Below are positions 1 through 64,000 of a DNA stretch of 64,000 nt, in pieces. The first letter of the stretch is position 1. Every line of letters begins with the position of its first letter. The notes beneath the pieces were generated by a model. The model made no database searches. It worked only from the letters and a program-made list of their open reading frames with translations, and had not been told where the DNA came from. A program made the translations under genes and the position numbers. The DNA comes from Natronobiforma cellulositropha (lineage in GTDB: Archaea > Halobacteriota > Halobacteria > Halobacteriales > Natrialbaceae), in contig NZ_JANZXN010000032.1 in NCBI RefSeq assembly GCF_025629245.1, forward strand, positions 62,001-126,000, given 5' to 3'.

Positions 1-1078
1 CCGTCTCGTCCGGGAGCGTTTCTGCGTGCTCGCCGTAAACGTCGACGACTTCGACGGTCTCCTCACCGACCGCCTCGCTCAGCGCGTCGTACAGGAGGTC
101 AGGGCCGCCAACCTCGCCACCGTAGGTGAGTCGTAGCACGTCGCTCGCAGCCACCCTGATGCGTTCGATCTGCTCGCTCGCGTTCTCGAGACGGGAGACG
201 AACGCGTCGGTCTCGAGTGCCAGGTCGCGCACGTCTCTGAGTTCTTTCTCCGGTTTGGATCGGTCGGTGTCGAGGACGAGGTCCTTATCGAGTCCACCGA
301 GGTGGAAACTCTCGTCTGCGTACTCGACGCGACAGTAGAGTCGGGGTTCCTGGCCGACCTTGCTCCGACTGATCGTCTGGTTCTTGATCGCACGCCAGCA
401 GAGCGTATCCAGCCGCTTTACGTCCTCGTTCGTCAGCCCGGTATCTTCCGCACCGTGTTCGTCGACGAGACCGTGGAAGCGGATGAGTCCGTACTGGATG
501 CGGTGGTCGTCGAGATCGAACCCGCCCTGTTTTTTGTCCTCCTGAGTCGCGATAACGCTCGTCAGGCTGTCGTACTCCTCGTTCTCGTTGACGGCGTGGA
601 TGGTCTTCCCCGGTGAGAATTGCACTGGCCCAGTGAAGTGGTCCGGGAGGTGTTTGACGTACTTGTCATCTGCATCGACGGCCATCGTCGCGCCGAAGTA
701 GCGAACGTCCACGCTGTTCTCGAGGAACGTCCCGAACACGTCTTCACGGAAGCGTGCGGCCTCCTCGTCATCGCCGTCTTCCAGGTCGTACTCGTCTGGC
801 TCGACCGCTTTCAGGCGGTCCTCGAGTAACTGCCCTCGCGTGAACCGGTCGCCGTCTTCCTGGACGTTGCGAATGTAGACGCCGTGGCCGTCGTCGTCGA
901 GCTGGTCACGAAGGTAGCGCTTCAGGCGAACATCGGTCACGATCGCCTGTTGGGTTTGCGGGTCGATTCGGGGACGATTTGAGCCGCTGAGCGGATTCCC
1001 GTTCGGGTTCGCGTCGACGGCGTCGTACAGGAAGACGATTTCTGAGCGGTTCGTCACGGTGTCGGTAGTAGTGGACAT
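1..1078 (-). CDS. cas7: Type I-B Cascade backbone protein Cas7 (Csh2), 3' part missing
   Basis: Cas7 polymerises along the crRNA and forms the spine of Cascade. Reading leftwards from the ATG at 1078, I translate an uninterrupted frame to the window edge (at least 359 codons). It begins with the family-typical N-terminus RSEIVFLYDAVDANPNGNPL (residues 10-29) followed by a DVRLKRYLRDQL segment, as in haloarchaeal Csh2. The start lies one base after the cas8b stop (TAATATG), so translation is probably coupled. It is third in the operon cas6-cas8b-cas7; cas5, cas3, cas4, cas1 and cas2 would be expected beyond the edge. Length already exceeds the usual 330-350 residues, so little is missing. Confidence 0.93.
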   Translation of the reverse strand, partial: MSTTTDTVTNRSEIVFLYDAVDANPNGNPLSGSNRPRIDPQTQQAIVTDVRLKRYLRDQLDDDGHGVYIRNVQEDGDRFTRGQLLEDRLKAVEPDEYDLEDGDDEEAARFREDVFGTFLENSVDVRYFGATMAVDADDKYVKHLPDHFTGPVQFSPGKTIHAVNENEEYDSLTSVIATQEDKKQGGFDLDDHRIQYGLIRFHGLVDEHGAEDTGLTNEDVKRLDTLCWRAIKNQTISRSKVGQEPRLYCRVEYADESFHLGGLDKDLVLDTDRSKPEKELRDVRDLALETDAFVSRLENASEQIERIRVAASDVLRLTYGGEVGGPDLLYDALSEAVGEETVEVVDVYGEHAETLPDET

Positions 1079-1079
1079 A

Positions 1080-3233
1080 TTAGTGTTCCTCCTCGAGTTC
1101 GGGTTCGTCGTCGGTCTCTATCTGGTCCCAGTCCGGGTGGTCGTTGATGCCGTAGGTCACGCCGAGTGCGTAGTAGAAACGCAGGTCGTCGGTGTCGAGC
1201 GTCCACTCACCCGGGTCGGGGTTGAGAATCGTCTCGCGCAGTCGTTCGACGATGTGTTCGGCTTTCGTTCCCGGATACGATTTTCCGGCCTTCTTCTCGG
1301 CCCGCGTGTAGGTGAGCGTCTTCGCGATGGTCTCCTGTGTGACCTTCTTGATGCGTGAACGGCTAATCGACTTGACCGGATACTGATCGACGAGCGTCGT
1401 CGACCGGTTCTCGCTGTACTCCTGGTAGCTGCCGATGTCACCGACCAGTGCGCCGAGTAAGAAGGCTCCGCGGCGCTGGTCGTTGACTCGCTCCTCGTCG
1501 TCCGGGTCGCTGACGAGAGCGGGTGTCTGTTCGATAAACGATTCGAGTTTCGCCGCCGCGGGATGGCCCCCATCGGCGATCAGAATTTCTTCGGGTGCTG
1601 ACATCGTGTATTCCTCGTACGTGGGTTCGTCCGTGATCGATCGTTTCTGTGGGTCGTTCATCGTCAACAGCTCAAGTTCGTCATCCGCCATCGCACACAG
1701 TTGTGCGAACTGACTGGCGACAAGCAACGAGGGGAAGCCGTCGAACTCGTCGCTCGTCTGTTCGGTGATTATGCGCTCGACGTACTCTTCGAGTAGCAAC
1801 TCGACGGCGGTCGGCTCGCCACTCAGCACGTTGATGAGGACCTCGATTCGCGGGTCGTCGGCCTCGGCTTCGGCATCGTCTCGCTCGGCGAACGTCTGGT
1901 GGAAGTACCAGCCAGTCGTGATTGCGTTGAGGCGGTCACGGTTCTCCGACAACAGGTTCCACTTCTCGTTCGTCGGGAGCGGTGGTGACCACTCGGTGTC
2001 CGTATTGAACGCGCTGGTGTGCTCGACGATTCGACCGTGTTCGATCGCGAGTTCCTTCGGGTAGTGCAGCCGACCGTTCAGCGTCTCGCCGAATACGTCG
2101 TAGCGAGACATCTGGTGGGGCATTACCGCCGCGACGTAGAAGCGGAGGGTGTTCTCCTCGTATCCATTCTCGTCTCTCTCCCGCTTGTACGCGTCTTCGA
2201 TGGGTGTCTGCTCGTCGTCTTCCGTCGTGACGCGATAGAGCATGTTGTACAGCTTGTAGGCCTTCTCCACGGTGGACCGCCCGAAGAAGTACGGCAAGCA
2301 GTACACCTTCGCCCCAAACGTCCGGTACGTGCAGGCTTCGACGAACGTCTCTGCGTTCATCACCGTGACGGCGGCATCTTCCGAAATCGGATGAGAACGC
2401 CACGCGTGCTCGATGTCGAGACCGGGGAACTTCTCGAGTTGTTTGCCGAGATAGTAGTTCTGCGGGTCCTCTGCCGTCCCGACGGTGCGCGCAGGTGTCT
2501 CCGTCACGAGGTCGGTCGCCTCGCCCGAGGAGTCGTTGGCCTTGTTCTTCGTGACGAGTTTCGACAGCTTTCGCTGTCGCATCGCCTCGAGAAAGACGTC
2601 GATCTCTCCGGGCCAGCGATACTCGCCGTCTCGTTCGGTCTTCACCTGTACCGTCAACAGGGCGGTCGCCGACTCACCGCCCAGTTCGTCGATGACCTCG
2701 GCTTCGATCCGCTCGAGTGTTTGCTCCTCTGCACCGAGTTCTGCCAGGCGGTCGATGATCCACCCCTCGGGATGGGTTTCGGCGACGTCGGAGACGACGT
2801 CGTCGGTCGGCCACTTCGTCAGCCGTTCCTTCGCGTAGCGGGCGAGTTTCTCCGGGTCGCTGTTCTGACCCGCCTGGTGGGTGATGCTGTGGTCGATGCC
2901 GCGAGCAGCAGCGTACTTGCAGTGGCCGACCGGCTGCACCAGGTCCGCCGTGTATCGCGTCAACTGGACGGGTCCGACGGCATCATCGGCGAGCGCTGGC
3001 TCGCTCGAGACGTCGACACGGACGACGAGCAGGCTGTCGTCGGTATCGACGAGACCGTCCGCAGCGTCGGGCGTCAGGTAGGAGGCGTACTCGCCGCCGC
3101 CGGTCGTCGCGAGTGTGTAGAGCTTTCCGTAGAGGAACTGCACGTCCCGTAACGACCCGATCGGCGTCTCCGGTAGCTCCGCACGCAGCTTTTCGGGCGG
3201 ATACGTATCGCGAAACGCCTCAGGCGAAAGCAT
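1080..3233 (-). CDS. cas8b: Type I-B Cascade large subunit Cas8b (Csh1)
   Basis: This 717-residue protein fits the TM1802/Csh1 family in length, acidity and position between cas6 and cas7. Cas8b recognises the PAM and anchors the 5' handle of the crRNA in the surveillance complex. The start (MLSPEAFRDTYPPEKL) overlaps the end of cas6 by 14 bp, which supports one polycistron read leftwards. The assignment rests on context and overall similarity to haloarchaeal Csh1 (for example the QFLYGKLYTLATT segment near the N-terminus). I cannot point to a catalytic motif, as expected for a non-enzymatic subunit. No frameshift is seen, so Cascade is probably functional, which matters for the pseudo-CRISPR element upstream. 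Confidence 0.9.
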   Translation of the reverse strand: MLSPEAFRDTYPPEKLRAELPETPIGSLRDVQFLYGKLYTLATTGGGEYASYLTPDAADGLVDTDDSLLVVRVDVSSEPALADDAVGPVQLTRYTADLVQPVGHCKYAAARGIDHSITHQAGQNSDPEKLARYAKERLTKWPTDDVVSDVAETHPEGWIIDRLAELGAEEQTLERIEAEVIDELGGESATALLTVQVKTERDGEYRWPGEIDVFLEAMRQRKLSKLVTKNKANDSSGEATDLVTETPARTVGTAEDPQNYYLGKQLEKFPGLDIEHAWRSHPISEDAAVTVMNAETFVEACTYRTFGAKVYCLPYFFGRSTVEKAYKLYNMLYRVTTEDDEQTPIEDAYKRERDENGYEENTLRFYVAAVMPHQMSRYDVFGETLNGRLHYPKELAIEHGRIVEHTSAFNTDTEWSPPLPTNEKWNLLSENRDRLNAITTGWYFHQTFAERDDAEAEADDPRIEVLINVLSGEPTAVELLLEEYVERIITEQTSDEFDGFPSLLVASQFAQLCAMADDELELLTMNDPQKRSITDEPTYEEYTMSAPEEILIADGGHPAAAKLESFIEQTPALVSDPDDEERVNDQRRGAFLLGALVGDIGSYQEYSENRSTTLVDQYPVKSISRSRIKKVTQETIAKTLTYTRAEKKAGKSYPGTKAEHIVERLRETILNPDPGEWTLDTDDLRFYYALGVTYGINDHPDWDQIETDDEPELEEEH

Positions 3234-4035
3234 TCTCTCCCTCGAGTTCCGTCTCGTCCGGCCGCGTTCGTTCGGCGACGTTCACGAACCCGAGTCCCAG
3301 CGAGTTGCGCTCGCCGAGACCCACGTCGAGCGCCAGATTCAGGTGGCGGCGGTGGTGGTCGTCTCGAACCGTGTACTCGAGTTTCCACTTGCTCAACACG
3401 TAGGTCATCGTCTGCCCCTCAGTTACCGTCACTGGCACCGCGAACGTCTTGAGCAACTCGTAGCCGTCGAACAGCGACCCGTCGACGTCGCTCGGACCCG
3501 GCAAGTACTCGGGTGCGAACAGGTCGTGTTTCTGATCGAGGTTCGCCTCGAGCTGGCGCACCAGCGGCTCCGTCGTGTGCTCCGGACGCCAGTAGACCGC
3601 CGTCTCCCCGCCGGGGTGGTCGATACCGTACTCGTCACACTGCCACGGCGGAATCCGAACGAGGAGACCAGTCCCCGTCTCGAGCGTCCCTCGAGTCCCC
3701 GGTTCGCCGACGTCGGGGGCGAGTGCGCGAACGTCCTCGACGGAGAAGGGCATCGAGCCGACGTTCAACTCCGACTCGTCGAACAGATCCGCCGCCACGT
3801 TGGCGAGCAGTTCCTCGTCGTGAGAGGCCACCAGGAGTTTCCGCTCGTCACCCTCGCGCATATCTCGCGGCGGGAACGGATTCGACATACAGAACCCCGG
3901 TGGCTCCCCCGAGTCGTGCAACTCGTCGTAAGCCGTCCCCTCGAGCGCTCGCCACAGCCGCCCACGCAACTTGTGGTGGTAGGCGTTGTCGTACGCGGCG
4001 TCCGCTCGAGCGGACATATGTACCATGATTCGCAC
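3220..4035 (-). CDS. cas6: crRNA-processing endoribonuclease Cas6
   Basis: Cas6 cleaves the repeat RNA and leaves the 8-nt 5' handle of crRNAs. The 271-residue frame has the N-terminal RAMP region (RADAAYDNAYHHKLRGRLW) with conserved tyrosines and histidines, and near the C-terminus the glycine-rich loop GLGERNSLGLGFVNV that marks Cas6. I chose the GTG at 4035 because haloarchaeal Cas6 proteins start with a short strand of the MR-V-V-LSARADAAYDN type, and because AGAGGTGA (4045-4052) is a good Shine-Dalgarno site 9 nt upstream. Later ATGs at 4026 and 4017 are possible. It is the first gene of the leftward cas operon. Confidence 0.93.
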   Translation of the reverse strand: MRIMVHMSARADAAYDNAYHHKLRGRLWRALEGTAYDELHDSGEPPGFCMSNPFPPRDMREGDERKLLVASHDEELLANVAADLFDESELNVGSMPFSVEDVRALAPDVGEPGTRGTLETGTGLLVRIPPWQCDEYGIDHPGGETAVYWRPEHTTEPLVRQLEANLDQKHDLFAPEYLPGPSDVDGSLFDGYELLKTFAVPVTVTEGQTMTYVLSKWKLEYTVRDDHHRRHLNLALDVGLGERNSLGLGFVNVAERTRPDETELEGENAFA

Positions 4036-4044
4036 TAGCGATCG

Positions 4045-4110
4045 TCACCTCTGTTGCTGATTACCATTTCACTCATTGTCAGTCGAATTGGTGATATAAA
4101 AATGTTTTTC
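4045..4110 (-). promoter_or_regulatory. cas operon promoter and cas6 ribosome binding site
   Basis: On the minus strand a TATA-like box TTTTTATAT occupies 4102-4094, with an A-rich BRE-like stretch just upstream (GGAAAAAC). A start site about 25 nt further on (near 4070) would give a short leader containing the AGAGGTGA Shine-Dalgarno site at 4052-4045. The box is only about 25 bp from the pseudo-CRISPR element, so the two transcription units are closely packed. No match to the pseudo-spacer seed is visible here, which argues against direct silencing of the cas promoter by that guide. Confidence 0.6.
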
Positions 4111-4127
4111 CAAAATGAGTAAATAAT

Positions 4128-4222
4128 AGAGGAACCCCACAAGGGTTCGGCTGGAAGTGTGCGCTACCTCACCTGCTAAGTGAGAAGGAAGAGCTTCAAC
4201 CCATCTGTGGTTCGGCTGTAAC
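4128..4222 (-). ncRNA. creA: CreA-like antitoxin guide RNA: one 35-nt spacer between two degenerate CRISPR repeats
   Basis: Read on the minus strand, 4222-4193 is a 30-nt pseudo-repeat that ends in GTTGAAGC. This is the 8-nt 5' handle of haloarchaeal crRNAs, where ATTGAAGC is usual. After a 35-nt pseudo-spacer (4192-4158) comes a second pseudo-repeat (4157-4128). Against the common haloarchaeal I-B repeat I count 22 and 21 identities of 30. The first copy is decayed in the middle and intact at its 3' end. The second keeps CCGAACCCTTGTGGGG and has lost its last five bases. This asymmetric decay keeps only what Cas6 needs to make one crRNA, as described for creA genes. Possible TATA-like words (CTATAT near 4234-4239, CATAGTATG near 4250) precede the first repeat. 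It reads in the same direction as, and just upstream of, cas6. The host's true repeat is not in the window, so identities are against the family consensus from memory. Confidence 0.82.
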
Positions 4223-4233
4223 TGACTTTGATA

Positions 4234-4260
4234 TAGCGCACTCATACTATGTTGCCTTCT
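4234..4260 (-). promoter_or_regulatory. candidate promoter of the CreA-like RNA
   Basis: The minus strand just before the first pseudo-repeat reads CATAGTATGAGTGCGCTATA and then TCAAAG. Either TATG-like or CTATAT-like word could serve as TATA box, placing the start at or inside the first pseudo-repeat. That is acceptable, because only its last 8 nt and stem are needed. Weak evidence; position and AT content only. Confidence 0.35.
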
Positions 4261-4507
4261 GTGCTTAGGTATTCGGTTACCTTCTCTTCCTCCAGGCCTG
4301 AGTATGACCGTACTTAATCCAACTAATAGTTGGGTCAGGAACCATCTCTGACTCGTTGTGCTTGCTTCCTTTTCCCTTCGATTGCACCGGCAAGTGTAGC
4401 TTTTCTTTCGTCATATCATTGGAATCGATTCACTCCATAAGGATTATGACCGGTGCGGACAACTACGCCAGCACCAATCGCTATCTAGACGGAGTGGTTG
4501 GTATTGG

Positions 4508-4599
4508 TCACACAACGTTAGTCTTGGCGGACCGTTGTGTGTCCCATCTCCTTCCCTTGTACTTTCTCTTCTTTCTCACTTAGAGTATACTCTTCTCAT
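4508..4599 (-). ncRNA. candidate CreT-like small toxic RNA with mini-ORFs rich in rare arginine codons
   Basis: The minus strand around the guide target carries three candidate mini-ORFs. (1) GTG at 4579 to TGA at 4508, 23 codons, starting GTG AGA AAG AAG AGA and containing a tandem AGG AGA; ten Lys/Arg against one Asp is the opposite of the acidic proteome. (2) ATG at 4599 to TGA at 4576, seven codons, starting ATG AGA AGA, the arrangement described for an AGA-tRNA-sequestering CreT. (3) ATG at 4547 to TAA at 4518, behind the purine-rich AAGGGAAGGAG. A 9-bp inverted repeat (4509-4517 with 4533-4541) could fold the RNA 3' part. The box ATATATA at 4619-4613 would start transcription near 4590 and favours (1); a box at 4591-4586 would favour (3). 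The strand is purine-rich, so AGA triplets may be partly chance. The identity of the toxin is inferred. Confidence 0.5.
4564..4583 (+). promoter_or_regulatory. Cascade target site of the CreA-like guide (TTC PAM plus 17-nt seed match)
   Basis: The plus strand has TTC at 4564-4566, the PAM used by haloarchaeal type I-B systems, directly followed by TCTTCTTTCTCACTTAG (4567-4583). The pseudo-spacer begins TCTTCCTTCTCACTTAG. Sixteen of 17 positions agree. The only mismatch is position 6, which type I effectors leave unpaired and which was shown to be dispensable in the Haloferax seed. Beyond position 17 the match stops, which suits binding without cleavage. The site lies between or just after possible TATA boxes at 4586-4591 and 4613-4619 of a leftward promoter, so bound Cascade would block that promoter. 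Confidence 0.82.
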
Positions 4600-4625
4600 T
4601 CACTGCCGGGTGTATATATCTTTCT
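4583..4625 (-). promoter_or_regulatory. candidate CreT promoter with two TATA-like boxes
   Basis: On the minus strand GAGAGAAAG followed by ATATATA (4619-4613) is a good BRE/TATA pair. A second box lies in the 10-bp palindrome GAGTATACTC (4583-4592). Because that palindrome reads the same on both strands, rightward transcription cannot be excluded. A start about 26 nt after the first box would fall near 4590, and after the second near 4561. In both cases the Cascade target covers the start region. Confidence 0.45.
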
Positions 4626-4642
4626 CTCCAGTCGAGCGGTCA

Positions 4643-4793
4643 TGTTTAGTTAGGCGAAAAACAGCCGACCAACCGCCGCTGGGCGGGGCTTTCTGGGTGT
4701 TCGCGGCCAACGGATCGGCAGGTCAAGCTAAACTAAACACCACCCAGTCAAGTTGTGTGTCTGTCTGCGGTGGAGAACACCCAGAAAGCCCCG
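4643..4793. repeat. inverted-repeat block with 19-bp perfect arms
   Basis: CGGGGCTTTCTGGGTGTTC at 4684-4702 is perfectly complementary to 4775-4793. A second, interleaved pair is TGTTTAGTT (4643-4651) with AACTAAACA (4731-4739). No open frame in this block has haloarchaeal coding character. The look is that of a dispersed palindromic element or the remnant of a small non-autonomous element rather than a gene; only a genome-wide search could tell. Confidence 0.6.
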
Positions 4794-4992
4794 ACGCCGT
4801 TGAGGGCTGCGACTCGCTGTCGTTCGAGAGAGCGACGCTCTCTCGTGATGACGAAAGACGCGCGGCGTCTTTCGAACCACGATCCTCGGACTTCGTCCTG
4901 CGGTTCTTACATCGTGGTTGGAGAGACCTTCGGTCTCTCCTCATCACGAAACGGCTGCGCCGTTTCGAACGATCTCGCTCCTCAACGGCGTC
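4793..4992. repeat. 200-bp nested inverted-repeat (multi-branch cruciform) element
   Basis: Almost every base can pair. The outer stem is GACGCCGTTGAGG (4793-4805) with 4980-4992. Inside it, TCGTTCGA (4820-4827) pairs with 4965-4972, and CGTGATGA (4844-4851) with 4941-4948. AACCACGAT (4875-4883) pairs with 4911-4919. Tight hairpins GAGAGAGCG/CGCTCTCTC (4826-4844), GAAAGACGC/GCGTCTTTC (4853-4873), GGAGAGACC/GGTCTCTCC (4920-4940) and GAAACGGC/GCCGTTTC (4948-4966) have 1- or 3-nt loops. Frames crossing it on both strands are by-products of the palindromes. It may be a dispersed repeat or a structured RNA. Confidence 0.65.
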
Positions 4993-5221
4993 CCCCCCTT
5001 TCGACCCCACGCTGCAGTGGTTTGGCCGGTCAGTTTTCGTCGGACGAACTGCCATCTTCCAGCCGCGGTACGCTGTTCGCGATGGTTCTGATGAACACTC
5101 CTGTCCACTCCGGTAGAATTGCAACTGTAGCCACTCCTCGTGGTATCACGATTCTTTTCGAGATACGCACGAACGTGTACATAGAAACCCCTTTACCCGC
5201 CCACTTTCACCACCTAACTGA
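4993..5221 (+). promoter_or_regulatory. purL upstream region and leaderless promoter
   Basis: No gene is seen here. CCTTTACCC at about 5190-5198 is a weak TATA-like box some 27 nt before the purL ATG, so the transcript is probably leaderless or nearly so. The rest is unremarkable spacer between the repeat element and purL. Confidence 0.4.
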
Positions 5222-7375
5222 ATGAGTTTAGCCGAGTCGGATCGCGAACTCGTCGTCGAGGAACTGGGTCGCGAGCCCACCCCGGCCGAGGAGACGCTGT
5301 TCGAGAACCTCTGGAGTGAACACTGTGCGTACCGCTCCTCGAGACCGCTGCTCTCTGCGTTCGAGTCCGGGGGCGAGCAGGTCGTGATCGGGCCGGGTGA
5401 CGACGCGGCGGTCGTCTCCCTCCCGTCGTACGAGGAGACCGAGGAGGAGATTTACATCACGATGGGGATCGAGAGCCACAACCACCCCTCCTACGTCGAT
5501 CCGTTCGACGGGGCGGCGACGGGCGTCGGCGGCATCGTCCGTGACACGCTCTCGATGGGGGCGTATCCGATCGCGCTGACCGACTCGCTCTACTTCGGCG
5601 AGTTCGACCGTGAGCACTCGAAGTACCTCTTCGAGGGTGTCGTCGAGGGGATCAGCCACTACGGCAACTGTATCGGCGTCCCGACGGTGGGTGGCAGCGT
5701 CGACTTCCACCCCGACTACGAGGGCAACCCGCTGGTGAACGTCTCCTGTGTGGGACTGCTCGCCGCGGACCGACTTGTCACCGCCGTCGCCCAGCAGCCG
5801 GGGAACAAACTCGTCCTCGTCGGGAACGCGACGGGACGCGACGGCCTGGGTGGGGCCTCCTTCGCGAGCGAGGACCTCGCCGAGGACGCAGAAACCGAAG
5901 ACCGCCCCGCCGTACAGGTGGGTGACCCCTACGCCGAGAAACTGCTCATCGAGGCCAACGAGTGTCTCGTCGAGGAGGGCCTGATCGAGTCCGCACGCGA
6001 CCTCGGCGCGGCCGGTCTCGGGGGTGCCTCGAGTGAGATGGTCGCCAAAGGCGGTCTGGGTGCGCACATCGAACTCGAGCGGGTCCACCAGCGCGAGCCG
6101 AACATGATCGCCCTCGAGATCCTGCTGGCCGAGAGCCAGGAGCGGATGTGTTACGAGGTCGACCCCGAGAACGTCGAGCGCGTACGCGAGATCGCCGAGC
6201 GCTTCGACCTGGGCTGTTCGGTCATCGGCGAGGTGACCGACGGCAACTACGTCTGTACGTTCGAGGACGAGACGGTCGTCGACGTCGACGCTCACTTCCT
6301 CGGCGAGGGCGCACCGATGAACGACCTCGAGACCGCGCCGGGTCCGGAGCCGGACGTGGACCTCCCGGAGACGGACCTCGAGACGGCGTTCGAGGCGGTC
6401 GTCTCGAGTCCGAACACGGCTTCGAAGCGGTGGGTCTACCGTCAGTACGACCACGAGGTCGGCGTCCGCACGAGTGTCGGGCCGGGTGACGACGCGGCCG
6501 TCATCGCGATCCGTGAGTGTGGGACCGGACTCGCCATCTCCGCGGGTGCCGCGCCGAACTGGACGGCCGTTGCTCCGGAGGCGGGTGCGCAGGCGGTCGC
6601 CCTCGAGAACGCGACCAATCTGGCGGCGAAGGGGGCGACGCCGCTCGCGGCGGTCGACTGTCTGAACGGCGGTAACCCCGAGAAGCCAGCGGTCTACGGC
6701 GGGTTCAAGGGCATCGTCGACGGTCTCGCCGCGATGTGCGAACGGCTCTCGGTGCCGGTCGTCGGCGGCAACGTCTCGCTGTACAACGACTCGGTCTCGG
6801 GGCCGATTCCGCCGACGCCGACGCTCGCGATGGTCGGCACGAAGGCGGGCTACGACGCCCCGCCGGCGGCCGTCGAACCTGCGGGAACGCTCCTGCTCGT
6901 CGGTGACGACGCCCTCGAGTCGGGGTCGTTCGCGCTCGGCGGGTCGGAGTACCTCGCGCGCGTCGGCGGCAGTGACCGCTTCCCCGGCCTGCCCGACGAG
7001 CCGGCGGCGTTCGTCGAGACGCTCGCCGCGGTCGCGGACGACGAGTCGACCCTCGCGACTCACGACGTGAGCCACGGCGGTCTCGCCGTCTCGCTCGCCG
7101 AGATGGTCACCGAGTCGGCCGGTCTCGCCGTTTCCCTGCCCGAGGGTGTCGACCCGGCGGGAGCGCTCTTCCACGAGGGGACCGGTCGCGCGCTGGTCCA
7201 GACGACCGACCCCGAGGGCGTCGCCGAGGCGTTCGACGGCGTCGCCCCGGTCGTCGAACTGGGCGAGGCGACCGGCGACGGCCGACTCGTGATCGACGCC
7301 GGTGACGAACAGCTCGCCGCGACGGCCGCGGAAATCGGTCATTTCCGTTCGTGTATCGAGGCTGCACTCGAGTAG
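5222..7375 (+). CDS. purL: Phosphoribosylformylglycinamidine synthase subunit PurL
   Basis: PurL is the ATP-dependent synthase subunit of the fourth step of purine synthesis. It works with PurQ (glutaminase) and PurS, which are not in this window. The 717 residues match the length of the small archaeal/Gram-positive PurL. Visible landmarks are [17 protein letters not shown] near the N-terminus, two GPGDDAAV motifs typical of the duplicated AIRS-like halves (about residues 57 and 420), and [16 protein letters not shown] near residue 615. The ATG at 5222 is the first start of the frame and gives the family-normal N-terminus. It stands alone, with the cas/CreTA region to the left. Confidence 0.97.
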
Positions 7376-7564
7376 GCAGCTGTTGAAACCGCGGCTTCTT
7401 CGGCGCTGTCGTCGGCTGCGAGCGGGTCTCCGATGGCCGGACGCCCCGTTTCCCCCACGTTCAATACTGTGCTGAAGGGAGGAAAGTATCGATTAGACGT
7501 GCGTAGAAAAGCTGACTGAACCCGTTGACTTTCACCGGACGGGCCGTGTGAATCTACCCTCCGG

Positions 7565-7623
7565 TATCTTGATATACCTTCACTACAAGTCGTACTACGA
7601 ACAGCCCTTCGGAGGCCTTCCAG
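7565..7623 (+). promoter_or_regulatory. promoter and ribosome binding site of the HalX response regulator
   Basis: TTGATATACC (7567-7576) is a plausible TATA box, and CGGAGG shortly before the ATG at 7624 is a Shine-Dalgarno site, so this transcript has a leader of roughly 25-30 nt. The rest of the 248-bp gap after purL holds nothing recognisable. Confidence 0.5.
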
Positions 7624-8208
7624 ATGGTCCAGCAACCCCACGTACTGATCGTCGAAGACGAACCCGACCTCGCGAACCTCTACGCCGCCTGGCTACAGGA
7701 CTCGTGTACGGTCGAAATCGCCTACGACGGCACCCAGGCGCTCGAGGCGATCGACGAGGAGATCGACATCGTGTTACTGGACCGGCGGATGCCGCGCCTC
7801 TCGGGGGACACCGTCCTCGATACGATCCGCGAGCGCAAACTCGACTGCCGGATCGCGATGGTCACCGCCGTCGAACCGGACTTCGACATCATCGGGATGG
7901 GCTTCGACGACTACCTCGTCAAGCCGGTCTCGAAAGACGAGTTGCTCTCGGTCATCGACCAGTTGCTGTTGCGCTCGACCTACGACGGCCAGCTACAGGA
8001 GTTCTTCGCGCTCGCCTCGAAGAAGGCCCTCCTCGACGCCCAGAAGAGCGAGGCGGAACTGCGCTCGAGTCGCGAGTACGCCGCACTCGAGGACAAACTC
8101 GCGGTCCGTCGGGTGCAGGTCGACGAGACGATGACGGAACTGCTCGAGCGCGACGTCTACCGTCGGCTGTGTCAGGACATCGTCCGCGAATCGATCCTCC
8201 GGGAGTAG
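7624..8208 (+). CDS. Response regulator with receiver and HalX domains
   Basis: The protein has 194 residues. Residues 5-115 form a receiver domain with the acidic pair E11/D12, phospho-acceptor D53 in VLLDRRMP, T81 and K100 in LVKP. Residues about 125-190 form the HalX helical domain (FALASKKALLDAQKSEAEL) known from haloarchaeal regulators. HalX has no DNA-binding motif, so output is probably by protein contact. It converges on the kinase-like gene at 8218-10095, from which it is separated by 9 bp; the two may belong to one signalling pathway, but they are not co-transcribed. Confidence 0.93.
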   Translation: MVQQPHVLIVEDEPDLANLYAAWLQDSCTVEIAYDGTQALEAIDEEIDIVLLDRRMPRLSGDTVLDTIRERKLDCRIAMVTAVEPDFDIIGMGFDDYLVKPVSKDELLSVIDQLLLRSTYDGQLQEFFALASKKALLDAQKSEAELRSSREYAALEDKLAVRRVQVDETMTELLERDVYRRLCQDIVRESILRE

Positions 8209-8217
8209 CGCCGACGT

Positions 8218-10095
8218 TCAGCGGCGCTCGAGCGTCGTCACGTCGGTCACTTCGAAGCGGGTTCCGCCGTTTTCGCCGTTGGCGACCGAGACCTGCCAGC
8301 CGTGAGCGTCGGCGATCGCTCGCGCGACGGCGAGACCGAGACCGTCGATGTCGCCGCCGACGTCGGCCGCGGGGTCGAGGACCCGGTCGTGGGCGTTCGG
8401 TGGAATCTCGGAGGCGTCGTCGAGGAGGAAGAAGCCGCGCTGGCTGGTCGCGACCCCCGGCGTCTCGAAGCCGAGGAGTCCGACCTGGACGGTGACCGCC
8501 CGCTCGGCGCGCGCGGCCGCGTCGTCGAACACGGTCTCGAGCATCCGCGAGAACCGTTCGGGGTCGGCGCGGAGCGTCGCCGACTCCTCGACGATGACGG
8601 TCGACTCGTCGATGCGCGACGCCTCGACCGCCGCTTCGACCGCCGTCTCGAGGTCGATGAGGGTTCGCAGGCCGACGCCGCTCGCGTTGCGGGCGAACTC
8701 GCGGACGTCGTCGACGAGCCGTTCGGTCCGCTCGAGCGTGCGCTCGACGCCTTCCTCTGCGAGCGGGAACTCCCACTCGTCGGCGGGCGTCTCGTCGGTC
8801 TCGAGCGCGTCGGCGATGGTCTCGAGTTCTCGCGTGAGGTCTTTCGAGAGGACGGTCGCGACCGCCTCGAGGCGTTCGGTCTGGCGTTCGAGGCGCTCGG
8901 TTCGTTCCTCGAGGACGCGCTCGCGGTCGGTTCGGTCGAGCGCCGCCCGGGTGTTCTCGACGAGCGTCGAGACGAGTTCGAGGTCGGTCTCGTCGAAGCG
9001 CTTCGGTTCTTTCGAGCCGGTGATGAGGACGCCGTGGGTGCCGATGGGGGCGATGATCTCGGAGCGGATGGTGGTCTCGGGGTTGTAGAGTCCGTCGACG
9101 TCGTGGAGGTCGTCGTAGAGTCGAGATTCGCCCGACTCGAAGACGTCCCAGACGAGTCCCTCGCCCTGACTGAAGCGGGGGAGACCGCCGAACTCGTCGT
9201 GTGCGCCGGCGGTGCCAGCGACGGGATCGAGCGAGCCGTGTTCGTCGTCGAGCAGCCAGATGCCGCTGATCGGCAGGTCGAGGAGGTCGCTCCCGGCGTG
9301 GACGGCGATGGCACAGATCTCTTCGCGGTCGTTGGAGCCGAGCAACCACCGCGTCACCTCGTGGAGTGAGGTCACGATCCGCTCGTGGTCGTGGCGTTCG
9401 GTGACGTCGCGGACGATACTCGCGAGTTTCGCCTCCCCTTCGTCGATCGGGACGAGACGCACCTCGCTCACGCGTTCGGTCCCGTTCGCGTCGGTGAACG
9501 GGACCTCGAGTTCCCGGTAGCGTGCCCGTCCGAGGTCGATATCGTTGATGGCGTGGCCGATTTCGACGGCGTCGTCGGCGTCGATGGCCGCCAGGTCGAA
9601 GACGGTCTCGATGTGCTCGCCGATGACCGCTTCGCGCTCGACCCCGAGCGTCCGCTCGAGCGTGCTGTTGATCGAGGCGACGTGGTTGTGCCGGTCGAGG
9701 ATGACGATGCCGTCTCGCGTCGCTTCGACCACGGCGTCGTGCTGGGCGAGTTTCGCTTCGCGCTCCTTTCGGTGGGTCACGTCGCGCATGTAGACGGCGA
9801 GTCCGTCGTCGAACGGGAACGCGCGGGTCTCGAACCAGGTTTCGAAGGTGGTGTGGTAGACGTCGAACGAGACTGCGGTGCGGTCGGTCATCGACTCGTA
9901 GAATCCGTCGGGAAACTGGTTCTCGATCGCGTGTGGGAGGACGTCCCAGACGACGCGTCCGAGGAGGTCCTCGCGTGGGCGTTCGAACACGGCCGCCGCC
10001 CGGCCGTTACAGTGAGTGAACCGCCACCCCGCATCGACGGCGAAGTGTAAGTCGTCGACGTGGCCGACGTCCGGCGACGGGTAGTTACGACTCAC
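8218..10095 (-). CDS. PAS-PAS-GAF sensor protein with degenerate histidine-kinase core
   Basis: The protein has 625 residues. Two PAS domains (about 15-110 and 120-235) and a GAF domain (about 245-390) are followed by a coiled-coil and a kinase-like module. The H-box region reads VLSKDLTREL, where active kinases have S-H-D-L-R-N-P-L, so the phospho-acceptor His is Lys. The N-box region (MLETVFDDAAARA) lacks the Asn. A G2-like DGLGLAVARAIADAHGW remains. It is therefore probably not an autophosphorylating kinase but a sensor or scaffold. The start is a GTG at 10095 that overlaps a small upstream frame by GTGA. No transmembrane segment is seen, so it is cytosolic. Confidence 0.88.
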   Translation of the reverse strand: MSRNYPSPDVGHVDDLHFAVDAGWRFTHCNGRAAAVFERPREDLLGRVVWDVLPHAIENQFPDGFYESMTDRTAVSFDVYHTTFETWFETRAFPFDDGLAVYMRDVTHRKEREAKLAQHDAVVEATRDGIVILDRHNHVASINSTLERTLGVEREAVIGEHIETVFDLAAIDADDAVEIGHAINDIDLGRARYRELEVPFTDANGTERVSEVRLVPIDEGEAKLASIVRDVTERHDHERIVTSLHEVTRWLLGSNDREEICAIAVHAGSDLLDLPISGIWLLDDEHGSLDPVAGTAGAHDEFGGLPRFSQGEGLVWDVFESGESRLYDDLHDVDGLYNPETTIRSEIIAPIGTHGVLITGSKEPKRFDETDLELVSTLVENTRAALDRTDRERVLEERTERLERQTERLEAVATVLSKDLTRELETIADALETDETPADEWEFPLAEEGVERTLERTERLVDDVREFARNASGVGLRTLIDLETAVEAAVEASRIDESTVIVEESATLRADPERFSRMLETVFDDAAARAERAVTVQVGLLGFETPGVATSQRGFFLLDDASEIPPNAHDRVLDPAADVGGDIDGLGLAVARAIADAHGWQVSVANGENGGTRFEVTDVTTLERR

Positions 10096-10157
10096 GGAGA
10101 CTCACCGTCCCCCGTCGGGTCTCCCCCTTCGAGCCCGGTGTGATCTAATTCCCCCAT
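10092..10157 (-). CDS. 21-residue leader ORF overlapping the start of the PAS/GAF protein
   Basis: On the minus strand AGGTGAGGAC precedes ATG at 10157, which opens a 22-codon frame (MGELDHTGLEGGDPTGDGES then P). Its TGA overlaps the downstream GTG start as GTGA. Composition is acidic and haloarchaeal. It could be a translated, coupling leader peptide. Alternatively it is only the mRNA leader. The Shine-Dalgarno site is better than anything directly before the GTG, which favours coupling. Confidence 0.4.
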   Translation of the reverse strand: MGELDHTGLEGGDPTGDGESP

Positions 10158-10339
10158 GTCCTCACCTGTTGGTCTCCCTGCTACTACTGCGACGAGTTAT
10201 TTGAGTGTCGTGGCCGTTCTGATGGAACGTTCGACGACCGACTCGAGCGGGGCGTACCACTACCGGTGTTGTCACAGCCACTACACATGGTCGTTTCGCC
10301 TCCGGTCTCCGTCACCCGTTTCTGTGTGGCCGTCCCTGC

Positions 10340-10918
10340 TCAGGAGTACGACGGCGGTGTCTCGGGCACCCCGTCACGCTGGTTCAGGACGCGGGCGATG
10401 GTGAACAGGGCGTCCGAGAGCCGGTTGAGGTACTCGACTGCGACCGGACTCACCGGTTCGACCGCAGCCAGGGCGACGACGCGTCGCTCGGCCCGTCGGC
10501 AGACGGCCCGTGCGTGGTGGGTTCGCGCGCCGTGCTCGCTGCCGCCGGGCAGGACGAACGAGCGCAGCGGCTCGAGTTCTTCGTCGTAGCCGTCGATCCA
10601 CGACTCGAGTGCGGCGACGTGCTCGGCGGCGAGCGTCGGGCCGTCCGCAGCACTCGCTCCCGACTCGCCACCCTCGTGGCTCTCTGCGTCCGTCTCGCCC
10701 GGTGCGGCGAGTTCTGCCTGGAGAATGTGGAGGTGGTTCTGGATCCGTTCGAGGTGGTCGTCGACGTCGTCGTAGCCGGCCGGTCGAATCGTGCCGACGA
10801 GCGCGTTGAGTTCGTCGACCGTCCCGTAGGACTCGATGCGCTCGCTCGCCTTCGAGACGCGCGTCATGTCGCGCAGGTCGGTCTGTCCCTCGTCACCACG
10901 GCCGGTGTAGATCGACAT
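10340..10918 (-). CDS. Cob(I)alamin / cob(I)yrinic acid a,c-diamide adenosyltransferase (PduO type)
   Basis: This enzyme transfers the adenosyl group of ATP to reduced corrinoid to make adenosylcobalamin. The 192-residue frame starts MSIYTGRGDEGQTDL, the ATP-binding TGRGD-G motif of the PduO/MMAB family. It also has SYGTVDELNAL and, near the C-terminus, RRAERRVVAL and YLNRLSDALFTIARVLN, which contribute active-site Arg, Asn and Asp. An acidic insertion lies near residue 80. It is transcribed alone, 101 bp after the gene at 11019-12215 and in the same direction. Confidence 0.95.
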   Translation of the reverse strand: MSIYTGRGDEGQTDLRDMTRVSKASERIESYGTVDELNALVGTIRPAGYDDVDDHLERIQNHLHILQAELAAPGETDAESHEGGESGASAADGPTLAAEHVAALESWIDGYDEELEPLRSFVLPGGSEHGARTHHARAVCRRAERRVVALAAVEPVSPVAVEYLNRLSDALFTIARVLNQRDGVPETPPSYS

Positions 10919-11018
10919 GGTTCACTCGAGGGCGCGTGGACACTTAGGTCCGGTCGGTTTCTCGTTTCGTCCGACAGATGCTCCCGTCACCGGTGATGTT
11001 CGAGCCGCCACGACCCGT

Positions 11019-12215
11019 CTACCCCATCGAGACGAGCATCACGACCGCGAGCGCACTCGTGAGGAGTGCGACCGGGAATCCGATCGCGATCAGGCGACGG
11101 ATCGGGACGTCGACGCCGCTTCTGGCCGCTTGGTCGAGGACGATCAGCGTCGCGGCGCTGGCGATCGGCGTTGCATTTCCCGCGAGCGTACTGACTGCTG
11201 CGAGCAGCAGCCACCCGCTCGCGTCGTCGACCGTCTCGGCGAGGACGAGCACCGCCGGGACGTTACTCACCAGGTTCGAGAGCACGAACGTCGCCCCCGC
11301 GAAGGCGGCCACGCCGTCGAATCCGCCGAGGAACTCGAGCAGCGCCGTTCCCTCGAGACTGCCAACCAGGACGAACATGCCGACGAAGAGGACGAGAATA
11401 CTCCAGTCGACGCCCTGGAGGACGTCGTTTCCGGGGACCCGTCGGTAGAACTGGAGCCACGCGACGTGGACGATCCCGAGCGAGGCGGCGATGAATCCCG
11501 GCTCGACACCCGGAAACGCCGCCAGCGCGAGGAACGTCACGAGTAAGAACCCTGCACTCGAGAGCGCCCACCTCGTGTCGAGGTCGGGAACCTCGACCGG
11601 CGAGAACGGCGCGTCCGCGCGCGTCAGCGGCCAGAGAAAGGCGGCCGCGACGGCGAGGCTCACGAGTGCGACGGGACCGAGCGCCGCGACGAACTCGAGT
11701 GTCGTCAGCTCGCTCCGGCTCAGGATGTAGGCGTTCTGTGGGTTGCCGAGCGGCGTCGCGACGCTGCCGATGTTCGCCCCGAGAATCACCGCGAGCAGCG
11801 GTGCGACGGGGTCGACCCTCGAGCCGTGGAGGGCGACGACTAGCACCGGCGTCATCAGGAGCACGGTCGCGTCGTTGAGTGCGAACGCACTCGAGCCAGC
11901 GGCCAGACAGAGCGTCCCGTAGGTCAGCCGTCGCCCTGTTCCCGCCCACTGGACGAGTCTCGCGGCCGCCCAGGTGTAGAAGCCACTGCGTGCGAGCGCG
12001 TCGACGTGAGCGAGCATGCCGAACAACAGGAGAATCGTCCCGACGTGGACGCTCGCGAGCGCCTCTTCGAGCGTGATCGCCCCGATGGCGACGACGCAGA
12101 CGGCTCCGAGCGCGCTCGTGACCGCCCGGCTCACCGGATAGGCACGGATCCGCCTGACGAACAGGAGCGCGAACGTCCCGAGGACGAGTGCCGTCACCGC
12201 GACTTCGGGAGCCAC
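11019..12215 (-). CDS. ArsB/NhaD-type ion transporter (SLC13-like permease)
   Basis: A membrane protein of 398 residues with about eleven hydrophobic segments. FALNDATVLLMTPVLVVAL (about 112-130) and LGANIGSVATPLGNPQNAY (about 145-163) are the paired signature loops of the ArsB/NhaD anion and sodium/proton transporters, and SNLVSNVPAVLVLAE lies in the second half. The substrate cannot be read from sequence; arsenite, a dicarboxylate or sodium/proton exchange are all possible. It follows the regulator at 12222-12932 with a 6-bp gap in the same direction, so the two probably form an operon. Confidence 0.88.
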   Translation of the reverse strand: MAPEVAVTALVLGTFALLFVRRIRAYPVSRAVTSALGAVCVVAIGAITLEEALASVHVGTILLLFGMLAHVDALARSGFYTWAAARLVQWAGTGRRLTYGTLCLAAGSSAFALNDATVLLMTPVLVVALHGSRVDPVAPLLAVILGANIGSVATPLGNPQNAYILSRSELTTLEFVAALGPVALVSLAVAAAFLWPLTRADAPFSPVEVPDLDTRWALSSAGFLLVTFLALAAFPGVEPGFIAASLGIVHVAWLQFYRRVPGNDVLQGVDWSILVLFVGMFVLVGSLEGTALLEFLGGFDGVAAFAGATFVLSNLVSNVPAVLVLAETVDDASGWLLLAAVSTLAGNATPIASAATLIVLDQAARSGVDVPIRRLIAIGFPVALLTSALAVVMLVSMG

Positions 12216-12221
12216 CGGCGA

Positions 12222-12932
12222 TCACTCGAGTCCGATCAGCCCGTCGAGAACCTCCTCGAGCGGCGTCGTGGTCACCGCCAGGGAGTAGCCGTCGATGCGC
12301 GCGAGGTCGGCCGCGTGGTCCCACAGCATCTCCTCGTCGAGTCCGTGGAGGACCACGGCGTTCGGCGTCGGGTTGACGACCCGGAGGGCGACCAGTGGCG
12401 ACTCGCCGCGGGTGACGTTGGTGAAGACGAGCGCGCGGTTCGTACTCTGGCCGTAGAGGCGGAAGAACTCCTCACTCGAGAGGCGGGTGATCGCCTGGAT
12501 GCTGTCGATAACGGTGTGGCCGCTGACGTGGTCGTTCGTCCCGGCGGTGATCTCGGTCGCGCCGATTTCGTCGTACAGCGTCGAGAGCGCGACCGTGGTC
12601 GCGTACTCGCGGAGGTCGTAGACGACGTCGCTCTCGAAGCCCGCCGAGAGGACCCGGCCGTACTGGCGGATGCGGTCGCCGCCCCGGCGTTCGTCGATGG
12701 CGAGCAAGCCGTCGACGAGTCGGCGGACGACGCCGATGCCCGGACTCTCCCGCCGGCCGCTCTCGTAGTCTGAGATCACCGACGAGGAGACCTCGAGTTC
12801 TCCCGCCAGGTCGGTCTGGGAGATGTCGAAGTCGGTTCGCCACTTGCGCAAGGTCGCCCCGGGGTCGTCACTGAGGGTGATCTCGCCGGCGATCTTCTCT
12901 GCGAGCTCTCGCTTGGGTCCACGACCGCCCAT
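12222..12932 (-). CDS. XRE-type helix-turn-helix transcriptional regulator (COG1709-like)
   Basis: The protein has 236 residues. The helix-turn-helix lies near residues 30-62 (LRKWRTDFDISQTDLAGELE followed by VSSSVISDYESGRRESPG). The C-terminal part (about 90-236) resembles the ligand-like domain of the conserved archaeal COG1709 regulators. The ATG at 12932 gives the family-like GPKRELAEKIAGEI start. It is the promoter-proximal gene of a probable operon with the permease at 11019-12215, so it may control that transporter; this is inference. Confidence 0.85.
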   Translation of the reverse strand: MGGRGPKRELAEKIAGEITLSDDPGATLRKWRTDFDISQTDLAGELEVSSSVISDYESGRRESPGIGVVRRLVDGLLAIDERRGGDRIRQYGRVLSAGFESDVVYDLREYATTVALSTLYDEIGATEITAGTNDHVSGHTVIDSIQAITRLSSEEFFRLYGQSTNRALVFTNVTRGESPLVALRVVNPTPNAVVLHGLDEEMLWDHAADLARIDGYSLAVTTTPLEEVLDGLIGLE

Positions 12933-13012
12933 GTGGCCCGACTCGGGCGGTCCGGTGAAGTAGCTACCGAAGCGCGCTCACGGGTGCGCTCGTCGCTCGA
13001 GTCACCGCCGGC

Positions 13013-13582
13013 TCACCGACTCGAGAGCGCGCCCACGGCCAGTCCACCGAGACCGCCGAAGACGAGCGGGTAGGCGACACCGGCGAGGAGGACTGCCATC
13101 AACGGGTCGGGCCGGATCGTCGCACTCCCCACGTCGACGGCGAAGAGGACGATGCCGAGGATACACAGCGGCGCGTAGCCGACGGCGACGGTCGCTCCGG
13201 CGAGGGCCGTGTCGGCGGGTGAGCGGCTCTCGTGGCGCGCTCGCACGGCGACGAGTGCGCCGGCAGCGACCAGCGCAACTGGTGGGAGCAAGAAGAGGTA
13301 CCAGAGGGTCTCCTCGCCGCCGGTCAGGAAGTTCTGGTAGCCCGAGGAGAGGAGGGAAATGCGTGGAACCTCCGTGTCGACGTTGTGGGCGTTGTAGAAG
13401 AGCCAGCCGACCGCCTGCCAGTCGATGCGACTCCCGGTCACCTCTTCGATCACGATCACGCGCAGGTCCTCACGGACCGCAGAGAGCGTCACGACCGCGC
13501 TCACGAGCAGGCCGACGATCCACGCACCCGCTCCCGCGAGCGCACCGGCCGCGACCGGAACCGAGAACCGTGTCTCACTCAT
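13013..13582 (-). CDS. Haloarchaeal membrane protein of unknown function
   Basis: I take the ATG at 13582, which gives 189 residues beginning MSETRFSVPVAAGALAGAGA; the longer upstream frame runs into the divergent rfcL gene and is not credible. Four or five hydrophobic segments are visible: residues about 8-33, 98-118, 130-150 and 160-187. The soluble loop VDTEVPRISLLSSGYQNFL faces one side. No enzyme motif is recognised. It is divergent from rfcL, with 118 bp between the starts. Confidence 0.75.
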   Translation of the reverse strand: MSETRFSVPVAAGALAGAGAWIVGLLVSAVVTLSAVREDLRVIVIEEVTGSRIDWQAVGWLFYNAHNVDTEVPRISLLSSGYQNFLTGGEETLWYLFLLPPVALVAAGALVAVRARHESRSPADTALAGATVAVGYAPLCILGIVLFAVDVGSATIRPDPLMAVLLAGVAYPLVFGGLGGLAVGALSSR

Positions 13583-13700
13583 ACCCCCTCCGTCGTCGTC
13601 GCCGACGAAAGTCGCTTCCGTTCGTGTCCGACTCGAGACCGCTCTCGGCTGACCGCGACCGTCCGGAACCACTAAACGCGTCTCACTCCAACCACCGCCA

Positions 13701-15257
13701 ATGGCCGACTGGACCGAAACGTACCGTCCGACGACGCTCTCTGCGGTCCGCGGGAACGACAAGGCCCGCGACGCGCTCCGGAACTGGGCGGAGCGCTGGG
13801 AGGACCACCGGAAGGCTGCCATCGTCCACGGCAGCCCCGGCGTCGGCAAGACCTCGGCCGCGCACGCGCTGGCGGCTGACATGGGCTGGCCGGTGATGGA
13901 ACTCAACGCGAGCGACGACCGCCAGGCCGACGTCATCAAGCGCGTCGCCGGTGAGGCCTCGAAGACCGGGACGCTCACCGCTGGCGGCTCCGGGCGACGG
14001 CTCGTGATCCTCGACGAGGCCGACAACTTCCACGGCAACGCCGACTACGGCGGTGCACGCGAGGTCACCCGCGTCGTCAAGGAGGCGACCCAGCCGGTGG
14101 TTCTCGTCGCCAACGAGTTCTACGACATGAGCAACACGCTCCGAAACGCCTGCGAGACGATCGAGTTCCGCGACGTCTCGAAGCGTTCGATCGTCCCCGT
14201 CTTACGCGACATCTGCCGGCGCGAGGGCGTCGAGTACGACGAGGCGGCACTCGAGGCGATCGCCGACTCGACCAGCGGCGACCTCCGCTCGGCGGTCAAC
14301 GACCTCCAGGCGGTCGCCGAGGAGACCGACCGGCTGACCGTCGAGGACGTCGTCACCGGCGAGCGCGACCGCACGGAGGGTATCTTCGAGTACCTCGACA
14401 CCCTGCTCAAGAACGCCAGTGCCGAGGAGGCGCTGAAAGCCTCCTACGACGTCGACGAGACGCCAGACGAGTTACTCAACTGGGTCGAGGACAACGTCCC
14501 CAAGGAGTACGCGGGCGGAGAACTCGCCGACGCCTACGAGTTCCTCTCCCAGGCCGACCGCTGGCTCGGGCGCGTCCGCGCCACCCAGGAGTACACCTAC
14601 TGGCGCTACGCGAGCGACAACCTCACGGCGGGGGTGGCCGCCTCGAGACGCGAACCGAAGGGTGGCTGGACGCGCTACGGCCCGCCGAGTTACTGGCGCA
14701 AACTCGGCCAGACACGCAGTACGCGCGACCGGCGCGACTCGATCGCCCGTCGGGTCGCCGACGCCGAGGGGACGAGCCTCGCGACCGCTCGCCGGGAACT
14801 GCTCCCCTACCTCTCGGCGATGACCCACCACTGTCGAAACCGCGACCTGACGGTGCGGATGGCCGCGGCCTACGGTCTCGACGCGAGCGAACTCTCGTTT
14901 ATCACCGGCTCCGGTGCGGACACCAACAAGGTCGGATCCATCGTCGAGGACGCCGCCGACCTCGTCGCCGAGCAGGCCGTCGAGAAGGGTGGCAACGCCT
15001 TCTTCGACGCTGGTGACCCGAGTCCCGACGACACCGGCGACGGATCCGAGACCGCCGAGTCGGACGAGACGGCCGCCGAAAGTGGGGACGGACAGGTGAC
15101 ACTCGGGGCGACGCTCGAGGACGCCGCTGGGGCGGACGGCGAGGACACGGTGACCGACAGCGAGGGTGACGGGTCGGCGAACCAGACCGACGACCCGGGT
15201 TCAGCGTCGGCTCACGACGAAGACGACGGCCAGTCGGGCCTGAGCGATTTCTTCTGA
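13701..15257 (+). CDS. rfcL: Replication factor C large subunit
   Basis: RfcL is the odd subunit of the archaeal clamp loader that opens PCNA on primed DNA. The 518-residue protein has Walker A GSPGVGKT (44-51), Walker B LVILDEAD (101-108), a SRC-like region and a collar domain to about residue 410. An acidic disordered tail follows and ends GQSGLSDFF. This fits a PIP box (Q-x-x-L-x-x-F-F) that docks on PCNA. The acidic linker is long, as usual in haloarchaea. The ATG at 13701 matches the conserved start DWTETYRP. Confidence 0.97.
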   Translation: MADWTETYRPTTLSAVRGNDKARDALRNWAERWEDHRKAAIVHGSPGVGKTSAAHALAADMGWPVMELNASDDRQADVIKRVAGEASKTGTLTAGGSGRRLVILDEADNFHGNADYGGAREVTRVVKEATQPVVLVANEFYDMSNTLRNACETIEFRDVSKRSIVPVLRDICRREGVEYDEAALEAIADSTSGDLRSAVNDLQAVAEETDRLTVEDVVTGERDRTEGIFEYLDTLLKNASAEEALKASYDVDETPDELLNWVEDNVPKEYAGGELADAYEFLSQADRWLGRVRATQEYTYWRYASDNLTAGVAASRREPKGGWTRYGPPSYWRKLGQTRSTRDRRDSIARRVADAEGTSLATARRELLPYLSAMTHHCRNRDLTVRMAAAYGLDASELSFITGSGADTNKVGSIVEDAADLVAEQAVEKGGNAFFDAGDPSPDDTGDGSETAESDETAAESGDGQVTLGATLEDAAGADGEDTVTDSEGDGSANQTDDPGSASAHDEDDGQSGLSDFF

Positions 15258-15351
15258 GCGGGCAGACAGTCCGGCGTTCGAGACACCTCACTTCTCCTGA
15301 GGACGATAGGACTACGTCGGATGCGCTCGACTCGCTAGTTGGTGAGCGACG

Positions 15352-15528
15352 ATGGTCGCGTCCCACATCTGTCCACTATGTACGGAGCGTTACGACGAGG
15401 TGGGTCACTTACGTGTCCACCTCGAGGTCGAGCACCGAAAATCAGAACTCGCACGGTTCGCCGTCGAAGCCGGTCGTCGAGGGTCGGACCGCCCGGTCGA
15501 GGAGCGTCACCCGACACCGCCGGTGTGA
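15352..15528 (+). CDS. 58-residue C2H2 zinc-finger protein
   Basis: This gene has an ATG at 15352 and a TGA at 15526-15528. The peptide begins MVASHICPLCTERYDEVGHL and continues RVHLEVEH. It has C7 and C10, then H23 and H28: C-x2-C-x12-H-x4-H, a complete classical C2H2 finger. A basic and then proline-rich tail of 30 residues follows. Haloarchaea are known for many such one-domain zinc-finger micro-proteins, some of which affect biofilm and swarming. It overlaps the 3' end of bioD (opposite strand) by 22 bp. No clear promoter beyond the rfcL downstream region is seen. Confidence 0.75.
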   Translation: MVASHICPLCTERYDEVGHLRVHLEVEHRKSELARFAVEAGRRGSDRPVEERHPTPPV

Positions 15529-16214
15529 CCGTCTCCGCCGACTTGCCCGACGTACGCTCGAGCGGTGCTCCCGAGCGCGCTCCGAACCGCATCGACGACC
15601 TCGTCGGCGGTATCGACGTCGAGCGGGGGTACCGTGGCGACTGTCACGCCGGTCATCCGCTCGAGTTCGGCCGGGTTCGTCCGTTCGGCCCGTGACGCCC
15701 CGCGATACTCGTTGAGAACGATCGCTCGCACGTCGACTCCCCGTCGCTCGAGCGCCTCGACCGAGAGTGCGGTGTGGTTCAGCGTCCCGAGTCCGGCCCG
15801 CGCGACGAGAATCGTCTCACAGCCCAGTTCCGAGACGAGGTCGATCACCTCCCGGTCTTCGGCGAGTGGCACCCGGAGTCCGCCGACTCCCTCGAGGACG
15901 CCGACCTCGCCGCGCGCGAGTTCGCGATCACAGGTCTCGCGGAGCGACTCGTAGGTGAGCGTCTCGCCGGCCAGTTCGGCCGCGACGGACGGGGCGAGCG
16001 GTGGCTCGAGGTAGCGCGGACAGGTCGCCGCGTCGACGCTCTCACAGACGCGACGAACGTAGGCGGCGTCGTCGTCGGGTGGGTGACCGGTCTGTGCGGG
16101 TTTGACCGCCCGTGCGTCGACACCCTGTCGGCGAAGCAGGGCGGTCAGCCCGGCGGTGACGACGGTCTTGCCGACGCCGGTGTCGGTGCCGACGACGGCG
16201 ACTCGCACGGCCAT
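15507..16214 (-). CDS. bioD: Dethiobiotin synthetase
   Basis: BioD closes the ureido ring: 7,8-diaminopelargonate, CO2 and ATP give dethiobiotin. The 235-residue frame has the P-loop GTDTGVGKT (9-17), the substrate lysine region VKPAQTG (38-44) and the GVGGLRVPL loop. Its ATG shares one base with the bioF stop (TGATG), so translation is coupled. It is last in the leftward bioB-bioU-bioF-bioD operon. Confidence 0.95.
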   Translation of the reverse strand: MAVRVAVVGTDTGVGKTVVTAGLTALLRRQGVDARAVKPAQTGHPPDDDAAYVRRVCESVDAATCPRYLEPPLAPSVAAELAGETLTYESLRETCDRELARGEVGVLEGVGGLRVPLAEDREVIDLVSELGCETILVARAGLGTLNHTALSVEALERRGVDVRAIVLNEYRGASRAERTNPAELERMTGVTVATVPPLDVDTADEVVDAVRSALGSTARAYVGQVGGDGHTGGVG

Positions 16215-17416
16215 CAGAGGAGACCCACGGCTTCGCCGGCTGTCTGAAACGCCTCGAGACAGGCGACGATGTCCGCCTGGCTGTGCGTCGCCATCGGTGT
16301 CAGCCTGATCCGGCAGGTGCCCTCGGGGACCGTCGGCGGGCGAATCGCTGGGGCGACGATGCCCTCCTCGCGGACCGCAGCGGCCAACTCGAGCGCCTGC
16401 GTGCGGTCACCGACGTAGACGGGGAGAATCTGGGCGTCGCCGAGGACGGTGTAGCCCATCGACTCGAGTCCGTCTCTGAGGTGGGCGACGTTCTCCCAGA
16501 GGTGTTCGCGGACGTCGCTGTGGCGGGCGATGTGGAGGGCTTCGCTCGCGGCGGCGGCCGCGGCGGGGGCGAGTCCGGTCGAGAAGCCGAACGAGCGCGC
16601 GTCGTTGATCAGACACTCGACGACGGCGTCGCTCGCGGCGACGTAGCCGCCCTGGCTGGCGAGGGCTTTCGAGAGCGTTCCCATCTGGATGTGGACGCGG
16701 TCTTCGACGCCCGCTGCCTGGACGATGCCGCCTGCGTCGGCGTACAGGCCGGTCGCGTGGGCTTCGTCGACCATCACCCACGCGCCGAACTCCTCGGCGA
16801 CCGCACAGAGGCGCTCGAGCGGGGCGACGCTCGCGTCCATACTGAACACCGTGTCGGTGACGATCAGCCAGGAGCCGCCCGCTCCGTCGCGTTCGTGGGC
16901 GGCTAACTTCGTCCGCAGGTCCTCGACGTCGCAGTGACGGTAGACGACGGTCTCCGCGTCCGAGAGCCGACAGCCGTCGATGATGCTCGCGTGGTTGAAC
17001 TCGTCGGAGAAGATCACGTCCGGCTCGAGTGCGGTGATAGTGCCGACGTTCGCGGCGTACCCAGAGGAGAACGTGAGCGCGCGGTCGGTTCCTTTGACCT
17101 CCGCGACGAGACGTTCGAAGTCGTGGTGGACCATCGTATCGCCGGTGAGCAGCCGACTCGCCCCGGCGCTCGTCCCGACGGTCGCCGTCGCCTGTCTGGC
17201 CGCGTTCTGCACGCGCTGGTCGCTCGTCAGCCCGAGATAGTTGTTCGAGGCGAACACCAGCTCCTCACTCGAGTCGAGAACGGGCAGGTCACCACTGACG
17301 GGCTGGGCGAAGTAGCCCCGTTCTGCGACCCGGTCTGCTGGCGAGAGCGTGCGTCTGAGGTCGTCGTCCTCGAGCGCTGCCAGCCGCGTCTCGAGGTCGA
17401 ACCCGCGGTCTTCCAT
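16214..17416 (-). CDS. bioF: 8-amino-7-oxononanoate synthase
   Basis: BioF condenses pimeloyl thioester and alanine with PLP to give KAPA. The ATG at 17416 gives 400 residues starting MEDRGFDLETRLAAL; an upstream ATG at 17434 is less likely. Family landmarks are FASNNYLGLTSDQRV, the EFNHASIIDGCRLS loop, WVMVDEAHATGLYA (PLP-binding Asp) and the TLSKALASQGGYVAAS Schiff-base lysine region. It overlaps bioD by one base and follows bioU by about 100 bp. Confidence 0.95.
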   Translation of the reverse strand: MEDRGFDLETRLAALEDDDLRRTLSPADRVAERGYFAQPVSGDLPVLDSSEELVFASNNYLGLTSDQRVQNAARQATATVGTSAGASRLLTGDTMVHHDFERLVAEVKGTDRALTFSSGYAANVGTITALEPDVIFSDEFNHASIIDGCRLSDAETVVYRHCDVEDLRTKLAAHERDGAGGSWLIVTDTVFSMDASVAPLERLCAVAEEFGAWVMVDEAHATGLYADAGGIVQAAGVEDRVHIQMGTLSKALASQGGYVAASDAVVECLINDARSFGFSTGLAPAAAAAASEALHIARHSDVREHLWENVAHLRDGLESMGYTVLGDAQILPVYVGDRTQALELAAAVREEGIVAPAIRPPTVPEGTCRIRLTPMATHSQADIVACLEAFQTAGEAVGLL

Positions 17417-17518
17417 CTGGGTGGAACGTCTCACTCACTCGATTTTACTCTCACGGTTCCGTTCGCAACGAAGGACGTGACAGTCACGGCCGTTGTCGCC
17501 CGCTCGCGCACGCCACGG

Positions 17519-18559
17519 TCAGAACGCCGGGAGGATCTCTGCCGGACCGAGAACGCCGTACTCACCCGCCCGGTTCCGTCTCACGGCGGCTTTCAGGTAG
17601 CCCAGCGCAGGGCCGTTGACGTTCGCCTCCATGCTCGTCGCGTCGTCGAGTTCGAACCGGTTGGTCGCGCGCTCGCCGTCGAACGTCTTCCCGGTGACCG
17701 TCACCGTCGTCGTCGTCGGCTTCTCGTCGCTGCGCACGTCGAGCACCCCGCCGACGGTGACCGCGTCGGCCGCACAGATGCCCGCACGCTCGAGTAAGAC
17801 GTCGTCTGCGTGTTCCATGTCGGTGAACTCGATGACGCCGCCGTGGTCGTCGACGATCTCCTCGACCTCCGCAGCGGAGAGGTTGCGAGCGGTCTCGAGG
17901 TCGTAGCCCTCGAGGTGGGCGATGTCCTCGCGGACGGTCCCCCGGTTGTCCTCGTAACCGGATTTGAGACCGACACCCCACCAGATGTCGACCGACTCGA
18001 CCTCGACGAACGACTGGGCCGCGAGGGCGGCCGCGCCGGTGAGAAAGCCGGGCGTCGCCCCTGCACCGCAGACGAACGTGATCCCGGCTTCCTCGAACGC
18101 CGTCGCTCGCTCTTCGAGCATGCCGATCACGCGCGAGCGCTTGAGCACGTCGACGAGCACGCCCGAGAAGCCGCCCTCGACGAAGCGGTCTGCAACCCGC
18201 GGGATGAAGTCGTGTTCGTAGTTCGGCACCGCGAGCAAGACGGCGTCGATCGCGTCGCTCGCCTCGATGATTGCCCCGATGGGATCGTCGCTCGCGGTTC
18301 CTTCCTCGGCGGCGACGACGCCGTCGTCCGGTCCGTGTCGCTTGACCTCCTGCCCGCCGTCCGTCTCGGCTGGCTCCGGCCCGTCCTCGATCGCCGCGAG
18401 TACCGCCTCGACGTCGAGACCGGTCTCGTCGATCGCCACGCCGTGTTTGTCACACGCCGCGACCGGGGTGAGATCCGGTTTGTACTGGCTTACCTCGAGT
18501 GCTCGTCGGCCGATGCCACCGGTGCCGATGACGGCGAAGGTCGTGTCCGTGTCGTCCAT
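17519..18559 (-). CDS. bioU: BioU: single-turnover KAPA-to-DAPA amination enzyme
   Basis: BioU, described in cyanobacteria and reported in haloarchaea, replaces BioA. It binds KAPA through a lysine, reduces the adduct with NAD(P)H, and gives up that lysine's amino group, so each molecule works once. This 346-residue protein has an N-terminal Rossmann motif VIGTGGIG (10-17) and a candidate suicide lysine K140 in VLVDVLKRSRV. FVCGAGATPGFLTGAAALAA lies near 167-186, and SVDIWWGVGLKSGYEDNRGT follows. The position between bioB and bioF, with no bioA in the operon, strongly supports the call. An acidic insertion near 58-92 makes it longer than the cyanobacterial enzyme. The lysine assignment is by alignment from memory. 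Confidence 0.85.
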   Translation of the reverse strand: MDDTDTTFAVIGTGGIGRRALEVSQYKPDLTPVAACDKHGVAIDETGLDVEAVLAAIEDGPEPAETDGGQEVKRHGPDDGVVAAEEGTASDDPIGAIIEASDAIDAVLLAVPNYEHDFIPRVADRFVEGGFSGVLVDVLKRSRVIGMLEERATAFEEAGITFVCGAGATPGFLTGAAALAAQSFVEVESVDIWWGVGLKSGYEDNRGTVREDIAHLEGYDLETARNLSAAEVEEIVDDHGGVIEFTDMEHADDVLLERAGICAADAVTVGGVLDVRSDEKPTTTTVTVTGKTFDGERATNRFELDDATSMEANVNGPALGYLKAAVRRNRAGEYGVLGPAEILPAF

Positions 18560-18631
18560 GTGTAGTGTCAGTGTGTTCGCGCAAGTGGTCGTCGTAGTCG
18601 TGCAGCGGCTGGCTGTTCGGATGCGTCGTCG

Positions 18632-19738
18632 TCAGTCGTCGGCGTCGCCCTCGAGCGGCCGGGTCGAGGGTCCGTCCGCGGGTGCGTCCGAGCCGCCTCC
18701 CTCGCCGACGGCCGCCGGATCGAAGTCGTTGACCGACCGGTTCGGCTCGAGTCCGGCGCGCTCGATGATCGCGAGGTCCTCGGCTGGCGACTGGCCCTCG
18801 GTCGTGAGGTAGTCGCCGGTGAGGATGCCGTCGGCACCCGCCTCGAACGGCAGGTGCTGTTCGTCGGGTGTGAGGTTCACCTCGCGCCCGCCGGTCAGAC
18901 GGACGCGGGCGTGGGGGTGGAGGAACCGATAGACGGCGATCGTCGCCAGCAGTTCGTCGGTCGAGATCGCTGCCCCACCGTCCTCCCCGAGCGGGGTGCC
19001 GGCGATGGGGTTCAACACGTTCACCGGCAGCGAGGAGATGCCGATCTCCTGGAGGGCGACCGCGGCGTCGACCCGGTCGGTCGGCGTCTCACCCATCCCG
19101 AGGATGACGCCCGCACAGAGGTCCATCCCCGCCGCCTTCGCGACCTCGAGCGTGTGGACTCGGTCTGCGAACTCGTGGGAGCCGACGACCTCGGGGAAGT
19201 ACCGTGGTGAGGTCTCGATGTTGTGATTGTAGTGGCAGATGCCCTCGGCGGCGAGAATCTCGGCTTCCTCTTCGGTGAGGATGCCGAGGGAGGCGTCGAC
19301 CTCGAGTGCACACTCCTCGCGGACCAGACGAATCGACTCGATCACCTCGGTCCACTCCTCGGGGCGGTGTTTCTTCGAGACGCCACGTTCTGCGAGGACG
19401 ATGCCGAAACGCTGCGCGCCGTCCCGCTCGGCGCGTTTGGCGGCCTCGAGAATTCGCTCGGGACCGAGAAAGTCGTAGGTGTCGATGCCGGTGTCGAAGT
19501 GGACGGACTGGGCGCAGAAGCCACAGTCTTCGGCGCAGTTTCCCGCCTTCGCGTTCACGATCGAACAGGCGTCGACGGTGCCGTCGCCGAGTCGGTCGCG
19601 GAGGAATCCACCGGCCTCGACGAGCGTCTCGACCGGCTGTGCGAGCAGGGCGAGTCCGTCGGTCCTGTCGAGCGTCTCTCCGGCGAGGACGCGCCTGAGC
19701 GCCTCGTCGACCGTCCGGTTTCCAGTCTCGTAAACCAC
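18632..19738 (-). CDS. bioB: Biotin synthase (radical SAM)
   Basis: BioB inserts sulfur into dethiobiotin. The 368-residue frame carries the radical-SAM motif in GNCAEDCGFCAQS (C-x3-C-x2-C, about residues 67-74). It also has TYDFLGPERILEAA and YNHNIETSPRYFPEV, where Asn and Asp are conserved, and TGDYLTTEGQSPAEDLA near 295. The start is a GTG at 19738. The C-terminal 40 residues are an acidic extension. It is the first gene of the leftward biotin operon. Confidence 0.95.
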   Translation of the reverse strand: MVYETGNRTVDEALRRVLAGETLDRTDGLALLAQPVETLVEAGGFLRDRLGDGTVDACSIVNAKAGNCAEDCGFCAQSVHFDTGIDTYDFLGPERILEAAKRAERDGAQRFGIVLAERGVSKKHRPEEWTEVIESIRLVREECALEVDASLGILTEEEAEILAAEGICHYNHNIETSPRYFPEVVGSHEFADRVHTLEVAKAAGMDLCAGVILGMGETPTDRVDAAVALQEIGISSLPVNVLNPIAGTPLGEDGGAAISTDELLATIAVYRFLHPHARVRLTGGREVNLTPDEQHLPFEAGADGILTGDYLTTEGQSPAEDLAIIERAGLEPNRSVNDFDPAAVGEGGGSDAPADGPSTRPLEGDADD

Positions 19739-19790
19739 AACAAAAACTCCGGTTGACGAACCGATAAACGTTCTGGTCCGTCAGCCTATC
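19739..19790 (-). promoter_or_regulatory. biotin operon promoter region
   Basis: Between bioB and the divergent small gene at 19879 the minus strand has an A/T-rich GTTTATCGG-like box (about 19762-19770), some 25-30 nt before the GTG. A short inverted repeat CGGTT/AACCG lies at about 19751-19764. This suits a leaderless transcript with an operator, but no known biotin operator is recognised. Confidence 0.3.
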
Positions 19791-19878
19791 GGACAGGTCC
19801 GCCGCGGCTGTCAGTGAAACATCCAGTGATTCCGACTGGCGACAGGTTCACTTGGAATCACTCTGAACACTGGCGCGT

Positions 19879-20172
19879 ATGCCTGCTGACGTCCTGTTCG
19901 CTCTCGTACTGATCCTCGCTCTCGCGAGTACGCCAGCGCTCCTGTTCTGTCTCTTCTGGCGCGGACTGGTGTTCCTGCGTGACGACGCCCTCATCGACGA
20001 CCTGCGCTTTACCCACGGGATCGACCCGACCGTCTCGTTCGGTATCCCGTTTCTCCCGACCCGGAGCGGGACCGACGAGGAGGGTCCGCTCATCTCCTGC
20101 CCCTCCTGTGGCACGCCCGCCGTGGTGGAGTATCGCTCGTGTCCCGGCTGTGGTGACGCACTCGAGTCGTGA
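19879..20172 (+). CDS. Small membrane protein with C-terminal zinc ribbon
   Basis: The protein has 97 residues. Residues 4-30 are a single hydrophobic segment (VLFALVLILALASTPALLFC). The C-terminus carries CPSCG (about 74-78) and CPGCG (about 89-93), a two-knuckle zinc ribbon. It probably lies in the cytoplasmic membrane with the ribbon inside. Function is not known. It is divergent from bioB and does not look connected with biotin synthesis. Confidence 0.8.
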   Translation: MPADVLFALVLILALASTPALLFCLFWRGLVFLRDDALIDDLRFTHGIDPTVSFGIPFLPTRSGTDEEGPLISCPSCGTPAVVEYRSCPGCGDALES

Positions 20173-20384
20173 CCAACACGAGATTTCACCCTCCACCAGC
20201 TCGAGCGCCGGCCCCAGAGCCGGTGTTCTCCCTACACGTATTGGTAATATCTGCGACGTGATGGCCGGTGACCGCGTTAGATTCGCTGACTCGCGGCGAC
20301 CGGCGGTTCAGAATATCATGCTACCCTGACTAATCATATTCCAAAAGTTAAAGTCGTGTGATAATGTATAGGATGTAAGGGACC

Positions 20385-21440
20385 ATGACCGACAGTACGA
20401 TCGACGACAAATCGGGGCGGGACTCGTTCGACCTCGGCCCGAGTGTCGACGAATTATTCGGGGATCTCGAGGAGCCGACGGAGGGCGTCTCGAGCGACAG
20501 TACCACTGAAACAGGCGGTGAGGGGGAGAGCGACGGTGTCGGCGACGTAACCGCCGCGGACGTCTTCGAGCAGTTGCGATCCGAGGCGGCCGACGACGAG
20601 ACCGACGCGACGGACTTACTCGAGGGGGAGTCGCCGGAGGAGATCATCGCGAGCGCCGACGACGCCGACGACGAACCCGCAGTCGACGACGACCTGCTGG
20701 TCGACGCAGACGCCCTCGACGACCTGCTCTTGACCGGCCGGACCGAGGCCGACGAGTTCCTCTGGGTCGACGCGGGCGGGGACGACTCGGCCGCCGACGA
20801 CGCCGGGGTGTCGACCGGGTCGGAGAGCGCGTCCACGGTGGACGACGCGGCGGCGATTCTCGCCTCCATCGGCGATGAGAACGAATCGGCCGCGGACATG
20901 ATTCGGCGTCTGAACGAGGAGGACGAGACCGAGGCGGACACACCGCAGTCCGACTCCGACTCCGACACCGCCGACTCGGACACTCCGGACCGCTCCGAGA
21001 CGTCGACACAGCCCGCGGTGCAGGCCGACGACGCCGAGACGACCAGGGCGACCGACGAGCACTCCGCCGAAGACGAGCGCCGCTCGAAAAAGCCGGAGAT
21101 GAACCTCTCGACGGCGCGGGCGAACGCACGGAAACGAGCACCTCAGGCGTCCTCGAGTTCGAAGCCAACAGCCGCCTCGAGTACGAACTCCGAATCCTCC
21201 GCGGGTACGAATGGGGACACGGTGAAGGCCCAGCAATCGACGACCGCATCGTCTGCGGACGCCGCTGCACAGTCCTCGCCGGCGAAGACGAAGCAGGCTA
21301 AGCAGGCTAAGAAGACGGCGAAGACGAAGAACGCGAAGAAGACGACGAAGCAGGCTAAGCAGACCAAGAAGACGGAGAAGAAACGGCGCTCTACCGGTGT
21401 CTTCCACAAACTCGGATCGTTCGTCGGGCGGTATCTCTAG
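20385..21440 (+). CDS. Charge-segregated protein: acidic N-half and lysine-rich tail
   Basis: The protein has 351 residues with no recognised domain. Residues 1-215 are extremely acidic, with two short ordered-looking stretches (SFDLGPSVDELFGDLEEP, and EADEFLWVDAG near 121). Residues about 220-351 turn basic: Ser/Thr/Ala linker, then repeated K-Q-A-K-Q and K-K-T-A-K words, ending in the hydrophobic-basic GVFHKLGSFVGRYL. The tail resembles histone H1-like or nucleic-acid-binding tails, although no homology is claimed. Its codons are plainly haloarchaeal, and TTAAAG (about 20345) gives a promoter. Confidence 0.75.
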   Translation: MTDSTIDDKSGRDSFDLGPSVDELFGDLEEPTEGVSSDSTTETGGEGESDGVGDVTAADVFEQLRSEAADDETDATDLLEGESPEEIIASADDADDEPAVDDDLLVDADALDDLLLTGRTEADEFLWVDAGGDDSAADDAGVSTGSESASTVDDAAAILASIGDENESAADMIRRLNEEDETEADTPQSDSDSDTADSDTPDRSETSTQPAVQADDAETTRATDEHSAEDERRSKKPEMNLSTARANARKRAPQASSSSKPTAASSTNSESSAGTNGDTVKAQQSTTASSADAAAQSSPAKTKQAKQAKKTAKTKNAKKTTKQAKQTKKTEKKRRSTGVFHKLGSFVGRYL

Positions 21441-21450
21441 CGTCCAGAAC

Positions 21451-21481
21451 CGTTTTTTACTCTCCAGGTCCTGGCCTACGC
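21451..21481 (+). promoter_or_regulatory. trxA leaderless promoter, also a possible U-tract terminator
   Basis: CCGTTTTTTAC (21451-21460) lies 22-29 nt before the trxA ATG, the right distance for the TATA box of a leaderless transcript. The same T6 run, 12 nt after the stop of the gene at 20385-21440, could also end that transcript, since archaeal terminators are U-tracts. Confidence 0.5.
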
Positions 21482-21910
21482 ATGGACGAACCGGACGAAC
21501 TCGAGCGCATACGTGCGGCCAAACGCGAACGCCTCCGCGAACAGGCACAGACCCAGGGCGGTGGTGACGCTGACACGACGGATGCAGCCACACCGGTCTC
21601 GGTCGACACTCCCGAGCACTTCACTTCGTTGCTCTCCTCGCACCAGGTCGTGCTCGCGGATTTCTACGCCGACTGGTGCGGACCCTGTCAGATGCTCGCC
21701 CCCATACTCGAGACCATCGCCGCCGACACGCAGGCGACGGTCGTCAAAATCGACACCGAAGCGCACCCGAAACTCGCACAGCGCCACGGCGTACGGGGCC
21801 TGCCGACGCTCGTGTTGTTCGTCGGCGGCGAACCTGCAGAGCGCCTCGTCGGTCTCCAGACCGAAGACGCACTCCGGACGGTGGTCGCCCGCCACGCTGG
21901 CGGGAACTGA
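21482..21910 (+). CDS. trxA: Thioredoxin
   Basis: A 142-residue disulfide reductase. The thioredoxin fold spans about 40-140 with the redox motif in FYADWCGPCQMLAP (W-C-G-P-C). HGVRGLPTLVLFVGGEP carries the cis-proline. The first 38 residues are a charged extension rich in Arg and Gln (IRAAKRERLREQAQTQGGGD) that is not part of the usual fold and is common in haloarchaeal thioredoxins. Confidence 0.95.
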   Translation: MDEPDELERIRAAKRERLREQAQTQGGGDADTTDAATPVSVDTPEHFTSLLSSHQVVLADFYADWCGPCQMLAPILETIAADTQATVVKIDTEAHPKLAQRHGVRGLPTLVLFVGGEPAERLVGLQTEDALRTVVARHAGGN

Positions 21911-22042
21911 ACACGGTGTTGGCGGTGGACTCACGACGGCCGCTCGAGTCGACGGCGACGCGCCCTCGTCGGCCGGTGGCCACAGCGAACGCACGGCAGA
22001 CGGCGGCGGACGAGAAGAAAAAATCGACGTAGCTAGTCGCGT

Positions 22043-22912
22043 TCAGAGGAAGCTCTCGATGTGGTCTGCGACCTCTTCGGGCGTGTCGCCGACGGGGACG
22101 CCAGCGTCGTTGAGCGCGTCGATCTTGCTCTCTGCGGTGCCGGTGCCCGAGCCGGAGACGATCGCGCCGGCGTGGCCCATCCGCTTTCCTGGTGGGGCGG
22201 TGCGCCCGGCGATGAAGCCGGCGACGGGCGTGTCGACGTGTTCGTCGATGTAGGCCGCGGCTTCCTCTTCGTCCTCGCCACCGATCTCACCGCACATGGC
22301 GATGGCTTTCGTGTCGGGGTCGTTCTCGAAGAGTTCGAGTGCGTCGATGAACGTCGTCCCGATGATCGGGTCGCCGCCGATGCCGATGGCGGTGGTCTGG
22401 CCGATACCGCGCTGGGTGAGGTTGTCGACGACCTGGTAGGTGAGGGTCCCCGACCGGGAGACGAGACCGACCTCGCCCGAGGTGAAGATGTTCCCGGGGA
22501 GGATGCCGAGTTTGGCCTCACCCGGCGTGATGAGTCCGGGACAGTTCGGACCGAGTAAGTAGGTATCAGTCTCGCTGAGGCGCTTGTTGACGCGCGCCAT
22601 GTCCTGGGTCGGGACGCCCTCGGTGATCGCGACGACGAGGTCGAGATCGGTGTCGAGCGCCTCGAACATCGCGTCACCCGCGAAGGCGGGCGGGACGAAG
22701 ACGACGGAGGCGGTGGCGTCTTCCGCTTCGACGGCCTCGGCGACGGTGTCGTAGACCGGCACGCCGTTTACCTCCTGGCCGCCCTTGCCGGGGACCGCTC
22801 CGGCGACCACGTTGGTGCCGTAGGCCAGCATCTGTTCGGTGTGGAACTTCCCTTCACCGCCGGTGATTCCCTGTACCACGACGCGGGTGTCGTCGTCGAC
22901 GAGTACGCTCAT
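22043..22912 (-). CDS. sucD: Succinyl-CoA synthetase alpha subunit
   Basis: This subunit binds CoA and carries the phospho-histidine in the citric-acid-cycle ligase. The 289-residue frame has the Rossmann start [20 protein letters not shown] (11-30), the SRSGTLTYQ loop and the active-site region [19 protein letters not shown] with the catalytic His. It overlaps sucC by four bases (ATGA), so the two subunits are made in a coupled way. Confidence 0.97.
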
Positions 22913-24057
22913 TGGTTTACCTCCGAAGCGTACTCGACGGCACGCTTCACCGCATCCTCGAGGGTCGCTTCGACCGTCACGAGGTCTTCGTTCAGAATCT
23001 CCATGCCTTCCTCCCAGTTGGTGCCCGCCAGGCGGACGACGACGGGTTTCGGAATCTCGTCGAACTGGCCGAGCGCCTCGTTGATCCCCTTCGCGACCTC
23101 GTCACCGCGGGTGATGCCGCCGAAGATGTTGAAGACGACGCTGTCGACGTTCTCGTCTGCGAACACCATGTCGAGGGCGTTCGCGATGCGCGCGGCTTTC
23201 GCCCCGCCGCCGACGTCGAGGAAGTTGGCGGGCGAGCCGCCGTAGTGGTCGACCAGGTCGAGGGTGGTCATCACGAGACCTGCCCCGTTGCCGATGATGC
23301 CGACGTTGCCCTCGAGTCTGACGTAGTCGAAGCCGTACTCGGACGCCTTCGCCTCGAGTTCGTCGCCACCTGCGGCATCCTCTTCCATCTCCGCGAGCTC
23401 CGGCTGGCGGAAGAGGGCGTCCTCGTCGATGTTCATCACGGCGTCGGCCGCGATGACCTCGCCGTCCCCGGTGACCATCAGCGGGTTGATCTCGGCGTCG
23501 GAGCCGTCCTTGCGCTCCCAGAGGTCGTACAGCGTCGAGAGCACGCTCGAGACGTCACGCGCGAGCGCTTTGTCGACGCCCGCGTCGTAGACGGCCTTGC
23601 GGGCCTGGTAGGGGTGCATGCCGAAGGAGGGGTCGATGTGTTCCTGGGCGATTGCCTCGGGCGTCTCCTCGGCGACGGCTTCGATGTCGACGCCGCCTTT
23701 CGTCGAGACCATGGCGACGGGCTTGCCCGCGCCCCGGTCCAGCGTGATGCCGACGTAGAGTTCGTCGGTGAAGTCGACGGCCTGCTCGACCAGCACCTGC
23801 TCGACGTGGTAGCCCTTGAGGTCCATCCCCAGGATCTCGTCTGCAGCCTCGCGCGCTTCGTCGGCGTCGGCTGCGAGTTTGATCCCCCCGGCTTTCCCGC
23901 GCCCGCCGACCTGTACCTGTGCCTTGATCGCGACCGGGTAGCCGATCTCGTCGGCCGCGGTCAAGACACCGTCGACGTCCGACGCGAGCTGTGAATCCGG
24001 CGTCGGGATTCCGGCGTCGGCGAAGACCTGCTTCGCCTGATATTCGTGGAGTTTCAT
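22909..24057 (-). CDS. sucC: Succinyl-CoA synthetase beta subunit
   Basis: The ATP-grasp subunit of the ligase. The ATG at 24057 gives 382 residues with the canonical start [40 protein letters not shown] binds nucleotide, AEINPLMV is in the grasp domain, and [12 protein letters not shown] and [18 protein letters not shown] are in the C-terminal ligase domain. An upstream frame start at 24084 adds nine residues not seen in the family. It is the promoter-proximal gene of the sucCD pair. Confidence 0.97.
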
Positions 24058-24240
24058 TGCGCACTCGAAAGGCGGCCTCCCCACCGCTTAAATCCTGCCA
24101 GTTCCGTTCGGCCACCGGCATCCAACGTAGTCGGACGATTCGACGGTTCTGCCGGAGTTGTGTGTCAATTTGTGCGAAAAATCCGGATATTTGGTGGCAC
24201 CTCTCGACACCGTCTCCTTCGGCCTGGCCCGCCCCGACCA

Positions 24241-25086
24241 TCATGCTAGACTCGATGGCACGTGCCTGACGAGTCGGTTGAGCCGATCACGAACGGGTGC
24301 TGGCGTGATCTCCTCGAGCCAGAGGCGGTACTTCCACGGGCCGACCGGAATTCGGTCGGCTGGCGCTCGAGCGTACGCCGCCTCGACGATAGCCGTCGCC
24401 ACCTCCTCGGGCTGGACGTAGCCGGGACCACGGTCCACGAACCGGCGGCCGAACACGTCGGGATCGTAGAGGTCGTGGATCCACTCGTAGGCACCCGTCG
24501 GCTCGAGTTCCGCGAGCTGTGCCTGTGCGCGCTCGCCGAAGTTCGTCTCGACCGGTCCCGGTTCGATCAGGACGACGTCGATGTCGAACGCTCCGACTTC
24601 GGCTCTGAGGGTGTCGCTCATCGCCTCGACGGCGTACTTCGAGGCCGCGTAGATTCCCTGTCCGGGAAACACCGTCCGGCCGTAGACGCTCGAGACGTTG
24701 ATGAGCCGTCCGTAGCCCTGTTCACGCATCACCGGGAGGACGGCTCTGAGGAGGCGGTGTTGGCCGAAGAAGTTGACCTGAAACTGCGCTTCGACCTGGT
24801 CGGTCGGAATCTCCTCGACCGGACCGACCTGGCCGTACCCCGCGTTGTTCACCAGACAGTCGAGTCGTCCCTGTTCGTCTTCGATCCGCTCGACGACTCG
24901 AGAGGCGTCGTCGCCCTCGCGCACGTCGAGCGTCGCCGTCTCACACCCCGCTCGAGCGAGGTCCTCGAGCGCGTCTTCGTCCGGATCGGTCGCGTACACC
25001 GTCCAGTCGCGCTCTGCGAACGCTCGAGCCGTCTCGTTCCCGATTCCCGTTGCACAGCCGGTGACGAGGACCGTCGGTGACGTCAT
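24241..25086 (-). CDS. Short-chain dehydrogenase/reductase
   Basis: I take the ATG at 25086 (MTSPTVLVTGCATGIG), 281 residues. The NAD(P)-binding TGCATGIG lies at 9-16, NNAG at about 82-85, the catalytic Ser in LINVSSVYG and Y-x3-K in YAASKYAVEAM. The C-terminal substrate region is typical of ketoreductases of the classical SDR type. The substrate is unknown. It is a single gene, convergent with nothing and downstream of the HalOD1 gene in the same direction. Confidence 0.92.
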   Translation of the reverse strand: MTSPTVLVTGCATGIGNETARAFAERDWTVYATDPDEDALEDLARAGCETATLDVREGDDASRVVERIEDEQGRLDCLVNNAGYGQVGPVEEIPTDQVEAQFQVNFFGQHRLLRAVLPVMREQGYGRLINVSSVYGRTVFPGQGIYAASKYAVEAMSDTLRAEVGAFDIDVVLIEPGPVETNFGERAQAQLAELEPTGAYEWIHDLYDPDVFGRRFVDRGPGYVQPEEVATAIVEAAYARAPADRIPVGPWKYRLWLEEITPAPVRDRLNRLVRHVPSSLA

Positions 25087-25177
25087 ACCCGCGATACCGC
25101 ACTCACGATCATAACCGCTCGACACGCGAAGGTAAGCACGGCCGACGGCGCTCGCGCTCCCGGCACCGCTCGTCCGC

Positions 25178-25474
25178 TCAGGGGTTCGACTCCGAACCGG
25201 GACGCCGGTGGTCGGTCTCGGTCACGCTCTCCACTCGGACGGCACCGGTACCATCGACCGAGATGGTGTGCTCTGCGTACTCGAACTCGACGGTCACCAG
25301 CCGGGGTGTCGACGACGTGAACAGCCGCTCGAGCGCGTCCGTATCGATCGCGTAGTAGAGCGGTTCCATCTGGGTCACCTTCTGATTCGTGACGGCGGCG
25401 ACCGCCCGAACCACTGCCTCCGTAATCGTCTGATACTCTCCCCCGTCCGTCTCGAGTAAAATCTCTCTTGTCAT
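25178..25474 (-). CDS. HalOD1 output-domain protein
   Basis: The protein has 98 residues, essentially one HalOD1 domain: an N-terminal TITEAVVRAVAAVTN helix, the ATNQKVTQMEPLYYAIDTDAL stretch (read with a gap) and the strand pair VTVEFEYAEHTISVD. HalOD1 is a haloarchaeal signalling output domain of unknown biochemical activity. A TATA-like CTTAAACAG on the minus strand (about 25617-25625) would give a leader of more than 100 nt. Confidence 0.85.
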   Translation of the reverse strand: MTREILLETDGGEYQTITEAVVRAVAAVTNQKVTQMEPLYYAIDTDALERLFTSSTPRLVTVEFEYAEHTISVDGTGAVRVESVTETDHRRPGSESNP

Positions 25475-25662
25475 CGTCTGGATTCGTCGGCCGTCTCTCG
25501 GGTGCGTGGCGGTCGGCTCATCGGTGGTTTCCCATCAGTCGGCCACTCTCTCCCGACGTATACCTACAGTCTACTGAAGTAGCCCATCGGGGTACATGTT
25601 CGCGTTGATCCGTTAATCTGTTTAAGTAGTGGTGGACGTATCACCACCGTTGGCCCGCCCGA

Positions 25663-26316
25663 TCACTCGAGAAGTGTGTGTTCGATCAGTCTGCGTTCAG
25701 CCCGTCTGAGTCGCCCGCTGATCGCCGCCGACGTGACGTCGAAGTGTTCTGCGAGTTCCGTCGAGGAAATCTCCCGTGGCTGCTCGAAGTAGCCGTTTTC
25801 CGCCGCGACCTGGAGCGTTTCACGCTGTGTCTCGGTGAGTCCGTACCCACGCCTCCGAGTGTCGTCGCTGATCGAAAAGAGCCGAACGAGCCGAAAGCCG
25901 AGATCACTCTCGTCACAGACGGTGTGAAACGATTCGACGTGTGACCGGTCCGGAAACCGCAACTCGAACGTCCACTCGTCGCCGTCGAGTCGGTCGGTTC
26001 CGTGGCCGTCGACCAACATCGCGCTCGTCGACTGAATACACGAGATGAAGCCGCTCACGACGCCGTTCCACGTCGCCTTGTACAGCGTTCCACTGTCGAC
26101 GGAATCGACCGTCGTCACCTCGTCGATCGCGGTGTCACAGACGATCGCCTCCTCGACGGAGTCGGGCGCCTCTCCCCACACCCAGAAGTAGGGCATGATC
26201 TCCCGTCTCGAGGGGACGACGCGCTCGAACTCGACGCAGTCGACACCGTCTACCCGGAGCACGTCACCGAGGACGAACGATTCGGACGGAATGCTAAACG
26301 TAGCGAGGACGCTCAT
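25663..26316 (-). CDS. HTH-10 (Bat-type) DNA-binding regulator
   Basis: The ATG at 26316 gives 217 residues (MSVLATFSIPSESFVLGDVL). An N-terminal sensor-like domain (about 1-155) is followed by the HTH-10 domain (about 160-217). Its landmarks are YGLTETQRETLQVAAENGYF, the recognition segment STELAEHFDVTSAAISGRLR and RAERRLIEHTL. These are the features of the bacterio-opsin activator family. The target is unknown. It lies between HalOD1-type genes, forming a small signalling patch. Confidence 0.9.
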   Translation of the reverse strand: MSVLATFSIPSESFVLGDVLRVDGVDCVEFERVVPSRREIMPYFWVWGEAPDSVEEAIVCDTAIDEVTTVDSVDSGTLYKATWNGVVSGFISCIQSTSAMLVDGHGTDRLDGDEWTFELRFPDRSHVESFHTVCDESDLGFRLVRLFSISDDTRRRGYGLTETQRETLQVAAENGYFEQPREISSTELAEHFDVTSAAISGRLRRAERRLIEHTLLE

Positions 26317-26382
26317 GTCGGTCTCAGATTCGACGACTACGCCCAACTAGTTGTTCCTCGAGCGACCGTCCCTCCCGCTCAC

Positions 26383-26595
26383 CTAACTGAGCGAGACCTC
26401 GTAGTAGTCGGTGTACTTGACGAGGTCGCAGTCGCCGAGTTCACGCGCGAGTGCTGAATCGACCGAAATCCGTGCATCCGCCGCCGCGAGCGTCGGGAAC
26501 TGCTCTTTGACGCTCTCCTCGAGTTCGTCGTAGTGGCGGACGCTCGATTCGCGTGGGACGTCGTCTACTCGTCGCAGGTTGATGTGTGGACTCAT
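26383..26595 (-). CDS. Short hypothetical haloarchaeal protein
   Basis: The ATG at 26595 gives 70 residues (MSPHINLRRVDDVPRESSVR); longer starts run into AT-rich non-coding sequence. The body is mixed helix and strand with a tyrosine pair near the C-terminus (VKYTDYYEVSLS). No motif is recognised. An inverted repeat TGTGTA/TACACA (26601-26606, 26613-26618) lies in its leader, close to the start codon. Confidence 0.55.
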   Translation of the reverse strand: MSPHINLRRVDDVPRESSVRHYDELEESVKEQFPTLAAADARISVDSALARELGDCDLVKYTDYYEVSLS

Positions 26596-26961
26596 GGTTC
26601 TGTGTAACACGGTACACACTGGAACATCTTCAATATTTTGCTCCTGTATTTCACTAATGTTAACTAGCGAGGTGGATGTAGCGCTCGAGAGTGAACACCC
26701 GTCCACTGCCCGATCGACACCCGATAACACGATCCACTGTGCATTCGGTCACTGATCGTGGATAAACGGTGACGCTCGTCCCACCGTGCGAGACTACTCG
26801 AGGTCGTGCCCGCTCGTCGGCGCGTTCGTCGATGACAGTTCGTCAGACGGCCACCAATCGTGGTGTTCTCACACGTCGCTCGAGTGCTCCGGCGGTCTCC
26901 GAATATACGTATTAGATTCAGAGACTGTCACAGAACCTGTCTCCAGAATGGGAACAACGTT
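26596..26961. other. divergent intergenic region
   Basis: 366 bp between a short leftward gene and a rightward histidine kinase. It holds a TGTGTA/TACACA inverted repeat (26601-26618), an AT-rich segment near 26625-26660 that may be the leftward promoter, and ATACGTATTA (about 26903-26912), a plausible TATA region for the rightward kinase. No credible gene is seen. Confidence 0.45.
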
Positions 26962-28074
26962 ATGTCCGTCAGTCAACTGGGAACGGGTATGAATCGCCGG
27001 GAGCCAGAGGCTCTCATTCCCGCTGCTGTAGGGACCCTCCCGATCAACGTTGCAATCCTCGACGGCGATGGGACAATCCTGTACACGAACCGTGCATGGC
27101 AAGAGTTCGGCAAAGCGAACGCGATCGAGAGCCGACCGGACACCGTCGGCGCCAACTATCTCACAATCACCGAACGAGCGGAGACGGAGACGGCACAGAC
27201 GGCTGCCACCGGACTCGCCGAGATTTTAGCGGGCGGACGGGACCTCTTCGAGTTCGAATACCCGTGTCACTCCCCCGATACATACCGGTGGTTTCTCATG
27301 CGGGCAGCGGCGTTCGCCCACGGCGGGCACCGATACGTCGCTGTTGCACATTTCGACATCACCGACCGGTACACGTACCAGCGTCGGCTGGAAGCATCGA
27401 ACGAGCACCTCCAGCAGTTCGCCTACGTGGCCTCTCACGACTTACAAGAACCGCTCCGGATGGTCACGAGCTACCTGCAATTGCTCGAGAGACGGTACGG
27501 CGACGACCTCGACGAAGACGCCAGCGAGTTCATCCAGTTCGCCGTCGACGGTAGCGAGCGGATGAAGGCCATGATCGACGGGTTGCTCACGTACTCCAGG
27601 GTCGAAACACAGGAGCGGTCCGTCGATGCGGTCGATCTGGAGGCGGTGCTAGACGGCGTGTTGACGAACCTCGACCTACAGATCCACGAAACCGGTGCCC
27701 ACATCACCGTCGACTCGCTACCGACGGTGCGCGGTGACGCCGGCCAACTCTCCCAACTCTTCCAGAACCTGTTGGAGAACGCGCTCCAGTACAGCGGCGA
27801 GCAACAACCCCAGGTATCGATCACCGCGACGCGTGCGGCCGACGAGTGGCTCGTTTCGGTCAGTGACGAAGGGATCGGTATCGACGACGCAGACGCAGAC
27901 CAGGTATTCGAGATGTTCCAGCGCCTCCACAGCCACGAGGAGTACGAAGGGACGGGGATCGGTCTCGCAGTCTGTAAGCGAATCGTCGACTGTCACGGCG
28001 GCAAAATCTGGCTCGAGTCGACCCCGGGCCACGGCTCGACGTTCTCGTTTACGCTTCCACCAGCCGGGGTGTGA
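26962..28074 (+). CDS. PAS-domain sensor histidine kinase
   Basis: A cytosolic kinase of 370 residues from the ATG at 26962; the ATG at 26989 (MNRREPEALIPAAVG) is equally possible. A PAS domain (about 18-135) precedes a HisKA domain with the intact H-box VASHDLQEPLRMVTSYLQLL. The ATPase domain shows the N-box FQNLLENALQYS, G1 DEGIGID, the F-box EMFQRLH and G2 GTGIGLAVCKRIVDCHGG. All catalytic elements are present, in contrast to the kinase-like protein at 8218-10095. No cognate response regulator is adjacent, which is usual in haloarchaea. Confidence 0.93.
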   Translation: MSVSQLGTGMNRREPEALIPAAVGTLPINVAILDGDGTILYTNRAWQEFGKANAIESRPDTVGANYLTITERAETETAQTAATGLAEILAGGRDLFEFEYPCHSPDTYRWFLMRAAAFAHGGHRYVAVAHFDITDRYTYQRRLEASNEHLQQFAYVASHDLQEPLRMVTSYLQLLERRYGDDLDEDASEFIQFAVDGSERMKAMIDGLLTYSRVETQERSVDAVDLEAVLDGVLTNLDLQIHETGAHITVDSLPTVRGDAGQLSQLFQNLLENALQYSGEQQPQVSITATRAADEWLVSVSDEGIGIDDADADQVFEMFQRLHSHEEYEGTGIGLAVCKRIVDCHGGKIWLESTPGHGSTFSFTLPPAGV

Positions 28075-28130
28075 CCGCTCGCTCGAGAACCGGTTCACGC
28101 TGTCAAGGTCTCTCTCGCTCACAACAGTTC

Positions 28131-28165
28131 GCTCGCAGTAAAATGCTCCGTCTGGGATTTGAACC
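28131..28165. repeat. 35-bp partial copy of the tRNA-Glu 3' end (attachment-site scar)
   Basis: Identical over 35 bp to 28259-28293. It contains the last 22 nt of the tRNA (T-arm 3' strand and acceptor strand) plus 13 nt of trailer. Such a duplication downstream of an intact tRNA is what is left when an integrative element enters at a tRNA gene and most of it is later lost. Only 93 bp lie between the copies. Confidence 0.7.
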
Positions 28166-28258
28166 ACCTGAAGACGGTCCTGCTCGCTCACTTCGTTCGC
28201 TGCGCGGGCTGCGACTTCCGTCATTCAAATCCAGGGTCGCATTCACTGCTCGCGAGTT

Positions 28259-28293
28259 GCTCGCAGTAAAATGCTCCGTCTGGGATTTGAACC
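28259..28293. repeat. intact attachment-site copy inside tRNA-Glu
   Basis: The partner of the repeat at 28131-28165, overlapping the tRNA 3' end (28272-28293) and its 13-nt trailer. Integration at this end would leave the tRNA functional. Confidence 0.7.
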
Positions 28294-28346
28294 CAGGTCA
28301 TCGGCTCGAAAGGCCGAAATGATTGGCCGGACTACACCAACGGAGC
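28272..28346 (-). tRNA. tRNA-Glu (anticodon TTC)
   Basis: The minus strand folds as a 75-nt tRNA. The acceptor arm is GCTCCGT with ACGGAGC and discriminator A. TGGTGTAGTCCGGCCAATCA forms the haloarchaeal D-arm region. The anticodon stem TCGGC/GCCGA encloses loop CTTTCGA with anticodon TTC, and the T-loop is GTTTGAATC between CTGGG and CCCAG. CCA is not encoded. The D-arm sequence is the one found in other haloarchaeal tRNA-Glu genes. Confidence 0.95.
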
Positions 28347-28540
28347 TATCCCTCGAGTCCCACCCAGCACCCTCCATGGTGGGTGAGGGGCCGAACCCGA
28401 GGGGGCTAACAACCATCCGTTGTCTCGGGCTAGTAAAAAGCGTTCCGTTCCGTGCCGGACGGTGCCAGGGACTGACACCCTGGGGTCCCGTCGCTACCGC
28501 GAGGCGAACCCTTTTCGACCTCGTCGCCCAAGCGAGGGGC

Positions 28541-29245
28541 ATGACCGTCAGATTCGACCCGCTCACCGTCGACTGGCTCGGCTACGCGACCGTCCGCCTC
28601 GAGGCCCAGACGGGGGCGGTCGTCTACATGGACCCCGGACGCTACGGCGTCCTCGACGACTACGATGCCCGTGACGGCGACCTGGTGCTCGTCACGCACG
28701 ACCACCACTACGACCCTGACGGGATTCGCCGCGTCGCCCGCGAGGACGCGCTCGTCGTGGTGTACGAGGAAGTCGACGCAGACCGGATCGACCGCGACGT
28801 CGAGCCACCGGAGGACCTCCCGTACACCGTCGAACGCGTCGGGACCGACGAGGTGTTCGCCGTCGGCGCGCTCGACCTGTTCACCACGCCCGCGTACAAT
28901 CATCCCGACGGGCGAAACGTCCGCGACGGTGAGCCGATCCATCCCGAAGGCTTCGGCTGTGGCTTCGCGGTGACGATGGACGGCGTCACCGCCTTCTGGC
29001 CCGGCGACTCGGACGTCCTCGAGTACCACACGGAGATGGAGGTCGACCTCTTCGTGCCCTCGATCGCCAGCAACTACACGATGAACCGCCACGAGGCCGC
29101 CGACCTCGCCGAGACGCTCGACCCACGGCTGGTCGTCCCCGTCCACTACGACACATTCGAGGCGCTCGAGGCCGACGCCGAGGCGTTCGCCGTCGACGTG
29201 GCGACGCGCGGGATTCCGGTCGCCCTCGAGACGCCCGAACAGTAG
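28541..29245 (+). CDS. MBL-fold metallo-hydrolase
   Basis: The ATG at 28541 gives 234 residues (MTVRFDPLTVDWLGYATVRL); the open frame further upstream crosses the tRNA and is not coding. Metal-binding motif H-x-H-x2-D is seen in VTHDHHYDPDG, further ligands in PAYNHPDGRN and WPGDSDVLEY, and a C-terminal His in VVPVHYDTF. This resembles the UPF0173-like branch of the metallo-beta-lactamase fold. The substrate is unknown. Confidence 0.9.
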   Translation: MTVRFDPLTVDWLGYATVRLEAQTGAVVYMDPGRYGVLDDYDARDGDLVLVTHDHHYDPDGIRRVAREDALVVVYEEVDADRIDRDVEPPEDLPYTVERVGTDEVFAVGALDLFTTPAYNHPDGRNVRDGEPIHPEGFGCGFAVTMDGVTAFWPGDSDVLEYHTEMEVDLFVPSIASNYTMNRHEAADLAETLDPRLVVPVHYDTFEALEADAEAFAVDVATRGIPVALETPEQ

Positions 29246-29338
29246 GCACGTCACGCCCGGAAGTGTGCCGTCCGGTTTTCGTCGCGCCCGAAGCCAGATG
29301 CCGAAAGTATTAGTTGTGTCGTTGTCCTGTTCTCGGAT

Positions 29339-30289
29339 ATGAGCCGTGACCGCCCCGACTCCTCCACCGGGGACGCCTCGCCATCGTACTGTACGAACTG
29401 CGGCGAGGCGCTCACGGCGTCGATGAACTTCTGTCCGAACTGCGGGGCCGACTGCTCGGCGATGCACCGCCCGAAACGCACCTCCGTCTCCGACCGCGAG
29501 GTCCTCGAGTACCGCATCGAGAAGGCACTCGCGGCAGGCTGGGAACTCGAGACCGACGAGGGCGACCACGCGGTGATGGTCAGACGTGACTTCGGTACGA
29601 TGGGTGCTCACTTCTTCACCGCGCTGTTTACGTTCGCGCTCACCCTGGGCGCTGGCAACGCACTGCTGGCGCTCTACTGTTACTACGTCGCCGCCGAGCG
29701 CATCGTCCTCTGGCCCGACTACGTCGACACCGCTGGCACCTCCTCGAGTGCCCGTTCCAGTAGCGGGTCACACTCGCAGACGATCGCCAGCGTCCTGCTC
29801 CTCTGGCTCGCCATCGCCTTCGCCATCGGCGTCTCGCTGCTGGTTTCCTCGCCACTCGTCGCCGGGTTGCTCTACGGCGTCGCGTTCGCGCTCGCGCTCA
29901 CCGCCGTCGGTCTCCTGCCACCGGTACGTGCGAGACTGGCGAACCGGCGCTCGCTCACGGACTTCGGCTGGGTTCGCTCGGTCGAAGAGGAGGCGATCAC
30001 CGCACCCGACGAGCCGTGTACGAGCTGTGGCTGTGCCATCGAGGAGGGCGTCGCCCGCACCTACCAGAAGGAGTTCGCCCTCTTCGGCGTCCCGCTCACG
30101 ACTGACCGAGGGGGGACGAACCACTACTGTCGGCGCTGTCTCCAGGCCGAGTTCGAGCCGTCGACGGTGGCCGACGAGACGCCTGGCCTCACCGATTCGG
30201 CCTCACTCGAGTCGACAACCGAACCGTCGCTCGACGCTGCAACGGCTCGCGAGTCGACCGAAACGGATGCAGAACCCGAACGCGAGTGA
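29339..30289 (+). CDS. Zinc-ribbon membrane protein
   Basis: The protein has 316 residues. An N-terminal double knuckle CTNCGEALTASMNFCPNCG (18-36) is followed by a small alpha/beta segment (about 50-85), two hydrophobic regions (about 90-120 and 142-200) and a second knuckle set CTSCGCAIEEG ... CRRC (about 224-265). The acidic tail is low-complexity. Such proteins are common in haloarchaea; function is not known. It ends one base before the convergent top6A. Confidence 0.8.
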   Translation: MSRDRPDSSTGDASPSYCTNCGEALTASMNFCPNCGADCSAMHRPKRTSVSDREVLEYRIEKALAAGWELETDEGDHAVMVRRDFGTMGAHFFTALFTFALTLGAGNALLALYCYYVAAERIVLWPDYVDTAGTSSSARSSSGSHSQTIASVLLLWLAIAFAIGVSLLVSSPLVAGLLYGVAFALALTAVGLLPPVRARLANRRSLTDFGWVRSVEEEAITAPDEPCTSCGCAIEEGVARTYQKEFALFGVPLTTDRGGTNHYCRRCLQAEFEPSTVADETPGLTDSASLESTTEPSLDAATARESTETDAEPERE

Positions 30290-31381
30290 TCAGATGATGC
30301 CCATCGCCGAGAGCCGTTCGGGGAGGTAGGTGTCGGTGACGAAGTCCAGACCGTAGGAGGCGAGCGCCTGCTGTTCTGCCTTCTTCTCGATTTCGAGCTG
30401 GAGTTCGATCTGCTCTTCCCAGTAGTCGGTCTGGAAGCGGGGGTCCTCGAGTTCGCTCTCTAAGGCGTTCGTATCGGAGTCGCTGAGCGGGTCGGTCGGC
30501 AGGTCGTACTCGACGATGTCTTCGGGCTGGATGCCGATGTACTGGGCTTCGGGGGTCGCGAGGTACTCCGAGAGGTGGGCGGATTTGATCGAGCCGTAGG
30601 CGACCGAGCCGTAGATGCGATAGGACCAGGGGTCGCCGTCGGCGAAGACCGTGACCGGAATCTCGAGTTCGTCGTGGAGGCGTTTGATGATCCGTCGGGT
30701 CGCGCGCGCTGGCTGGCCGCCGAGGTGGACGATGAGCGCGCCGTAGTCCTCGTCGAAGCCGTTCTCGACCAGCCGGTCGCGCATTCCGCCGGTCTCGACC
30801 GCCAAGATGAACTCGGCGTCGTGGTCGAGAAACTCGATGGTGTCGGGATTGTTCGGAATCTGGTAGCCACCCTCGCCGACGTCCTCCTGACAGTGGATTT
30901 CGCGCTCGCCACGGCGGGTCTGCTCGAGGAGGTGGAGCGGGCCGAGGACGGTCGCCCCCGACTCCTCGGGGCGCATGTGGAAGTCCTCGCGCGTGACCGC
31001 GGAGACGATCTCTAAGTCCTCGATCAGCTGGTTCGACTCGTCCTGGTCGTTGAAGTGGGCGTTCTCGTTGTCCCAGCTCTCGGAGATGTAGTAGAGTTCA
31101 CGCAGCGTCGACGAGCGGTTCTCCTCGAGCTGGTGGGCGAGGAACTCGATGGTGTAGACGGCCTTCAGGAGCTTTCTCGCCCCGGCAACGGAGTTCGCAG
31201 AGCGTCTCGAGGTGCGGTCGCCGTAGACCCACACGCCGAGGTCCTCGTCGAGTTCGATGTTGCTCTTGGTTCGCGTCGGGACGTCCATGTGGGGAATCTC
31301 CCCCAGCTGGAACTGGTCGTAAAACTGTGCAGCGAGGTCGATCAGTTGCTCGCGTGCCTGCTGGTCTGTCTCTGTGCTCAT
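30290..31381 (-). CDS. top6A: DNA topoisomerase VI subunit A
   Basis: The Spo11-like cleavage subunit of topoisomerase VI, a type IIB enzyme that relaxes and decatenates DNA. The 363-residue frame has the catalytic tyrosine region [12 protein letters not shown] (about 93-104) in the winged-helix domain. The TOPRIM domain has [14 protein letters not shown] and the acidic [20 protein letters not shown]. The start follows the top6B stop by one base (TAATATG). Confidence 0.97.
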
Positions 31382-31382
31382 A

Positions 31383-33821
31383 TTAGTTCTCCGTCACCGT
31401 CAGTTTCTCGCTCTCGACACCCTTGACGTCGACGTCGAACGCAGCGTCGCTCGAGACGTCGTAGCTGAGCGCACTCTCCTCGCCGCCGCCGACGGTCGGG
31501 TTCCAGGAGACGAACCACTCGCCGTCCATCTCGACGACGCTCGCGCCGTCGCTCAGGTTCGTCGGTTCGGCGGTGACGATGTCGGTGATCTCGAGTGACT
31601 CGTTCGTACTCGAGTGGTTCTCGACGACGAGTTTGACGGCCTGGCCGTCGCCGTTGGTCTCTACGTGGCGCTCGACGAGGACGTTGTTCATGATGCGGGC
31701 GATGGCGTCGTCGATGTTCGGCTCCGGATTGCCGGTCACCTCGGCGACTTTCGTCGCCATCTCGGGGAGGATCGCCCCGAGGACGGTCTGTTTCTGTCGG
31801 CGCTTTTGCATCGAGCGGCGCTTGTTCAGGTAGCGTTTCAGCTCTCTGGACGCCTCGCGGATCGCGAGTTCGATCTCGTCTTCGATCTCGGGGACGTTCG
31901 CGACCGCGTCTTTCGACTCGCTCGTGAAGGGGACGTTCGTCGAGGCGACGTGGACCATGATGACGACGGGTCCGTTCGGGACGCCGCTGCCACCTGGCTG
32001 GTCGAGACCGTAGTTGCGCCAGCCGATCCGTTTGACGACGTCGGTCGTCGCACACGCCCCGCGCTGGTAGACCAGCGGGACGCGGTTGGCGAAACGGAGG
32101 ATGTTCGCGCTCCCTTCCGCCTCCAACTCGCCGCCGTAGGCGATGCCCGCCTCGACGACGAACGGATCGCCACCGGAGACGCCTGCGTCCCTGGTCGCCG
32201 CGGCGTAGAAGTCCGCGTCGAACTCCTTTCTGAGCCCCGCCTCGATGAGGTCGGCCGAGATGGGCGAGAGACAGCGCGTCGGCGGTGCCATGATGTCCGT
32301 CGCGCGCATCCCCTCGACGAGGTCGCTCGCGCCGTCGCGGTCGTCGGCGAGTTCGCGCACGAGCGGCGGGTCGTCGGGGACGGTGACCATTACCGCCCAG
32401 ACCGCCTCGACGACGTTCTCACGCGCAGTCTCTCCGAAGGTGACGTCGTCGTACTCCTCGGTGAGCTCCGCCGCCCGGTCGACGAACGCCTCGAGCGTCT
32501 TCTCGGTGAGTCGGTGTCGCTGATCCTCCTCGTCGGCGAACTTCCCCGCGAGGCGGACGGCGAAGGCGTGGACGACCTCGTCGTCCTTGCGCGTACTCGT
32601 CGCGCCGTCGACCAGGTCGTAGAGGTCCCCGACGAGGCGACTCTCCTCGAGAGCGTCGTCGGCTTCCTCCTCGAGCCCGCAGGTCGCTCCCCAGGCGGCC
32701 TCGACGGCGTTCTCCCGGACCGTCGTGCCGAAGGTCGTTCCGGTGTCGGCTTCGACCGCGTCGGCGCTCGCGTCGACGGCCGCCACCAGTTCGTGGTGAC
32801 TGACTCGCTCGCGACTCGAGAGGTCGTCGTCGATGCCGTCGGCGAAGGCGGCGGTCGCCTCCTGGCCCTTGTTGACGGTGGCTTCGGTGACGGCGCTCGA
32901 GACGCTTCTCTCGTGGCCCGCCGGCGGTCGCCAGGTCATCTCGCGGCCGAAGTGGCGGTCGCGGAAGGCGTCGATGACGCTCTCGGCGGTCTTCTTGCCC
33001 ACGCGGGTGAACTCGTTCTGGAGGAAGCCCGAGACCGAGTGGGAGTCGGTCGCGTTCAACATCTTGATCACGGTGCCGAGTTCGACGCCGTGTGGGTGGG
33101 GCCGAATCTCTTCGGTCTCCTCGGGGAGCTGGTCGGTCGCGCGCTCGAATTTGAAGTGTTCCTGTGGCTCTCTGAGTTCCAGACGCGCGTGAGGGTTGAC
33201 GACCGCCGTGTGCTTGATGTAATCGTGGAGCTGCTGGCGGGCGCGCATGTTGGCCTCCATCTCGAGGTCGATGCGCGTTCCGTGGGGGCGGTCCCAGCGG
33301 GTCGCCTTCTCGACGCTGATCTCGGGTTCGTTCTCGTCGGTGTCGATGATGAGTTCGAAGTACTCGGCCTGGGCGGCCCCCTGGGTTCGGCTGGTGATCT
33401 TCGCGGGTTTCCCGCTGGTCAGCTGCGAGTAGAGGACGGCCGCCGAGATACCGATCCCCTGCTGACCCCGGGCCTGTTCGCGCCGGTGAAAGCGAGAGCC
33501 GTAGAGCAGTTTCCCGAAGACCTTCGGCAGCGATTCTTTCGTGAGACCGGGACCATTGTCCTCGACGATCAGCCGGTAGTAGTCTCCCTCCTCTCTGATT
33601 TCGACGTAGATATCCGGGAGAATGCCGGCCTCTTCGGCGGCGTCCAGGGCGTTGTCGACGGCCTCTTTGACGGCCGTCACGAGGCCTCGAGCGCCGCTGT
33701 CGAAGCCGAGCATGTGTTTGTTCTTCTCGAAGAACTCGGCGATGGAGATCGCTCGCTGATTCGAAGCGAGCTCTTCGGCGATCCCCGGCTCGTCGCCGAG
33801 TGTCGACTGGAGCGACGTCAT
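31383..33821 (-). CDS. top6B: DNA topoisomerase VI subunit B
   Basis: The GHKL-ATPase subunit of topoisomerase VI. In its 812 residues the N-box is [14 protein letters not shown] (53-66), G1 DNGPGL (88-93) and G2 [15 protein letters not shown] (119-133). The H2TH region follows, with the transducer in the C-terminal half ([20 protein letters not shown]). Residues about 303-490 are an insertion relative to crenarchaeal enzymes of about 530 residues. It contains two similar segments, [19 protein letters not shown] (362-380) and [19 protein letters not shown] (460-478). It is the first gene of the leftward top6B-top6A pair. Confidence 0.97.
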
Positions 33822-33930
33822 CGCCTCTACTACTAATGGGAGGGCTAAAAGGTGTGCGTTACCGGAGTGAAAGTGAACTGTTGCGTCGGTGGCCAGCGTG
33901 GGACCTCAGGTACCGCTGTGTGCGTTTCGA

Positions 33931-35766
33931 TCAGAGCGACTCGAAGAGCGCGATCACGTCGTCGAAGCCGACCTCACCACTGCCGGAGAAGTCGTAGTAC
34001 GTCGCGTACTCCGTAATCTCCGGCTCCTCGAGGTTCTCGAAGAGGGTCGTCACGTCGTTGAAGCCGACGCGTCCCGTGCCGTCGATATCGCGGTACAGTC
34101 CGTCGCCGTCGAAGTCCTGAGGCGGCTCGTCGCTCACCCCGACCGGTGGGAGGTCGGGCCGTTCGACGACCTCGAGTGTGTTCCACTGTGGCATGGCACG
34201 GATGTCGTCGTTCTCTGTGTGTGGTAGTGAGGCGCTGATTCTGGTGTGGCCGGGCTCGACCCCGGTCAGTTCGACGGTGGCGATCCTGAGCCACGATTGT
34301 TCATCATCTTTGAACACACCATTGGTGATCGTCGCCGACGACCCATCCGCCGCGATCGATGTCGTTTGGTCGTACAGGTCGTAGACCGGTGTCAAATCGG
34401 GGGCGGAGACATCCGTGATTTGCGCCGCACAGGGTGACGAGATAGAGACGCGCACCTCGTACTCGAACCGGTGTGGTATCTGGACCATCAGCGACGACAG
34501 TTCCAGTGACACTTCGACTCGCTCACCGGTCAGAATCTCGTCGGCTGACGGCTCCGCGTTGAGTAGCAGACCCGGGTCCGAGACGAGGGTGCCGCCGATG
34601 TACTCGAGTGCCGGTGGCGACTCGACGCCGTCGTGATCGACGGCGCGGACGGTGATCGGGTGCGGGTCGTCCGTGACAGGAGAGACCCTTGCGGCGTCGA
34701 CGCCGACTGGAACCGTCCGCTCTTCGGTGCCGTCGACCGAGACCGAATAGTGTGAGACGTCGGTCTCACACGGATTCTCGACGCTATCCCAGCGAAGCTC
34801 GAGCGAGCTACTGACACCGCCTCCGGCCCGGAAGTTCGTGGGTGCCGGTGGCCCGTCCGAAGACGCTGGCTCGATCGTGAGTGGCTGCCAGTCGCCGACA
34901 TCGACGAGGTACTCGTGTGTCTCGTCGATACCCTCGGCGTGGTCGATACGCAGTTCGGTCGCACCCGCCTGGCGAGTCGCCAGGTCGATGGTCGCGATGA
35001 CGAACTCGTCGCCGACGTCGTCGGCGAACTCCCACGCGTAGAAGAAGATTTCGCCATCGCGGCCGATATCTGCTTCGTGGTATCCAGTCACCGCCTCACC
35101 GTACGAGACGTCGAGGAGTTGGACGGCACACGGTGCCGAGAGCTCGAAGAGCCAATCGAGCTCCTCGAGCGACGTCAGGTCTTCCGATTCCGCTCGCACG
35201 ACGAGGTCGACCGAGACCTCCTGTGCCGGTTCGACCGTCGAGACGGCCGAGCCGTCGACCCGGGGCACGGGCTCGAGTCGGACGGGTGCATCACTCGACT
35301 CGGCGGCGGCTTCTGTCGTCGCTGGTGACGACGCCCGCCCCTGCTCGTCGACGGCGATGACGCCGTACTCGGCGGGTTCTTCGCCCGCCGTCGCCGGGTC
35401 GATTCGCGCCCGACTAATGCCGACGGGAACCTGCGCCACCTCGTCGCCTGCTCTGGTGACGAGGTAGTGATCGATATCTGTCTGACAGGGATCGGACGGG
35501 ACGTCCCAGCGGAGATCGATGCCGTCGGCGACGGTGGGGGCGACCGACTCGAGTCCCGTCGGTGCAGCCGGCCGCTCGTCGTCGGCCGCAGGCTCCGCGC
35601 CCACTCCCGACGGTGTGAGCGAGGCCGCGAGCGCACCGCCCGCCGCGAGCGACGCGAGAACGGACCGCCGGGTTGGCTGCTCGCCTCGAGCGGTGCGGTC
35701 CGTCCGGGTTCGCCTCCGGTGAGTTCGTTCGTCGGTGCCGGTCGGTGGGGGACCGTTTGGACACAT
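33931..35766 (-). CDS. Tat-secreted fibronectin-like protein with C-terminal dockerin-type calcium repeats
   Basis: The protein has 611 residues. A twin-arginine signal (TRRSVLASLAAGGALAAS, about 32-49) directs folded export. Two FN3-like units (about 68-150 and 310-395) share the pattern LRWD-x5-PC-x-TDI/V-x-HY. Each is followed by a cohesin-like beta domain (about 160-300 and 400-535). The tail has two EF-hand-like loops, DFDGDGLYRDIDGTGRVGFND and YDFSGSGEVGFDDV, which is a dockerin-type module. Cys pairs recur in S-P-C-A motifs. It is probably extracellular. It stands between top6B and gyrB although it has no visible link to DNA topology. Confidence 0.85.
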   Translation of the reverse strand: MCPNGPPPTGTDERTHRRRTRTDRTARGEQPTRRSVLASLAAGGALAASLTPSGVGAEPAADDERPAAPTGLESVAPTVADGIDLRWDVPSDPCQTDIDHYLVTRAGDEVAQVPVGISRARIDPATAGEEPAEYGVIAVDEQGRASSPATTEAAAESSDAPVRLEPVPRVDGSAVSTVEPAQEVSVDLVVRAESEDLTSLEELDWLFELSAPCAVQLLDVSYGEAVTGYHEADIGRDGEIFFYAWEFADDVGDEFVIATIDLATRQAGATELRIDHAEGIDETHEYLVDVGDWQPLTIEPASSDGPPAPTNFRAGGGVSSSLELRWDSVENPCETDVSHYSVSVDGTEERTVPVGVDAARVSPVTDDPHPITVRAVDHDGVESPPALEYIGGTLVSDPGLLLNAEPSADEILTGERVEVSLELSSLMVQIPHRFEYEVRVSISSPCAAQITDVSAPDLTPVYDLYDQTTSIAADGSSATITNGVFKDDEQSWLRIATVELTGVEPGHTRISASLPHTENDDIRAMPQWNTLEVVERPDLPPVGVSDEPPQDFDGDGLYRDIDGTGRVGFNDVTTLFENLEEPEITEYATYYDFSGSGEVGFDDVIALFESL

Positions 35767-35883
35767 GTACTAATTTCTAATCAATCACACCATAAATAAT
35801 TTAACCACACGACGAGATGGAATTCGCGTGTCCGACCGCGTCTGTTGCGAAGTGGTACCACGGAGCGACGGACGGCTTCGCTC

Positions 35884-37870
<1,987 letters not shown>

Positions 37871-37871
<1 letters not shown>

Positions 37872-37933
37872 TGGCTCGAGCACTGGCAGACGACCTGACC
37901 GACGAGACGACAGCAGTGATCGCAGATACATGA
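37871..37933 (+). CDS. 20-codon ORF bridging gyrB and gyrA
   Basis: Its ATG shares the final base of the gyrB TGA (TGATG) and its TGA overlaps the gyrA ATG (ATGA). The peptide [20 protein letters not shown] is of normal acidic haloarchaeal composition. It may exist only to carry terminating ribosomes across the 58-nt gap and couple the subunits. It could also be chance; no family is known to me. Confidence 0.4.
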
Positions 37934-40506
37934 GTTCAGAGATACCAGACCCGACAGACATCCAGGCGCGGTCGGTCGAGACCGTCCGCATCGAAGACGA
38001 GATGGAACAGTCCTACATCGACTACGCGATGAGCGTCATCGCGGGGCGCGCCCTGCCCGACGTTCGTGACGGTCTCAAACCCGTCCACCGGCGCATCCTC
38101 TACGCGATGAACGAGATGGGCATCACGTCGAATACGAGCCACCGCAAGTGTTCCTCGATCGTCGGCGAGACGATGGGTGACTACCACCCACACGGCGACC
38201 AGGCGATCTACGACACGCTCGTCCGGATGGCCCAGGACTTCTCGATGCGCTATCCGCTGATCGACAGCCAGGGCAACTTCGGTTCGATGGACGGTGACCC
38301 CGCCGCGGCGATGCGATACACCGAGGCGCGCATGGCCTCCATCGCCGAGGAGTTACTCGAGGACATCGAGAGAGACACCGTCGACTTCGCGTCGAACTAC
38401 GACGACCGCCTCCAGGAGCCAGCAGTCCTCCCCGCGGCGTTTCCGAACCTGCTGGTCAACGGCTCCTCGGGCATCGCCGTCGGCATGTCGACGAACATCC
38501 CGCCGCACAATCTGGGTGAGATCATCGACGCGACGGTCGCGCTCATCGAAGACCCCGACATCGCCGTCGAAGGGCTGATGGAACACGTCAAGGGTCCCGA
38601 CTTCCCGACCGGAGCGAACATCGTCGGCCGTGACGCCATCTACTCCGCCTACGCCACCGGCCGCGGGCGCATCCGCGTCCGCGCCGAGTACGAGGTCGAA
38701 GAGTGGAAACCCGACCGCGACCGCATCGTCATCACCGAGGTTCCCTACCAGGCGAACAAGGCTCGCATGGTCGAGCGCATCGCCGACGACGTCAACGACG
38801 GCGACCTCGAGGGAATCAGCGACCTCCGGGACGAATCCGACAGAGACGGCGTCCGCGTCGTCATCGACCTCAAACGCGGTGCGAACACCGACGTCGTCGA
38901 GAACAAACTGCTCGAGAACCACCTAGAGCGGACCTTCGGCGTCATCAACCTCTCGCTGGTCGACGGCCAGCCGAAAGTGCTCACGCTCAAAGAGACCCTA
39001 GAGGAGTACCTCGCCCACCGGCGCGAAGTCGTCCGCAGACGCAGCGAGTACGACCTGAACGAGGCCGAAGAGCGCGCACACATCTTAGAGGGCCGTCTCA
39101 AGGCGCTCGAGAACGTCGACGAGGTCGTCGACCTCATTCGCAACTCCGAGGACCGCGACGCGGCGAAAGAGGCACTGTCGGAGACGTTCGACTTCTCTGC
39201 GCCACAGGCCGAACACATCGTCCGGATGCAACTCGGCAGCCTCACCTCGATGGAGTCGGCCGAAATCGAAGCCGAGTACGAGGAGGTCACCGCCGAAATC
39301 GACCGTCTCGAGACCATCCTCGGCAGCGAGGAGCGACTGCTCGAGGTCATCACCGAGGAGTTACTCGAGATCAAAGCCGAGTACGGGGACGACCGGCGGA
39401 CCTCGATTCTCGAGGACGACGGGACGGTCACCCACGAGGACCTCATTCCCCAGGAGGACGTCTTCGTCGTCATGACCGAAGACGACTACGTCAAGCGGAT
39501 GCCGGTCGACGCATTCGACGCCCAGGGCCGCGGCGGGAAGGGGATCATCGGCGCGGACGTCAAAGACGACGACCGCGTCGCCGCCGTCTTCCGGGCGAAC
39601 ACCCACGACTACCTGCTGTGCTTTACGAACCACGGCAAGGTCTACCGGCTCAAGACCTACGAGATTCCGGAAATGAGCCGGACCGCCCGCGGCAAATCCG
39701 CGGTCAACATCCTCGACCTCGAGAACGGCGAGAACATCACGGCGGTCGTCGACACCGACGAGTTCGCCCCGAACGAGCGGGTGACGATGGTCACCAGAGA
39801 CGGCTACGTCAAACGCACCGCCGGGACGGAGTTCACCAACATCCAGTCGAACGGCAAGATCGCTGCGAGTCTCGAGGAGGGTGACGAACTCGTCGACGTG
39901 GAGGTCACCGACGGGACGAAAGATCTCGTCGTCGCGACCGAAGGCGGGATGACCATCCGTTTCGACGAGGACGAAGTCCGCGCGATGGGGCGAAACGCCC
40001 GTGGCGTCCGCGGGATCAAACTCGAGGACGACGACGCGGTCGCGGGTCTGGTCGCGACCGACGGCGGCGACGACCGCGCGCTGTTGACGGTGACGCGAAA
40101 CGGCTACGGCAAGCGGACACTCCTCTCTGCGTACCGCACCCAGTCGCGCTACGGCAAGGGGCTGATCGACATCAAGACCAACGACCGCAACGGTCCCGTC
40201 ACGGCGATCAAGGCGGTCACCGAAGACGACCACCTCGTCATGATGAGCGAGCGCGGTCAGATCATGCGCACGCGGGCGGGCGAGATCTCGGCCGTCGGCC
40301 GCAACACCATGGGCGTCACCGTCATGGACGTCGCCGAGGGTGACGCCGTCGCGAGCGTCGACGTGGTTCCGGCGGGCACACCCGAAGGCGACGCCGAACC
40401 GACGGACGAGGAGACCGACGACGAAGCGTCGGCGGATTCGACGGACGGTGACGCAGCGGACGAGGCGACGGCAGACGACGACGCGACGGACGACAGCGGC
40501 GACTGA
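37930..40506 (+). CDS. gyrA: DNA gyrase subunit A
   Basis: The cleavage/wrapping subunit of gyrase, 858 residues. The catalytic tyrosine is Y130 in [11 protein letters not shown], and [15 protein letters not shown] is in the winged-helix domain. The GyrA-box QGRGGKG (near 533), needed for DNA wrapping, is present in the first of the beta-pinwheel blades. This supports true gyrase rather than topoisomerase IV. The last 50 residues are an acidic low-complexity tail. Confidence 0.98.
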
Positions 40507-40603
40507 CCGCCGAGGGCGATTTCTGTCCGGAGTCGGTGACTCGCCGGGGTTGTCCGCTCGAGCGAGTCGAAACCGTTGTAGCGGTGATGTGCGAGGAGTG
40601 TGT

Positions 40604-41416
40604 ATGAGCGAACGCGAAGCCGTCGAGCGCGTCGAGGAACCGGTGACGGTCGCGTCGATCACCGAGGACCTCGAGGCGCTGGGCGTGCGTGTGGGCGATA
40701 CCCTCCTGGTCCACTCCTCGCTGAGCGCGCTGGGGTGGGTCTGTGGAGGTGCGCCCGCGGTCGTCGACGCCCTGCAGGCCGCACTCACCGAGTCGGGGAC
40801 GCTGGTGATGCCGACACACTCGAGTGACTACACCGATCCGGGTGACTGGGCCGAACCACCGATTCCCGAGTCGTGGCACGAGCGCGTCCGCGAGACGATG
40901 CCGCCGTACCGCCCCGAGGTCACGCCGACGCGCGGGATGGGCCGGGTTCCCGAGTGTTTCAGGACCTATCCCGAGACGGTCCGCAGCGCCCATCCGGCAG
41001 TCTCGTTCGCCGCGTGGGGCCACGATGCGGAATCCGTCGTCGCCGACCACAGCCTCGAGGAGCGTTTCGGCGAGCGCTCGCCGCTGGCGCGCGTCTTCGA
41101 CCTCGAGGGAAGTATCCTCCTCCTGGGTGTCGGCTACGAGACCAACACGTCGCTGCACTTGGCGGAGGTTCGTGCCCCCTCGGTGGCTGGAACCGACCGG
41201 GACGGCGGGCCGGTGCTGGTCGACGGCGAGCGTGTCTGGGTCGAGTACGAGAGTACGCGCGGGTCGACCGACGACTTCGCCGCGCTGGGTGCGGCGTTCG
41301 AGCGCGAGTGTGCGGAGGCGGTCACCGTCGGGACGGTGGGTGCGGCGACGGCGCGACTGATCGACCAGCGCGCGCTCGTCGACTTCGCCGTCGAGTGGTT
41401 CGAGACGAACCGCTGA
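40604..41416 (+). CDS. AAC(3)-family N-acetyltransferase
   Basis: The ATG at 40604 gives 270 residues; the longer frame begins inside gyrA and is rejected. The fold is that of the aminoglycoside 3-N-acetyltransferase family: DTLLVHSSLSALGWVCGG (about 27-44) forms the acetyl-CoA region, GTLVMPTHSSDYTDP and RVFDLEGSILLLGVGYETNT complete the core. Chromosomal members in archaea probably have another substrate, so drug resistance should not be assumed. It is a single gene after gyrA. Confidence 0.88.
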   Translation: MSEREAVERVEEPVTVASITEDLEALGVRVGDTLLVHSSLSALGWVCGGAPAVVDALQAALTESGTLVMPTHSSDYTDPGDWAEPPIPESWHERVRETMPPYRPEVTPTRGMGRVPECFRTYPETVRSAHPAVSFAAWGHDAESVVADHSLEERFGERSPLARVFDLEGSILLLGVGYETNTSLHLAEVRAPSVAGTDRDGGPVLVDGERVWVEYESTRGSTDDFAALGAAFERECAEAVTVGTVGAATARLIDQRALVDFAVEWFETNR

Positions 41417-41434
41417 GTCGAGAGACCGAAGAGA

Positions 41435-41968
41435 TCAGTGCTCGGGTTCTTCTGCCGGCGCGACCATCTCGTCGATGCGCAGGATGAGGATGTTGTTCGT
41501 GTCGTCTTTGCCGTCGACGCTGCCTTTGATGCGGAGTTTCGACAGCGGTGTCGGGCCGACGGTGATCGAGTCGTCCTCGTGGATGTCGCCGATCGAGCCC
41601 TGGATGTGGATCTCCGCGCGGCAGAGTTCGGGGTGGTGGACGCTCGAGAGGTCGATCTCCTCGACGATGACGTCCTCGACGTCCTCGCCCTCGTGTCGGA
41701 TGGGGACGGCCGCGGGGTCGTCCATCTGCTGGATCTCGAGTGCTTCGTAGGCGGTCGCGGTCGGTTTGTAGCCGCCTTTGGGACCGGGGACACCTTCGAC
41801 CAGTTGGAGGGCTTTCAGGCTCTGCATCTGGTTGCGGATGGTCCCGGGGTTGCGGTCGACCTGTTCTGCGATGTCTTCGCCTTTGATGGCGTCTTCGGAG
41901 GCCTTGTGTAAGTTCGTCAGGGCGCGCAAAATTTTCTTCTGGCTAGGGGTGAGTTCGATTGATGACAT
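41435..41968 (-). CDS. Winged-helix transcriptional regulator
   Basis: The ATG at 41968 gives 177 residues (MSSIELTPSQKKILRALTNL). A winged helix (about 5-75: GEDIAEQVDRNPGTIRNQMQ and SLKALQLVEGVPGPKGGY) resembles Rrf2/TrmB-like regulators. The C-terminal domain (about 80-177) is a beta-rich sensor-like unit with VEEIDLSSVHHPELCRAEIH. No iron-sulfur Cys triad is present. A TATA box (ATTTAAGG) about 27 nt before the ATG indicates a leaderless mRNA. The regulon is unknown. Confidence 0.82.
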   Translation of the reverse strand: MSSIELTPSQKKILRALTNLHKASEDAIKGEDIAEQVDRNPGTIRNQMQSLKALQLVEGVPGPKGGYKPTATAYEALEIQQMDDPAAVPIRHEGEDVEDVIVEEIDLSSVHHPELCRAEIHIQGSIGDIHEDDSITVGPTPLSKLRIKGSVDGKDDTNNILILRIDEMVAPAEEPEH

Positions 41969-41984
41969 GGGGAATGCTTCGTAA

Positions 41985-42005
41985 TAGATTTCCTTAAATC
42001 CGATG
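41985..42005 (-). promoter_or_regulatory. leaderless promoter of the winged-helix regulator
   Basis: The minus strand reads GGATTTAAGGAAATC at about 42002-41988. The TTTAAG core lies about 27 nt before the ATG at 41968, so transcription would start at or within a few bases of the start codon. Confidence 0.5.
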
Positions 42006-42105
42006 GGTTGACCGACTACTCCCGTCGATTTTTTCATTTGCCGCCTACGTAGTAAACGTTTCTCATTGGTACGTCCCGCCCCCGCTACAGCGCTCTCTCG
42101 AGCGC

Positions 42106-43095
42106 TCAGGGGACGATGTATCCACCGACGATCACGTCCTCTAAGAGGAACATGAGGAAGAACCCCGCGACGAACGTCGACGCAGTGACTCGAGTGATGG
42201 GTGTGTCGGTGTCGAGTCTGACGAGACCGACCATCTCGACGATCGCCTGGAGGATGGCACCGACGGCGACCGCGAAGAAGACCAACGCGAGCAGTGGCGT
42301 CTCGCCGAAGCTGCCGATCCAGCCACCGAGGATGACGGGACCGCCAGCGAGGGCGGCGATCGCCCCGAAGTGAATCAGCCGCGGCGGCACCTGATCGCGC
42401 GCCATCGCGGCGATGCAAGTCAGCCCCTCGAGGACGTTGTGGATGACGAAGCCGATGACGAGCAACATTACCATCGTCGCTTGCTCGTTGATCAGGGAGA
42501 CACCGATCGCCAGCCCCTCGCCGATGCTGTGGAGACCGAGTGCGAACGCCACCAGGTAGGCGATCTGGAGACCGCTCTTTTCGGAACGCGCGGTCATCGA
42601 CTCCCGCCAGTTGCTGAGGACGTACATCAGACCGAACGTCACCCCGACGACGGCGATCCCAACACCGGCACCGACGGTCACGGAGAGTCCCTCGACCTCG
42701 CCTGCGTACTCGAACATGTCCTCGGTCATCTCGAAGGCGATGAACGCGAGGACACCGGCACCGAGTGCGACGAACCCGTGGATGACCCGCACGTCCAGCC
42801 GTCTGAGGTACGGAAACCAGAGCATCCCGATCGTCACGGGAATAATACCGGCGACCGCGCCAACGACCGTCAGCAGCCAGAGAATCTCGAGCGTGCTCGC
42901 CTCAGAGATGCCGTCCAGATCACTGAACGGCCACGTCAGGTAGAGACCGATGGCGACGATCCCGATGATCAGGACCGGGCCGATCGCGAGCAGCCACTTC
43001 GGGACCGATTCCGTGAGTGGATGGTCGTCGCTCACGTACTGCCACCTCGCGTCGATTCGGGCTGTATCGTCTTCATTGGGGATCTTTAGCCCCAT
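42106..43095 (-). CDS. ZIP-family metal transporter
   Basis: The protein has 329 residues and eight or nine transmembrane segments from about residue 35. ZIP-type metal-site signatures are HSIGEGLAIGVSL (about 212-224) in TM4 and HNVLEGLTCIAA (about 243-254) in TM5. It probably imports zinc, iron or manganese. The N-terminal 30 residues are cytosolic. The ATG at 43095 is overlapped by a candidate metal-regulator operator. A DtxR-family gene lies upstream in the same direction. Confidence 0.92.
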   Translation of the reverse strand: MGLKIPNEDDTARIDARWQYVSDDHPLTESVPKWLLAIGPVLIIGIVAIGLYLTWPFSDLDGISEASTLEILWLLTVVGAVAGIIPVTIGMLWFPYLRRLDVRVIHGFVALGAGVLAFIAFEMTEDMFEYAGEVEGLSVTVGAGVGIAVVGVTFGLMYVLSNWRESMTARSEKSGLQIAYLVAFALGLHSIGEGLAIGVSLINEQATMVMLLVIGFVIHNVLEGLTCIAAMARDQVPPRLIHFGAIAALAGGPVILGGWIGSFGETPLLALVFFAVAVGAILQAIVEMVGLVRLDTDTPITRVTASTFVAGFFLMFLLEDVIVGGYIVP

Positions 43096-43100
43096 CTAAA
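43085..43100. promoter_or_regulatory. candidate DtxR-type operator over the ZIP gene start
   Basis: TTTAG-CCCCAT-CTAAA is a perfect 5-bp inverted repeat with a 6-nt centre, covering the ATG at 43093-43095 and next to the AT-rich TTATATTTAG promoter element. DtxR-family operators are palindromes with TTAG/CTAA half-sites, and a DtxR-family gene is adjacent. Function is inferred from form and place only. Confidence 0.45.
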
Positions 43101-43279
43101 TATAATTGTTTCCTCTCGAGTGTTAGATCGAGTCGAAAACTAATCCCGGTGGGCTTTCCCACTCTCGGTACCGATCCGGCCCAATCTGTCCGCTCTTCGG
43201 GTCGAGATATCCACGTTCGTCAGCACGTTTGTTCCGTCGCGGCCGGTGGAACTGGTGGTCTGCTGGCCGTCTGCTCTGC

Positions 43280-43960
43280 TCAGCTCTCGACTTCAGTCAC
43301 ACTCGAGACGCGGACGTGCCTCGCGACCTCAGTCGGGAGCGAGACCGACTCGTCGTGGCCTGCCGCCTGCGCGGTCACCATGCCGAAGGGGGCGACTTCG
43401 GTAATCTCGAGTTCGACGCCGGGTTCGACGCCGTGGTCGGCCAGGTACGAGAGCACGTCGGCGTCGCGGTCGGCGACCTCTCTGACGACGACCTGGTCGC
43501 CCGCTTCGAACTCTGTGACGGCGTCGCCGACCGGCGGCTCGGGTGGCTGTAGGTCCGCGCCGGGGATGGGCGAGCCGTGTGGGTCGACCGCCGGGTCGTC
43601 GAGCGCAGCGGCGACGCGCGCCTCGAAGTCCTCGCTGATGTGGTGTTCGAGCCGGTCGGCCTCCTCGTGGACCTCCGACCAGTCGTAGTCGAGGTGCTCG
43701 GTCAGGTAGGCCTCGAGCAAGCGGTGGTGGCGTACGACTTCGATAGCGACGGTTTCACCCTCGGCGGTGAGGGTGACGCCGTGGTACTTCTTGCGGTCGA
43801 CGAGACCTCGCTCCTCGAGTTTTTCGACCATGCTGGTGACCGTCGGCGACGTGACCTCGAGCTGGGCGGCGATCTCCGAGGTCTTGATCCGCTCGTCAGT
43901 GCCGCGCTGAAGCTGGTAGATGACCTTGAGATAGTCTTCCATCACGTCACTCAGCATCAT
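43280..43960 (-). CDS. DtxR/MntR-family metal-dependent repressor
   Basis: The protein has 226 residues. The N-terminal winged helix (about 5-65: IKTSEIAAQLEVTSPTVTSM) is followed by the metal-binding dimerisation domain (H-x2-L-E-A-Y-L and E-E-A-D-R-L-E-H-H-I-S-E-D-F, about 78-115). A C-terminal FeoA/SH3-like domain (about 145-222) completes it. It is expected to repress metal uptake when iron or manganese is plentiful. The ZIP gene downstream and nearby palindromes are candidate targets. TTTAGGCG about 26 nt upstream suggests a leaderless mRNA. Confidence 0.92.
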   Translation of the reverse strand: MMLSDVMEDYLKVIYQLQRGTDERIKTSEIAAQLEVTSPTVTSMVEKLEERGLVDRKKYHGVTLTAEGETVAIEVVRHHRLLEAYLTEHLDYDWSEVHEEADRLEHHISEDFEARVAAALDDPAVDPHGSPIPGADLQPPEPPVGDAVTEFEAGDQVVVREVADRDADVLSYLADHGVEPGVELEITEVAPFGMVTAQAAGHDESVSLPTEVARHVRVSSVTEVES

Positions 43961-43964
43961 TAGT

Positions 43965-43978
43965 ACCGAAGTTTCGGT
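43965..43978. promoter_or_regulatory. inverted repeat at the DtxR-family gene start
   Basis: ACCGAA-GT-TTCGGT lies 5-18 bp upstream of the start codon, between the TATA box and the translation start. It is a possible autoregulatory operator; it differs from the TTTAG/CTAAA site over the ZIP start, so the two may not bind the same protein. Confidence 0.35.
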
Positions 43979-44104
43979 GCGTCTACGCCTAAACCTTCCG
44001 TCACCGTGTCTCTGGATTTGGCCCGCAAACGTCGGATACGGAGACGGCTATCGGGTCCGGCATCGACGGCGGACGTTAAGCACCCCGCGTCCGAACCCAC
44101 ACGC

Positions 44105-45016
44105 ATGACGCGATCTGTCCGGATCATCGGCGCACCGATGGACCACGGGGCGAACCGTCGCGGCGTCGACATGGGGCCGTCGGCGATCCGCTACGCCGGA
44201 CTGGCCGACGCACTCGAGCGTGCTGGCGTCGAGCCCACCGACGAGGGCGACCTCTGGGTCCCGAGAGCCGAAGAGCGCGACCCGGACGCCGACCGCACCG
44301 ACGCGAAGTTCATCCTCGAGGTCGAAGACGTCTGTATCCGACTCGCAGACCGGGTGGCGGAGACGCTCGAGGAGGGGGCGACGCCGCTCGTACTCGGCGG
44401 CGATCACTCCGTGGCCATCGGCACCATCGGCGGCGCGTCGCGCGGGGTGGACCTCGGCGTGCTCTGGTTCGACGCCCACGCCGACATCAATACGCCCGAA
44501 ACCTCTCCAAGCGGCAACGTCCACGGGATGCCGCTGGCGGCAGTCCTGGGCCACGGCCCGTTCGCGGACCTGCCGTGGGCCTACGCGCCAAACGTCCGCG
44601 AGTCGGCCATCGCCTACGTCGGCCTGCGGAGTCTCGACGACCACGAGCGTGATCTCCTCAGAGAGCGCGATCTGACCGCGTTCACCATGTCGGACATCGA
44701 CCAGCGCGGCATCACGGCCGTCGTCGAAGATGCACTCGAGGTCGTGACCGACGGCACCGACGGCGTCCACGTCAGCCTCGACTTAGACTGGCTCGATCCG
44801 AAGGAGGCCCCCGGTGTCGGCACACCGGTCAGAGGCGGCGTCACCTACCGGGAAGCCCACTCGGCGCTCGAGACGGTCTCCGCCTACGACGACTCCAGCA
44901 ACGTCCTCCGGTCGATGGACGTCGTCGAGGTGAACCCGATCGTCGACCAGCACAACGAGACGGCCACACTCGCGAGCGAACTCACGGCGAGCGCGTTCGG
45001 CGACCGGATCTTGTGA
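44105..45016 (+). CDS. rocF: Arginase
   Basis: Hydrolyses arginine to ornithine and urea. The ATG at 44105 gives 303 residues. Metal ligands are in LVLGGDHSVAIG, WFDAHADINTPETSPSGNVHGMPL and SLDLDWLDP. The SPSGNVHGMP loop is characteristic of arginase rather than agmatinase. It is a single gene divergent from the DtxR-family regulator, with 144 bp between the starts. Confidence 0.92.
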   Translation: MTRSVRIIGAPMDHGANRRGVDMGPSAIRYAGLADALERAGVEPTDEGDLWVPRAEERDPDADRTDAKFILEVEDVCIRLADRVAETLEEGATPLVLGGDHSVAIGTIGGASRGVDLGVLWFDAHADINTPETSPSGNVHGMPLAAVLGHGPFADLPWAYAPNVRESAIAYVGLRSLDDHERDLLRERDLTAFTMSDIDQRGITAVVEDALEVVTDGTDGVHVSLDLDWLDPKEAPGVGTPVRGGVTYREAHSALETVSAYDDSSNVLRSMDVVEVNPIVDQHNETATLASELTASAFGDRIL

Positions 45017-45145
45017 TCTGTACGCGCATCCAGCAATCCTTTCCGCGAGTTCGGGAGATAGTGGCAAAGCCGGCCGTGTGTGATAGATACGCACACCGAT
45101 ACGGCTTTCAACACCTTTGTATCGGAGTGTTTCCGACTGTGAGGT

Positions 45146-46300
45146 ATGACCCAAAACGTCGTCGTTCTCGGGGCTGGATACGCCGGTGCCGGAACGGTCG
45201 CTTCGCTGCAGTCGGAACTCGACGATAACGCACATATTACGTGGATCTCGGAGACGGACTACCACCTGGTGCTCCACGAAGTCCACCGCGTCATCCGCGA
45301 CCCGAGCGCCCGCACCGACATCACCGTCCCGGTCCGGGACGTTGCGGGCCCGTCGACGACGTTCATCGAAGACCGCATCACCGGTCTCGACGTCGACGAG
45401 CGCGTCGTCCACCTCGAAGACGGCGACGACGTCGCCTACGACTACGTCCTCGTTGCCCTCGGCAGCGGCACCGCCTACTACGGCATTCCCGGTCTCGAGG
45501 AGCACTCGCTCACCCTCAAGAGCCTCGAGGATGCCCTCGAGATCAACGCCGCGATCACGGCCGCGAGCGAGGAGGCCACCCGCGGCGAACCCGCCCAGAT
45601 CGTCGTCGGCGGTGCCGGTCTCTCCGGTATTCAGACTGCCGGTGAGATCGCCGAGTTCCGCGACAACCACCGCGCCCCGCTCGAGATTCACATCGTCGAG
45701 GCGCTCGACGAGATCTTCCCCGGCAACGACCCCGAGATCCAGGGGGCGTTGCGCAAACTCCTCGAAGAAGCGGGCGTGACGATCCACACCGACGACCCGA
45801 TCACCGAGGCCGAAGACGGCGTCATCCACTTCGACGAGGGCGAGCCACTCGAGTACGACGTCTTCGTCTGGACCGGCGGCATCACCGGCCGCGAGGCACT
45901 CGACGGCGTCGACCTCGAGAACCAGCACAACCGCGTCAACGCGGGGGCGAACTTCCAGACCTCGAACGAGCGCGTCTTCGCCATCGGCGACTCGGCGATC
46001 ATCGACCAGGGCGAGATGCCCGCGCCACCGACCGCACAGGCCGCCTGGCAGGCCGCCGAAGTTGCCGGCGAAAACATCGCTCGAGCCATCGCCAACCGCC
46101 CACTCAAGACCTGGGAGTTCGACGACAAAGGGACCGTCATCTCCGTTGGCGACAAGGCCGTCGCCCACGACGTGAAGGGGCTGCCGTTCGACACCTTCGG
46201 TGGGTTCCCGGCGAAGACGCTCAAGAAGGCCATCGCCGCCCGCTGGATCGCCAAGCTCACCTCCTGGGGCCGGGCGCGAACGGCCTGGTCGACGCTCTAA
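45146..46300 (+). CDS. NAD(P)H dehydrogenase-like FAD oxidoreductase (NDH-2 type)
   Basis: The protein has 384 residues. Two dinucleotide-binding folds are seen: VVVLGAGYAGAGTVASL (FAD, 5-21) and IVVGGAGLSGIQTAGEIAEF (NAD(P)H, about 152-171). FAIGDSAIIDQGEMPAPPTA (about 276-295) completes the FAD site. The C-terminus is amphipathic (FPAKTLKKAIAARWIAKLTS), as in membrane-associated type II NADH dehydrogenases that feed the quinone pool. A TATCGG/CCGATA inverted repeat lies upstream near 45106-45134. Confidence 0.9.
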   Translation: MTQNVVVLGAGYAGAGTVASLQSELDDNAHITWISETDYHLVLHEVHRVIRDPSARTDITVPVRDVAGPSTTFIEDRITGLDVDERVVHLEDGDDVAYDYVLVALGSGTAYYGIPGLEEHSLTLKSLEDALEINAAITAASEEATRGEPAQIVVGGAGLSGIQTAGEIAEFRDNHRAPLEIHIVEALDEIFPGNDPEIQGALRKLLEEAGVTIHTDDPITEAEDGVIHFDEGEPLEYDVFVWTGGITGREALDGVDLENQHNRVNAGANFQTSNERVFAIGDSAIIDQGEMPAPPTAQAAWQAAEVAGENIARAIANRPLKTWEFDDKGTVISVGDKAVAHDVKGLPFDTFGGFPAKTLKKAIAARWIAKLTSWGRARTAWSTL

Positions 46301-46396
46301 TCGCGGATCCGGCCGCTCGCGGCGCGCTCTCACTGACCGGCGGCTGACGAACGTAAATCGACTCCTTTCTTCTCTTCGGCGACGAACTCGGTGGTG

Positions 46397-46975
46397 ATGG
46401 ACCCCACGCTGACAGTCGCGCCCGCCGACGCGCTCCCGAGTCTCAGCCTCGCTCCCGGCGTCCTCGAGTCCGGGTCGGGCGTCCGCACCTGGCTCGAAGA
46501 GTCGAACGTCGTCCTCCAGTACCTCCTCGTGTTCGTCTTCGCGGCGATCCCCTTCGTCGAGATTCTCGCCGTAATTCCGATCGCCGTCGCCGTCGGCTTA
46601 CACCCCGCCCCCGTCGCCCTCTTCGCCTTCGCGGGCAACGTGGCACCGATCTACGCCATCGTCGCTGGCTACGACCGGCTCTCGGCGTGGCTCGAGCGGC
46701 GACGTGACGGTGAGCCGAGCGAGTCGAAACGCCGCGCCCGCGCTCGCCGGCTCTGGAACGCCTACGGGATGCCCGGGCTCGCGCTGCTCGCTCCGGTGCT
46801 GACCGGCGTCCACCTGGCGGCGGTCCTCGCGCTCGGCTTCGGCGCTCGCGCGCGCTCGACGCTCGCCTGGATGAGCGTGAGCATCGCCTGCTGGACCGTC
46901 GCGATTACGCTCGCCTCGGTGGCCGGGCTCTCGCTGCTCGAGGGGGCGCTGTCGGTCGGCGTCCTCACTCGCTGA
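46397..46975 (+). CDS. Small multidrug-export-like membrane protein (COG2426 type)
   Basis: The ATG at 46397 is preferred to the two preceding GTG codons and gives 192 residues. Four hydrophobic segments are visible (about 38-58, 62-85, 125-150, 155-185). EILAVIPIAVAVGLHPAPVA and YGMPGLALLAPVLTGVHLAA are as in the Sm_multidrug_ex family. Transport activity is assumed from the family name only. Confidence 0.82.
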   Translation: MDPTLTVAPADALPSLSLAPGVLESGSGVRTWLEESNVVLQYLLVFVFAAIPFVEILAVIPIAVAVGLHPAPVALFAFAGNVAPIYAIVAGYDRLSAWLERRRDGEPSESKRRARARRLWNAYGMPGLALLAPVLTGVHLAAVLALGFGARARSTLAWMSVSIACWTVAITLASVAGLSLLEGALSVGVLTR

Positions 46976-47387
46976 CGGTCGTCGAGTAGGTCTCACCGAA
47001 GAGGTGGTGTTCGGTCACCGTCACCCGCCGCAGGCGTCCGCGAACCGTCGCCTCGAGCCGGTAGCCGGTCTCGATGAGGTCGTCGGTACAGCCGAATCTG
47101 AATCCGGTGTCGTCGGACGCGACGACGAGCAGGTCGAGCCGTTCCTGTGAGCGCTCGTATGCTGCGTGGGCCAGGTCGACGCTCCCACAGGCACTCGAGC
47201 CGTACTGGACGGTGCCGCGCGCGAGCGCCGTCTGCCCCTCGAGTGAGACCGCGGGCGGGTCGGCGACGGCGAGTTCGGGGCGGACCAGTTCGAAGCGTGT
47301 GTCGACGCCGCGAATCCGGCGAACGCTGGCGAGGGTCTCGAGCCCCGCGGCCGCGGCGAACCCCGCGAGGTAGGCGCGTCGGTTCAT
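46965..47387 (-). CDS. Putatively secreted hypothetical protein
   Basis: The protein has 140 residues. The start MNRRAYLAGFAAAAGLETLA resembles a twin-arginine or lipoprotein-less export signal. The remainder is beta-rich with two Cys (SACGSVD and RFGCTDD) that could form a disulfide outside the cell. It overlaps the 3' end of the convergent gene at 46397-46975 by 11 bp. No family is recognised. Confidence 0.65.
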   Translation of the reverse strand: MNRRAYLAGFAAAAGLETLASVRRIRGVDTRFELVRPELAVADPPAVSLEGQTALARGTVQYGSSACGSVDLAHAAYERSQERLDLLVVASDDTGFRFGCTDDLIETGYRLEATVRGRLRRVTVTEHHLFGETYSTTVSE

Positions 47388-47435
47388 GCCCTCGCCTCGA
47401 GTGCGTGAGAAGAAAAAGGGTGGCTCACCGACCGG

Positions 47436-47948
47436 TCACTCGCGTTCGCCCATCGGCTCGGCGGGGACACCGGCGACCGTCTCCCCGGGCGGGACGTCGC
47501 GCGTCACGAGCGAGTTCGCGGCGACGCTCGCCTCAGCGCCGATGACGACCCCTGGGAGGACGATCGCTCCCGCGCCGATCATCGCGCGCTCGCCGACGAC
47601 CACCTCGCCGGTGCGGTACTCGTCCTGGAGGAACTCGTGACAGAGCAGGGTCGCGTCGTAGCCGACGATAGCCCCCTCGCCGAGGGTGAGCAGGTCGGGC
47701 CAGAACACGTCGGGGGTGGCCTCGAGTCCCCAGGAGACGCCGGGACCGACGCTCGCACCGAGTCTCCGCAGTAGCCAGCGCCTGAGCCGGAGGCTGGGGA
47801 CGGTCCTGACGAGCCAGACCAGCACGTAGTTGAACGCGACGCGAGCGGGGTGGCGCGCGCGTGTCCAGTGGGCCAGCGAGTTCCGCGCACCGGGTGTCGG
47901 GTGGCTGGTGACGCGGTCGTGTCGAGACGAGGGCGTGTCGTCGGTCAC
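47436..47948 (-). CDS. Hexapeptide-repeat acyltransferase
   Basis: The protein has 170 residues. From about residue 70 the sequence is a left-handed beta helix with I/V-G-x4 repeats (LGEGAIVGYDATLL, VGERAMIGAGAIVLPGVVIG, and AEASVAANSLVTRDVPPGE). It ends in the VAGVPAEPMG motif of galactoside/maltose O-acetyltransferases. The N-terminal 60 residues include an amphipathic segment (ARVAFNYVLVWLVRTVPSLR) that may associate with the membrane. The substrate is unknown. Confidence 0.85.
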   Translation of the reverse strand: MTDDTPSSRHDRVTSHPTPGARNSLAHWTRARHPARVAFNYVLVWLVRTVPSLRLRRWLLRRLGASVGPGVSWGLEATPDVFWPDLLTLGEGAIVGYDATLLCHEFLQDEYRTGEVVVGERAMIGAGAIVLPGVVIGAEASVAANSLVTRDVPPGETVAGVPAEPMGERE

Positions 47949-48026
47949 TGGCCGTGAGATTCACCGTCGAGGTATAAGAACGCACCGCGCGGGCGGTGTG
48001 TCGCCCCCGGTCTCGAGCGGTCGCGC

Positions 48027-49232
48027 TCAGAAGGTCGTGAGTTCGCCGTCGATCACGCGTCGGGTGATCTCGGTCACGTCGGCGAGTTTGGCGTCGACGA
48101 TGGTCTCGATCTCGCCACGGACGTCCTCGAGTGCGACGCCGTCGGCGGTGACGACGTGGACGTCGGCGACGTGGGGTTCGTCGATGGGGCGGCCGATCTG
48201 GCTGAGTAAGCGCACGCGCAGGTCGCGGATGCCGTCGACCTCGTCGACGACGGTCTCGGCGATGTCCGTCGAGAGGAGGTTGTAGATCTTGCCGATGTGG
48301 TTGACGGGGTTCTTCCCGCTGGTGGCTTCCATCGACATCGAGCGGTTGGGCGTGATGAGTCCGTTCGCGCGGTTGCCACGGCCGACCGAGCCGTCGTCAC
48401 CCTGTTCGGCGGAGGTGCCGGTGACGGTGAGGAAGATCGACCCCGACTCGAGGTCGTCGGCGGTGTTGACGTAGACGGTCACCTCGCGGTCTGTGTGCTC
48501 GCTGGCGACCGTCTCGACGCACTCGCGGACCGACTCGACGGCCTCGACGTAGGCGTCCATGTCCTCGACGTGTTCGTCGACCATCGCGGCGGCGACGGTG
48601 ACGTCGATCGAGTCGCCCTCGCGCTTGCCCATGAGCTTCACGTCGGAGCCGAGTTCTGGGTGGTCCTCGCCGTAGACACCGTTGAGCCGTCGCTCGGCCT
48701 CCAGGACGATCCGTTCGGTCTCCGAGAGCGGGGCGTGGCCGACGCCGAAACTCGTGTCGTTGGCCATCGGCACCGTCGCGCCGTCCTCGCCGAAGACGCT
48801 CTGGAGGTCGCCGCTGCCCTCGCCGAGTTTGACGTCGACGACGACGTCCATGCCGTACTCGAGTTCCGGGAGGTTCGTCGCGAGGTACTCGCGGGCGGCC
48901 TCGAGTGCGATCCGCTCGGTCGGGATGGTCGTCCCCTCGTAGTGTTTGGTGGCGCGGCCGACGATCAGGATGTAGATCGGGTCGACGACCTCGCCGCCGC
49001 CGAAGGCGGGTGCGGCCTCTCCGGCGACGAGCTGGGTCTCGTCGGTGTTGAAGTGGAGCACCTTCCCGACGCGCTCCAGATACGTTCGCGCGAGCGCCCC
49101 CGCGACGCTCTCGGCGATGCCGTCACAGATCGAGTCGGGGTGGCCGATGCCTTTCCGCTCGACGATTTCGACCTCCTGGTCCTCGACTGCTCGTCGGTCG
49201 ATCGGTTCGACCCGGATGTTCCGCGCGGTCAT
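48027..49232 (-). CDS. mat: S-adenosylmethionine synthetase, archaeal type
   Basis: Makes S-adenosylmethionine from ATP and methionine. The 401 residues match the archaeal MAT family, which is far diverged from bacterial Met[21 protein letters not shown] (about 23-42), [20 protein letters not shown] and [20 protein letters not shown] are the conserved blocks; [12 protein letters not shown] follows. The start agrees with the family N-terminus [20 protein letters not shown]. Confidence 0.96.
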
Positions 49233-49306
49233 TGTATCCGCTTACCCACGCGCTCTTCTATAACTTGCGAAAAGTACAAAACGCGAAATTATGCCTAGTA
49301 GTAATA

Positions 49307-49852
49307 TCACGACGACTCGAGCAGTAACTCGAGATAGGAGGTGCGAAGCTGACTCTCGGGGTCGAGACCGAGCCGCTCGAGGACGGCGAGCGCGCCGTCT
49401 CTGGCCTCCTCGAGCGTCTCTTCGTCCGCCTCGGTCTCGACCTCGACGAACTCGCCGACGCCCTCGACGGCGTCGAGCGTCACGGTGTAGCCCTCGAGCG
49501 CGAAGCGTTCGCGTCGCTTCGTCACCGTCGCGGCCGGATCGAACCCGAGCTGTTCGAGGGCGCCCGCGAGGACCGCTCCGCGTTCGACGCCGGTTTCGAA
49601 CTCCTCGCGCGTCTTCGACTGCTCGTCGACCAGCGGTCCCTTGTAGGTGAGCCGGGCCTGTTCGTCGTCCTCGTCTGCCGCTCGTTCGCGGCGAATGCGG
49701 AGCGCTTCGTCCGTCTCGGCGAACGACCGGTGCGGGGCGTCGTAGTAGGTGTCGGCCTGGACGACGGTCCCGAGCGGGGTCGCCTCGAGGTCCTCGAGAT
49801 GACGACGAACCCCCGCGAGACTCGCTCGCACTTTCACTTCGACCTCGTACAT
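49307..49852 (-). CDS. CYTH-domain protein (class IV adenylate cyclase / thiamine-triphosphatase-like)
   Basis: The protein has 181 residues. The N-terminal E-x-E-x-K motif (YEVEVKVRA, 2-10) and the following charged barrel strands (ADTYYDAPHRSF, EALRIRRE, ARLTYKGPL, KTREEFETGV) are those of the CYTH triphosphate tunnel enzymes. In archaea the substrate may be an inorganic or organic triphosphate rather than ATP for cAMP. It is a single gene. Confidence 0.9.
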   Translation of the reverse strand: MYEVEVKVRASLAGVRRHLEDLEATPLGTVVQADTYYDAPHRSFAETDEALRIRRERAADEDDEQARLTYKGPLVDEQSKTREEFETGVERGAVLAGALEQLGFDPAATVTKRRERFALEGYTVTLDAVEGVGEFVEVETEADEETLEEARDGALAVLERLGLDPESQLRTSYLELLLESS

Positions 49853-49943
49853 GTGAGCGTGAACGTCAGCGAGCGGTAAGAATCGGTCGTTCCGTCGGCC
49901 CCAAAACGTCGTCCTTAAATGTAGACAGCGGGACGTTCAATGT

Positions 49944-50975
49944 ATGACCGAGGAACAAGAGGCCGAACTCGAGGCACAGGCCGATGACGCCGATGAAGAA
50001 CCAACGGACGCACCGGAGAGCGACGCCGACGAGACCGAGACGGAAGAAGAAGAGGGACTCGGTGCGGGCGACTTCGTCAAACTCGATTACACCGCCCGGA
50101 CCGTCGAGGGCGAGCAGTTAGTCGACACGACCGACCCAGCGGTCGCCGAAGAGGAGGGCGTCGACACGGGCGACCGCGAGTTCGCCCCCCGGACGGTCGT
50201 GCTGGGCGAGGGTCACATCTTCGCCGCCGTCGAGGAGGACATCTCCGGGACGGAGGTCGGCGAGTCGGGATCGGTGACGATTCCCGCCGCCGAGGCCTTC
50301 GGCGAGTACGACTCGAGTGCCGTCGAGACGATCAGCGTCGAGAAGATCGACGAGGACGACCGCTACCCCGGTGCACACGTCCACGTCAACGGCCAGCACG
50401 GCAACATCGTCACCATCCTGGGCAGCCGTGCCCGCGTCGACTTCAACCACCCGCTCGCCGGCGAAGACGTCGAGTACGACTACGAAGTTCTCGACATCGT
50501 CGACGACCGTGAAGAGCGCGCCGCCGGCTTACTCGGCATGTACCTCGACGTCGAACCGGAGCTGTGGATCCAGACCGACCAGGTCGAAGAGGAAGTCCTC
50601 GTCGAGAACGACGAGGAAGATGACGAGAGCGAGGAGGCGGACGCTGACGCCGAGGACGAGGACGCAGAACCCGAGTACGAGACCGTCACCGTCGACAAGG
50701 AGACGCTCTACATCGAGTCGACGCCACAGCTGGCGATGAACCAGCAGTGGATGTTCTCGAAACAGCAGATCGCCCAGGACATCATGGGCAAGGTCGACGT
50801 CGAGCGCGTCATCGTCCAGGAAGTCATCGAGGGAATGCCCGCTGGCATGCCTGGCATGATGGGCGGCATGGGCGGTGCAGGTGGCGCTGGTCTCGAGGAC
50901 GCACTCGAGGACGCAGACATCGACGCCGACGAGATCGTCGAGGAACTCGAGGCGGACATCGGCGACGACGAGTAA
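49944..50975 (+). CDS. FKBP-type peptidyl-prolyl isomerase, long archaeal form
   Basis: The protein has 343 residues. An acidic N-terminal tail (1-38) precedes an FKBP domain with an inserted flap (SlyD-like; FVKLDYTARTVEGEQLVDTT, then YPGAHVHVNGQHGNIVTILG, and VDFNHPLAGEDVEYDYEVLD). A C-terminal domain of unknown fold follows, ending in a Met/Gly-rich segment (PAGMPGMMGGMGGAGG) and an acidic tail. It probably acts as folding catalyst and chaperone in the cytosol. Confidence 0.92.
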   Translation: MTEEQEAELEAQADDADEEPTDAPESDADETETEEEEGLGAGDFVKLDYTARTVEGEQLVDTTDPAVAEEEGVDTGDREFAPRTVVLGEGHIFAAVEEDISGTEVGESGSVTIPAAEAFGEYDSSAVETISVEKIDEDDRYPGAHVHVNGQHGNIVTILGSRARVDFNHPLAGEDVEYDYEVLDIVDDREERAAGLLGMYLDVEPELWIQTDQVEEEVLVENDEEDDESEEADADAEDEDAEPEYETVTVDKETLYIESTPQLAMNQQWMFSKQQIAQDIMGKVDVERVIVQEVIEGMPAGMPGMMGGMGGAGGAGLEDALEDADIDADEIVEELEADIGDDE

Positions 50976-51111
50976 TCGCGCGGAACGTCTGTCCGTTCTT
51001 TCACCGGTCTCGGCTCACGAGCGCTCGCTTCGAGCGGTCCCGCCGTTTGATCTGTCTGATCGGGATTCTGACTGGCGTCACGTTTCCGATCCTGGCCGAG
51101 CGGTGGCCGTC

Positions 51112-51735
51112 TCAGGCGATGTCTCGGCTGGTGTCGATCTCGACGGCGTTCGAGAGCTCGAGTTTGATCGCTTCGGTCGGTGCGCCACCCCCGCGGAACT
51201 TCGGAATCGTGAGGTGGTTCTCGAGTTCGGTCGCCCCGACGGTCGTTCGCAGGTCGAAGACGATGTCCGCGAGGTGGGTCGTCGCCGACCGGTTCGCCGG
51301 CCGGTCGTCTTTCAGACAGTGTAAGATGGCGATGCTGCCGGTCTCGAGCATCTGCATCTTCAGTTCGTTGAGAAACGAGACGTAGCGGCTGCGTTCAGCC
51401 TGTTCTAACACGTCCACCGTGTCGATGATGAGGTTCGCCCCGTCGGGCAAGGCGCCCACCAGCCGGGAGGCCTCCTCGAGCGAGTTCTCGGCGTTGAGGT
51501 ACCTGATCGTCGGACTCCCGACGCGGGCTTTCGACGTTTCGATGGCGTGACGAACCAGGTGGTCGGAGCGTTCGGTCGTGAGGTAGAGCGTCCCTCGTGC
51601 GGCCGTCAACTCGTAGAGGAGCAGCTCTGACTGGCTGGCTGCGTCTGCGGTGTAGGCGACGACACAGCCGGGTGGGAGCCCCCCGTCGAGCTTGCGATCC
51701 AGCACGTCGATACCGGTCTCTAGCCGACCAACCAT
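51112..51735 (-). CDS. KaiC/RadA-like ATPase-fold protein with degenerate P-loop
   Basis: The ATG at 51735 gives 207 residues (MVGRLETGIDVLDRKLDGGL), the family-typical start; the longer upstream frame overlaps pyrB's promoter. The LDGGLPPGCVVAYTADAASQ segment shows where Walker A should be, but SQSE replaces GKT. A Walker B-like NLIIDTVDVL remains. Haloarchaea have many such RecA-fold proteins without a P-loop lysine; a signalling or regulatory role is likely. It is divergent from pyrB. Confidence 0.82.
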   Translation of the reverse strand: MVGRLETGIDVLDRKLDGGLPPGCVVAYTADAASQSELLLYELTAARGTLYLTTERSDHLVRHAIETSKARVGSPTIRYLNAENSLEEASRLVGALPDGANLIIDTVDVLEQAERSRYVSFLNELKMQMLETGSIAILHCLKDDRPANRSATTHLADIVFDLRTTVGATELENHLTIPKFRGGGAPTEAIKLELSNAVEIDTSRDIA

Positions 51736-51899
51736 GCGGTTGTGAACCTTTGCCACGTACGTATCATAACTCTTTGCTTTAGTGCCTGTATTAAATATGC
51801 GGAATTTACTGACAACAGGTGAGAAAGCTACGGTGTTTGCCACGTAACTCGAGGTCGAATGGGGAGATTGAAGGGTCTCGGCGGGTCATCACAGAGCAG

Positions 51900-52817
51900 A
51901 TGCGTCACGACCATCTCATCACGAGCAAACAACTCTCGCGGGCGGACATCGAGTCGATCCTCGACCGTGCCAGCGAGATCGACGACGACCCGGAAGCCGT
52001 CGCGCAGCGTCAGGCGGGGACGCTCCTCGGGTTGCTCTTTTTCGAACCGAGCACCCGGACCAAGATGAGTTTCGAGGCGGCGATCAAGCGCCTGGGGGGC
52101 GACGTCGTCGACATGGGGGCGGTCGAATCCTCGAGCGTAACCAAAGGCGAGAGTCTCGCCGACACGGTCCGCGTCATCGAAGGCTACGCCGACGCACTGG
52201 TGTTGCGCCACCCGCGTGAAGGGGCGGCGGCGATGGCCAGTGAGTTCGTCGACGTGCCGCTGTTGAACGCCGGTGACGGTGCCGGCCACCACCCGACGCA
52301 GACGCTGCTCGACCTCTACACGATCCGCGAGAACGCCGGTCTCGACGATCTGACGATCGGGATCATGGGCGACCTGAAGTACGGACGGACCGTCCACTCA
52401 CTCGCCTACGCCCTGACGAAGTTCGGCGCAACCCAGCACTTCATCAGCCCCGAGAGCCTGCGCCTGCCTCGCGAGGTCATCTACGACCTCCACCTGGAGG
52501 GGGTAACGGTCAAAGAACACGAGAGCGTAGACGAGATTCTCCCGTCGCTCGACGTCCTCTACGTCACGCGCATCCAGCGCGAGCGCTTCCCGGACGAGAA
52601 CGAGTACGCACAGATCGCCGGCGAGTACCGGATCAACGCCGAGATACTCGAGGACGCCGCCGACGATCTGACGGTGATGCACCCGCTGCCACGGGTCGAC
52701 GAAATCGCGGCCGACGTCGACGACACCGACCACGCGGCGTACTTCGAGCAGGCGCACAACGGCGTGATCGTCCGGATGGCGCTGCTCGATTCCTTCCTGG
52801 GTGATGACGATGACTGA
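51900..52817 (+). CDS. pyrB: Aspartate carbamoyltransferase catalytic subunit
   Basis: Second step of pyrimidine synthesis. The ATG at 51900 gives 305 residues ([20 protein letters not shown]). Carbamoyl-phosphate binding [13 protein letters not shown] (about 50-62), [41 protein letters not shown] and [15 protein letters not shown] are all intact. It overlaps pyrI by eight bases, so the two subunits are co-translated. Confidence 0.97.
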
Positions 52818-53274
52818 GACGAACCACGAACTCCGTGTGAGCAAGATCCGCAGTGGAACCGTCATCGACCACGTCCGCGGCGGTCAGGCGCTCAACGTCC
52901 TGGCGATTCTCGGCATCGACGGTGCCGACGGCGAGGAGGTCTCCGTCGGGATGAACGTCCCGTCCGACCGCTTCGCTCGCAAGGACATCGTGAAAGTCGA
53001 GGGCAGGGAACTCAGCCAGGACGAAGTCGACGTCCTCTCGCTGATCGCCCCGGACGCGACGATCAACATCGTTCGCGACTACGAGGTCGTCGAGAAACAC
53101 CGCGTCGAGCGCCCCGACTCCGTCGAGGGCGTCCTCTCGTGTCCGAACGCAAACTGCATCACGACCGGATCGGAACCGGTCGTCTCCCGCTTCACCGTCC
53201 TCGAGGATGCCGTCCGCTGTGCGTACTGCGAGACCATCGTTCGTGACGACATCGCCGCACACATCGACACCTGA
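52810..53274 (+). CDS. pyrI: Aspartate carbamoyltransferase regulatory subunit
   Basis: Binds nucleotide effectors and the catalytic trimers. The ATG at 52810 ([20 protein letters not shown]) gives 154 residues; two more ATGs lie just upstream at 52801 and 52804. The zinc site is C-x4-C (CPNANC) with C-x2-C (CAYC). The allosteric domain carries [12 protein letters not shown]. With pyrB this forms the classical c6r6 enzyme. Confidence 0.96.
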
Positions 53275-53375
53275 TCTGCCTGCTCGCTCGACTCTCAGTT
53301 TTGAAAATGTTTCATTGATTTCTGAGCAACGATCCAGAAAATCTAAGTGGCCGGCCGGAGACCGTTCAGGTGTAT

Positions 53376-53489
53376 ATGTCGCGTACAATCAAACTCCTGA
53401 TCGTCCTGGCCGCAATCGCCCTCCTCTGGAAAGTCGTAAGCGCGAGCGCGTCGGGTCCCGCAGAAATCGAGTACGACCCCATCGAGTGA
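53376..53489 (+). CDS. 37-residue membrane micro-protein
   Basis: Short gene with an ATG at 53376 and a TGA at 53487-53489. The peptide is a single hydrophobic helix (MSRTIKLLIVLAAIALLWKV) followed by a short acidic tail ending EYDPIE. Basic residues at the N-terminus and acidic at the C-terminus predict N-in topology. Codon use is haloarchaeal. An AT-rich stretch (TTTTGAAAATG near 53299-53309) upstream may be its promoter. Function is unknown. Confidence 0.6.
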   Translation: MSRTIKLLIVLAAIALLWKVVSASASGPAEIEYDPIE

Positions 53490-53542
53490 CCGGGGAGTGA
53501 GTTTTCCGAACACCTTACCCGCTCGACGCCGTACGCCGCTCT

Positions 53543-54382
53543 ATGTACGGCGTCGTGACGCGCAACGCTGCTGAACTGACCTGGGGGGAGTTCGATCGCG
53601 GATTCTACGAAGTCAAAGACGTCACCGGCCGGTCGGCGACCCCCCAGCCCGAGGCGGTGAACATGGTCTCCTGTTTCGGCGACAACGCCGCCGTTGACGC
53701 CGACCCGTCGCTCGCGGCCCGCTCGGATATCGGCGCTCCCGCCACGCGCGAGCGACCGTGCTTCGACTGGGCGAGCGTCTGCCCGAGTCGCCCCGAGTAC
53801 CAGGAGGGACTCCTCGAGATCGTCGACGACTGCGTCGACGTGAACCCCGACGTTCGCCTCGACGACGTCGGATTTCCGCGCGCCGAGTACTGCCACTGTG
53901 AGACCTGCCAGGATCAGTTCGCCCGGAGCGAGACGGACGACTGGCTCGAGTGGCGTGCGGATGTCGTCACCGACTTCCTCGAGCGGGCGACCGCTCGCAT
54001 TCCGGGGCGTGTCTACCTGACGCTCCACCCGGACCCGTACCCGGGCCACCTCTACGAGCGCTCGGGACTCGACCTCGAGCGGATCGAGGCGCTGGTCGAC
54101 GAGTTCGTGATCCCGCTCTACGATCTGGCCTACGCGACGACCTACTGGCTCGAGGTGATCGCGAGTGGCTTCCAGAGCGCACTCGAGACGCCGTTCAGCG
54201 TCGAACTGTACGCGGTCGACGTCGACATCGACGACCTCATCCACGCCACCGAGGTCGCCGCGGCCTACGGCGAGGGCGTCCTCTTCGGCTACGACGCGAG
54301 CAACGCCCGGGCGGCCCTGCGCCGACTCCGTGCCGACGGTAGATCCGGGGTCTCACACGGCCAGCCGGACTCGTCTCACTGA
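53543..54382 (+). CDS. TIM-barrel-like protein of unknown function with CxCxxC motif
   Basis: The protein has 279 residues. VRLDDVGFPRAEYCHCETCQ (about 105-124) matches the pattern seen in putative glycoside-hydrolase-like barrels: an acidic pair, aromatic residues, then C-x-C-x2-C and F. YLTLHPDPYPGHLYERSGLD and EFVIPLYDLAYATTYWLEVI are typical barrel strands and helices. No signal peptide. Enzyme activity is not established; glycoside hydrolase-like is my best family-level guess. Confidence 0.7.
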   Translation: MYGVVTRNAAELTWGEFDRGFYEVKDVTGRSATPQPEAVNMVSCFGDNAAVDADPSLAARSDIGAPATRERPCFDWASVCPSRPEYQEGLLEIVDDCVDVNPDVRLDDVGFPRAEYCHCETCQDQFARSETDDWLEWRADVVTDFLERATARIPGRVYLTLHPDPYPGHLYERSGLDLERIEALVDEFVIPLYDLAYATTYWLEVIASGFQSALETPFSVELYAVDVDIDDLIHATEVAAAYGEGVLFGYDASNARAALRRLRADGRSGVSHGQPDSSH

Positions 54383-54611
54383 ACCCCGTCTCGAGCCGGC
54401 CGGCCAATCGCCGCTTTCTCGAGGTAGTGATCGATTGGTCCGGCCGATTACCGGGAACTCGCCGCACGTCTCGGCCGTCGAGGCGGGCCGGTGGTCACCG
54501 ACCGAACCCTTTCGACGTCTAGTGGGCGCTGTCGTCGCAACCAACCCATCCTTTTATACGGTTCTCGGTGGCCCGCCTGTACACTCGAGGAGCCGCCTCG
54601 TGAGAGATACC

Positions 54612-55232
54612 ATGACAGAGAGAGAGAACCCACCGAGAGGACAGCAGCAGATGCCCGCGATGTCAGGACGATTGTTCGCCGACGCGATCGAATTACAGCG
54701 CGACGCGGCCCACCTCACGATCAACGCGCTCGAGTGGCAGCGCACAGTGCAAGCCCAGGGGATGTCGGTCGCTCACGCGATGGTCCAGTCGTACGCCCAG
54801 GGACTCGAGGCGATGCGCTCGCCGATGCGAGAAGCGCTCGAGGAAGGAGCGGAGGCCGCTGTGAGTGGCACCGAAGCGAGGACGGCCTACGCGAACGAAC
54901 CGTCCTTGCCACCGGACCAGCAGACTGGCCAGTGGGTGCGACGCGAGTCCTCGATGGGTGGCCGGCGGCCACGACAGCGCAGTGAGCACGACCGGCCCAC
55001 ACGAGCGAGTGAGCAGTCGTCGACGGCCGCCGACCGTTCTGATTCACCGGCCGAACGGCCGAGCGTTCGGGCGACCCCCGAGGTCGAGGGCCGCCCGCAC
55101 GAGACAGACGCCGGTGACCGCAGCCTCGATGTCGACAAACGAAGCGACGACGGTTCGGACGAGGGCGGCATCGACACGGGTGACGACACCGAGGGACTCT
55201 CGGCTGACGCGGACGAGGAGACCTCGGAGTGA
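54612..55232 (+). CDS. Hypothetical protein with helical N-half and disordered acidic tail
   Basis: The ATG at 54612 gives 206 residues. Residues 15-85 predict a long amphipathic helix bundle (FADAIELQRDAAHLTINALE, QSYAQGLEAMRSPMREALEE), after which the chain is Arg/Ser- then Asp/Glu-rich and disordered. The helical part resembles phasin or granule-coat helices in style, without a family match I can defend. Promoter CTTTTATAC (about 54551-54559) is clear. Confidence 0.65.
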   Translation: MTERENPPRGQQQMPAMSGRLFADAIELQRDAAHLTINALEWQRTVQAQGMSVAHAMVQSYAQGLEAMRSPMREALEEGAEAAVSGTEARTAYANEPSLPPDQQTGQWVRRESSMGGRRPRQRSEHDRPTRASEQSSTAADRSDSPAERPSVRATPEVEGRPHETDAGDRSLDVDKRSDDGSDEGGIDTGDDTEGLSADADEETSE

Positions 55233-55324
55233 CCGCTGCGGTCGCCAGTCCCGGGTGACCGTCGGGTCGTGTGACAGAGAGTATCTTTTTCACTGTACAA
55301 TCATTTTTCTCGACTAATCGGTCC

Positions 55325-55401
55325 GGTTAATACGTCGCACCCGCTTCGACTCCGTACGGTATCGTAAACCGTCACGGTTTACGTCAGAAGGGGGGACACC
55401 G
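55325..55401 (+). promoter_or_regulatory. promoter, 21-nt perfect palindrome and ribosome binding site
   Basis: GTTAATACG (about 55326-55334) is a TATA-like box. CGTAAACCGT (55363-55372), one base C, then ACGGTTTACG (55374-55383) is a perfect inverted repeat just after the expected start site. GGGGGG (55390-55395) precedes the ATG at 55402. The palindrome is either an operator for a dimeric regulator or a hairpin in the leader. Confidence 0.5.
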
Positions 55402-55656
55402 ATGGGGATTCGAAGATACATCACCGACGAATACGACGACCGGTTAGCCGAGTACGTTGCCGCACAGCCCGAGATTACACGGCCAGTCGCCGAACGACGG
55501 TTCGTCGAGACCTGCCGTCAACTCGAGGAGACGCTCAAAGACGACACGCCGCCCGCGGTCATCCGGCGACTGGCGTTTCACCAGCTCGAGTGGCACCCGC
55601 CGACCGACGCGTCCGACGACCCGGACGGATCGACCGACGACGACGGCCAGGGGTAG
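55402..55656 (+). CDS. Short conserved-looking hypothetical protein
   Basis: The protein has 84 residues. MGIRRYITDEYDDRLAEYVA is followed by RPVAERRFVETCRQLEETLK and an acidic tail; the central part predicts two helices. No motif is recognised. A strong palindrome in the leader suggests regulated expression. Confidence 0.6.
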   Translation: MGIRRYITDEYDDRLAEYVAAQPEITRPVAERRFVETCRQLEETLKDDTPPAVIRRLAFHQLEWHPPTDASDDPDGSTDDDGQG

Positions 55657-55801
55657 CTCTCGAAGCCACCCGCTGCCCGCGGCTGTTTCCATCTTTCGTC
55701 CAGTTCCGTCGTGAGCGAGCGCTGACTGCCCTCGCCGCCCTCGCTGCCGTTGCCGGCGCTCACCGATCGCGCCAAAAAACGTCAGGATAGTCGGAGCCGA
55801 G

Positions 55802-56134
55802 TTAGCCGAAGAGCTGGCCGAGACCCTCGCCGCTGGCCTCGTCGTCGTCATCGTCGTCGTCGTCCGTCGTGTCGGGAACGTCGCTGGTCTCTTCGACCTC
55901 CTCACCGTCGTCGTCGGCGGCCGCACCGGCACCCGCTGCACCTGCGGCGGCGGGGACGGCGGCGGCCTCGGCGACGGCCTCGTCGATGTCGACGTCCTCG
56001 AGTGCGGCGACGAGCGCCTTCACGCGGGACTCCTCGACGTCGACGCCAGCGGCTTCGAGCACGCCGGTGATGTTCTCTTCGTTGATCTCTTCGTCCGTCT
56101 CGTTCAGGATGAGTGCTGCGTAAACGTATTCCAT
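55802..56134 (-). CDS. rpl12: Ribosomal stalk protein P1 (L12)
   Basis: The protein has 110 residues. The N-terminal dimerisation domain ([20 protein letters not shown]) is followed by the Ala-rich hinge and an acidic tail ending EGLGQLFG, the archaeal P-stalk signature that recruits elongation factors. Last gene of the leftward L1-L10-L12 operon. Confidence 0.97.
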
Positions 56135-56152
56135 TGTTCTAGTGGTGGGGTG

Positions 56153-57190
56153 TTATCCGAACATCGCGCCGAGACCTGCTGCACCGTCGTCATCGTCATC
56201 GTCGTCGTCGTCATCGTCGTCGTCGGCTGCGTCCTCGGATTGGGACTGGTCGTCAGTCGATTCCTCAGTTGTGTCCGGGCTCGAGGCAGGTGCCTCGATA
56301 CCCTGAAGCTCCTCCGGAAGGGCCTCCTCGTCGTCGATCTGCGCGGCCAGCGCACGAAGCTGTGCGTCGGCTTTGCTCACGAGATCGCCGGCGAGGTCGG
56401 GTGCCTCGATGGCTGCCTGCAGGCCGAGACTCTTCGCCTCTGCGGTCGCTTTGGCGATGATCGTCGGCGCAGTCGCCGCCGTCGGGTAGCTCGCGTTGAT
56501 CGAGAGGTTGCGCGCGCCAGCGACGGCCGCGGCCACGTCGCTCTCGTATGCCTCGACGTCGATGTCGAGGTCCTCGGGGTCGAAGAGGACACCGTCTGAG
56601 TAGACGGCACGGAGGTCGAGTCCGACCTCCTTGGGTTCGATCTCGAGTTCGTTGAGGACGTTCGCGAGTTGCGCGGAGACCTCCTCACCGGCGTCGAGAA
56701 CCTGCGAGTCCTCCATGACCTTGATCGAGCCATCGTCGATGCGGGCGTTCGCACCGACCTGCTGGAGTTCGCCGACGAACGGGCCGGGATCGACCCCGGT
56801 GTCACCCTCGGGGATGACGATGTCGTTCGGGGCGACCTCACCGGCACCGATCGGTGCGGGCGTCTTCGAGGCCTCGAGTTCCTTGTAGAGCGCGAACGGG
56901 TTGTCGTTCGTCACGATCAGGCCGACCTGCCCGTCGATGTGCCCGACGAGTTCGTCTAAGTCGGCGCCGGCCTCCTCGACCGCTCGCGTCTGCAGCGTGT
57001 TGCGGCTGACGCGGAGCGTCGCTTTCCCGTGTAAATCGCGGCGCATCGCCTGGAGCTGTTTACTCGGAATGCCGGTGATACCGACGACACCGACGCTCTC
57101 GTGGTCTTCGATGAGCGCCGCGAGCGCGTCGATCTCCTCGCTCTTCCAGGCCGGACGGTTCTCGGTCTTGCGTTCGGCTTCGGCGCTCAT
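56153..57190 (-). CDS. rpl10: Ribosomal protein L10 (P0)
   Basis: The stalk base protein. The 345 residues start with the conserved [20 protein letters not shown]-type region, carry the RNA-binding domain with [20 protein letters not shown], and have C-terminal helices that bind P1 dimers. A poly-Asp run precedes the end GLGAMFG. The gap to L1 is one base. Confidence 0.97.
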
Positions 57191-57191
57191 C

Positions 57192-57830
57192 TCAAGCCAC
57201 CTCCACGGATGGACCCATCGTCGTCTTCACGTAGACGGAGTCGATGTTCTGTGGTCCCTTCTCGAGGTTCGCGTGCAGACGGCGGAGGATCACGTCGATA
57301 TTGTCGGCGATGTCCTCTGCGCCCATGTCTTCTGCACCCACTCGCGTGTGGAACGTGCGTCGGTCGCGCGAGCGAACCTGCACGGTATTTTTCATTCGGT
57401 TGACCGTCTCGACGACATCGTCGTCGATGCTCAGTGGGTCCGGCATCTTCCCTCGCGGACCGAGGACGGTCCCGAGGTGCCGGGCGATATCTTGCATCAT
57501 CGCCTCTTCGGCGATGAAGAAGTCCGTCTCGTCAGCCAAATCTTTGGCTGCGTCTGTGTCGTCACCCAGGTCGGCCAGATCAGCGCCAGAGAGGACTTCG
57601 TCCGCGACCTCTTCGGCGCGAACTGCTGTCTCGCCCTCTGCGAAGACGATGATCGTTGTCTCTTGGCCGGTCCCGGACGGCAACACGACGGACTCGTCGA
57701 CACGGTTCGACGGTTCGTTAAGGTCTAAATCACGCAGGTTGATCGCGAGGTCCACCGTTTCGCGGAAGTTCCGCTCGGGTGCGTCCTCGAGAGCGCGCGT
57801 GACTGCTGTTTGGATGTCCGTATCTGCCAT
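57192..57830 (-). CDS. rpl1: Ribosomal protein L1
   Basis: The 212-residue protein forms the mobile L1 stalk and in archaea also acts as a translational repressor of its own operon. [20 protein letters not shown] (about 136-155) is the conserved L1 signature. The ATG at 57830 has a perfect GGAGGTGA Shine-Dalgarno site (57841-57834). First gene of the operon. Confidence 0.97.
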
Positions 57831-57930
57831 CGTTCACCTCCGTAGTACGCAGGGTAGTGCTCCTACGGGTCAGTGAAACAGGCATCCGCCTGTCTCCCTC
57901 GAAGAAAGTGGGATGGCGGACTTAAACCCG
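57831..57930 (-). promoter_or_regulatory. L1 operon promoter and structured leader (probable L1 autoregulatory site)
   Basis: A TATA box GGGTTTAAGT (57929-57920) would start a leader of about 68 nt near 57898. It contains two hairpins: ACAGGC/GCCTGT (57893-57888 with 57883-57878) and CCGTAG/CTACGG (57868-57863 with 57845-57840). Between and around them is GGAGACAGGC ... GTGACCCGTAGGAG-like sequence. The halobacterial L1 operon leader is known to resemble the 23S rRNA L1 site, so repression by free L1 is expected. The equivalence here rests on my reading of the folds. The rest of the gap to 58166 holds the rightward gene's AT-rich promoter region. Confidence 0.6.
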
Positions 57931-58166
57931 TCGAAGCACTCGCCACACCGAGTCTCGGTCGGCCGACTCCACCCCTGTGTCGCGCTCACGAGTCGACCCC
58001 TCCCCCGTCTGCGACATTCGGGCTATTTACACGATGTTTCACTAAGTGCAACCATAACTTATCGCCTTTGGACTCGAGGACGAATTTATCTCAGTATCGA
58101 AAGCTACATTTAACTCCGGGTAGATGAATATTGCATGCGAGTATACAGTCACGGAGGTGAGACAGC

Positions 58167-58730
58167 GTGATCGACGTGACACCGCTCGTCACCAAACTGG
58201 GAATCCTCGAGTTCGTCGTGGGTCTCGAACCGCTCGAGCGATCGATGTTCTTCGGGGTGACGACCATCGTCCTCGGCGTGGTCGTCCTCGGCCTGCTCAC
58301 GGAGTACGCGACCACCGTGGTCAAGACCACCCAGCGCAGCCCCGTCATCTCCTTTCTCGTCGGCGTCCCGACGGCGCTCGTCCTCGTCTCGCTCGTCTAC
58401 GTCGGCCAGCTACTCGCAGCCTCGCGACTCGGCATCTTCTTCGCCATCCCGCTGATCGCCGCCGCCGCGATTCCGCTCGTCGTCTGGACGGCGATGGGGT
58501 TCGTCTCCCTCGGTGGCTTCTTCGCACGCCGACTCGGACTCGAGGGTCTCTGGATCTGGGTGCCGGTCGGCGGCGCGCTCTGTAGTCTGTTCGCGCTCTA
58601 CCTGCCGGTGGGCCTGGCCATCGCGTCGGTCGCCGCCATCTTCGGCTCCGGTGCGGGCGCCCGGACGACCTTCAACGGTGGTCTCTCCGCTCCCGACGAG
58701 CGGGTCGTTCCGCCGGCGAACAAGACGTAG
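58167..58730 (+). CDS. Membrane protein of unknown function
   Basis: The protein has 187 residues from a GTG at 58167, which has a perfect GGAGGTGA at 58153-58160. Four hydrophobic segments (about 27-45, 60-80, 85-110, 128-155) are followed by a soluble tail with DERVVPPANKT. No family recognised. It is transcribed divergently from the L1 operon. Confidence 0.72.
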   Translation: MIDVTPLVTKLGILEFVVGLEPLERSMFFGVTTIVLGVVVLGLLTEYATTVVKTTQRSPVISFLVGVPTALVLVSLVYVGQLLAASRLGIFFAIPLIAAAAIPLVVWTAMGFVSLGGFFARRLGLEGLWIWVPVGGALCSLFALYLPVGLAIASVAAIFGSGAGARTTFNGGLSAPDERVVPPANKT

Positions 58731-58789
58731 CCCCAGCGAGTGAGTCGCTCCACAACACCCTTGCCTCCCGGCGTCGACTGACTCACTCG

Positions 58790-59158
58790 ATGGAGAGTTC
58801 GGCGGGCCAGTCCCCGACGGCGTCGCTCACCCCGCTTCACTGGGCCGCCATCGCGCTCGCGCTGCTCAGTGGCGCGATTCACCTCGTCCTCGGCGTCGAG
58901 TTCCTCCCACACTGGATGGGTGGTGCCTTCCTCCTCGCCGCAGGCGGCTTCTTCGGCGGCGTCACCCTGGTCCTCCTCGACGTCCGTCGTCGCCTCCTCT
59001 CCCTCCTCGGCATCCCGTTTACGGCCGGCCAACTGCTCTTCTGGTACCTCCTCAACCGTCCGGTACTCGAGGATCCCTCTCCCATCGGCGTTCTGGACAA
59101 ACTCGCACAGGTCCTCCTGATCGCCGCGCTCGCCGTCCTCTACACCCGTGAGTCGTGA
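58790..59158 (+). CDS. Small four-helix membrane protein
   Basis: The protein has 122 residues. Four hydrophobic helices (about 16-35, 42-62, 66-85, 98-117) with little in between; HWAAIALALLSGAIHLVLGV is the first. It overlaps the start of the next gene by 11 bp, so it is probably co-transcribed with the cluster that follows. Function is unknown. Confidence 0.75.
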   Translation: MESSAGQSPTASLTPLHWAAIALALLSGAIHLVLGVEFLPHWMGGAFLLAAGGFFGGVTLVLLDVRRRLLSLLGIPFTAGQLLFWYLLNRPVLEDPSPIGVLDKLAQVLLIAALAVLYTRES

Positions 59159-59939
59159 CACCGCGACCGACCGGCGTCCCGACGCGGCGAGGGAATCCCG
59201 CCCTGCCGCCCGCTCGAGTGACGTGCGGTGTGTCGTCGCTCGATCCGGAGTCGTCCTCGGCGTCCCCACCACCCTGGTGCTCGCCGCGCTCGCGCTTCGT
59301 GGCCCGTCGCTCCCCTGGCGGTTTCACGCGGCCGTCGTCTGCGTCGTCCTCGGCGGCGTCCTCGTCGTTCACCGGGCGACCGTCACGAGTACGCGACTCG
59401 CGGGTCCACAACGGCTCACGCTGGCGACGGTGCTCACGCTCTCTCGAGCGCTGGCGCTCGCGTTTTTCGCGGGCCTGACCGTCGTTGGGCCGGCCGGTCG
59501 GGGTACGTGGGTCGCGGCGGGGCTGTTCGCGTTCGCCGTCGTTCTCGACGCGGCCGACGGAGCGCTCGCGCGTGCCATCGGCGCTACGACGGCCCTCGGT
59601 GCACGCGTCGACGCGGAGGTCGACGGGGCGACGGTGCTCCTCGGGTCGGTCTACGCGGTCGCCGTCGGTGGGGCACCGGCTATCTTCCTCGCCGTCGGAC
59701 TCGCCAGGTACGCGTTCGTCCTCGCCTGCTGGTGGCGAACGGTTCGCGACAACCCCGTCTCCGACCTGCCGCCGAGTCGGCGCAGACGCGTACTCGGCAG
59801 CGCGGCGATGGCCGTCTGTGTTCTCGCCGTACTTCCCGTCGTCGCCCCGCGAATCTCCTGGCTGCTCGCCGCGGCCGTGACCCCGCCGTTTCTCGTCGGC
59901 TTCGCCGCCGACTACCTGTCGGTCTCCCGCCGTCGCTGA
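59148..59939 (+). CDS. CDP-alcohol phosphatidyltransferase family protein
   Basis: The protein has 263 residues from a GTG at 59148. The CDP-OH-P motif D-x2-D-G-x2-A-R-x8-G-x3-D-x3-D is intact in LDAADGALARAIGATTALGA followed by RVDAEVDG (about 137-163). Six or so hydrophobic segments surround it. The enzyme joins a CDP-activated lipid or polyol to an alcohol; its substrate may be set by the following genes. It begins a rightward cluster. Confidence 0.88.
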   Translation: MSRDTATDRRPDAARESRPAARSSDVRCVVARSGVVLGVPTTLVLAALALRGPSLPWRFHAAVVCVVLGGVLVVHRATVTSTRLAGPQRLTLATVLTLSRALALAFFAGLTVVGPAGRGTWVAAGLFAFAVVLDAADGALARAIGATTALGARVDAEVDGATVLLGSVYAVAVGGAPAIFLAVGLARYAFVLACWWRTVRDNPVSDLPPSRRRRVLGSAAMAVCVLAVLPVVAPRISWLLAAAVTPPFLVGFAADYLSVSRRR

Positions 59940-60114
59940 GACGACGGCCAACGACCAAGTGGACGGCCGTCGACGCTCTCGACGTGCTCGCCCTCGAACC
60001 GCTCTCGCCGACTCGAGCCAGGTCTCCTCGTGGTCCCCGCAGCAGTCGCCCTCCGGCCCGGTACCGCCGGGTCGTCCGCCGACGGCCGCGGTGGCCGTGG
60101 ACGCAACGCCAGCG

Positions 60115-61122
60115 ATGACGGCGAGACGGCTCTCGTTCGTCGCACCCGGGGAGGTCACCGTCGAGACCGGTCCGGCTCCCGACCCCGGCCGCGGTGAGCT
60201 CCTCGTCGAGACGGCCTACTCCGCGATCAGCTCCGGCACCGAGCGCCTCGTCTACCGCGGCGAGGCACCCGCGGACCTCGCGGCCGACGAGACCATCGAC
60301 GCGCTCTCCGGCTCGCTCGAGTTCCCGCTCTCGTACGGCTACGCTGCGGCGGGAACCGTCGTCGCCGTCGGTGACGAGGTCCCAGAGGAGTGGCTCGAGC
60401 GTCGGGTCTTCGCGTACAACCCCCACGAGAGCCACTTCCTGGCGAGTCCCGACGACGTCCTCGAGATTCCACCCGACGTCTCGCTCCGCGAGGCGACGCT
60501 GCTCGCGACCGTCGAGACCGCGCTCACGTTCGTCCTCGACGGCGAACCGGTCATCGGCGAGCGCGTCGCCGTCTTCGGGCAGGGCGTCGTCGGACTCCTG
60601 ACGAGTGCGTTGCTCGCCCGGTCGCCGCTCGAGGCGCTCGTCGCCGTCGAGGACCTCCCGCGCCGGCGCGACCTCGCCGCCGACCTGGGTGCCGACCGCG
60701 CACTCCCGCCGGCGGACGCGCCGGCGGCGTTTCGCGAGGCGACGGGCGAACGCGCCGACCTCGTCTACGAACTCTCCGGCTGTCCGTCGGCGCTCGACGA
60801 CGCGGTCGAAACCGCCGGGTTCGGCGGCCGGGTGGTCGTCGGCTCCTGGTACGGCACCAACCCGGTCACGCTCGACCTCGGCGGGCGCTTTCACCGCGAG
60901 CGCATTCGGCTCGTGAGCAGCCAGGTGAGCACCATCGCGCCACGACACCGGGGGCGGTTCTCGCGCGACCGTCGACACGACCTCGCCTGGACGTGGCTCT
61001 CACGGCTCACCCTCGAGGACCTGTTCACGCACGAACTCCCGCTCGAGGACGCACAGACGGCCTACCGAACGCTCGAGGAGCGCCCGAACGAGGCGGTGCA
61101 GGTGGTGTTCGACTACGGCTGA
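60115..61122 (+). CDS. MDR-superfamily dehydrogenase lacking the catalytic zinc ligands
   Basis: The ATG at 60115 gives 335 residues. The GroES-like N-terminus has SAISSGTERLVYRG (about 34-47) where zinc alcohol dehydrogenases carry the Cys ligand, as in the BchC-like branch. The Rossmann motif is VAVFGQGVVGLLTSAL (about 147-162). YELSGCPSALDDAVETAGFG and VVVGSWYGTNPVTLDLGGRF are family-like. Substrate unknown. It is the second gene of the pathway cluster, after a 175-bp gap. Confidence 0.87.
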   Translation: MTARRLSFVAPGEVTVETGPAPDPGRGELLVETAYSAISSGTERLVYRGEAPADLAADETIDALSGSLEFPLSYGYAAAGTVVAVGDEVPEEWLERRVFAYNPHESHFLASPDDVLEIPPDVSLREATLLATVETALTFVLDGEPVIGERVAVFGQGVVGLLTSALLARSPLEALVAVEDLPRRRDLAADLGADRALPPADAPAAFREATGERADLVYELSGCPSALDDAVETAGFGGRVVVGSWYGTNPVTLDLGGRFHRERIRLVSSQVSTIAPRHRGRFSRDRRHDLAWTWLSRLTLEDLFTHELPLEDAQTAYRTLEERPNEAVQVVFDYG

Positions 61123-61234
61123 CGGCGCGGCCGACTCCGGCGTACGCGCTGTGAGTGTGTCGGCGGTCACCTGCGGTCTCAGCGCCTGCAGTCGAGAGTC
61201 GGGTACTTACCCGCTGGCGGGTGTCGACACAGCT

Positions 61235-61612
61235 ATGTACTCGGTGTCGCTCTCGCGGTCGTTCACCGCGAGCCACGCCCTGACCGTTCCCGACCCGGGT
61301 CCCGAAGGCGACCTCCACGACCACCGTTACACCGTGGAGACGACGCTCTCCGGCCCGACGCTCGACGAGTACGGCTATCTCGTCGACATCGATCACCTCG
61401 CGGCCGCGCTCGACGAACTCGTCGACGCCCACCGGGGGCGCGTCCTCAACGACGACCCCGCCTTCGGGGACGAGAACCCGAGCGTCGAACACTTCGCCCG
61501 GATCTTCGGCGACCGACTGCTCGAGCGACTCGACCCGGTGCCCGCCACGTCGCTCCGGGTGTCGATGCGCGAAGACGACCTCGCCTGGGTCGCTCACGAG
61601 CGCGACCTCTGA
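61235..61612 (+). CDS. 6-pyruvoyl-tetrahydropterin synthase-like protein, Glu in place of catalytic Cys
   Basis: The ATG at 61235 gives 125 residues. Zinc ligands are H14 (TASHAL), H28 and H30 (GDLHDHRY). Residue 24, four before the first His of the pair, is Glu where QueD and classical PTPS have Cys. In PTPS-III enzymes a Glu here goes with side-chain cleavage to 6-hydroxymethyl-dihydropterin. PSVEHFARIFGDRLLERL completes the fold. No queE or queC is adjacent, so archaeosine synthesis is not the obvious role. It is followed immediately by a glycosyltransferase. Confidence 0.85.
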   Translation: MYSVSLSRSFTASHALTVPDPGPEGDLHDHRYTVETTLSGPTLDEYGYLVDIDHLAAALDELVDAHRGRVLNDDPAFGDENPSVEHFARIFGDRLLERLDPVPATSLRVSMREDDLAWVAHERDL

Positions 61613-61613
61613 C

Positions 61614-62795
61614 ATGGAGGCGTCGACGCCGAGCGGCCGCGCCGACGGACTCTCACTCGGCCTGGTCGTCCCCGGACCGCTCGAGACGCGCTCCGGCGGC
61701 TACCGTTACGACCGCCAGCTCGTCTCACAGCTCCGCGCCCGCGGCGACGCTGTCGAAGTGATCGACCTCTCGCGCTACGACGCCGGACCCGAGACCGCGT
61801 CCGCTGGTGAGACACTCCCGCGAGCGCTCGAGCACCGCCTGAACCGCCCGTTCGACGCCCTCGTCCAGGACGAACTGTGTGCGCCGACGCTGGGGTGGCT
61901 CAATCCACACCTCGAGCGCCCGCACGCGCTCGTCGCGCTCGTCCACCACCTCCGGTCGGCGGCGGCCGCCGTCCCCGGAGGCGACCTCCTCGAGACCGAA
62001 CGGCGCTACCTCGAGTCGGTCGACGCCACCGTCTGCGTCAGCGAGGCGACGCGCCGATGTGTCGAGGCGTACGTCTCGCGGCCGACGCTCGTCGCCCCAC
62101 CGGGCGGTCGGGTCGGGTCGCGGGCGACGTCTCGAGCGGCCGTAGCCGCGCGGGCGACCGACGACCCGCTCCGACTCCTCTTCGTCGGGGCCCTCCTCCC
62201 CCGGAAAGGGGTGGTGACGCTCCTGGAGGGACTCCTCTCGCTCCGACGGCGGCTCGAGCCGGCGGCCGGCCGCCCCGGCCCGGTTCACCTCACTCTCGTC
62301 GGGGACCACCGACGCGACCCCGCCTACGCGCGCCGCGTCCTCGACTCCATCGACGCGTTCGGACTCGAGGCGGACGTGACCGTCACCGGCGAGGTCTCGA
62401 GTGCGCGCCTCGTGTCGCTCCTCTCGCGTGCCCACGTCCTCGTCGCCCCCTCACGCTACGAGGGCTTCGGGATGGTCGCCCTCGAAGCGATGGAACACGG
62501 CGTCGTCCCGGTTGTAAGCGCCGCTGGCGGTGCGCGTGAGCTCGTCGACGATGGGGAAAACGGGCTGCTCGTCCCGCCGGCGGACCCAGACGCGATCAGC
62601 GAACTCCTCGCGTGGCTCGCACGCGACCGGTCGCGACTCGCCCGACTCGGGGGTCGTGCGCTCGAGACCGCCGACGCCCACCCCGACTGGCCGGAGACTG
62701 CGGACGACGTTCGGTCGTTTCTCCGTTCGCTCGAGGTGGCCGACACCGGCCAGACCCGCCGTGATCCGTCGCTCGAGGAGGGCGAGCACCGGTGA
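61614..62795 (+). CDS. GT4-family glycosyltransferase
   Basis: The protein has 393 residues. GPLETRSGGYRYDRQLVSQL near the N-terminus and, in the C-terminal Rossmann half, RLLFVGALLPRKGVVTLLEG and APSRYEGFGMVALEAMEHGV (the E-x7-E donor-binding motif) are those of GT4/GT-B enzymes. It starts one base after the PTPS-like stop and overlaps the methyltransferase by four, so the three are translationally linked. The acceptor is unknown. Confidence 0.93.
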   Translation: MEASTPSGRADGLSLGLVVPGPLETRSGGYRYDRQLVSQLRARGDAVEVIDLSRYDAGPETASAGETLPRALEHRLNRPFDALVQDELCAPTLGWLNPHLERPHALVALVHHLRSAAAAVPGGDLLETERRYLESVDATVCVSEATRRCVEAYVSRPTLVAPPGGRVGSRATSRAAVAARATDDPLRLLFVGALLPRKGVVTLLEGLLSLRRRLEPAAGRPGPVHLTLVGDHRRDPAYARRVLDSIDAFGLEADVTVTGEVSSARLVSLLSRAHVLVAPSRYEGFGMVALEAMEHGVVPVVSAAGGARELVDDGENGLLVPPADPDAISELLAWLARDRSRLARLGGRALETADAHPDWPETADDVRSFLRSLEVADTGQTRRDPSLEEGEHR

Positions 62796-63721
62796 CTGGA
62801 GGAGTCTCTACGACGGCGTACCTGCTGGCGAAGCGGACCGTCGACGACCGGGCGCTCGACCGCCGGGTCCTCGAGCGCTTCGCGTCGGCGCTCGCCGACC
62901 GCCCAGACGGAGCGCCTGTTTCGATCCTCGAGGTCGGTGCCGGGCCGGGGACGATGGTCGCCCGCCTGGCCGCCCGTCGGTGTCTCCCGCCGTCGGTTTC
63001 CTACCGGGCGATCGATCGCGACCCCGACTGTATCGCGCTCGCTCGCGAGCGGCTTCCGCGGTGGCTCTCGACGGCCGGATACCGCGTCGAGTGGCGGGGT
63101 GACGACCTCCTCGTCGCCCGTGACGGGGAGCGAACGCTCGCGGTCACACTCGAGGTCGGGGACGCCTTCGCCGTCACCGACGAGGTAGATGCGGTCGTCT
63201 CTGGGGCGTTTCTCGACATCGTCGACCTCGCCTCGACGGTCGATCACTTCCGCGACGTGCTCGCCGACGGCGGCCTGGTCTACGCGCCGATCACGTTCGA
63301 CGGCGAGACCGGGTTCGCCCCACGCGACCCACGCGACGAGCGCGTACTCACCGCCTACCACCGACACATGGACGCGGTCCGCGATGAACCGGGGAGCAGC
63401 CGTCGCGGCCGGGAGTTCCTCTTCGAGTGGCCCGCGGCCGGCGGGTCGGTGCTCGCCGCCGGCGGCGGGGACTGGATCGTCCGCCCGCTCGAGACCTATC
63501 CACCCGACGCGACGCCCGACGGGGCGCGCGGCTACCCCGCCGACGAGGCGCGCGTCCTCGAGTACCTCCTCGAGACGGTCGAGGGCGCGCTCGCGGACTA
63601 CCCGCCGTCGGTCGTCGATCCGACTGTGTACGAGCGCTGGCTCGGCCGCCGTCGCGCCGAACTCGAGCGCGCCGAACTCGTCTTCGTCGCGCACAACCTC
63701 GACGTGCTGGCGCGCGTCTGA
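62792..63721 (+). CDS. Class I SAM-dependent methyltransferase
   Basis: The protein has 309 residues from a GTG at 62792 overlapping the glycosyltransferase stop. Motif I is SILEVGAGPGTMVARLAA (about 45-62), then YRAIDRDPDCIALARERL and, near 130-150, VDAVVSGAFLDIVDLASTVD. The active site gives no hint of whether carbon, nitrogen or oxygen is methylated. It is the last complete gene of the cluster. Confidence 0.9.
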   Translation: MTGGVSTTAYLLAKRTVDDRALDRRVLERFASALADRPDGAPVSILEVGAGPGTMVARLAARRCLPPSVSYRAIDRDPDCIALARERLPRWLSTAGYRVEWRGDDLLVARDGERTLAVTLEVGDAFAVTDEVDAVVSGAFLDIVDLASTVDHFRDVLADGGLVYAPITFDGETGFAPRDPRDERVLTAYHRHMDAVRDEPGSSRRGREFLFEWPAAGGSVLAAGGGDWIVRPLETYPPDATPDGARGYPADEARVLEYLLETVEGALADYPPSVVDPTVYERWLGRRRAELERAELVFVAHNLDVLARV

Positions 63722-63825
63722 GAGCGCGGTCGGCCCCGCGACGCTCCGAACGCTCGTGGGCCGGGTTCGCTGTGCGTGGAACGTGGCTGTGGGGTTATCC
63801 GGGTCGGCGTGGTAGAGCGGCCGAT

Positions 63826-64000
63826 ATGTGGCTCGTCGTCCTCCCGGCGGTCTTCGCGGTGTGTCTCGCCGCGGTTCACGTCGTCGTCGGCCGCCTGCAA
63901 CTCGTCGAGACCGTCCCGCGAAGCGGCTGGCTCTCGTTCGCCGGCGGTGCGTCGGTCGCCTACGTCTTCGTCCACCTCCTGCCCGAAGTCGGCGTCGCAG
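63826..64000 (+). CDS. Multi-pass membrane protein, 3' part missing
   Basis: Frame open from the ATG at 63826 to the window edge (58 codons). The peptide starts MWLVVLPAVFAVCLAAVHVV and has SFAGGASVAYVFVHLLPEVG, where the H-L-L-P-E word is reminiscent of ZIP-like or related membrane proteins. Too little is present to assign a family. Confidence 0.65.
   Translation, partial: MWLVVLPAVFAVCLAAVHVVVGRLQLVETVPRSGWLSFAGGASVAYVFVHLLPEVGVA

What the first reader, a model, noticed from the sequence alone, without database searches (positions are those of the whole stretch)
4128..4222. Single-spacer pseudo-CRISPR upstream of cas6: a CreA-type antitoxin guide
Two 30-nt repeat remnants 35 nt apart lie on the minus strand just upstream of cas6. 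Their decay is asymmetric: the leading copy keeps the handle GTTGAAGC, and the trailing copy keeps the stem AACCC/GGGTT but loses the next handle. Only one crRNA can come from it. Published CreTA modules (CRISPR-regulated toxin-antitoxin RNA pairs) have this form and sit beside type I-B cas genes. Loss of Cascade would release the toxin, making the cas operon addictive.
Basis: partly seen in the sequence, partly recalled or inferred. Interest (0 to 1): 0.92.

Follow-up and report, generated by a model that had tools for sequence, protein, structure and literature searches.

The report
CRISPR-repressed toxin locus with mini-protein
Next to its CRISPR genes this salt-loving archaeon carries a one-spacer pseudo-CRISPR whose guide RNA should switch off a neighbouring toxin gene, and that toxin gene encodes a tiny protein shared with other such loci, including ones already shown to be toxic by an unknown mechanism.

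Summary
Two degenerate copies of the host repeat (170 true copies in the genome) flank one 35-nt spacer upstream of cas6 in a complete type I-B operon. The spacer's first 17 nt match window 4567-4583 at 16 positions. The only mismatch is position 6, which does not pair, and a TTC PAM precedes the match. PAM plus seed occurs once in the 3.76-Mb genome; the PAM-distal spacer does not match. This is the published CreA design.

New here: between that target and creA lies an unannotated 45-codon gene (4414-4277, minus). Its motif PTxxW[IL]xxGHxxA recurs in eleven other creA loci, 4-131 nt upstream of creA. An HMM finds it in 10 of 391 haloarchaeal genomes, always beside creA and 9 times 220-350 nt upstream of cas6. 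Codon positions differ 0.39/0.24/0.67, so it is translated. Haloarcula marismortui, Haloferax mediterranei, Halomicrobium mukohataei and Natrinema gari have it. The creT loci of the first three and of Natrinema sp. J7-2 were shown toxic, mechanism unknown (PMC9458426, PMC8501985).

Best reading: a CreTA module whose toxin is probably this mini-protein rather than a rare-codon RNA. Toxicity was not tested here.

The parts
4193..4222 (-). psiR1 of creA (degenerate repeat; keeps the 8-nt 5' handle GTTGAAGC)
   Evidence: 23/30 to host repeat, handle 8/8; host repeat
4158..4192 (-). psiS, 35-nt spacer of creA; first 17 nt carry the target match
4128..4157 (-). psiR2 of creA (keeps the 3'-handle part, first 22 nt 19/22; last 8 nt 3/8)
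4564..4583 (+). CreA target: TTC PAM (4564-4566) plus protospacer TCTTCTTTCTCACTTAG (4567-4583), 16/17 to psiS, only position 6 differs
   Evidence: unique in the whole genome
4555..4626 (-). Putative toxin promoter region: purine-rich element plus TATATA at 4618-4613, second TATA-like box AGTATACT at 4591-4584, and GAAAG/TACAAG overlapping the PAM complement; the box actually used is not determined
   Evidence: read; Hhub-type geometry; inference
4415..4562 (-). Strongly folded leader between target and ORF; hairpins about 4540-4510 and 4496-4433
   Evidence: z -4.66 for 4420-4540; z -4.47 for the 160 nt before the ORF; 8 other loci -2.2 to -7.1
4277..4414 (-). Mini-protein gene, probable toxin: MTKEKLHLPVQSKGKGSKHNESEMVPDPTISWIKYGHTQAWRKRR (an internal ATG at 4345 is possible)
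   Evidence: conserved family next to creA; codon-position signal
4093..4100 (-). TATA-like box of the cas operon between creA and cas6 (not matched by psiS)
   Evidence: sequence; CreR-type match absent
3220..4026 (-). cas6
   Evidence: TIGR01877, 65.5 bits over cut-off 58.65
1080..3233 (-). cas8b
   Evidence: TIGR02591
2..1078 (-). cas7 (continues past the window end; cas5, cas3, cas4, cas1, cas2 follow on the contig)

Best explanation
The locus is a CreTA-type CRISPR-regulated toxin-antitoxin module upstream of a complete type I-B cas operon. Inferred by homology: Cas6 cuts the transcript at psiR1 and psiR2 to give one crRNA-like CreA RNA, which joins Cascade. Shown by sequence: CreA matches, through its PAM-proximal half only, a unique TTC-flanked site in the promoter region of the gene just upstream. 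Inferred: Cascade sits there and represses transcription without Cas3 cleavage, because the PAM-distal half does not pair. Shown by comparison: the repressed unit contains a structured leader and a conserved, translated gene for a 30-60 aa protein with motif PTxxW[IL]xxGHxxA. Inferred: this mini-protein is the toxin, freed when Cascade is lost or blocked, so that cells become addicted to the cas operon. Confidence about 0.95 that it is a CreA guide with this target, about 0.6 that the mini-protein is the toxic agent.
For: Repeat remnants with divergent decay. Seed plus PAM match 10/10 (16/17 overall), 0 of 3000 dinucleotide shuffles, one site in 3.76 Mb. In 17 haloarchaeal loci with a creA candidate upstream of cas6, 9 have a 10/10 TTC target of their own, against 6 of 272 cross-pairs; three of the nine (L087, L092, L094) are close homologs of one another and are the probable source of the cross hits. 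Two more have 10/10 with PAM TAC, and H. mediterranei 10/10 TTC. H. hispanica and H. hubeiense-type modules were recovered as positive controls. The mini-protein is found in 10 of 391 class genomes at E<1e-10, all beside a creA, 9 of them 220-350 nt upstream of cas6. Codon-position differences are 0.39/0.24/0.67 against a flat ~0.75 in flanking DNA. H. marismortui pNG400, H. mediterranei pHME505, H. mukohataei DSM 12286 and N. gari carry it. creT from Hmed, Hmuk, Hmar and Natrinema sp. J7-2 cut transformation of H. hispanica ~10^4-fold (PMC9458426), with no rare-codon ORF found (PMC8501985).
Against: No expression data for this host. The toxic agent in the published creT constructs was not mapped to this ORF, and their exact boundaries were not read. 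The leaders are also strongly folded in nine loci, so an RNA toxin remains possible. The window's target lies on the opposite strand from that of the other mini-protein loci. The start codon and the promoter in use are not fixed. Natrinema sp. J7-2 itself is not in the collections; its relative N. gari is.
Confidence: 0.62

Rival explanations
1. CreTA with an RNA toxin: the structured leader (two hairpins, 4540-4433), not the peptide, is toxic; the small protein is accessory (for example a regulator or a leader peptide).
For: Leaders fold far better than shuffles in nine loci. Known CreTs of H. hispanica and H. hubeiense act as RNAs (PMC8501985).
Against: No k-mer is shared among the leaders beyond chance, whereas the protein motif is conserved and under protein-level selection.
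Confidence: 0.22
2. CreTA with an H. hispanica-like rare-codon toxin: mini-ORF ATG AGA AGA GTA TAC TCT AAG TGA at 4599-4576 sequesters the AGA-decoding tRNA.
For: Tandem AGA codons and a UGA stop beside the target. AGA is rare, 2.84 per 1000 codons. Among the 30 tRNA loci scanned, one Arg-UCU gene appeared.
Against: The ATG lies ~14 nt after the TATATA box, so upstream of the expected start of transcription, and no Shine-Dalgarno motif was seen. No other mini-protein locus has such an ORF next to its target.
Confidence: 0.08
3. CreR-type autoregulator: the single guide represses the cas operon promoter rather than a toxin.
For: A cas promoter-like box lies next to it, and CreR has the same crRNA-like form (PMC12737573).
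Against: psiS has no match in 4036-4128 (best 6/10). The only genome match is upstream of a separate small gene.
Confidence: 0.03
4. A dead end: an eroded two-repeat CRISPR whose spacer match is an accident.
For: Repeats are degenerate.
Against: Seed conserved exactly where Cascade pairs, with mismatch only at the flipped-out position 6; 0 of 3000 shuffles; the same layout in eleven other loci.
Confidence: 0.02

Closest known systems
H. marismortui, H. mediterranei, H. mukohataei and Natrinema sp. creTA (Cheng 2021 PMC8501985; Cheng 2022 PMC9458426)
   Same: Two degenerate psiRs, creA 180-200 nt upstream of cas6, seed target ~550 nt upstream of cas6, structured leader, mini-protein with PTxxW[IL]xxxH (N. 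gari taken for Natrinema)
   Different: Window's own psiS, target on the opposite strand, a longer basic N-terminus than in most. The papers read do not mention a protein in these loci
Haloarcula hispanica CreTA
   Same: Type I-B, psiR-psiS, seed 1-5 and 7-11 with TTC (recovered)
   Different: It lies between cas6 and cas8b, has one psiR and an AGA-AGA RNA toxin; the window has two psiRs and a mini-protein gene
Halobacterium hubeiense CreTA
   Same: Upstream of the cas operon, two psiRs, TTC PAM, target in the promoter
   Different: Toxin is a six-codon AUA-AUA leaderless ORF; not present in the window
CrePA (Shu 2025, as described in PMC12737573)
   Same: Protein toxin repressed by CreA-guided effector
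   Different: CreP typically has a KilA-N domain and acts on FtsZ; the mini-protein is 30-60 aa with no Pfam match
CreR
   Same: Single crRNA-like guide beside cas genes
   Different: CreR matches the cas promoter; this guide does not

Membership tests
CreA (CreTA antitoxin) | One spacer between one or two degenerate relatives of the host repeat, beside cas genes | tested here: met
CreA (CreTA antitoxin) | Divergent decay: psiR1 keeps the 5' handle, psiR2 keeps the first 22 nt | tested here: met
   8/8 against 3/8 in the handle; 15/22 against 19/22 in the first part
CreA (CreTA antitoxin) | Seed complementarity 1-5 and 7-11 to a PAM-flanked site in the promoter region of an adjacent gene, with little complementarity further on | tested here: met
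   10/10 plus TTC; in positions 18-35 2 of 18 match by reading the sequence. The promoter itself is inferred
CreA (CreTA antitoxin) | Cas6-processed small RNA with 8-nt 5' handle | not testable with these tools
   needs small-RNA sequencing
CreTA | Toxic creT repressed by CreA-Cascade | not testable with these tools
   no expression data; counterparts in other haloarchaea are toxic (PMC9458426)
CreTA, rare-codon RNA toxin type | Mini-ORF with tandem rare codons, efficient start, downstream stem-loop | tested here: inconclusive
   ATG AGA AGA found but misplaced relative to the promoter; a conserved mini-protein gene is present instead
CrePA | CreA-repressed protein toxin with KilA-N domain | tested here: not met
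   no Pfam match for any of nine members except one at E 0.089 to an unrelated domain
CreR | Guide matches the cas operon promoter | tested here: not met
   best 6/10

The most novel reading that the evidence does not exclude
Many haloarchaeal CreTA modules, including those of H. marismortui, H. mediterranei and H. mukohataei, are not all-RNA systems: they share one overlooked family of CRISPR-repressed mini-protein toxins (30-60 aa, PTxxW[IL]xxGHxxA), found only beside creA. Several members read W[IL]xxGH[IT]RAxP, which recalls the SecM arrest motif FxxxxWIxxxxGIRAGP. The peptide might therefore jam the ribosome that makes it, a ribosome-level counterpart of tRNA sequestration; that last step is a guess (about 0.1).
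Probability: 0.55. Interest if true: 0.85.

Novelty: new variant of a known kind. Interest (0 to 1): 0.78.

Why it matters
CreTA was proposed as the first all-RNA toxin-antitoxin type (type VIII), and its toxins were called diverse with mostly elusive mechanisms. A conserved mini-protein gene shared by loci already shown to be toxic gives them one common, directly testable toxin candidate, offers a way to find such modules (HMM plus seed rule), and suggests CRISPR-regulated protein toxins beyond the described KilA-N type. The window adds a further member in a genome where it was unrecognised.

Tried and rejected
Rare-codon toxin at 4599-4576: kept only as a minor rival, because the expected transcription start lies inside or after it. 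GTG ORF from 4579, ATG ORF at 4547 and the plus-strand 45-codon ORF (4446-4580): no conserved relatives for the plus-strand one; the others were not pursued. CreR: no cas-promoter match. DNA-level homologs of the whole module in 60 relatives and the 125-genome family: only CRISPR-array or repeat-element hits. Rfam: only sub-threshold matches, the two best-placed being CRISPR repeat models on the two psiRs. Viral contigs: no exact copy of handle plus seed; the mini-protein alignment was too divergent for a viral scan. Pfam and PADLOC: nothing. Shared k-mers in leaders: none above shuffles. AlphaFold on the 45-aa protein alone: one C-terminal helix, pTM 0.25, not used as evidence. Not readable here: Li 2021 Science, Shu 2025 Nat Chem Biol, the CreR paper.

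Full report
What was checked. The window lies at 62001-126000 of contig C26 of a 3.76-Mb haloarchaeal assembly. The genes next to the finding are cas6, cas8b and cas7; cas5, cas3, cas4, cas1 and cas2 follow on the same contig, and a true repeat lies on that contig too. The system is thus a complete type I-B operon with arrays.

The host repeat GTTTCAGACGAACCCTTGTGGGGTTGAAGC is present in 170 copies. Copy 1 (4222-4193, minus) matches 23/30 with an intact 8-nt handle; copy 2 (4157-4128) matches 22/30, with 19/22 in the first part and 3/8 in the handle. No 30-mer in 2000 shuffles of the region reached 22. This split is the 'divergent degeneration' described for creA (PMC8501985).

The decisive test is the spacer. 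Its first 17 nt match 4567-4583 at 16 positions, and the single mismatch is at position 6, which does not take part in pairing. The site is preceded by TTC, the type I-B PAM. Seed positions 1-5 and 7-11, found necessary in H. hubeiense by mutation (PMC8501985), are 10/10. None of 3000 dinucleotide shuffles of the upstream region gave 10/10 with TTC, and none of 1000 reached 16/17 anywhere. TTC plus seed occurs once in the whole genome, at this site. By eye, positions 18-35 match at only 2 of 18, which fits binding without full R-loop and cleavage. The cas6 promoter region has no match (best 6/10), which speaks against a CreR.

Comparative test. Cas6 homologs were found in 124 of 391 haloarchaeal genomes, and the flanks of about 90 were scanned. 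Seventeen have a creA candidate upstream of cas6. Nine of these have a 10/10 TTC target of their own, against 6 of 272 cross-pairs. Three of the nine (L087, L092, L094) are close homologs of one another and are the probable source of the cross hits, which were not listed pair by pair. With PAM left free, two further loci have 10/10 with TAC (L128, L129). The same scan recovers H. hubeiense-type modules with ATG AAG CCA ATA ATA TGA and the H. hispanica module between cas6 and cas8b, so it works on known cases.

The toxin. A 45-codon ORF on the minus strand (4414-4277) had weak relatives beside cas6 in other genomes. Reading those showed a common motif, PTxxW[IL]xxGHxxA, and a motif scan and an HMM then found it in further creA loci. 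Distance from ORF stop to psiR1 is 39-65 nt in most, 74 in H. mediterranei, 131 in L085 (the weakest match) and 4 in G159. Searched over 391 whole genomes, the family has ten hits at E<1e-10. Nine lie 220-350 nt upstream of cas6 on its strand; the tenth (G159) lies 2.5 kb away but directly before a creA of its own. A family-wide search gave five genomes and a phylum-wide sample four, all already known. Within the 13 motif codons, differences per codon position are 0.39, 0.24 and 0.67, against about 0.75 at all positions in flanking DNA. This is the mark of a translated, selected protein. No Pfam or PADLOC family matches.

Link to experiments. L090 is Haloarcula marismortui ATCC 43049 plasmid pNG400, where the ORF is not annotated. 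H. mediterranei ATCC 33500 pHME505 has ORF, creA and a 10/10 TTC target. G098, source of L119, is Halomicrobium mukohataei DSM 12286, identified by its plasmid NC_013201.1. The creT genes of H. mediterranei, H. mukohataei, H. marismortui and Natrinema sp. J7-2 each lowered transformation of H. hispanica about 10^4-fold (PMC9458426). For these four no rare-codon ORF was found and 'distinct toxicity mechanisms' were suggested (PMC8501985). The papers read here do not mention a shared protein; subscription papers could not be read.

How it most likely works. Shown by sequence: guide-like repeats, unique seed-PAM target, conserved translated mini-gene downstream of the target, structured leader. 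Inferred: processing by Cas6, repression by Cascade at the promoter, toxicity of the mini-protein, addiction to the cas operon. Most uncertain is whether the peptide or the folded leader is the toxic agent. The leader folds better than shuffles in all nine loci tested (z -2.2 to -7.1) but shares no sequence beyond chance, whereas the protein motif is conserved. Several members read W[IL]xxGH[IT]RAxP. This resembles the SecM arrest motif FxxxxWIxxxxGIRAGP (motif found by text search) and suggests ribosome jamming; it is a resemblance, not a test.

Points against. The window's target lies on the strand opposite to that of all other mini-protein loci, though at the same distance from cas6 (-541 against -548 to -580 in most). 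Which TATA-like box drives transcription is open. A tandem-AGA mini-ORF at 4599-4576 resembles the H. hispanica toxin but starts about 14 nt after the best TATA box, too early for transcription from it.

Verdict. The module belongs with published haloarchaeal CreTAs by every feature testable here, and the new element is the shared mini-protein gene.

Noticed in passing
window 4638-4745: A ~107-bp MITE-like repeat with near copies elsewhere in the genome abuts the presumed toxin promoter.
   Followed up: partly
L123 (G087:C1:1016003-1019767): A creA locus upstream of cas6 with a mini-ORF ATG AGG AGA TAA, a tandem rare-arginine toxin candidate not mentioned in the papers read.
   Followed up: no
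L092 (G151:C72): H. hubeiense-type creT with AGA AGA in place of ATA ATA (ATG AAG CCT AGA AGA TGA).
   Followed up: no
L161, about -610 to -295 relative to cas6: Natrialbaceae archaeon B1-Br10_E2g27 has creA at -195 with a ~100-aa ORF between it and a 9/10 target at -887: possibly another protein toxin kind.
   Followed up: no
L128 and L129, about -550 relative to cas6: Two creA loci whose 10/10 seed targets carry PAM TAC instead of TTC, with handles GTTGAAGA.
   Followed up: partly
window 4415-4562 and leaders of eight other loci: The stretch between CreA target and mini-ORF folds strongly in every locus without shared sequence; its role is unexplained.
   Followed up: partly
L056 (G344:C39): cas6 with two in-frame stops (Natronorubrum thiooxidans); upstream lie near-intact CRISPR repeats and no creA was recognised, which would fit a broken cas6 being tolerated where the module is absent.
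   Followed up: no

Follow-up and report, generated by a model that had tools for sequence, protein, structure and literature searches.

In the haloarchaeon Natronobiforma cellulositropha, a CDP-alcohol phosphotransferase, an MDR dehydrogenase, a PTPS-like protein, a GT4 glycosyltransferase and a methyltransferase are encoded one after another on the forward strand of contig NZ_JANZXN010000032.1, raising the question of what such a set of enzymes could make. The original prediction, made from the letters of the 64,000-nucleotide stretch analysed here (the window), was a modified, glycosylated pterin or a glyco-phospho product. A reading-frame check of the window showed that all five frames are present at the locus, which is laid out as follows.

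58790..59158, + strand: DUF7475 small protein (PF24287, 35.7 bits)
59148..59939, + strand: CDP-alcohol phosphotransferase (PF01066, 52.7 bits)
60115..61122, + strand: MDR dehydrogenase without zinc ligands, BchC-like; probable start, ORF from 59959 (PF00107, 48.2 bits)
61235..61612, + strand: PTPS-like T-fold protein; probable start, ORF from 61151 (PF01242, 78.8 bits)
61304..61306, + strand: codon of E24 of the PTPS-like protein, at the QueD Cys position, in ExxxHxH
61571..61573, + strand: codon of E113 of the PTPS-like protein, aligned with what we take to be the family's pterin-anchoring Glu
61614..62795, + strand: GT4 glycosyltransferase (PF00534, 119 bits)
62792..63721, + strand: SAM-dependent methyltransferase, unnamed family (PF08242, 38.1 bits)

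The DUF7475 frame, absent from the original list, overlaps the CDP-alcohol phosphotransferase gene by 11 bases and recurs in 19 of 29 haloarchaeal neighbourhoods that were subjected to clustering; its product is likely a sixth member of the cluster. Since relatives of the MDR dehydrogenase begin at that position, its true start is probably ATG 60115 and not the ORF start, and ATG 61235 is the probable start of the PTPS-like protein. If these assignments are correct, gaps of 175 and 112 bases, respectively, lie upstream of the two genes. Tight junctions had been described at the end of the cluster, and they are found there between the last pairs only, with 1 base separating the PTPS-like and GT4 genes and a 4-base overlap between the GT4 and methyltransferase genes.

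The enzymes flanking the PTPS-like protein are each homologous to a counterpart in the bacterial clusters described below. For the CDP-alcohol phosphotransferase (hhalign, 99.89%), the catalytic motif DxxDGxxAR(x8)GxxxDxxxD is complete at residues 134–159 (DAADGALARAIGATTALGARVDAEVD), and comparison with solved structures gave weak matches only. The MDR and GT4 proteins each reached 100% in hhalign, and the MDR dehydrogenase is 36% identical to the MDR of a Thiodictyon cluster (alignment A1). As predicted, it appears to be devoid of zinc ligands: it has a single Cys in 335 aa, and, judged by the usual MDR motifs, neither the catalytic nor the structural ligands of a zinc-dependent alcohol dehydrogenase are found. 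An invariant Ser (10 aligned rows) occupies the position expected from these motifs for the first ligand Cys. Its closest NCBIfam relative is BchC (chlorophyllide dehydrogenase), which is likewise not known to have zinc ligands, yet the score of 87 bits falls under the cut-off of 291. The methyltransferase aligns over its full length with the bacterial one (hhalign, E 6e-40) and matched no NCBIfam family; a search with its predicted structure (pLDDT 88) retrieved only generic class I methyltransferases, with no clue to the substrate.

Affinities of the PTPS-like protein

In an alignment with the other PTPS of the genome, E24 of the PTPS-like protein falls on the Cys, so that the predicted Glu-for-Cys exchange stands. 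The likeness to PTPS-III that had been drawn from it fails on spacing, because the window protein reads E-x-x-x-H-D-H and the PTPS-III motif is given as ExxHGH in section 7 of PMC5041015. In 31 haloarchaeal rows, position H-4 is Glu in 30 and Asp in one, position H-3 is Gly, Asn or Ala, and HxH is kept throughout. All 87 bacterial rows have Ala at the E24 position and HGA in place of HxH (row L067, which is short, and row L080 were left out of the motif count). The window protein retains a presumed zinc triad, H14, H28 and H30, and E113, at what is presumably the pterin-anchoring position of the PTPS family, is invariant in alignments A2 (10 rows) and A3 (26 rows).

The best solved relative of the PTPS-like protein, both by sequence (2.3e-9) and by fold (8.0e-9, TM 0.88), is SCO6650 of Streptomyces coelicolor (PDB 3D7J), which we take to be a protein without zinc and without PTPS activity. 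In a tree of PTPS-like proteins, for which few columns and long branches were flagged, 31 haloarchaeal rows and 39 bacterial rows (chosen of 88) form a cluster clade with support of 99/95, and 11 other rows fall outside; row L053_halo, the other PTPS of its own genome, counts with the latter. As judged from these comparisons, the PTPS-like protein groups with SCO6650-type proteins. Shared features are a clade with the bacterial cluster proteins from which other PTPS paralogues are excluded, a GP motif ahead of the first HxH His and the conserved Glu; in place of the HGA and Ala of the bacterial members, the window protein has HDH and Glu, and thus has kept the last presumed zinc His.

With QueD and other PTPS-I proteins, the window protein has in common the T-fold, PF01242 and three His, but Glu stands in place of Cys and the motif CxxxHGH is therefore absent. 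This motif is present (CARPHGH) in the genome's other PTPS (G000 C11), which adjoins a QueE-like gene whose best NCBIfam models are QueE, with scores under their cut-offs. The QueD model gave 43.5 bits for the window protein and 69.7 bits for the other PTPS; since the latter is also under the cut-off of 89.25, the score by itself does not separate the two. None of the named cluster genes is a que gene in a Pfam/NCBIfam scan of these genes. That the PTPS-like gene might be the genome's only QueD, a case raised in the original prediction, is ruled out by the second PTPS beside the QueE-like gene. The PTPS-II (biopterin) motif CxxxxxHGH is likewise missing, the loop of the PTPS-like protein having no Cys.

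Conservation of the cluster in archaea and bacteria

Co-conservation of the five families had been proposed as a check, and the families do co-occur in relatives, archaeal as well as bacterial. The PTPS-like gene is present in 35 of 61 related genomes (E limits for presence: PTPS 1e-3, MDR 1e-30, methyltransferase 1e-10, CDP-alcohol 1e-6). Across the 61, PTPS-like and MDR genes are found together in 33, PTPS alone in 2, MDR alone in 1 and neither in 25 (p 1e-13); the corresponding figures for PTPS and methyltransferase are 33, 2, 0 and 26, and for PTPS and the CDP-alcohol gene 29, 6, 1 and 25. The PTPS-like, MDR and methyltransferase genes are thus almost always together and rarely apart. Co-occurrence persists where the genes are scattered over the genome (e.g. 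G012, G013 and G049), and one genome (G021) has the PTPS-like gene by itself.

Loci in which MDR-PTPS-GT4-methyltransferase is accompanied by a CDP-alcohol phosphotransferase gene are also found in Proteobacteria, Actinomycetota, Gemmatimonadota and Acidobacteriota. A scan of bacteria, with 80 loci kept, found PTPS in 79, GT4 in 74, the CDP-alcohol gene in 65 and the methyltransferase in 63, with 8 other loci recovered by a second methyltransferase query. Added genes encode RibD (45 loci), a creatininase (43), a flippase-like protein (43) and RibA (38), and an FkbM gene also occurs; bacterial queries detected neither RibD nor flippase genes at any of 32 haloarchaeal loci. Around a PTPS match in Streptomyces NBC_00019, the annotated stretch holds no other cluster gene. 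Archaea outside the order have shorter forms: methyltransferase-RibA-MDR-PTPS-GT4 with a creatininase (L185), a 577-aa GCHII-MDR fusion followed by PTPS and GT4 in an archaeal MAG (L188), or MDR and PTPS only (L186 and L187).

Relatives of the cluster thus include genes for three further enzymes, namely a GTP cyclohydrolase of the riboflavin type (ArfA in haloarchaea, RibA otherwise), a reductase of the RibD type and a creatininase. The window's own cluster has no gene for any of the three, and ArfA is absent from 24 of the 32 haloarchaeal loci searched. ArfA is present in 57 of the 61 genomes; seven have a second ArfA, and in all seven the second copy sits inside the cluster. In Haloarcula GH36, the ArfA gene overlaps the MDR gene. 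In each of 20 bacterial genomes selected because their cluster contains RibA, one or more further GCHII genes are present. None of the 20 has FolE within the cluster, the nearest lying ~42 kb from a cluster PTPS, and MptA is likewise missing from the cluster in all 35 archaeal genomes with the PTPS-like gene. MptA, single-copy in 60 of the 61 genomes, is on another contig in 19 of the 35 and at least 720 kb distant in 16. Since clusters in the genomes checked contain ArfA or RibA but not FolE or MptA, the substrate of the PTPS-like protein is probably a riboflavin-branch pyrimidine and not dihydroneopterin triphosphate, the compound that the original prediction had in view. Riboflavin and F420 synthesis start with enzymes of the same families (ArfA-ArfB-ArfC or RibA-RibD); unlike that start, the cluster has extra copies, which adjoin PTPS, MDR, GT4, methyltransferase and CDP-alcohol genes, and a RibD that, in the one protein scanned with Pfam, has the reductase domain only and no deaminase domain, so that the 2-amino group would stay.

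FAPy-type cyclohydrolases are marked by a change of Tyr to Met. At 35 loci with a creatininase, the residue is Met in 28, His in 3 and Tyr in 4; at 7 loci without one, it is Tyr in 4 and unreadable in 3. The archaeal locus L185 also has Tyr together with a creatininase. The sequences therefore only partly bear out a link between the two enzymes, which is confounded by its tracking of phylogeny.

A candidate pathway and its alternatives

Taken together, we favour, with a probability of roughly 0.55, a reading in which the cluster would be the late part of an archaeal and bacterial pathway leading from GTP to a 2-amino-4-oxo-pyrimidine or pteridine that carries a sugar and a methyl group and may be attached to a phospholipid. 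Entry is probably by ring opening of GTP of the vitamin B2 type, to judge from gene content, and not of the folate type implied by the names of the genes. ArfA or RibA would open GTP to a formylamino- or diamino-ribosylaminopyrimidine phosphate, which an ArfB-like creatininase and a RibD-type reductase would process where present; in the window's genome, a single ArfA encoded elsewhere would supply this step. The PTPS-like T-fold protein would hold the 2-amino-4-oxo ring via E113 and may catalyse an isomerisation, a ring closure or a side-chain step, distinct from the PTPS-III and QueD reactions. Hydride transfer by the MDR dehydrogenase would alter the side chain, and GT4 and the methyltransferase would add a sugar and a methyl group, respectively. 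Most speculatively, the CDP-alcohol phosphotransferase could join a polyol or sugar to a CDP-activated lipid (CDP-diacylglycerol or CDP-archaeol), and the lipid-linked product could be moved by the flippase-like protein of bacterial clusters. As the CDP-alcohol gene is absent from 6 of the 35 genomes with the PTPS-like gene, the lipid step may be dispensable or may not exist. A pathway retained by haloarchaea and other archaea as well as by Proteobacteria and Actinomycetota, and often equipped with a GTP cyclohydrolase of its own, very likely yields a product of use to the cell. We offer only tentatively the wider proposal of a membrane-anchored redox or light-absorbing cofactor of archaea and bacteria, a phospholipid headed by a glycosylated, methylated GTP-derived pyrimidine or pteridine; the pathway would then be a new branch off riboflavin-type GTP opening, and the chemistry of its T-fold enzyme would be new.

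In the version of the original prediction, dihydroneopterin phosphate (the MptA/FolE product) would be turned into a pterin glycoside, such as a haloarchaeal charged pterin or an analogue of biopterin glycoside, with the PTPS-like protein acting on the side chain and the MDR dehydrogenase replacing sepiapterin reductase. The PTPS fold with its invariant, presumed pterin-anchoring Glu, the presence of MptA in nearly all genomes and the GT4 gene agree with this, but the cluster cyclohydrolases are ArfA or RibA in the genomes checked, and the loss of one presumed zinc His (HGA) makes ordinary PTPS chemistry unlikely in bacteria; we regard such a product as unlikely. An accessory role in F420 or riboflavin synthesis seems more doubtful still. 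Riboflavin/F420-type enzymes do occur in the clusters (ArfA/RibA, creatininase and RibD_C), and section 7 of PMC5041015, citing unpublished work, says that the PTPS-IV subfamily acts in F420 synthesis, but the PTPS-like gene occurs in only 35 genomes compared with 57 for ArfA. GT4, methyltransferase and CDP-alcohol genes would also be out of place, as we know of no step for such enzymes in either pathway.

The envelope-type character of the CDP-alcohol, GT4, flippase-like and FkbM genes could instead point to a cell-envelope glycolipid operon, with the PTPS-like and cyclohydrolase genes nearby by chance and serving another role. Given that co-occurrence survives the splitting of the genes over the genome, that conservation spans two domains and that a GCHII-MDR fusion exists, this has a low probability. 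Lower again is that of a folate role in which the protein bypasses dihydroneopterin aldolase in the manner of PTPS-III. Like Plasmodium PTPS, the window protein has Glu in the loop ahead of HxH, and Glu for Cys alters the Plasmodium reaction, according to PMC2229834, but the Glu lies one residue farther from the His, and the fold is nearer SCO6650 than Plasmodium PTPS, which is absent from the 7 sequence matches. Moreover, MptD, the folate-route aldolase family (PF04038), is encoded in 59 of 61 genomes, including the window's, with or without the cluster (both misses are incomplete genomes), so a stand-in for the aldolase would apparently not be needed; a folate role was rejected on spacing and MptD presence. 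Thus, the co-conserved families and the second PTPS uphold the original prediction in part, and its PTPS-III parallel and dihydroneopterin triphosphate entry have been given up in favour of the riboflavin-type pathway.

No description of this cluster was found among the papers listed from CC-licensed PubMed Central literature, of which PMC5041015 treats the PTPS family and another mentions SCO6655. The product had been suggested to be one not yet described in haloarchaea. Some caution is due, as Lin and White reportedly worked on charged pterins of haloarchaea in 1988; no paper on these was found in the same literature, where the single match merely contains the word solfapterin. The pterin glycosides that cyanobacteria and green sulfur bacteria make and the haloarchaeal charged pterins resemble the proposed product in being sugar-bearing or charged GTP-derived bicycles; they differ in being made from dihydroneopterin triphosphate, and no link to the cluster was found. 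Gene context is now available for 3D7J, a PTPS homologue with a solved structure but no function. If the PTPS-like protein belongs to PTPS-V, a COG0720 subfamily whose function is called unclear in section 7 of PMC5041015, our results bear on that subfamily as well. In the public record, cluster genes are named '6-carboxytetrahydropterin synthase' and 'zinc-binding alcohol dehydrogenase', and neither name suits the sequence.

Gene set at the window end and in relatives

Open frames and Pfam matches agree with the original prediction of five consecutive plus-strand genes at the end of the window, and a DUF7475 gene, which overlaps the first of them by 11 bases, is probably a further member of the unit:

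58790-59158, DUF7475 protein
59148-59939, plus strand, CDP-alcohol phosphotransferase (Pfam)
60115-61122, plus strand, MDR dehydrogenase (Pfam; probable start ATG at 60115, from alignment with relatives)
61235-61612, plus strand, PTPS-like protein (Pfam; probable start ATG at 61235, from alignment with relatives)
61614-62795, plus strand, GT4 glycosyltransferase (Pfam)
62792-63721, plus strand, methyltransferase (Pfam)

Motif reading showed a single Cys in the MDR protein and an intact CDP-alcohol phosphotransferase motif.

Co-occurrence was assessed in the window genome and 60 relatives of the same order (n = 61), counted as haloarchaea because the named plasmid relatives are haloarchaea. Matches were obtained to the PTPS-like protein in 35 genomes, to the MDR in 34, to the methyltransferase in 33 and to the CDP-alcohol protein in 30. 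PTPS and MDR occurred together in 33 genomes, PTPS alone in 2, MDR alone in 1 and neither in 25 (p ~1e-13; the co-occurrence p-values ignore kinship among genomes). The corresponding counts were 33, 2, 0 and 26 for PTPS and methyltransferase, and 29, 6, 1 and 25 for PTPS and the CDP-alcohol gene. Among the 50 genomes at least 90% complete, PTPS lacked MDR in one (G021). The presence of these four families is thus coupled across the 61 genomes, as the original prediction of a pathway cluster implied, and it is nearly certain that the pathway is conserved as such. Between genomes the genes change order or orientation or are split apart (G012, G013 and G049) and the gene set is retained, which favours a common function over an inherited gene order.

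Seven of the 32 haloarchaeal loci searched have a gene for a Gfo/Idh/MocA oxidoreductase in the vicinity of the cluster (L073, at 5676-7415; L044, L048, L052, L054, L060 and L067). In L067, from Haloarcula marismortui pHMA411, MDR and GT4 flank a PTPS-like match (9982-10384) where the gene table, which is incomplete, has no gene; the translation of this match ends early, so the gene may be disrupted or have a different start.

The PTPS-like protein

The protein matches PF01242 with 78.8 bits and scores 43.5 against the QueD model (cut-off 89.25). It is not the only PTPS of its genome: another, with a CARPHGH motif, adjoins a QueE-like protein that scores under the QueE cut-offs. Since this second PTPS is also under the QueD cut-off (69.7), the two are separated by motif and neighbour, not by score. 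With a short row omitted from each set, the loop motif of the haloarchaeal cluster proteins is ExxxHSH (E in 30 of 31 rows, D in one) and that of the bacterial ones GPAQxxHGA (87 of 87 rows). An intermediate form, GPETRLHGH, occurs in L187, a locus outside the order. The presumed zinc site of the window protein reads HDH (61316-61324), and HSH in the other 30 haloarchaeal rows counted. At locus L040 the PTPS-like gene has Asp replacing the loop Glu, and the other cluster queries gave no match in the 19.5 kb around it.

The original prediction likened the Glu-for-Cys replacement to PTPS-III. Section 7 of PMC5041015 gives the PTPS-III motif as ExxHGH; the spacing differs from ExxxHxH, and PTPS-III identity was rejected for the window protein (ExxxHDH). 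In Plasmodium, according to PMC2229834, Glu for Cys alters the reaction.

The best solved relative by both sequence and fold is SCO6650 (3D7J), two matches that are not independent because the structure model was based on an alignment that combines the window protein and 25 bacterial members. A tree placed 31 haloarchaeal and 39 bacterial cluster PTPS in one clade apart from other paralogues (support 99/95), its details being unsure given few columns, long branches and one mislabelled row (L053_halo). E113, the presumed pterin-anchoring Glu, is invariant in both PTPS alignments.

Clusters in bacteria and other archaea

Plasmids of Thiodictyon, Rhizobium SL42 and Peteryoungia carry MDR-PTPS-GT4-MT (MT, methyltransferase) together with genes for RibD, cytochrome b and a CDP-alcohol phosphotransferase, and those of Rhizobium SL42 and Peteryoungia also RibA; plasmid records of Methylosinus, Palleronia and a rhodobacterium hold shorter versions. 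A scan of contigs, one genome per species, yielded at least 580 MDR relatives, of which the best 80 came from Proteobacteria, Actinomycetota, Gemmatimonadota and Acidobacteriota. Contig ends truncate some of these 80 loci. PTPS was found in 79 of them, GT4 in 74, the CDP-alcohol gene in 65, the methyltransferase in 63 (and in 8 more with another query), RibD in 45, creatininase in 43, the flippase-like LPG_synthase_TM in 43 and RibA in 38. Comparison of haloarchaeal with bacterial profiles gave 99.6-100% for all five families, against 2.1% and 0.05% for two controls.

MDR was found in 21 of 148 genomes sampled from the window's phylum, four of them outside the order: L185 (methyltransferase, RibA, MDR, PTPS, GT4, creatininase), L188 (RibA, MDR, PTPS, GT4), and L186 and L187 (MDR and PTPS only). 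Among the papers listed in searches of CC-licensed literature, none was on the cluster; within that scope, the families are known, and their combination and proposed product appear to be new.

Proposed entry into the pathway and its product

We propose, with a probability of roughly 0.55, that GTP would be opened by a riboflavin-type route and converted to a glycosylated, methylated pyrimidine or pteridine. Within this scheme, the riboflavin type of the cyclohydrolase is likely. The bacterial cluster enzyme is GTP cyclohydrolase II, and at least one further copy was present in all 20 bacterial genomes picked for having a cluster copy. ArfA, which Haloferax uses for riboflavin synthesis according to PMC8305020, occurs in 57 of the 61 genomes. 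Seven have two copies, the second always inside the cluster, adjoining MDR in six and the methyltransferase gene in G055; in G049 and G054 the sole detected ArfA adjoins a cluster gene. A search of 32 haloarchaeal loci left 24 without an ArfA match. The window genome's single ArfA sits on a different contig, and the cluster in the window holds no cyclohydrolase, so the entry step there is inferred from relatives. In L188, a 577-aa open frame (1990-3723) fuses GTP cyclohydrolase II with MDR, a case from one archaeal genome (61% complete) that needs confirmation.

The original prediction named dihydroneopterin triphosphate as a candidate substrate of the PTPS-like protein. Dihydroneopterin phosphates are the products of the cyclohydrolases FolE and MptA. 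FolE was absent from the cluster in 20 of 20 bacterial genomes, all of which have it elsewhere (nearest ~42 kb from the cluster PTPS). A single MptA match was obtained in 60 of the 61 genomes. Where the PTPS-like gene is present (35 genomes), MptA lies 720 kb or more away (16) or on a different contig (19). With FolE and MptA outside the clusters in the genomes checked, and GTP cyclohydrolase II or ArfA as the cyclohydrolases that do join some clusters, entry through a dihydroneopterin phosphate is disfavoured.

In the one Halomonas locus checked with Pfam, the reductase domain was the sole match of RibD, and an archaeal reductase model was among its best NCBIfam matches, all under cut-off. 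From this and the cyclohydrolase types, the inferred substrate is of the FAPy/APy kind, with the 2-amino group retained. ArfA produces FAPy, which the creatininase ArfB deformylates. The expected link between Met, as in a FAPy-type cyclohydrolase, and a creatininase is imperfect: the Tyr/Met position of cluster RibA, whose distribution tracks phylogeny, is Met in 28, His in 3 and Tyr in 4 of 35 loci with creatininase, and Tyr in 4 and unresolved in 3 of the 7 loci without it; L185 is a further Tyr exception.

Beyond riboflavin-type opening, the T-fold step as proposed is moderately probable, and attachment to a lipid is tentative. CDP-alcohol enzymes frequently use polyol phosphates as acceptors. 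Lipid attachment is suggested by this chemistry, by the families named for the cluster, among which there is no cytidylyltransferase, and by the flippase-like gene in 43 of the 80 best bacterial loci; against it, the CDP-alcohol gene is missing in 6 of the 35 genomes with the PTPS-like gene, and bacterial flippase-like and RibD queries gave no match in 32 haloarchaeal loci. In some bacteria a cytochrome b561-type protein, possibly a redox partner, adjoins the cluster (loci L066, 11988-12527, and L063, 12534-13091).
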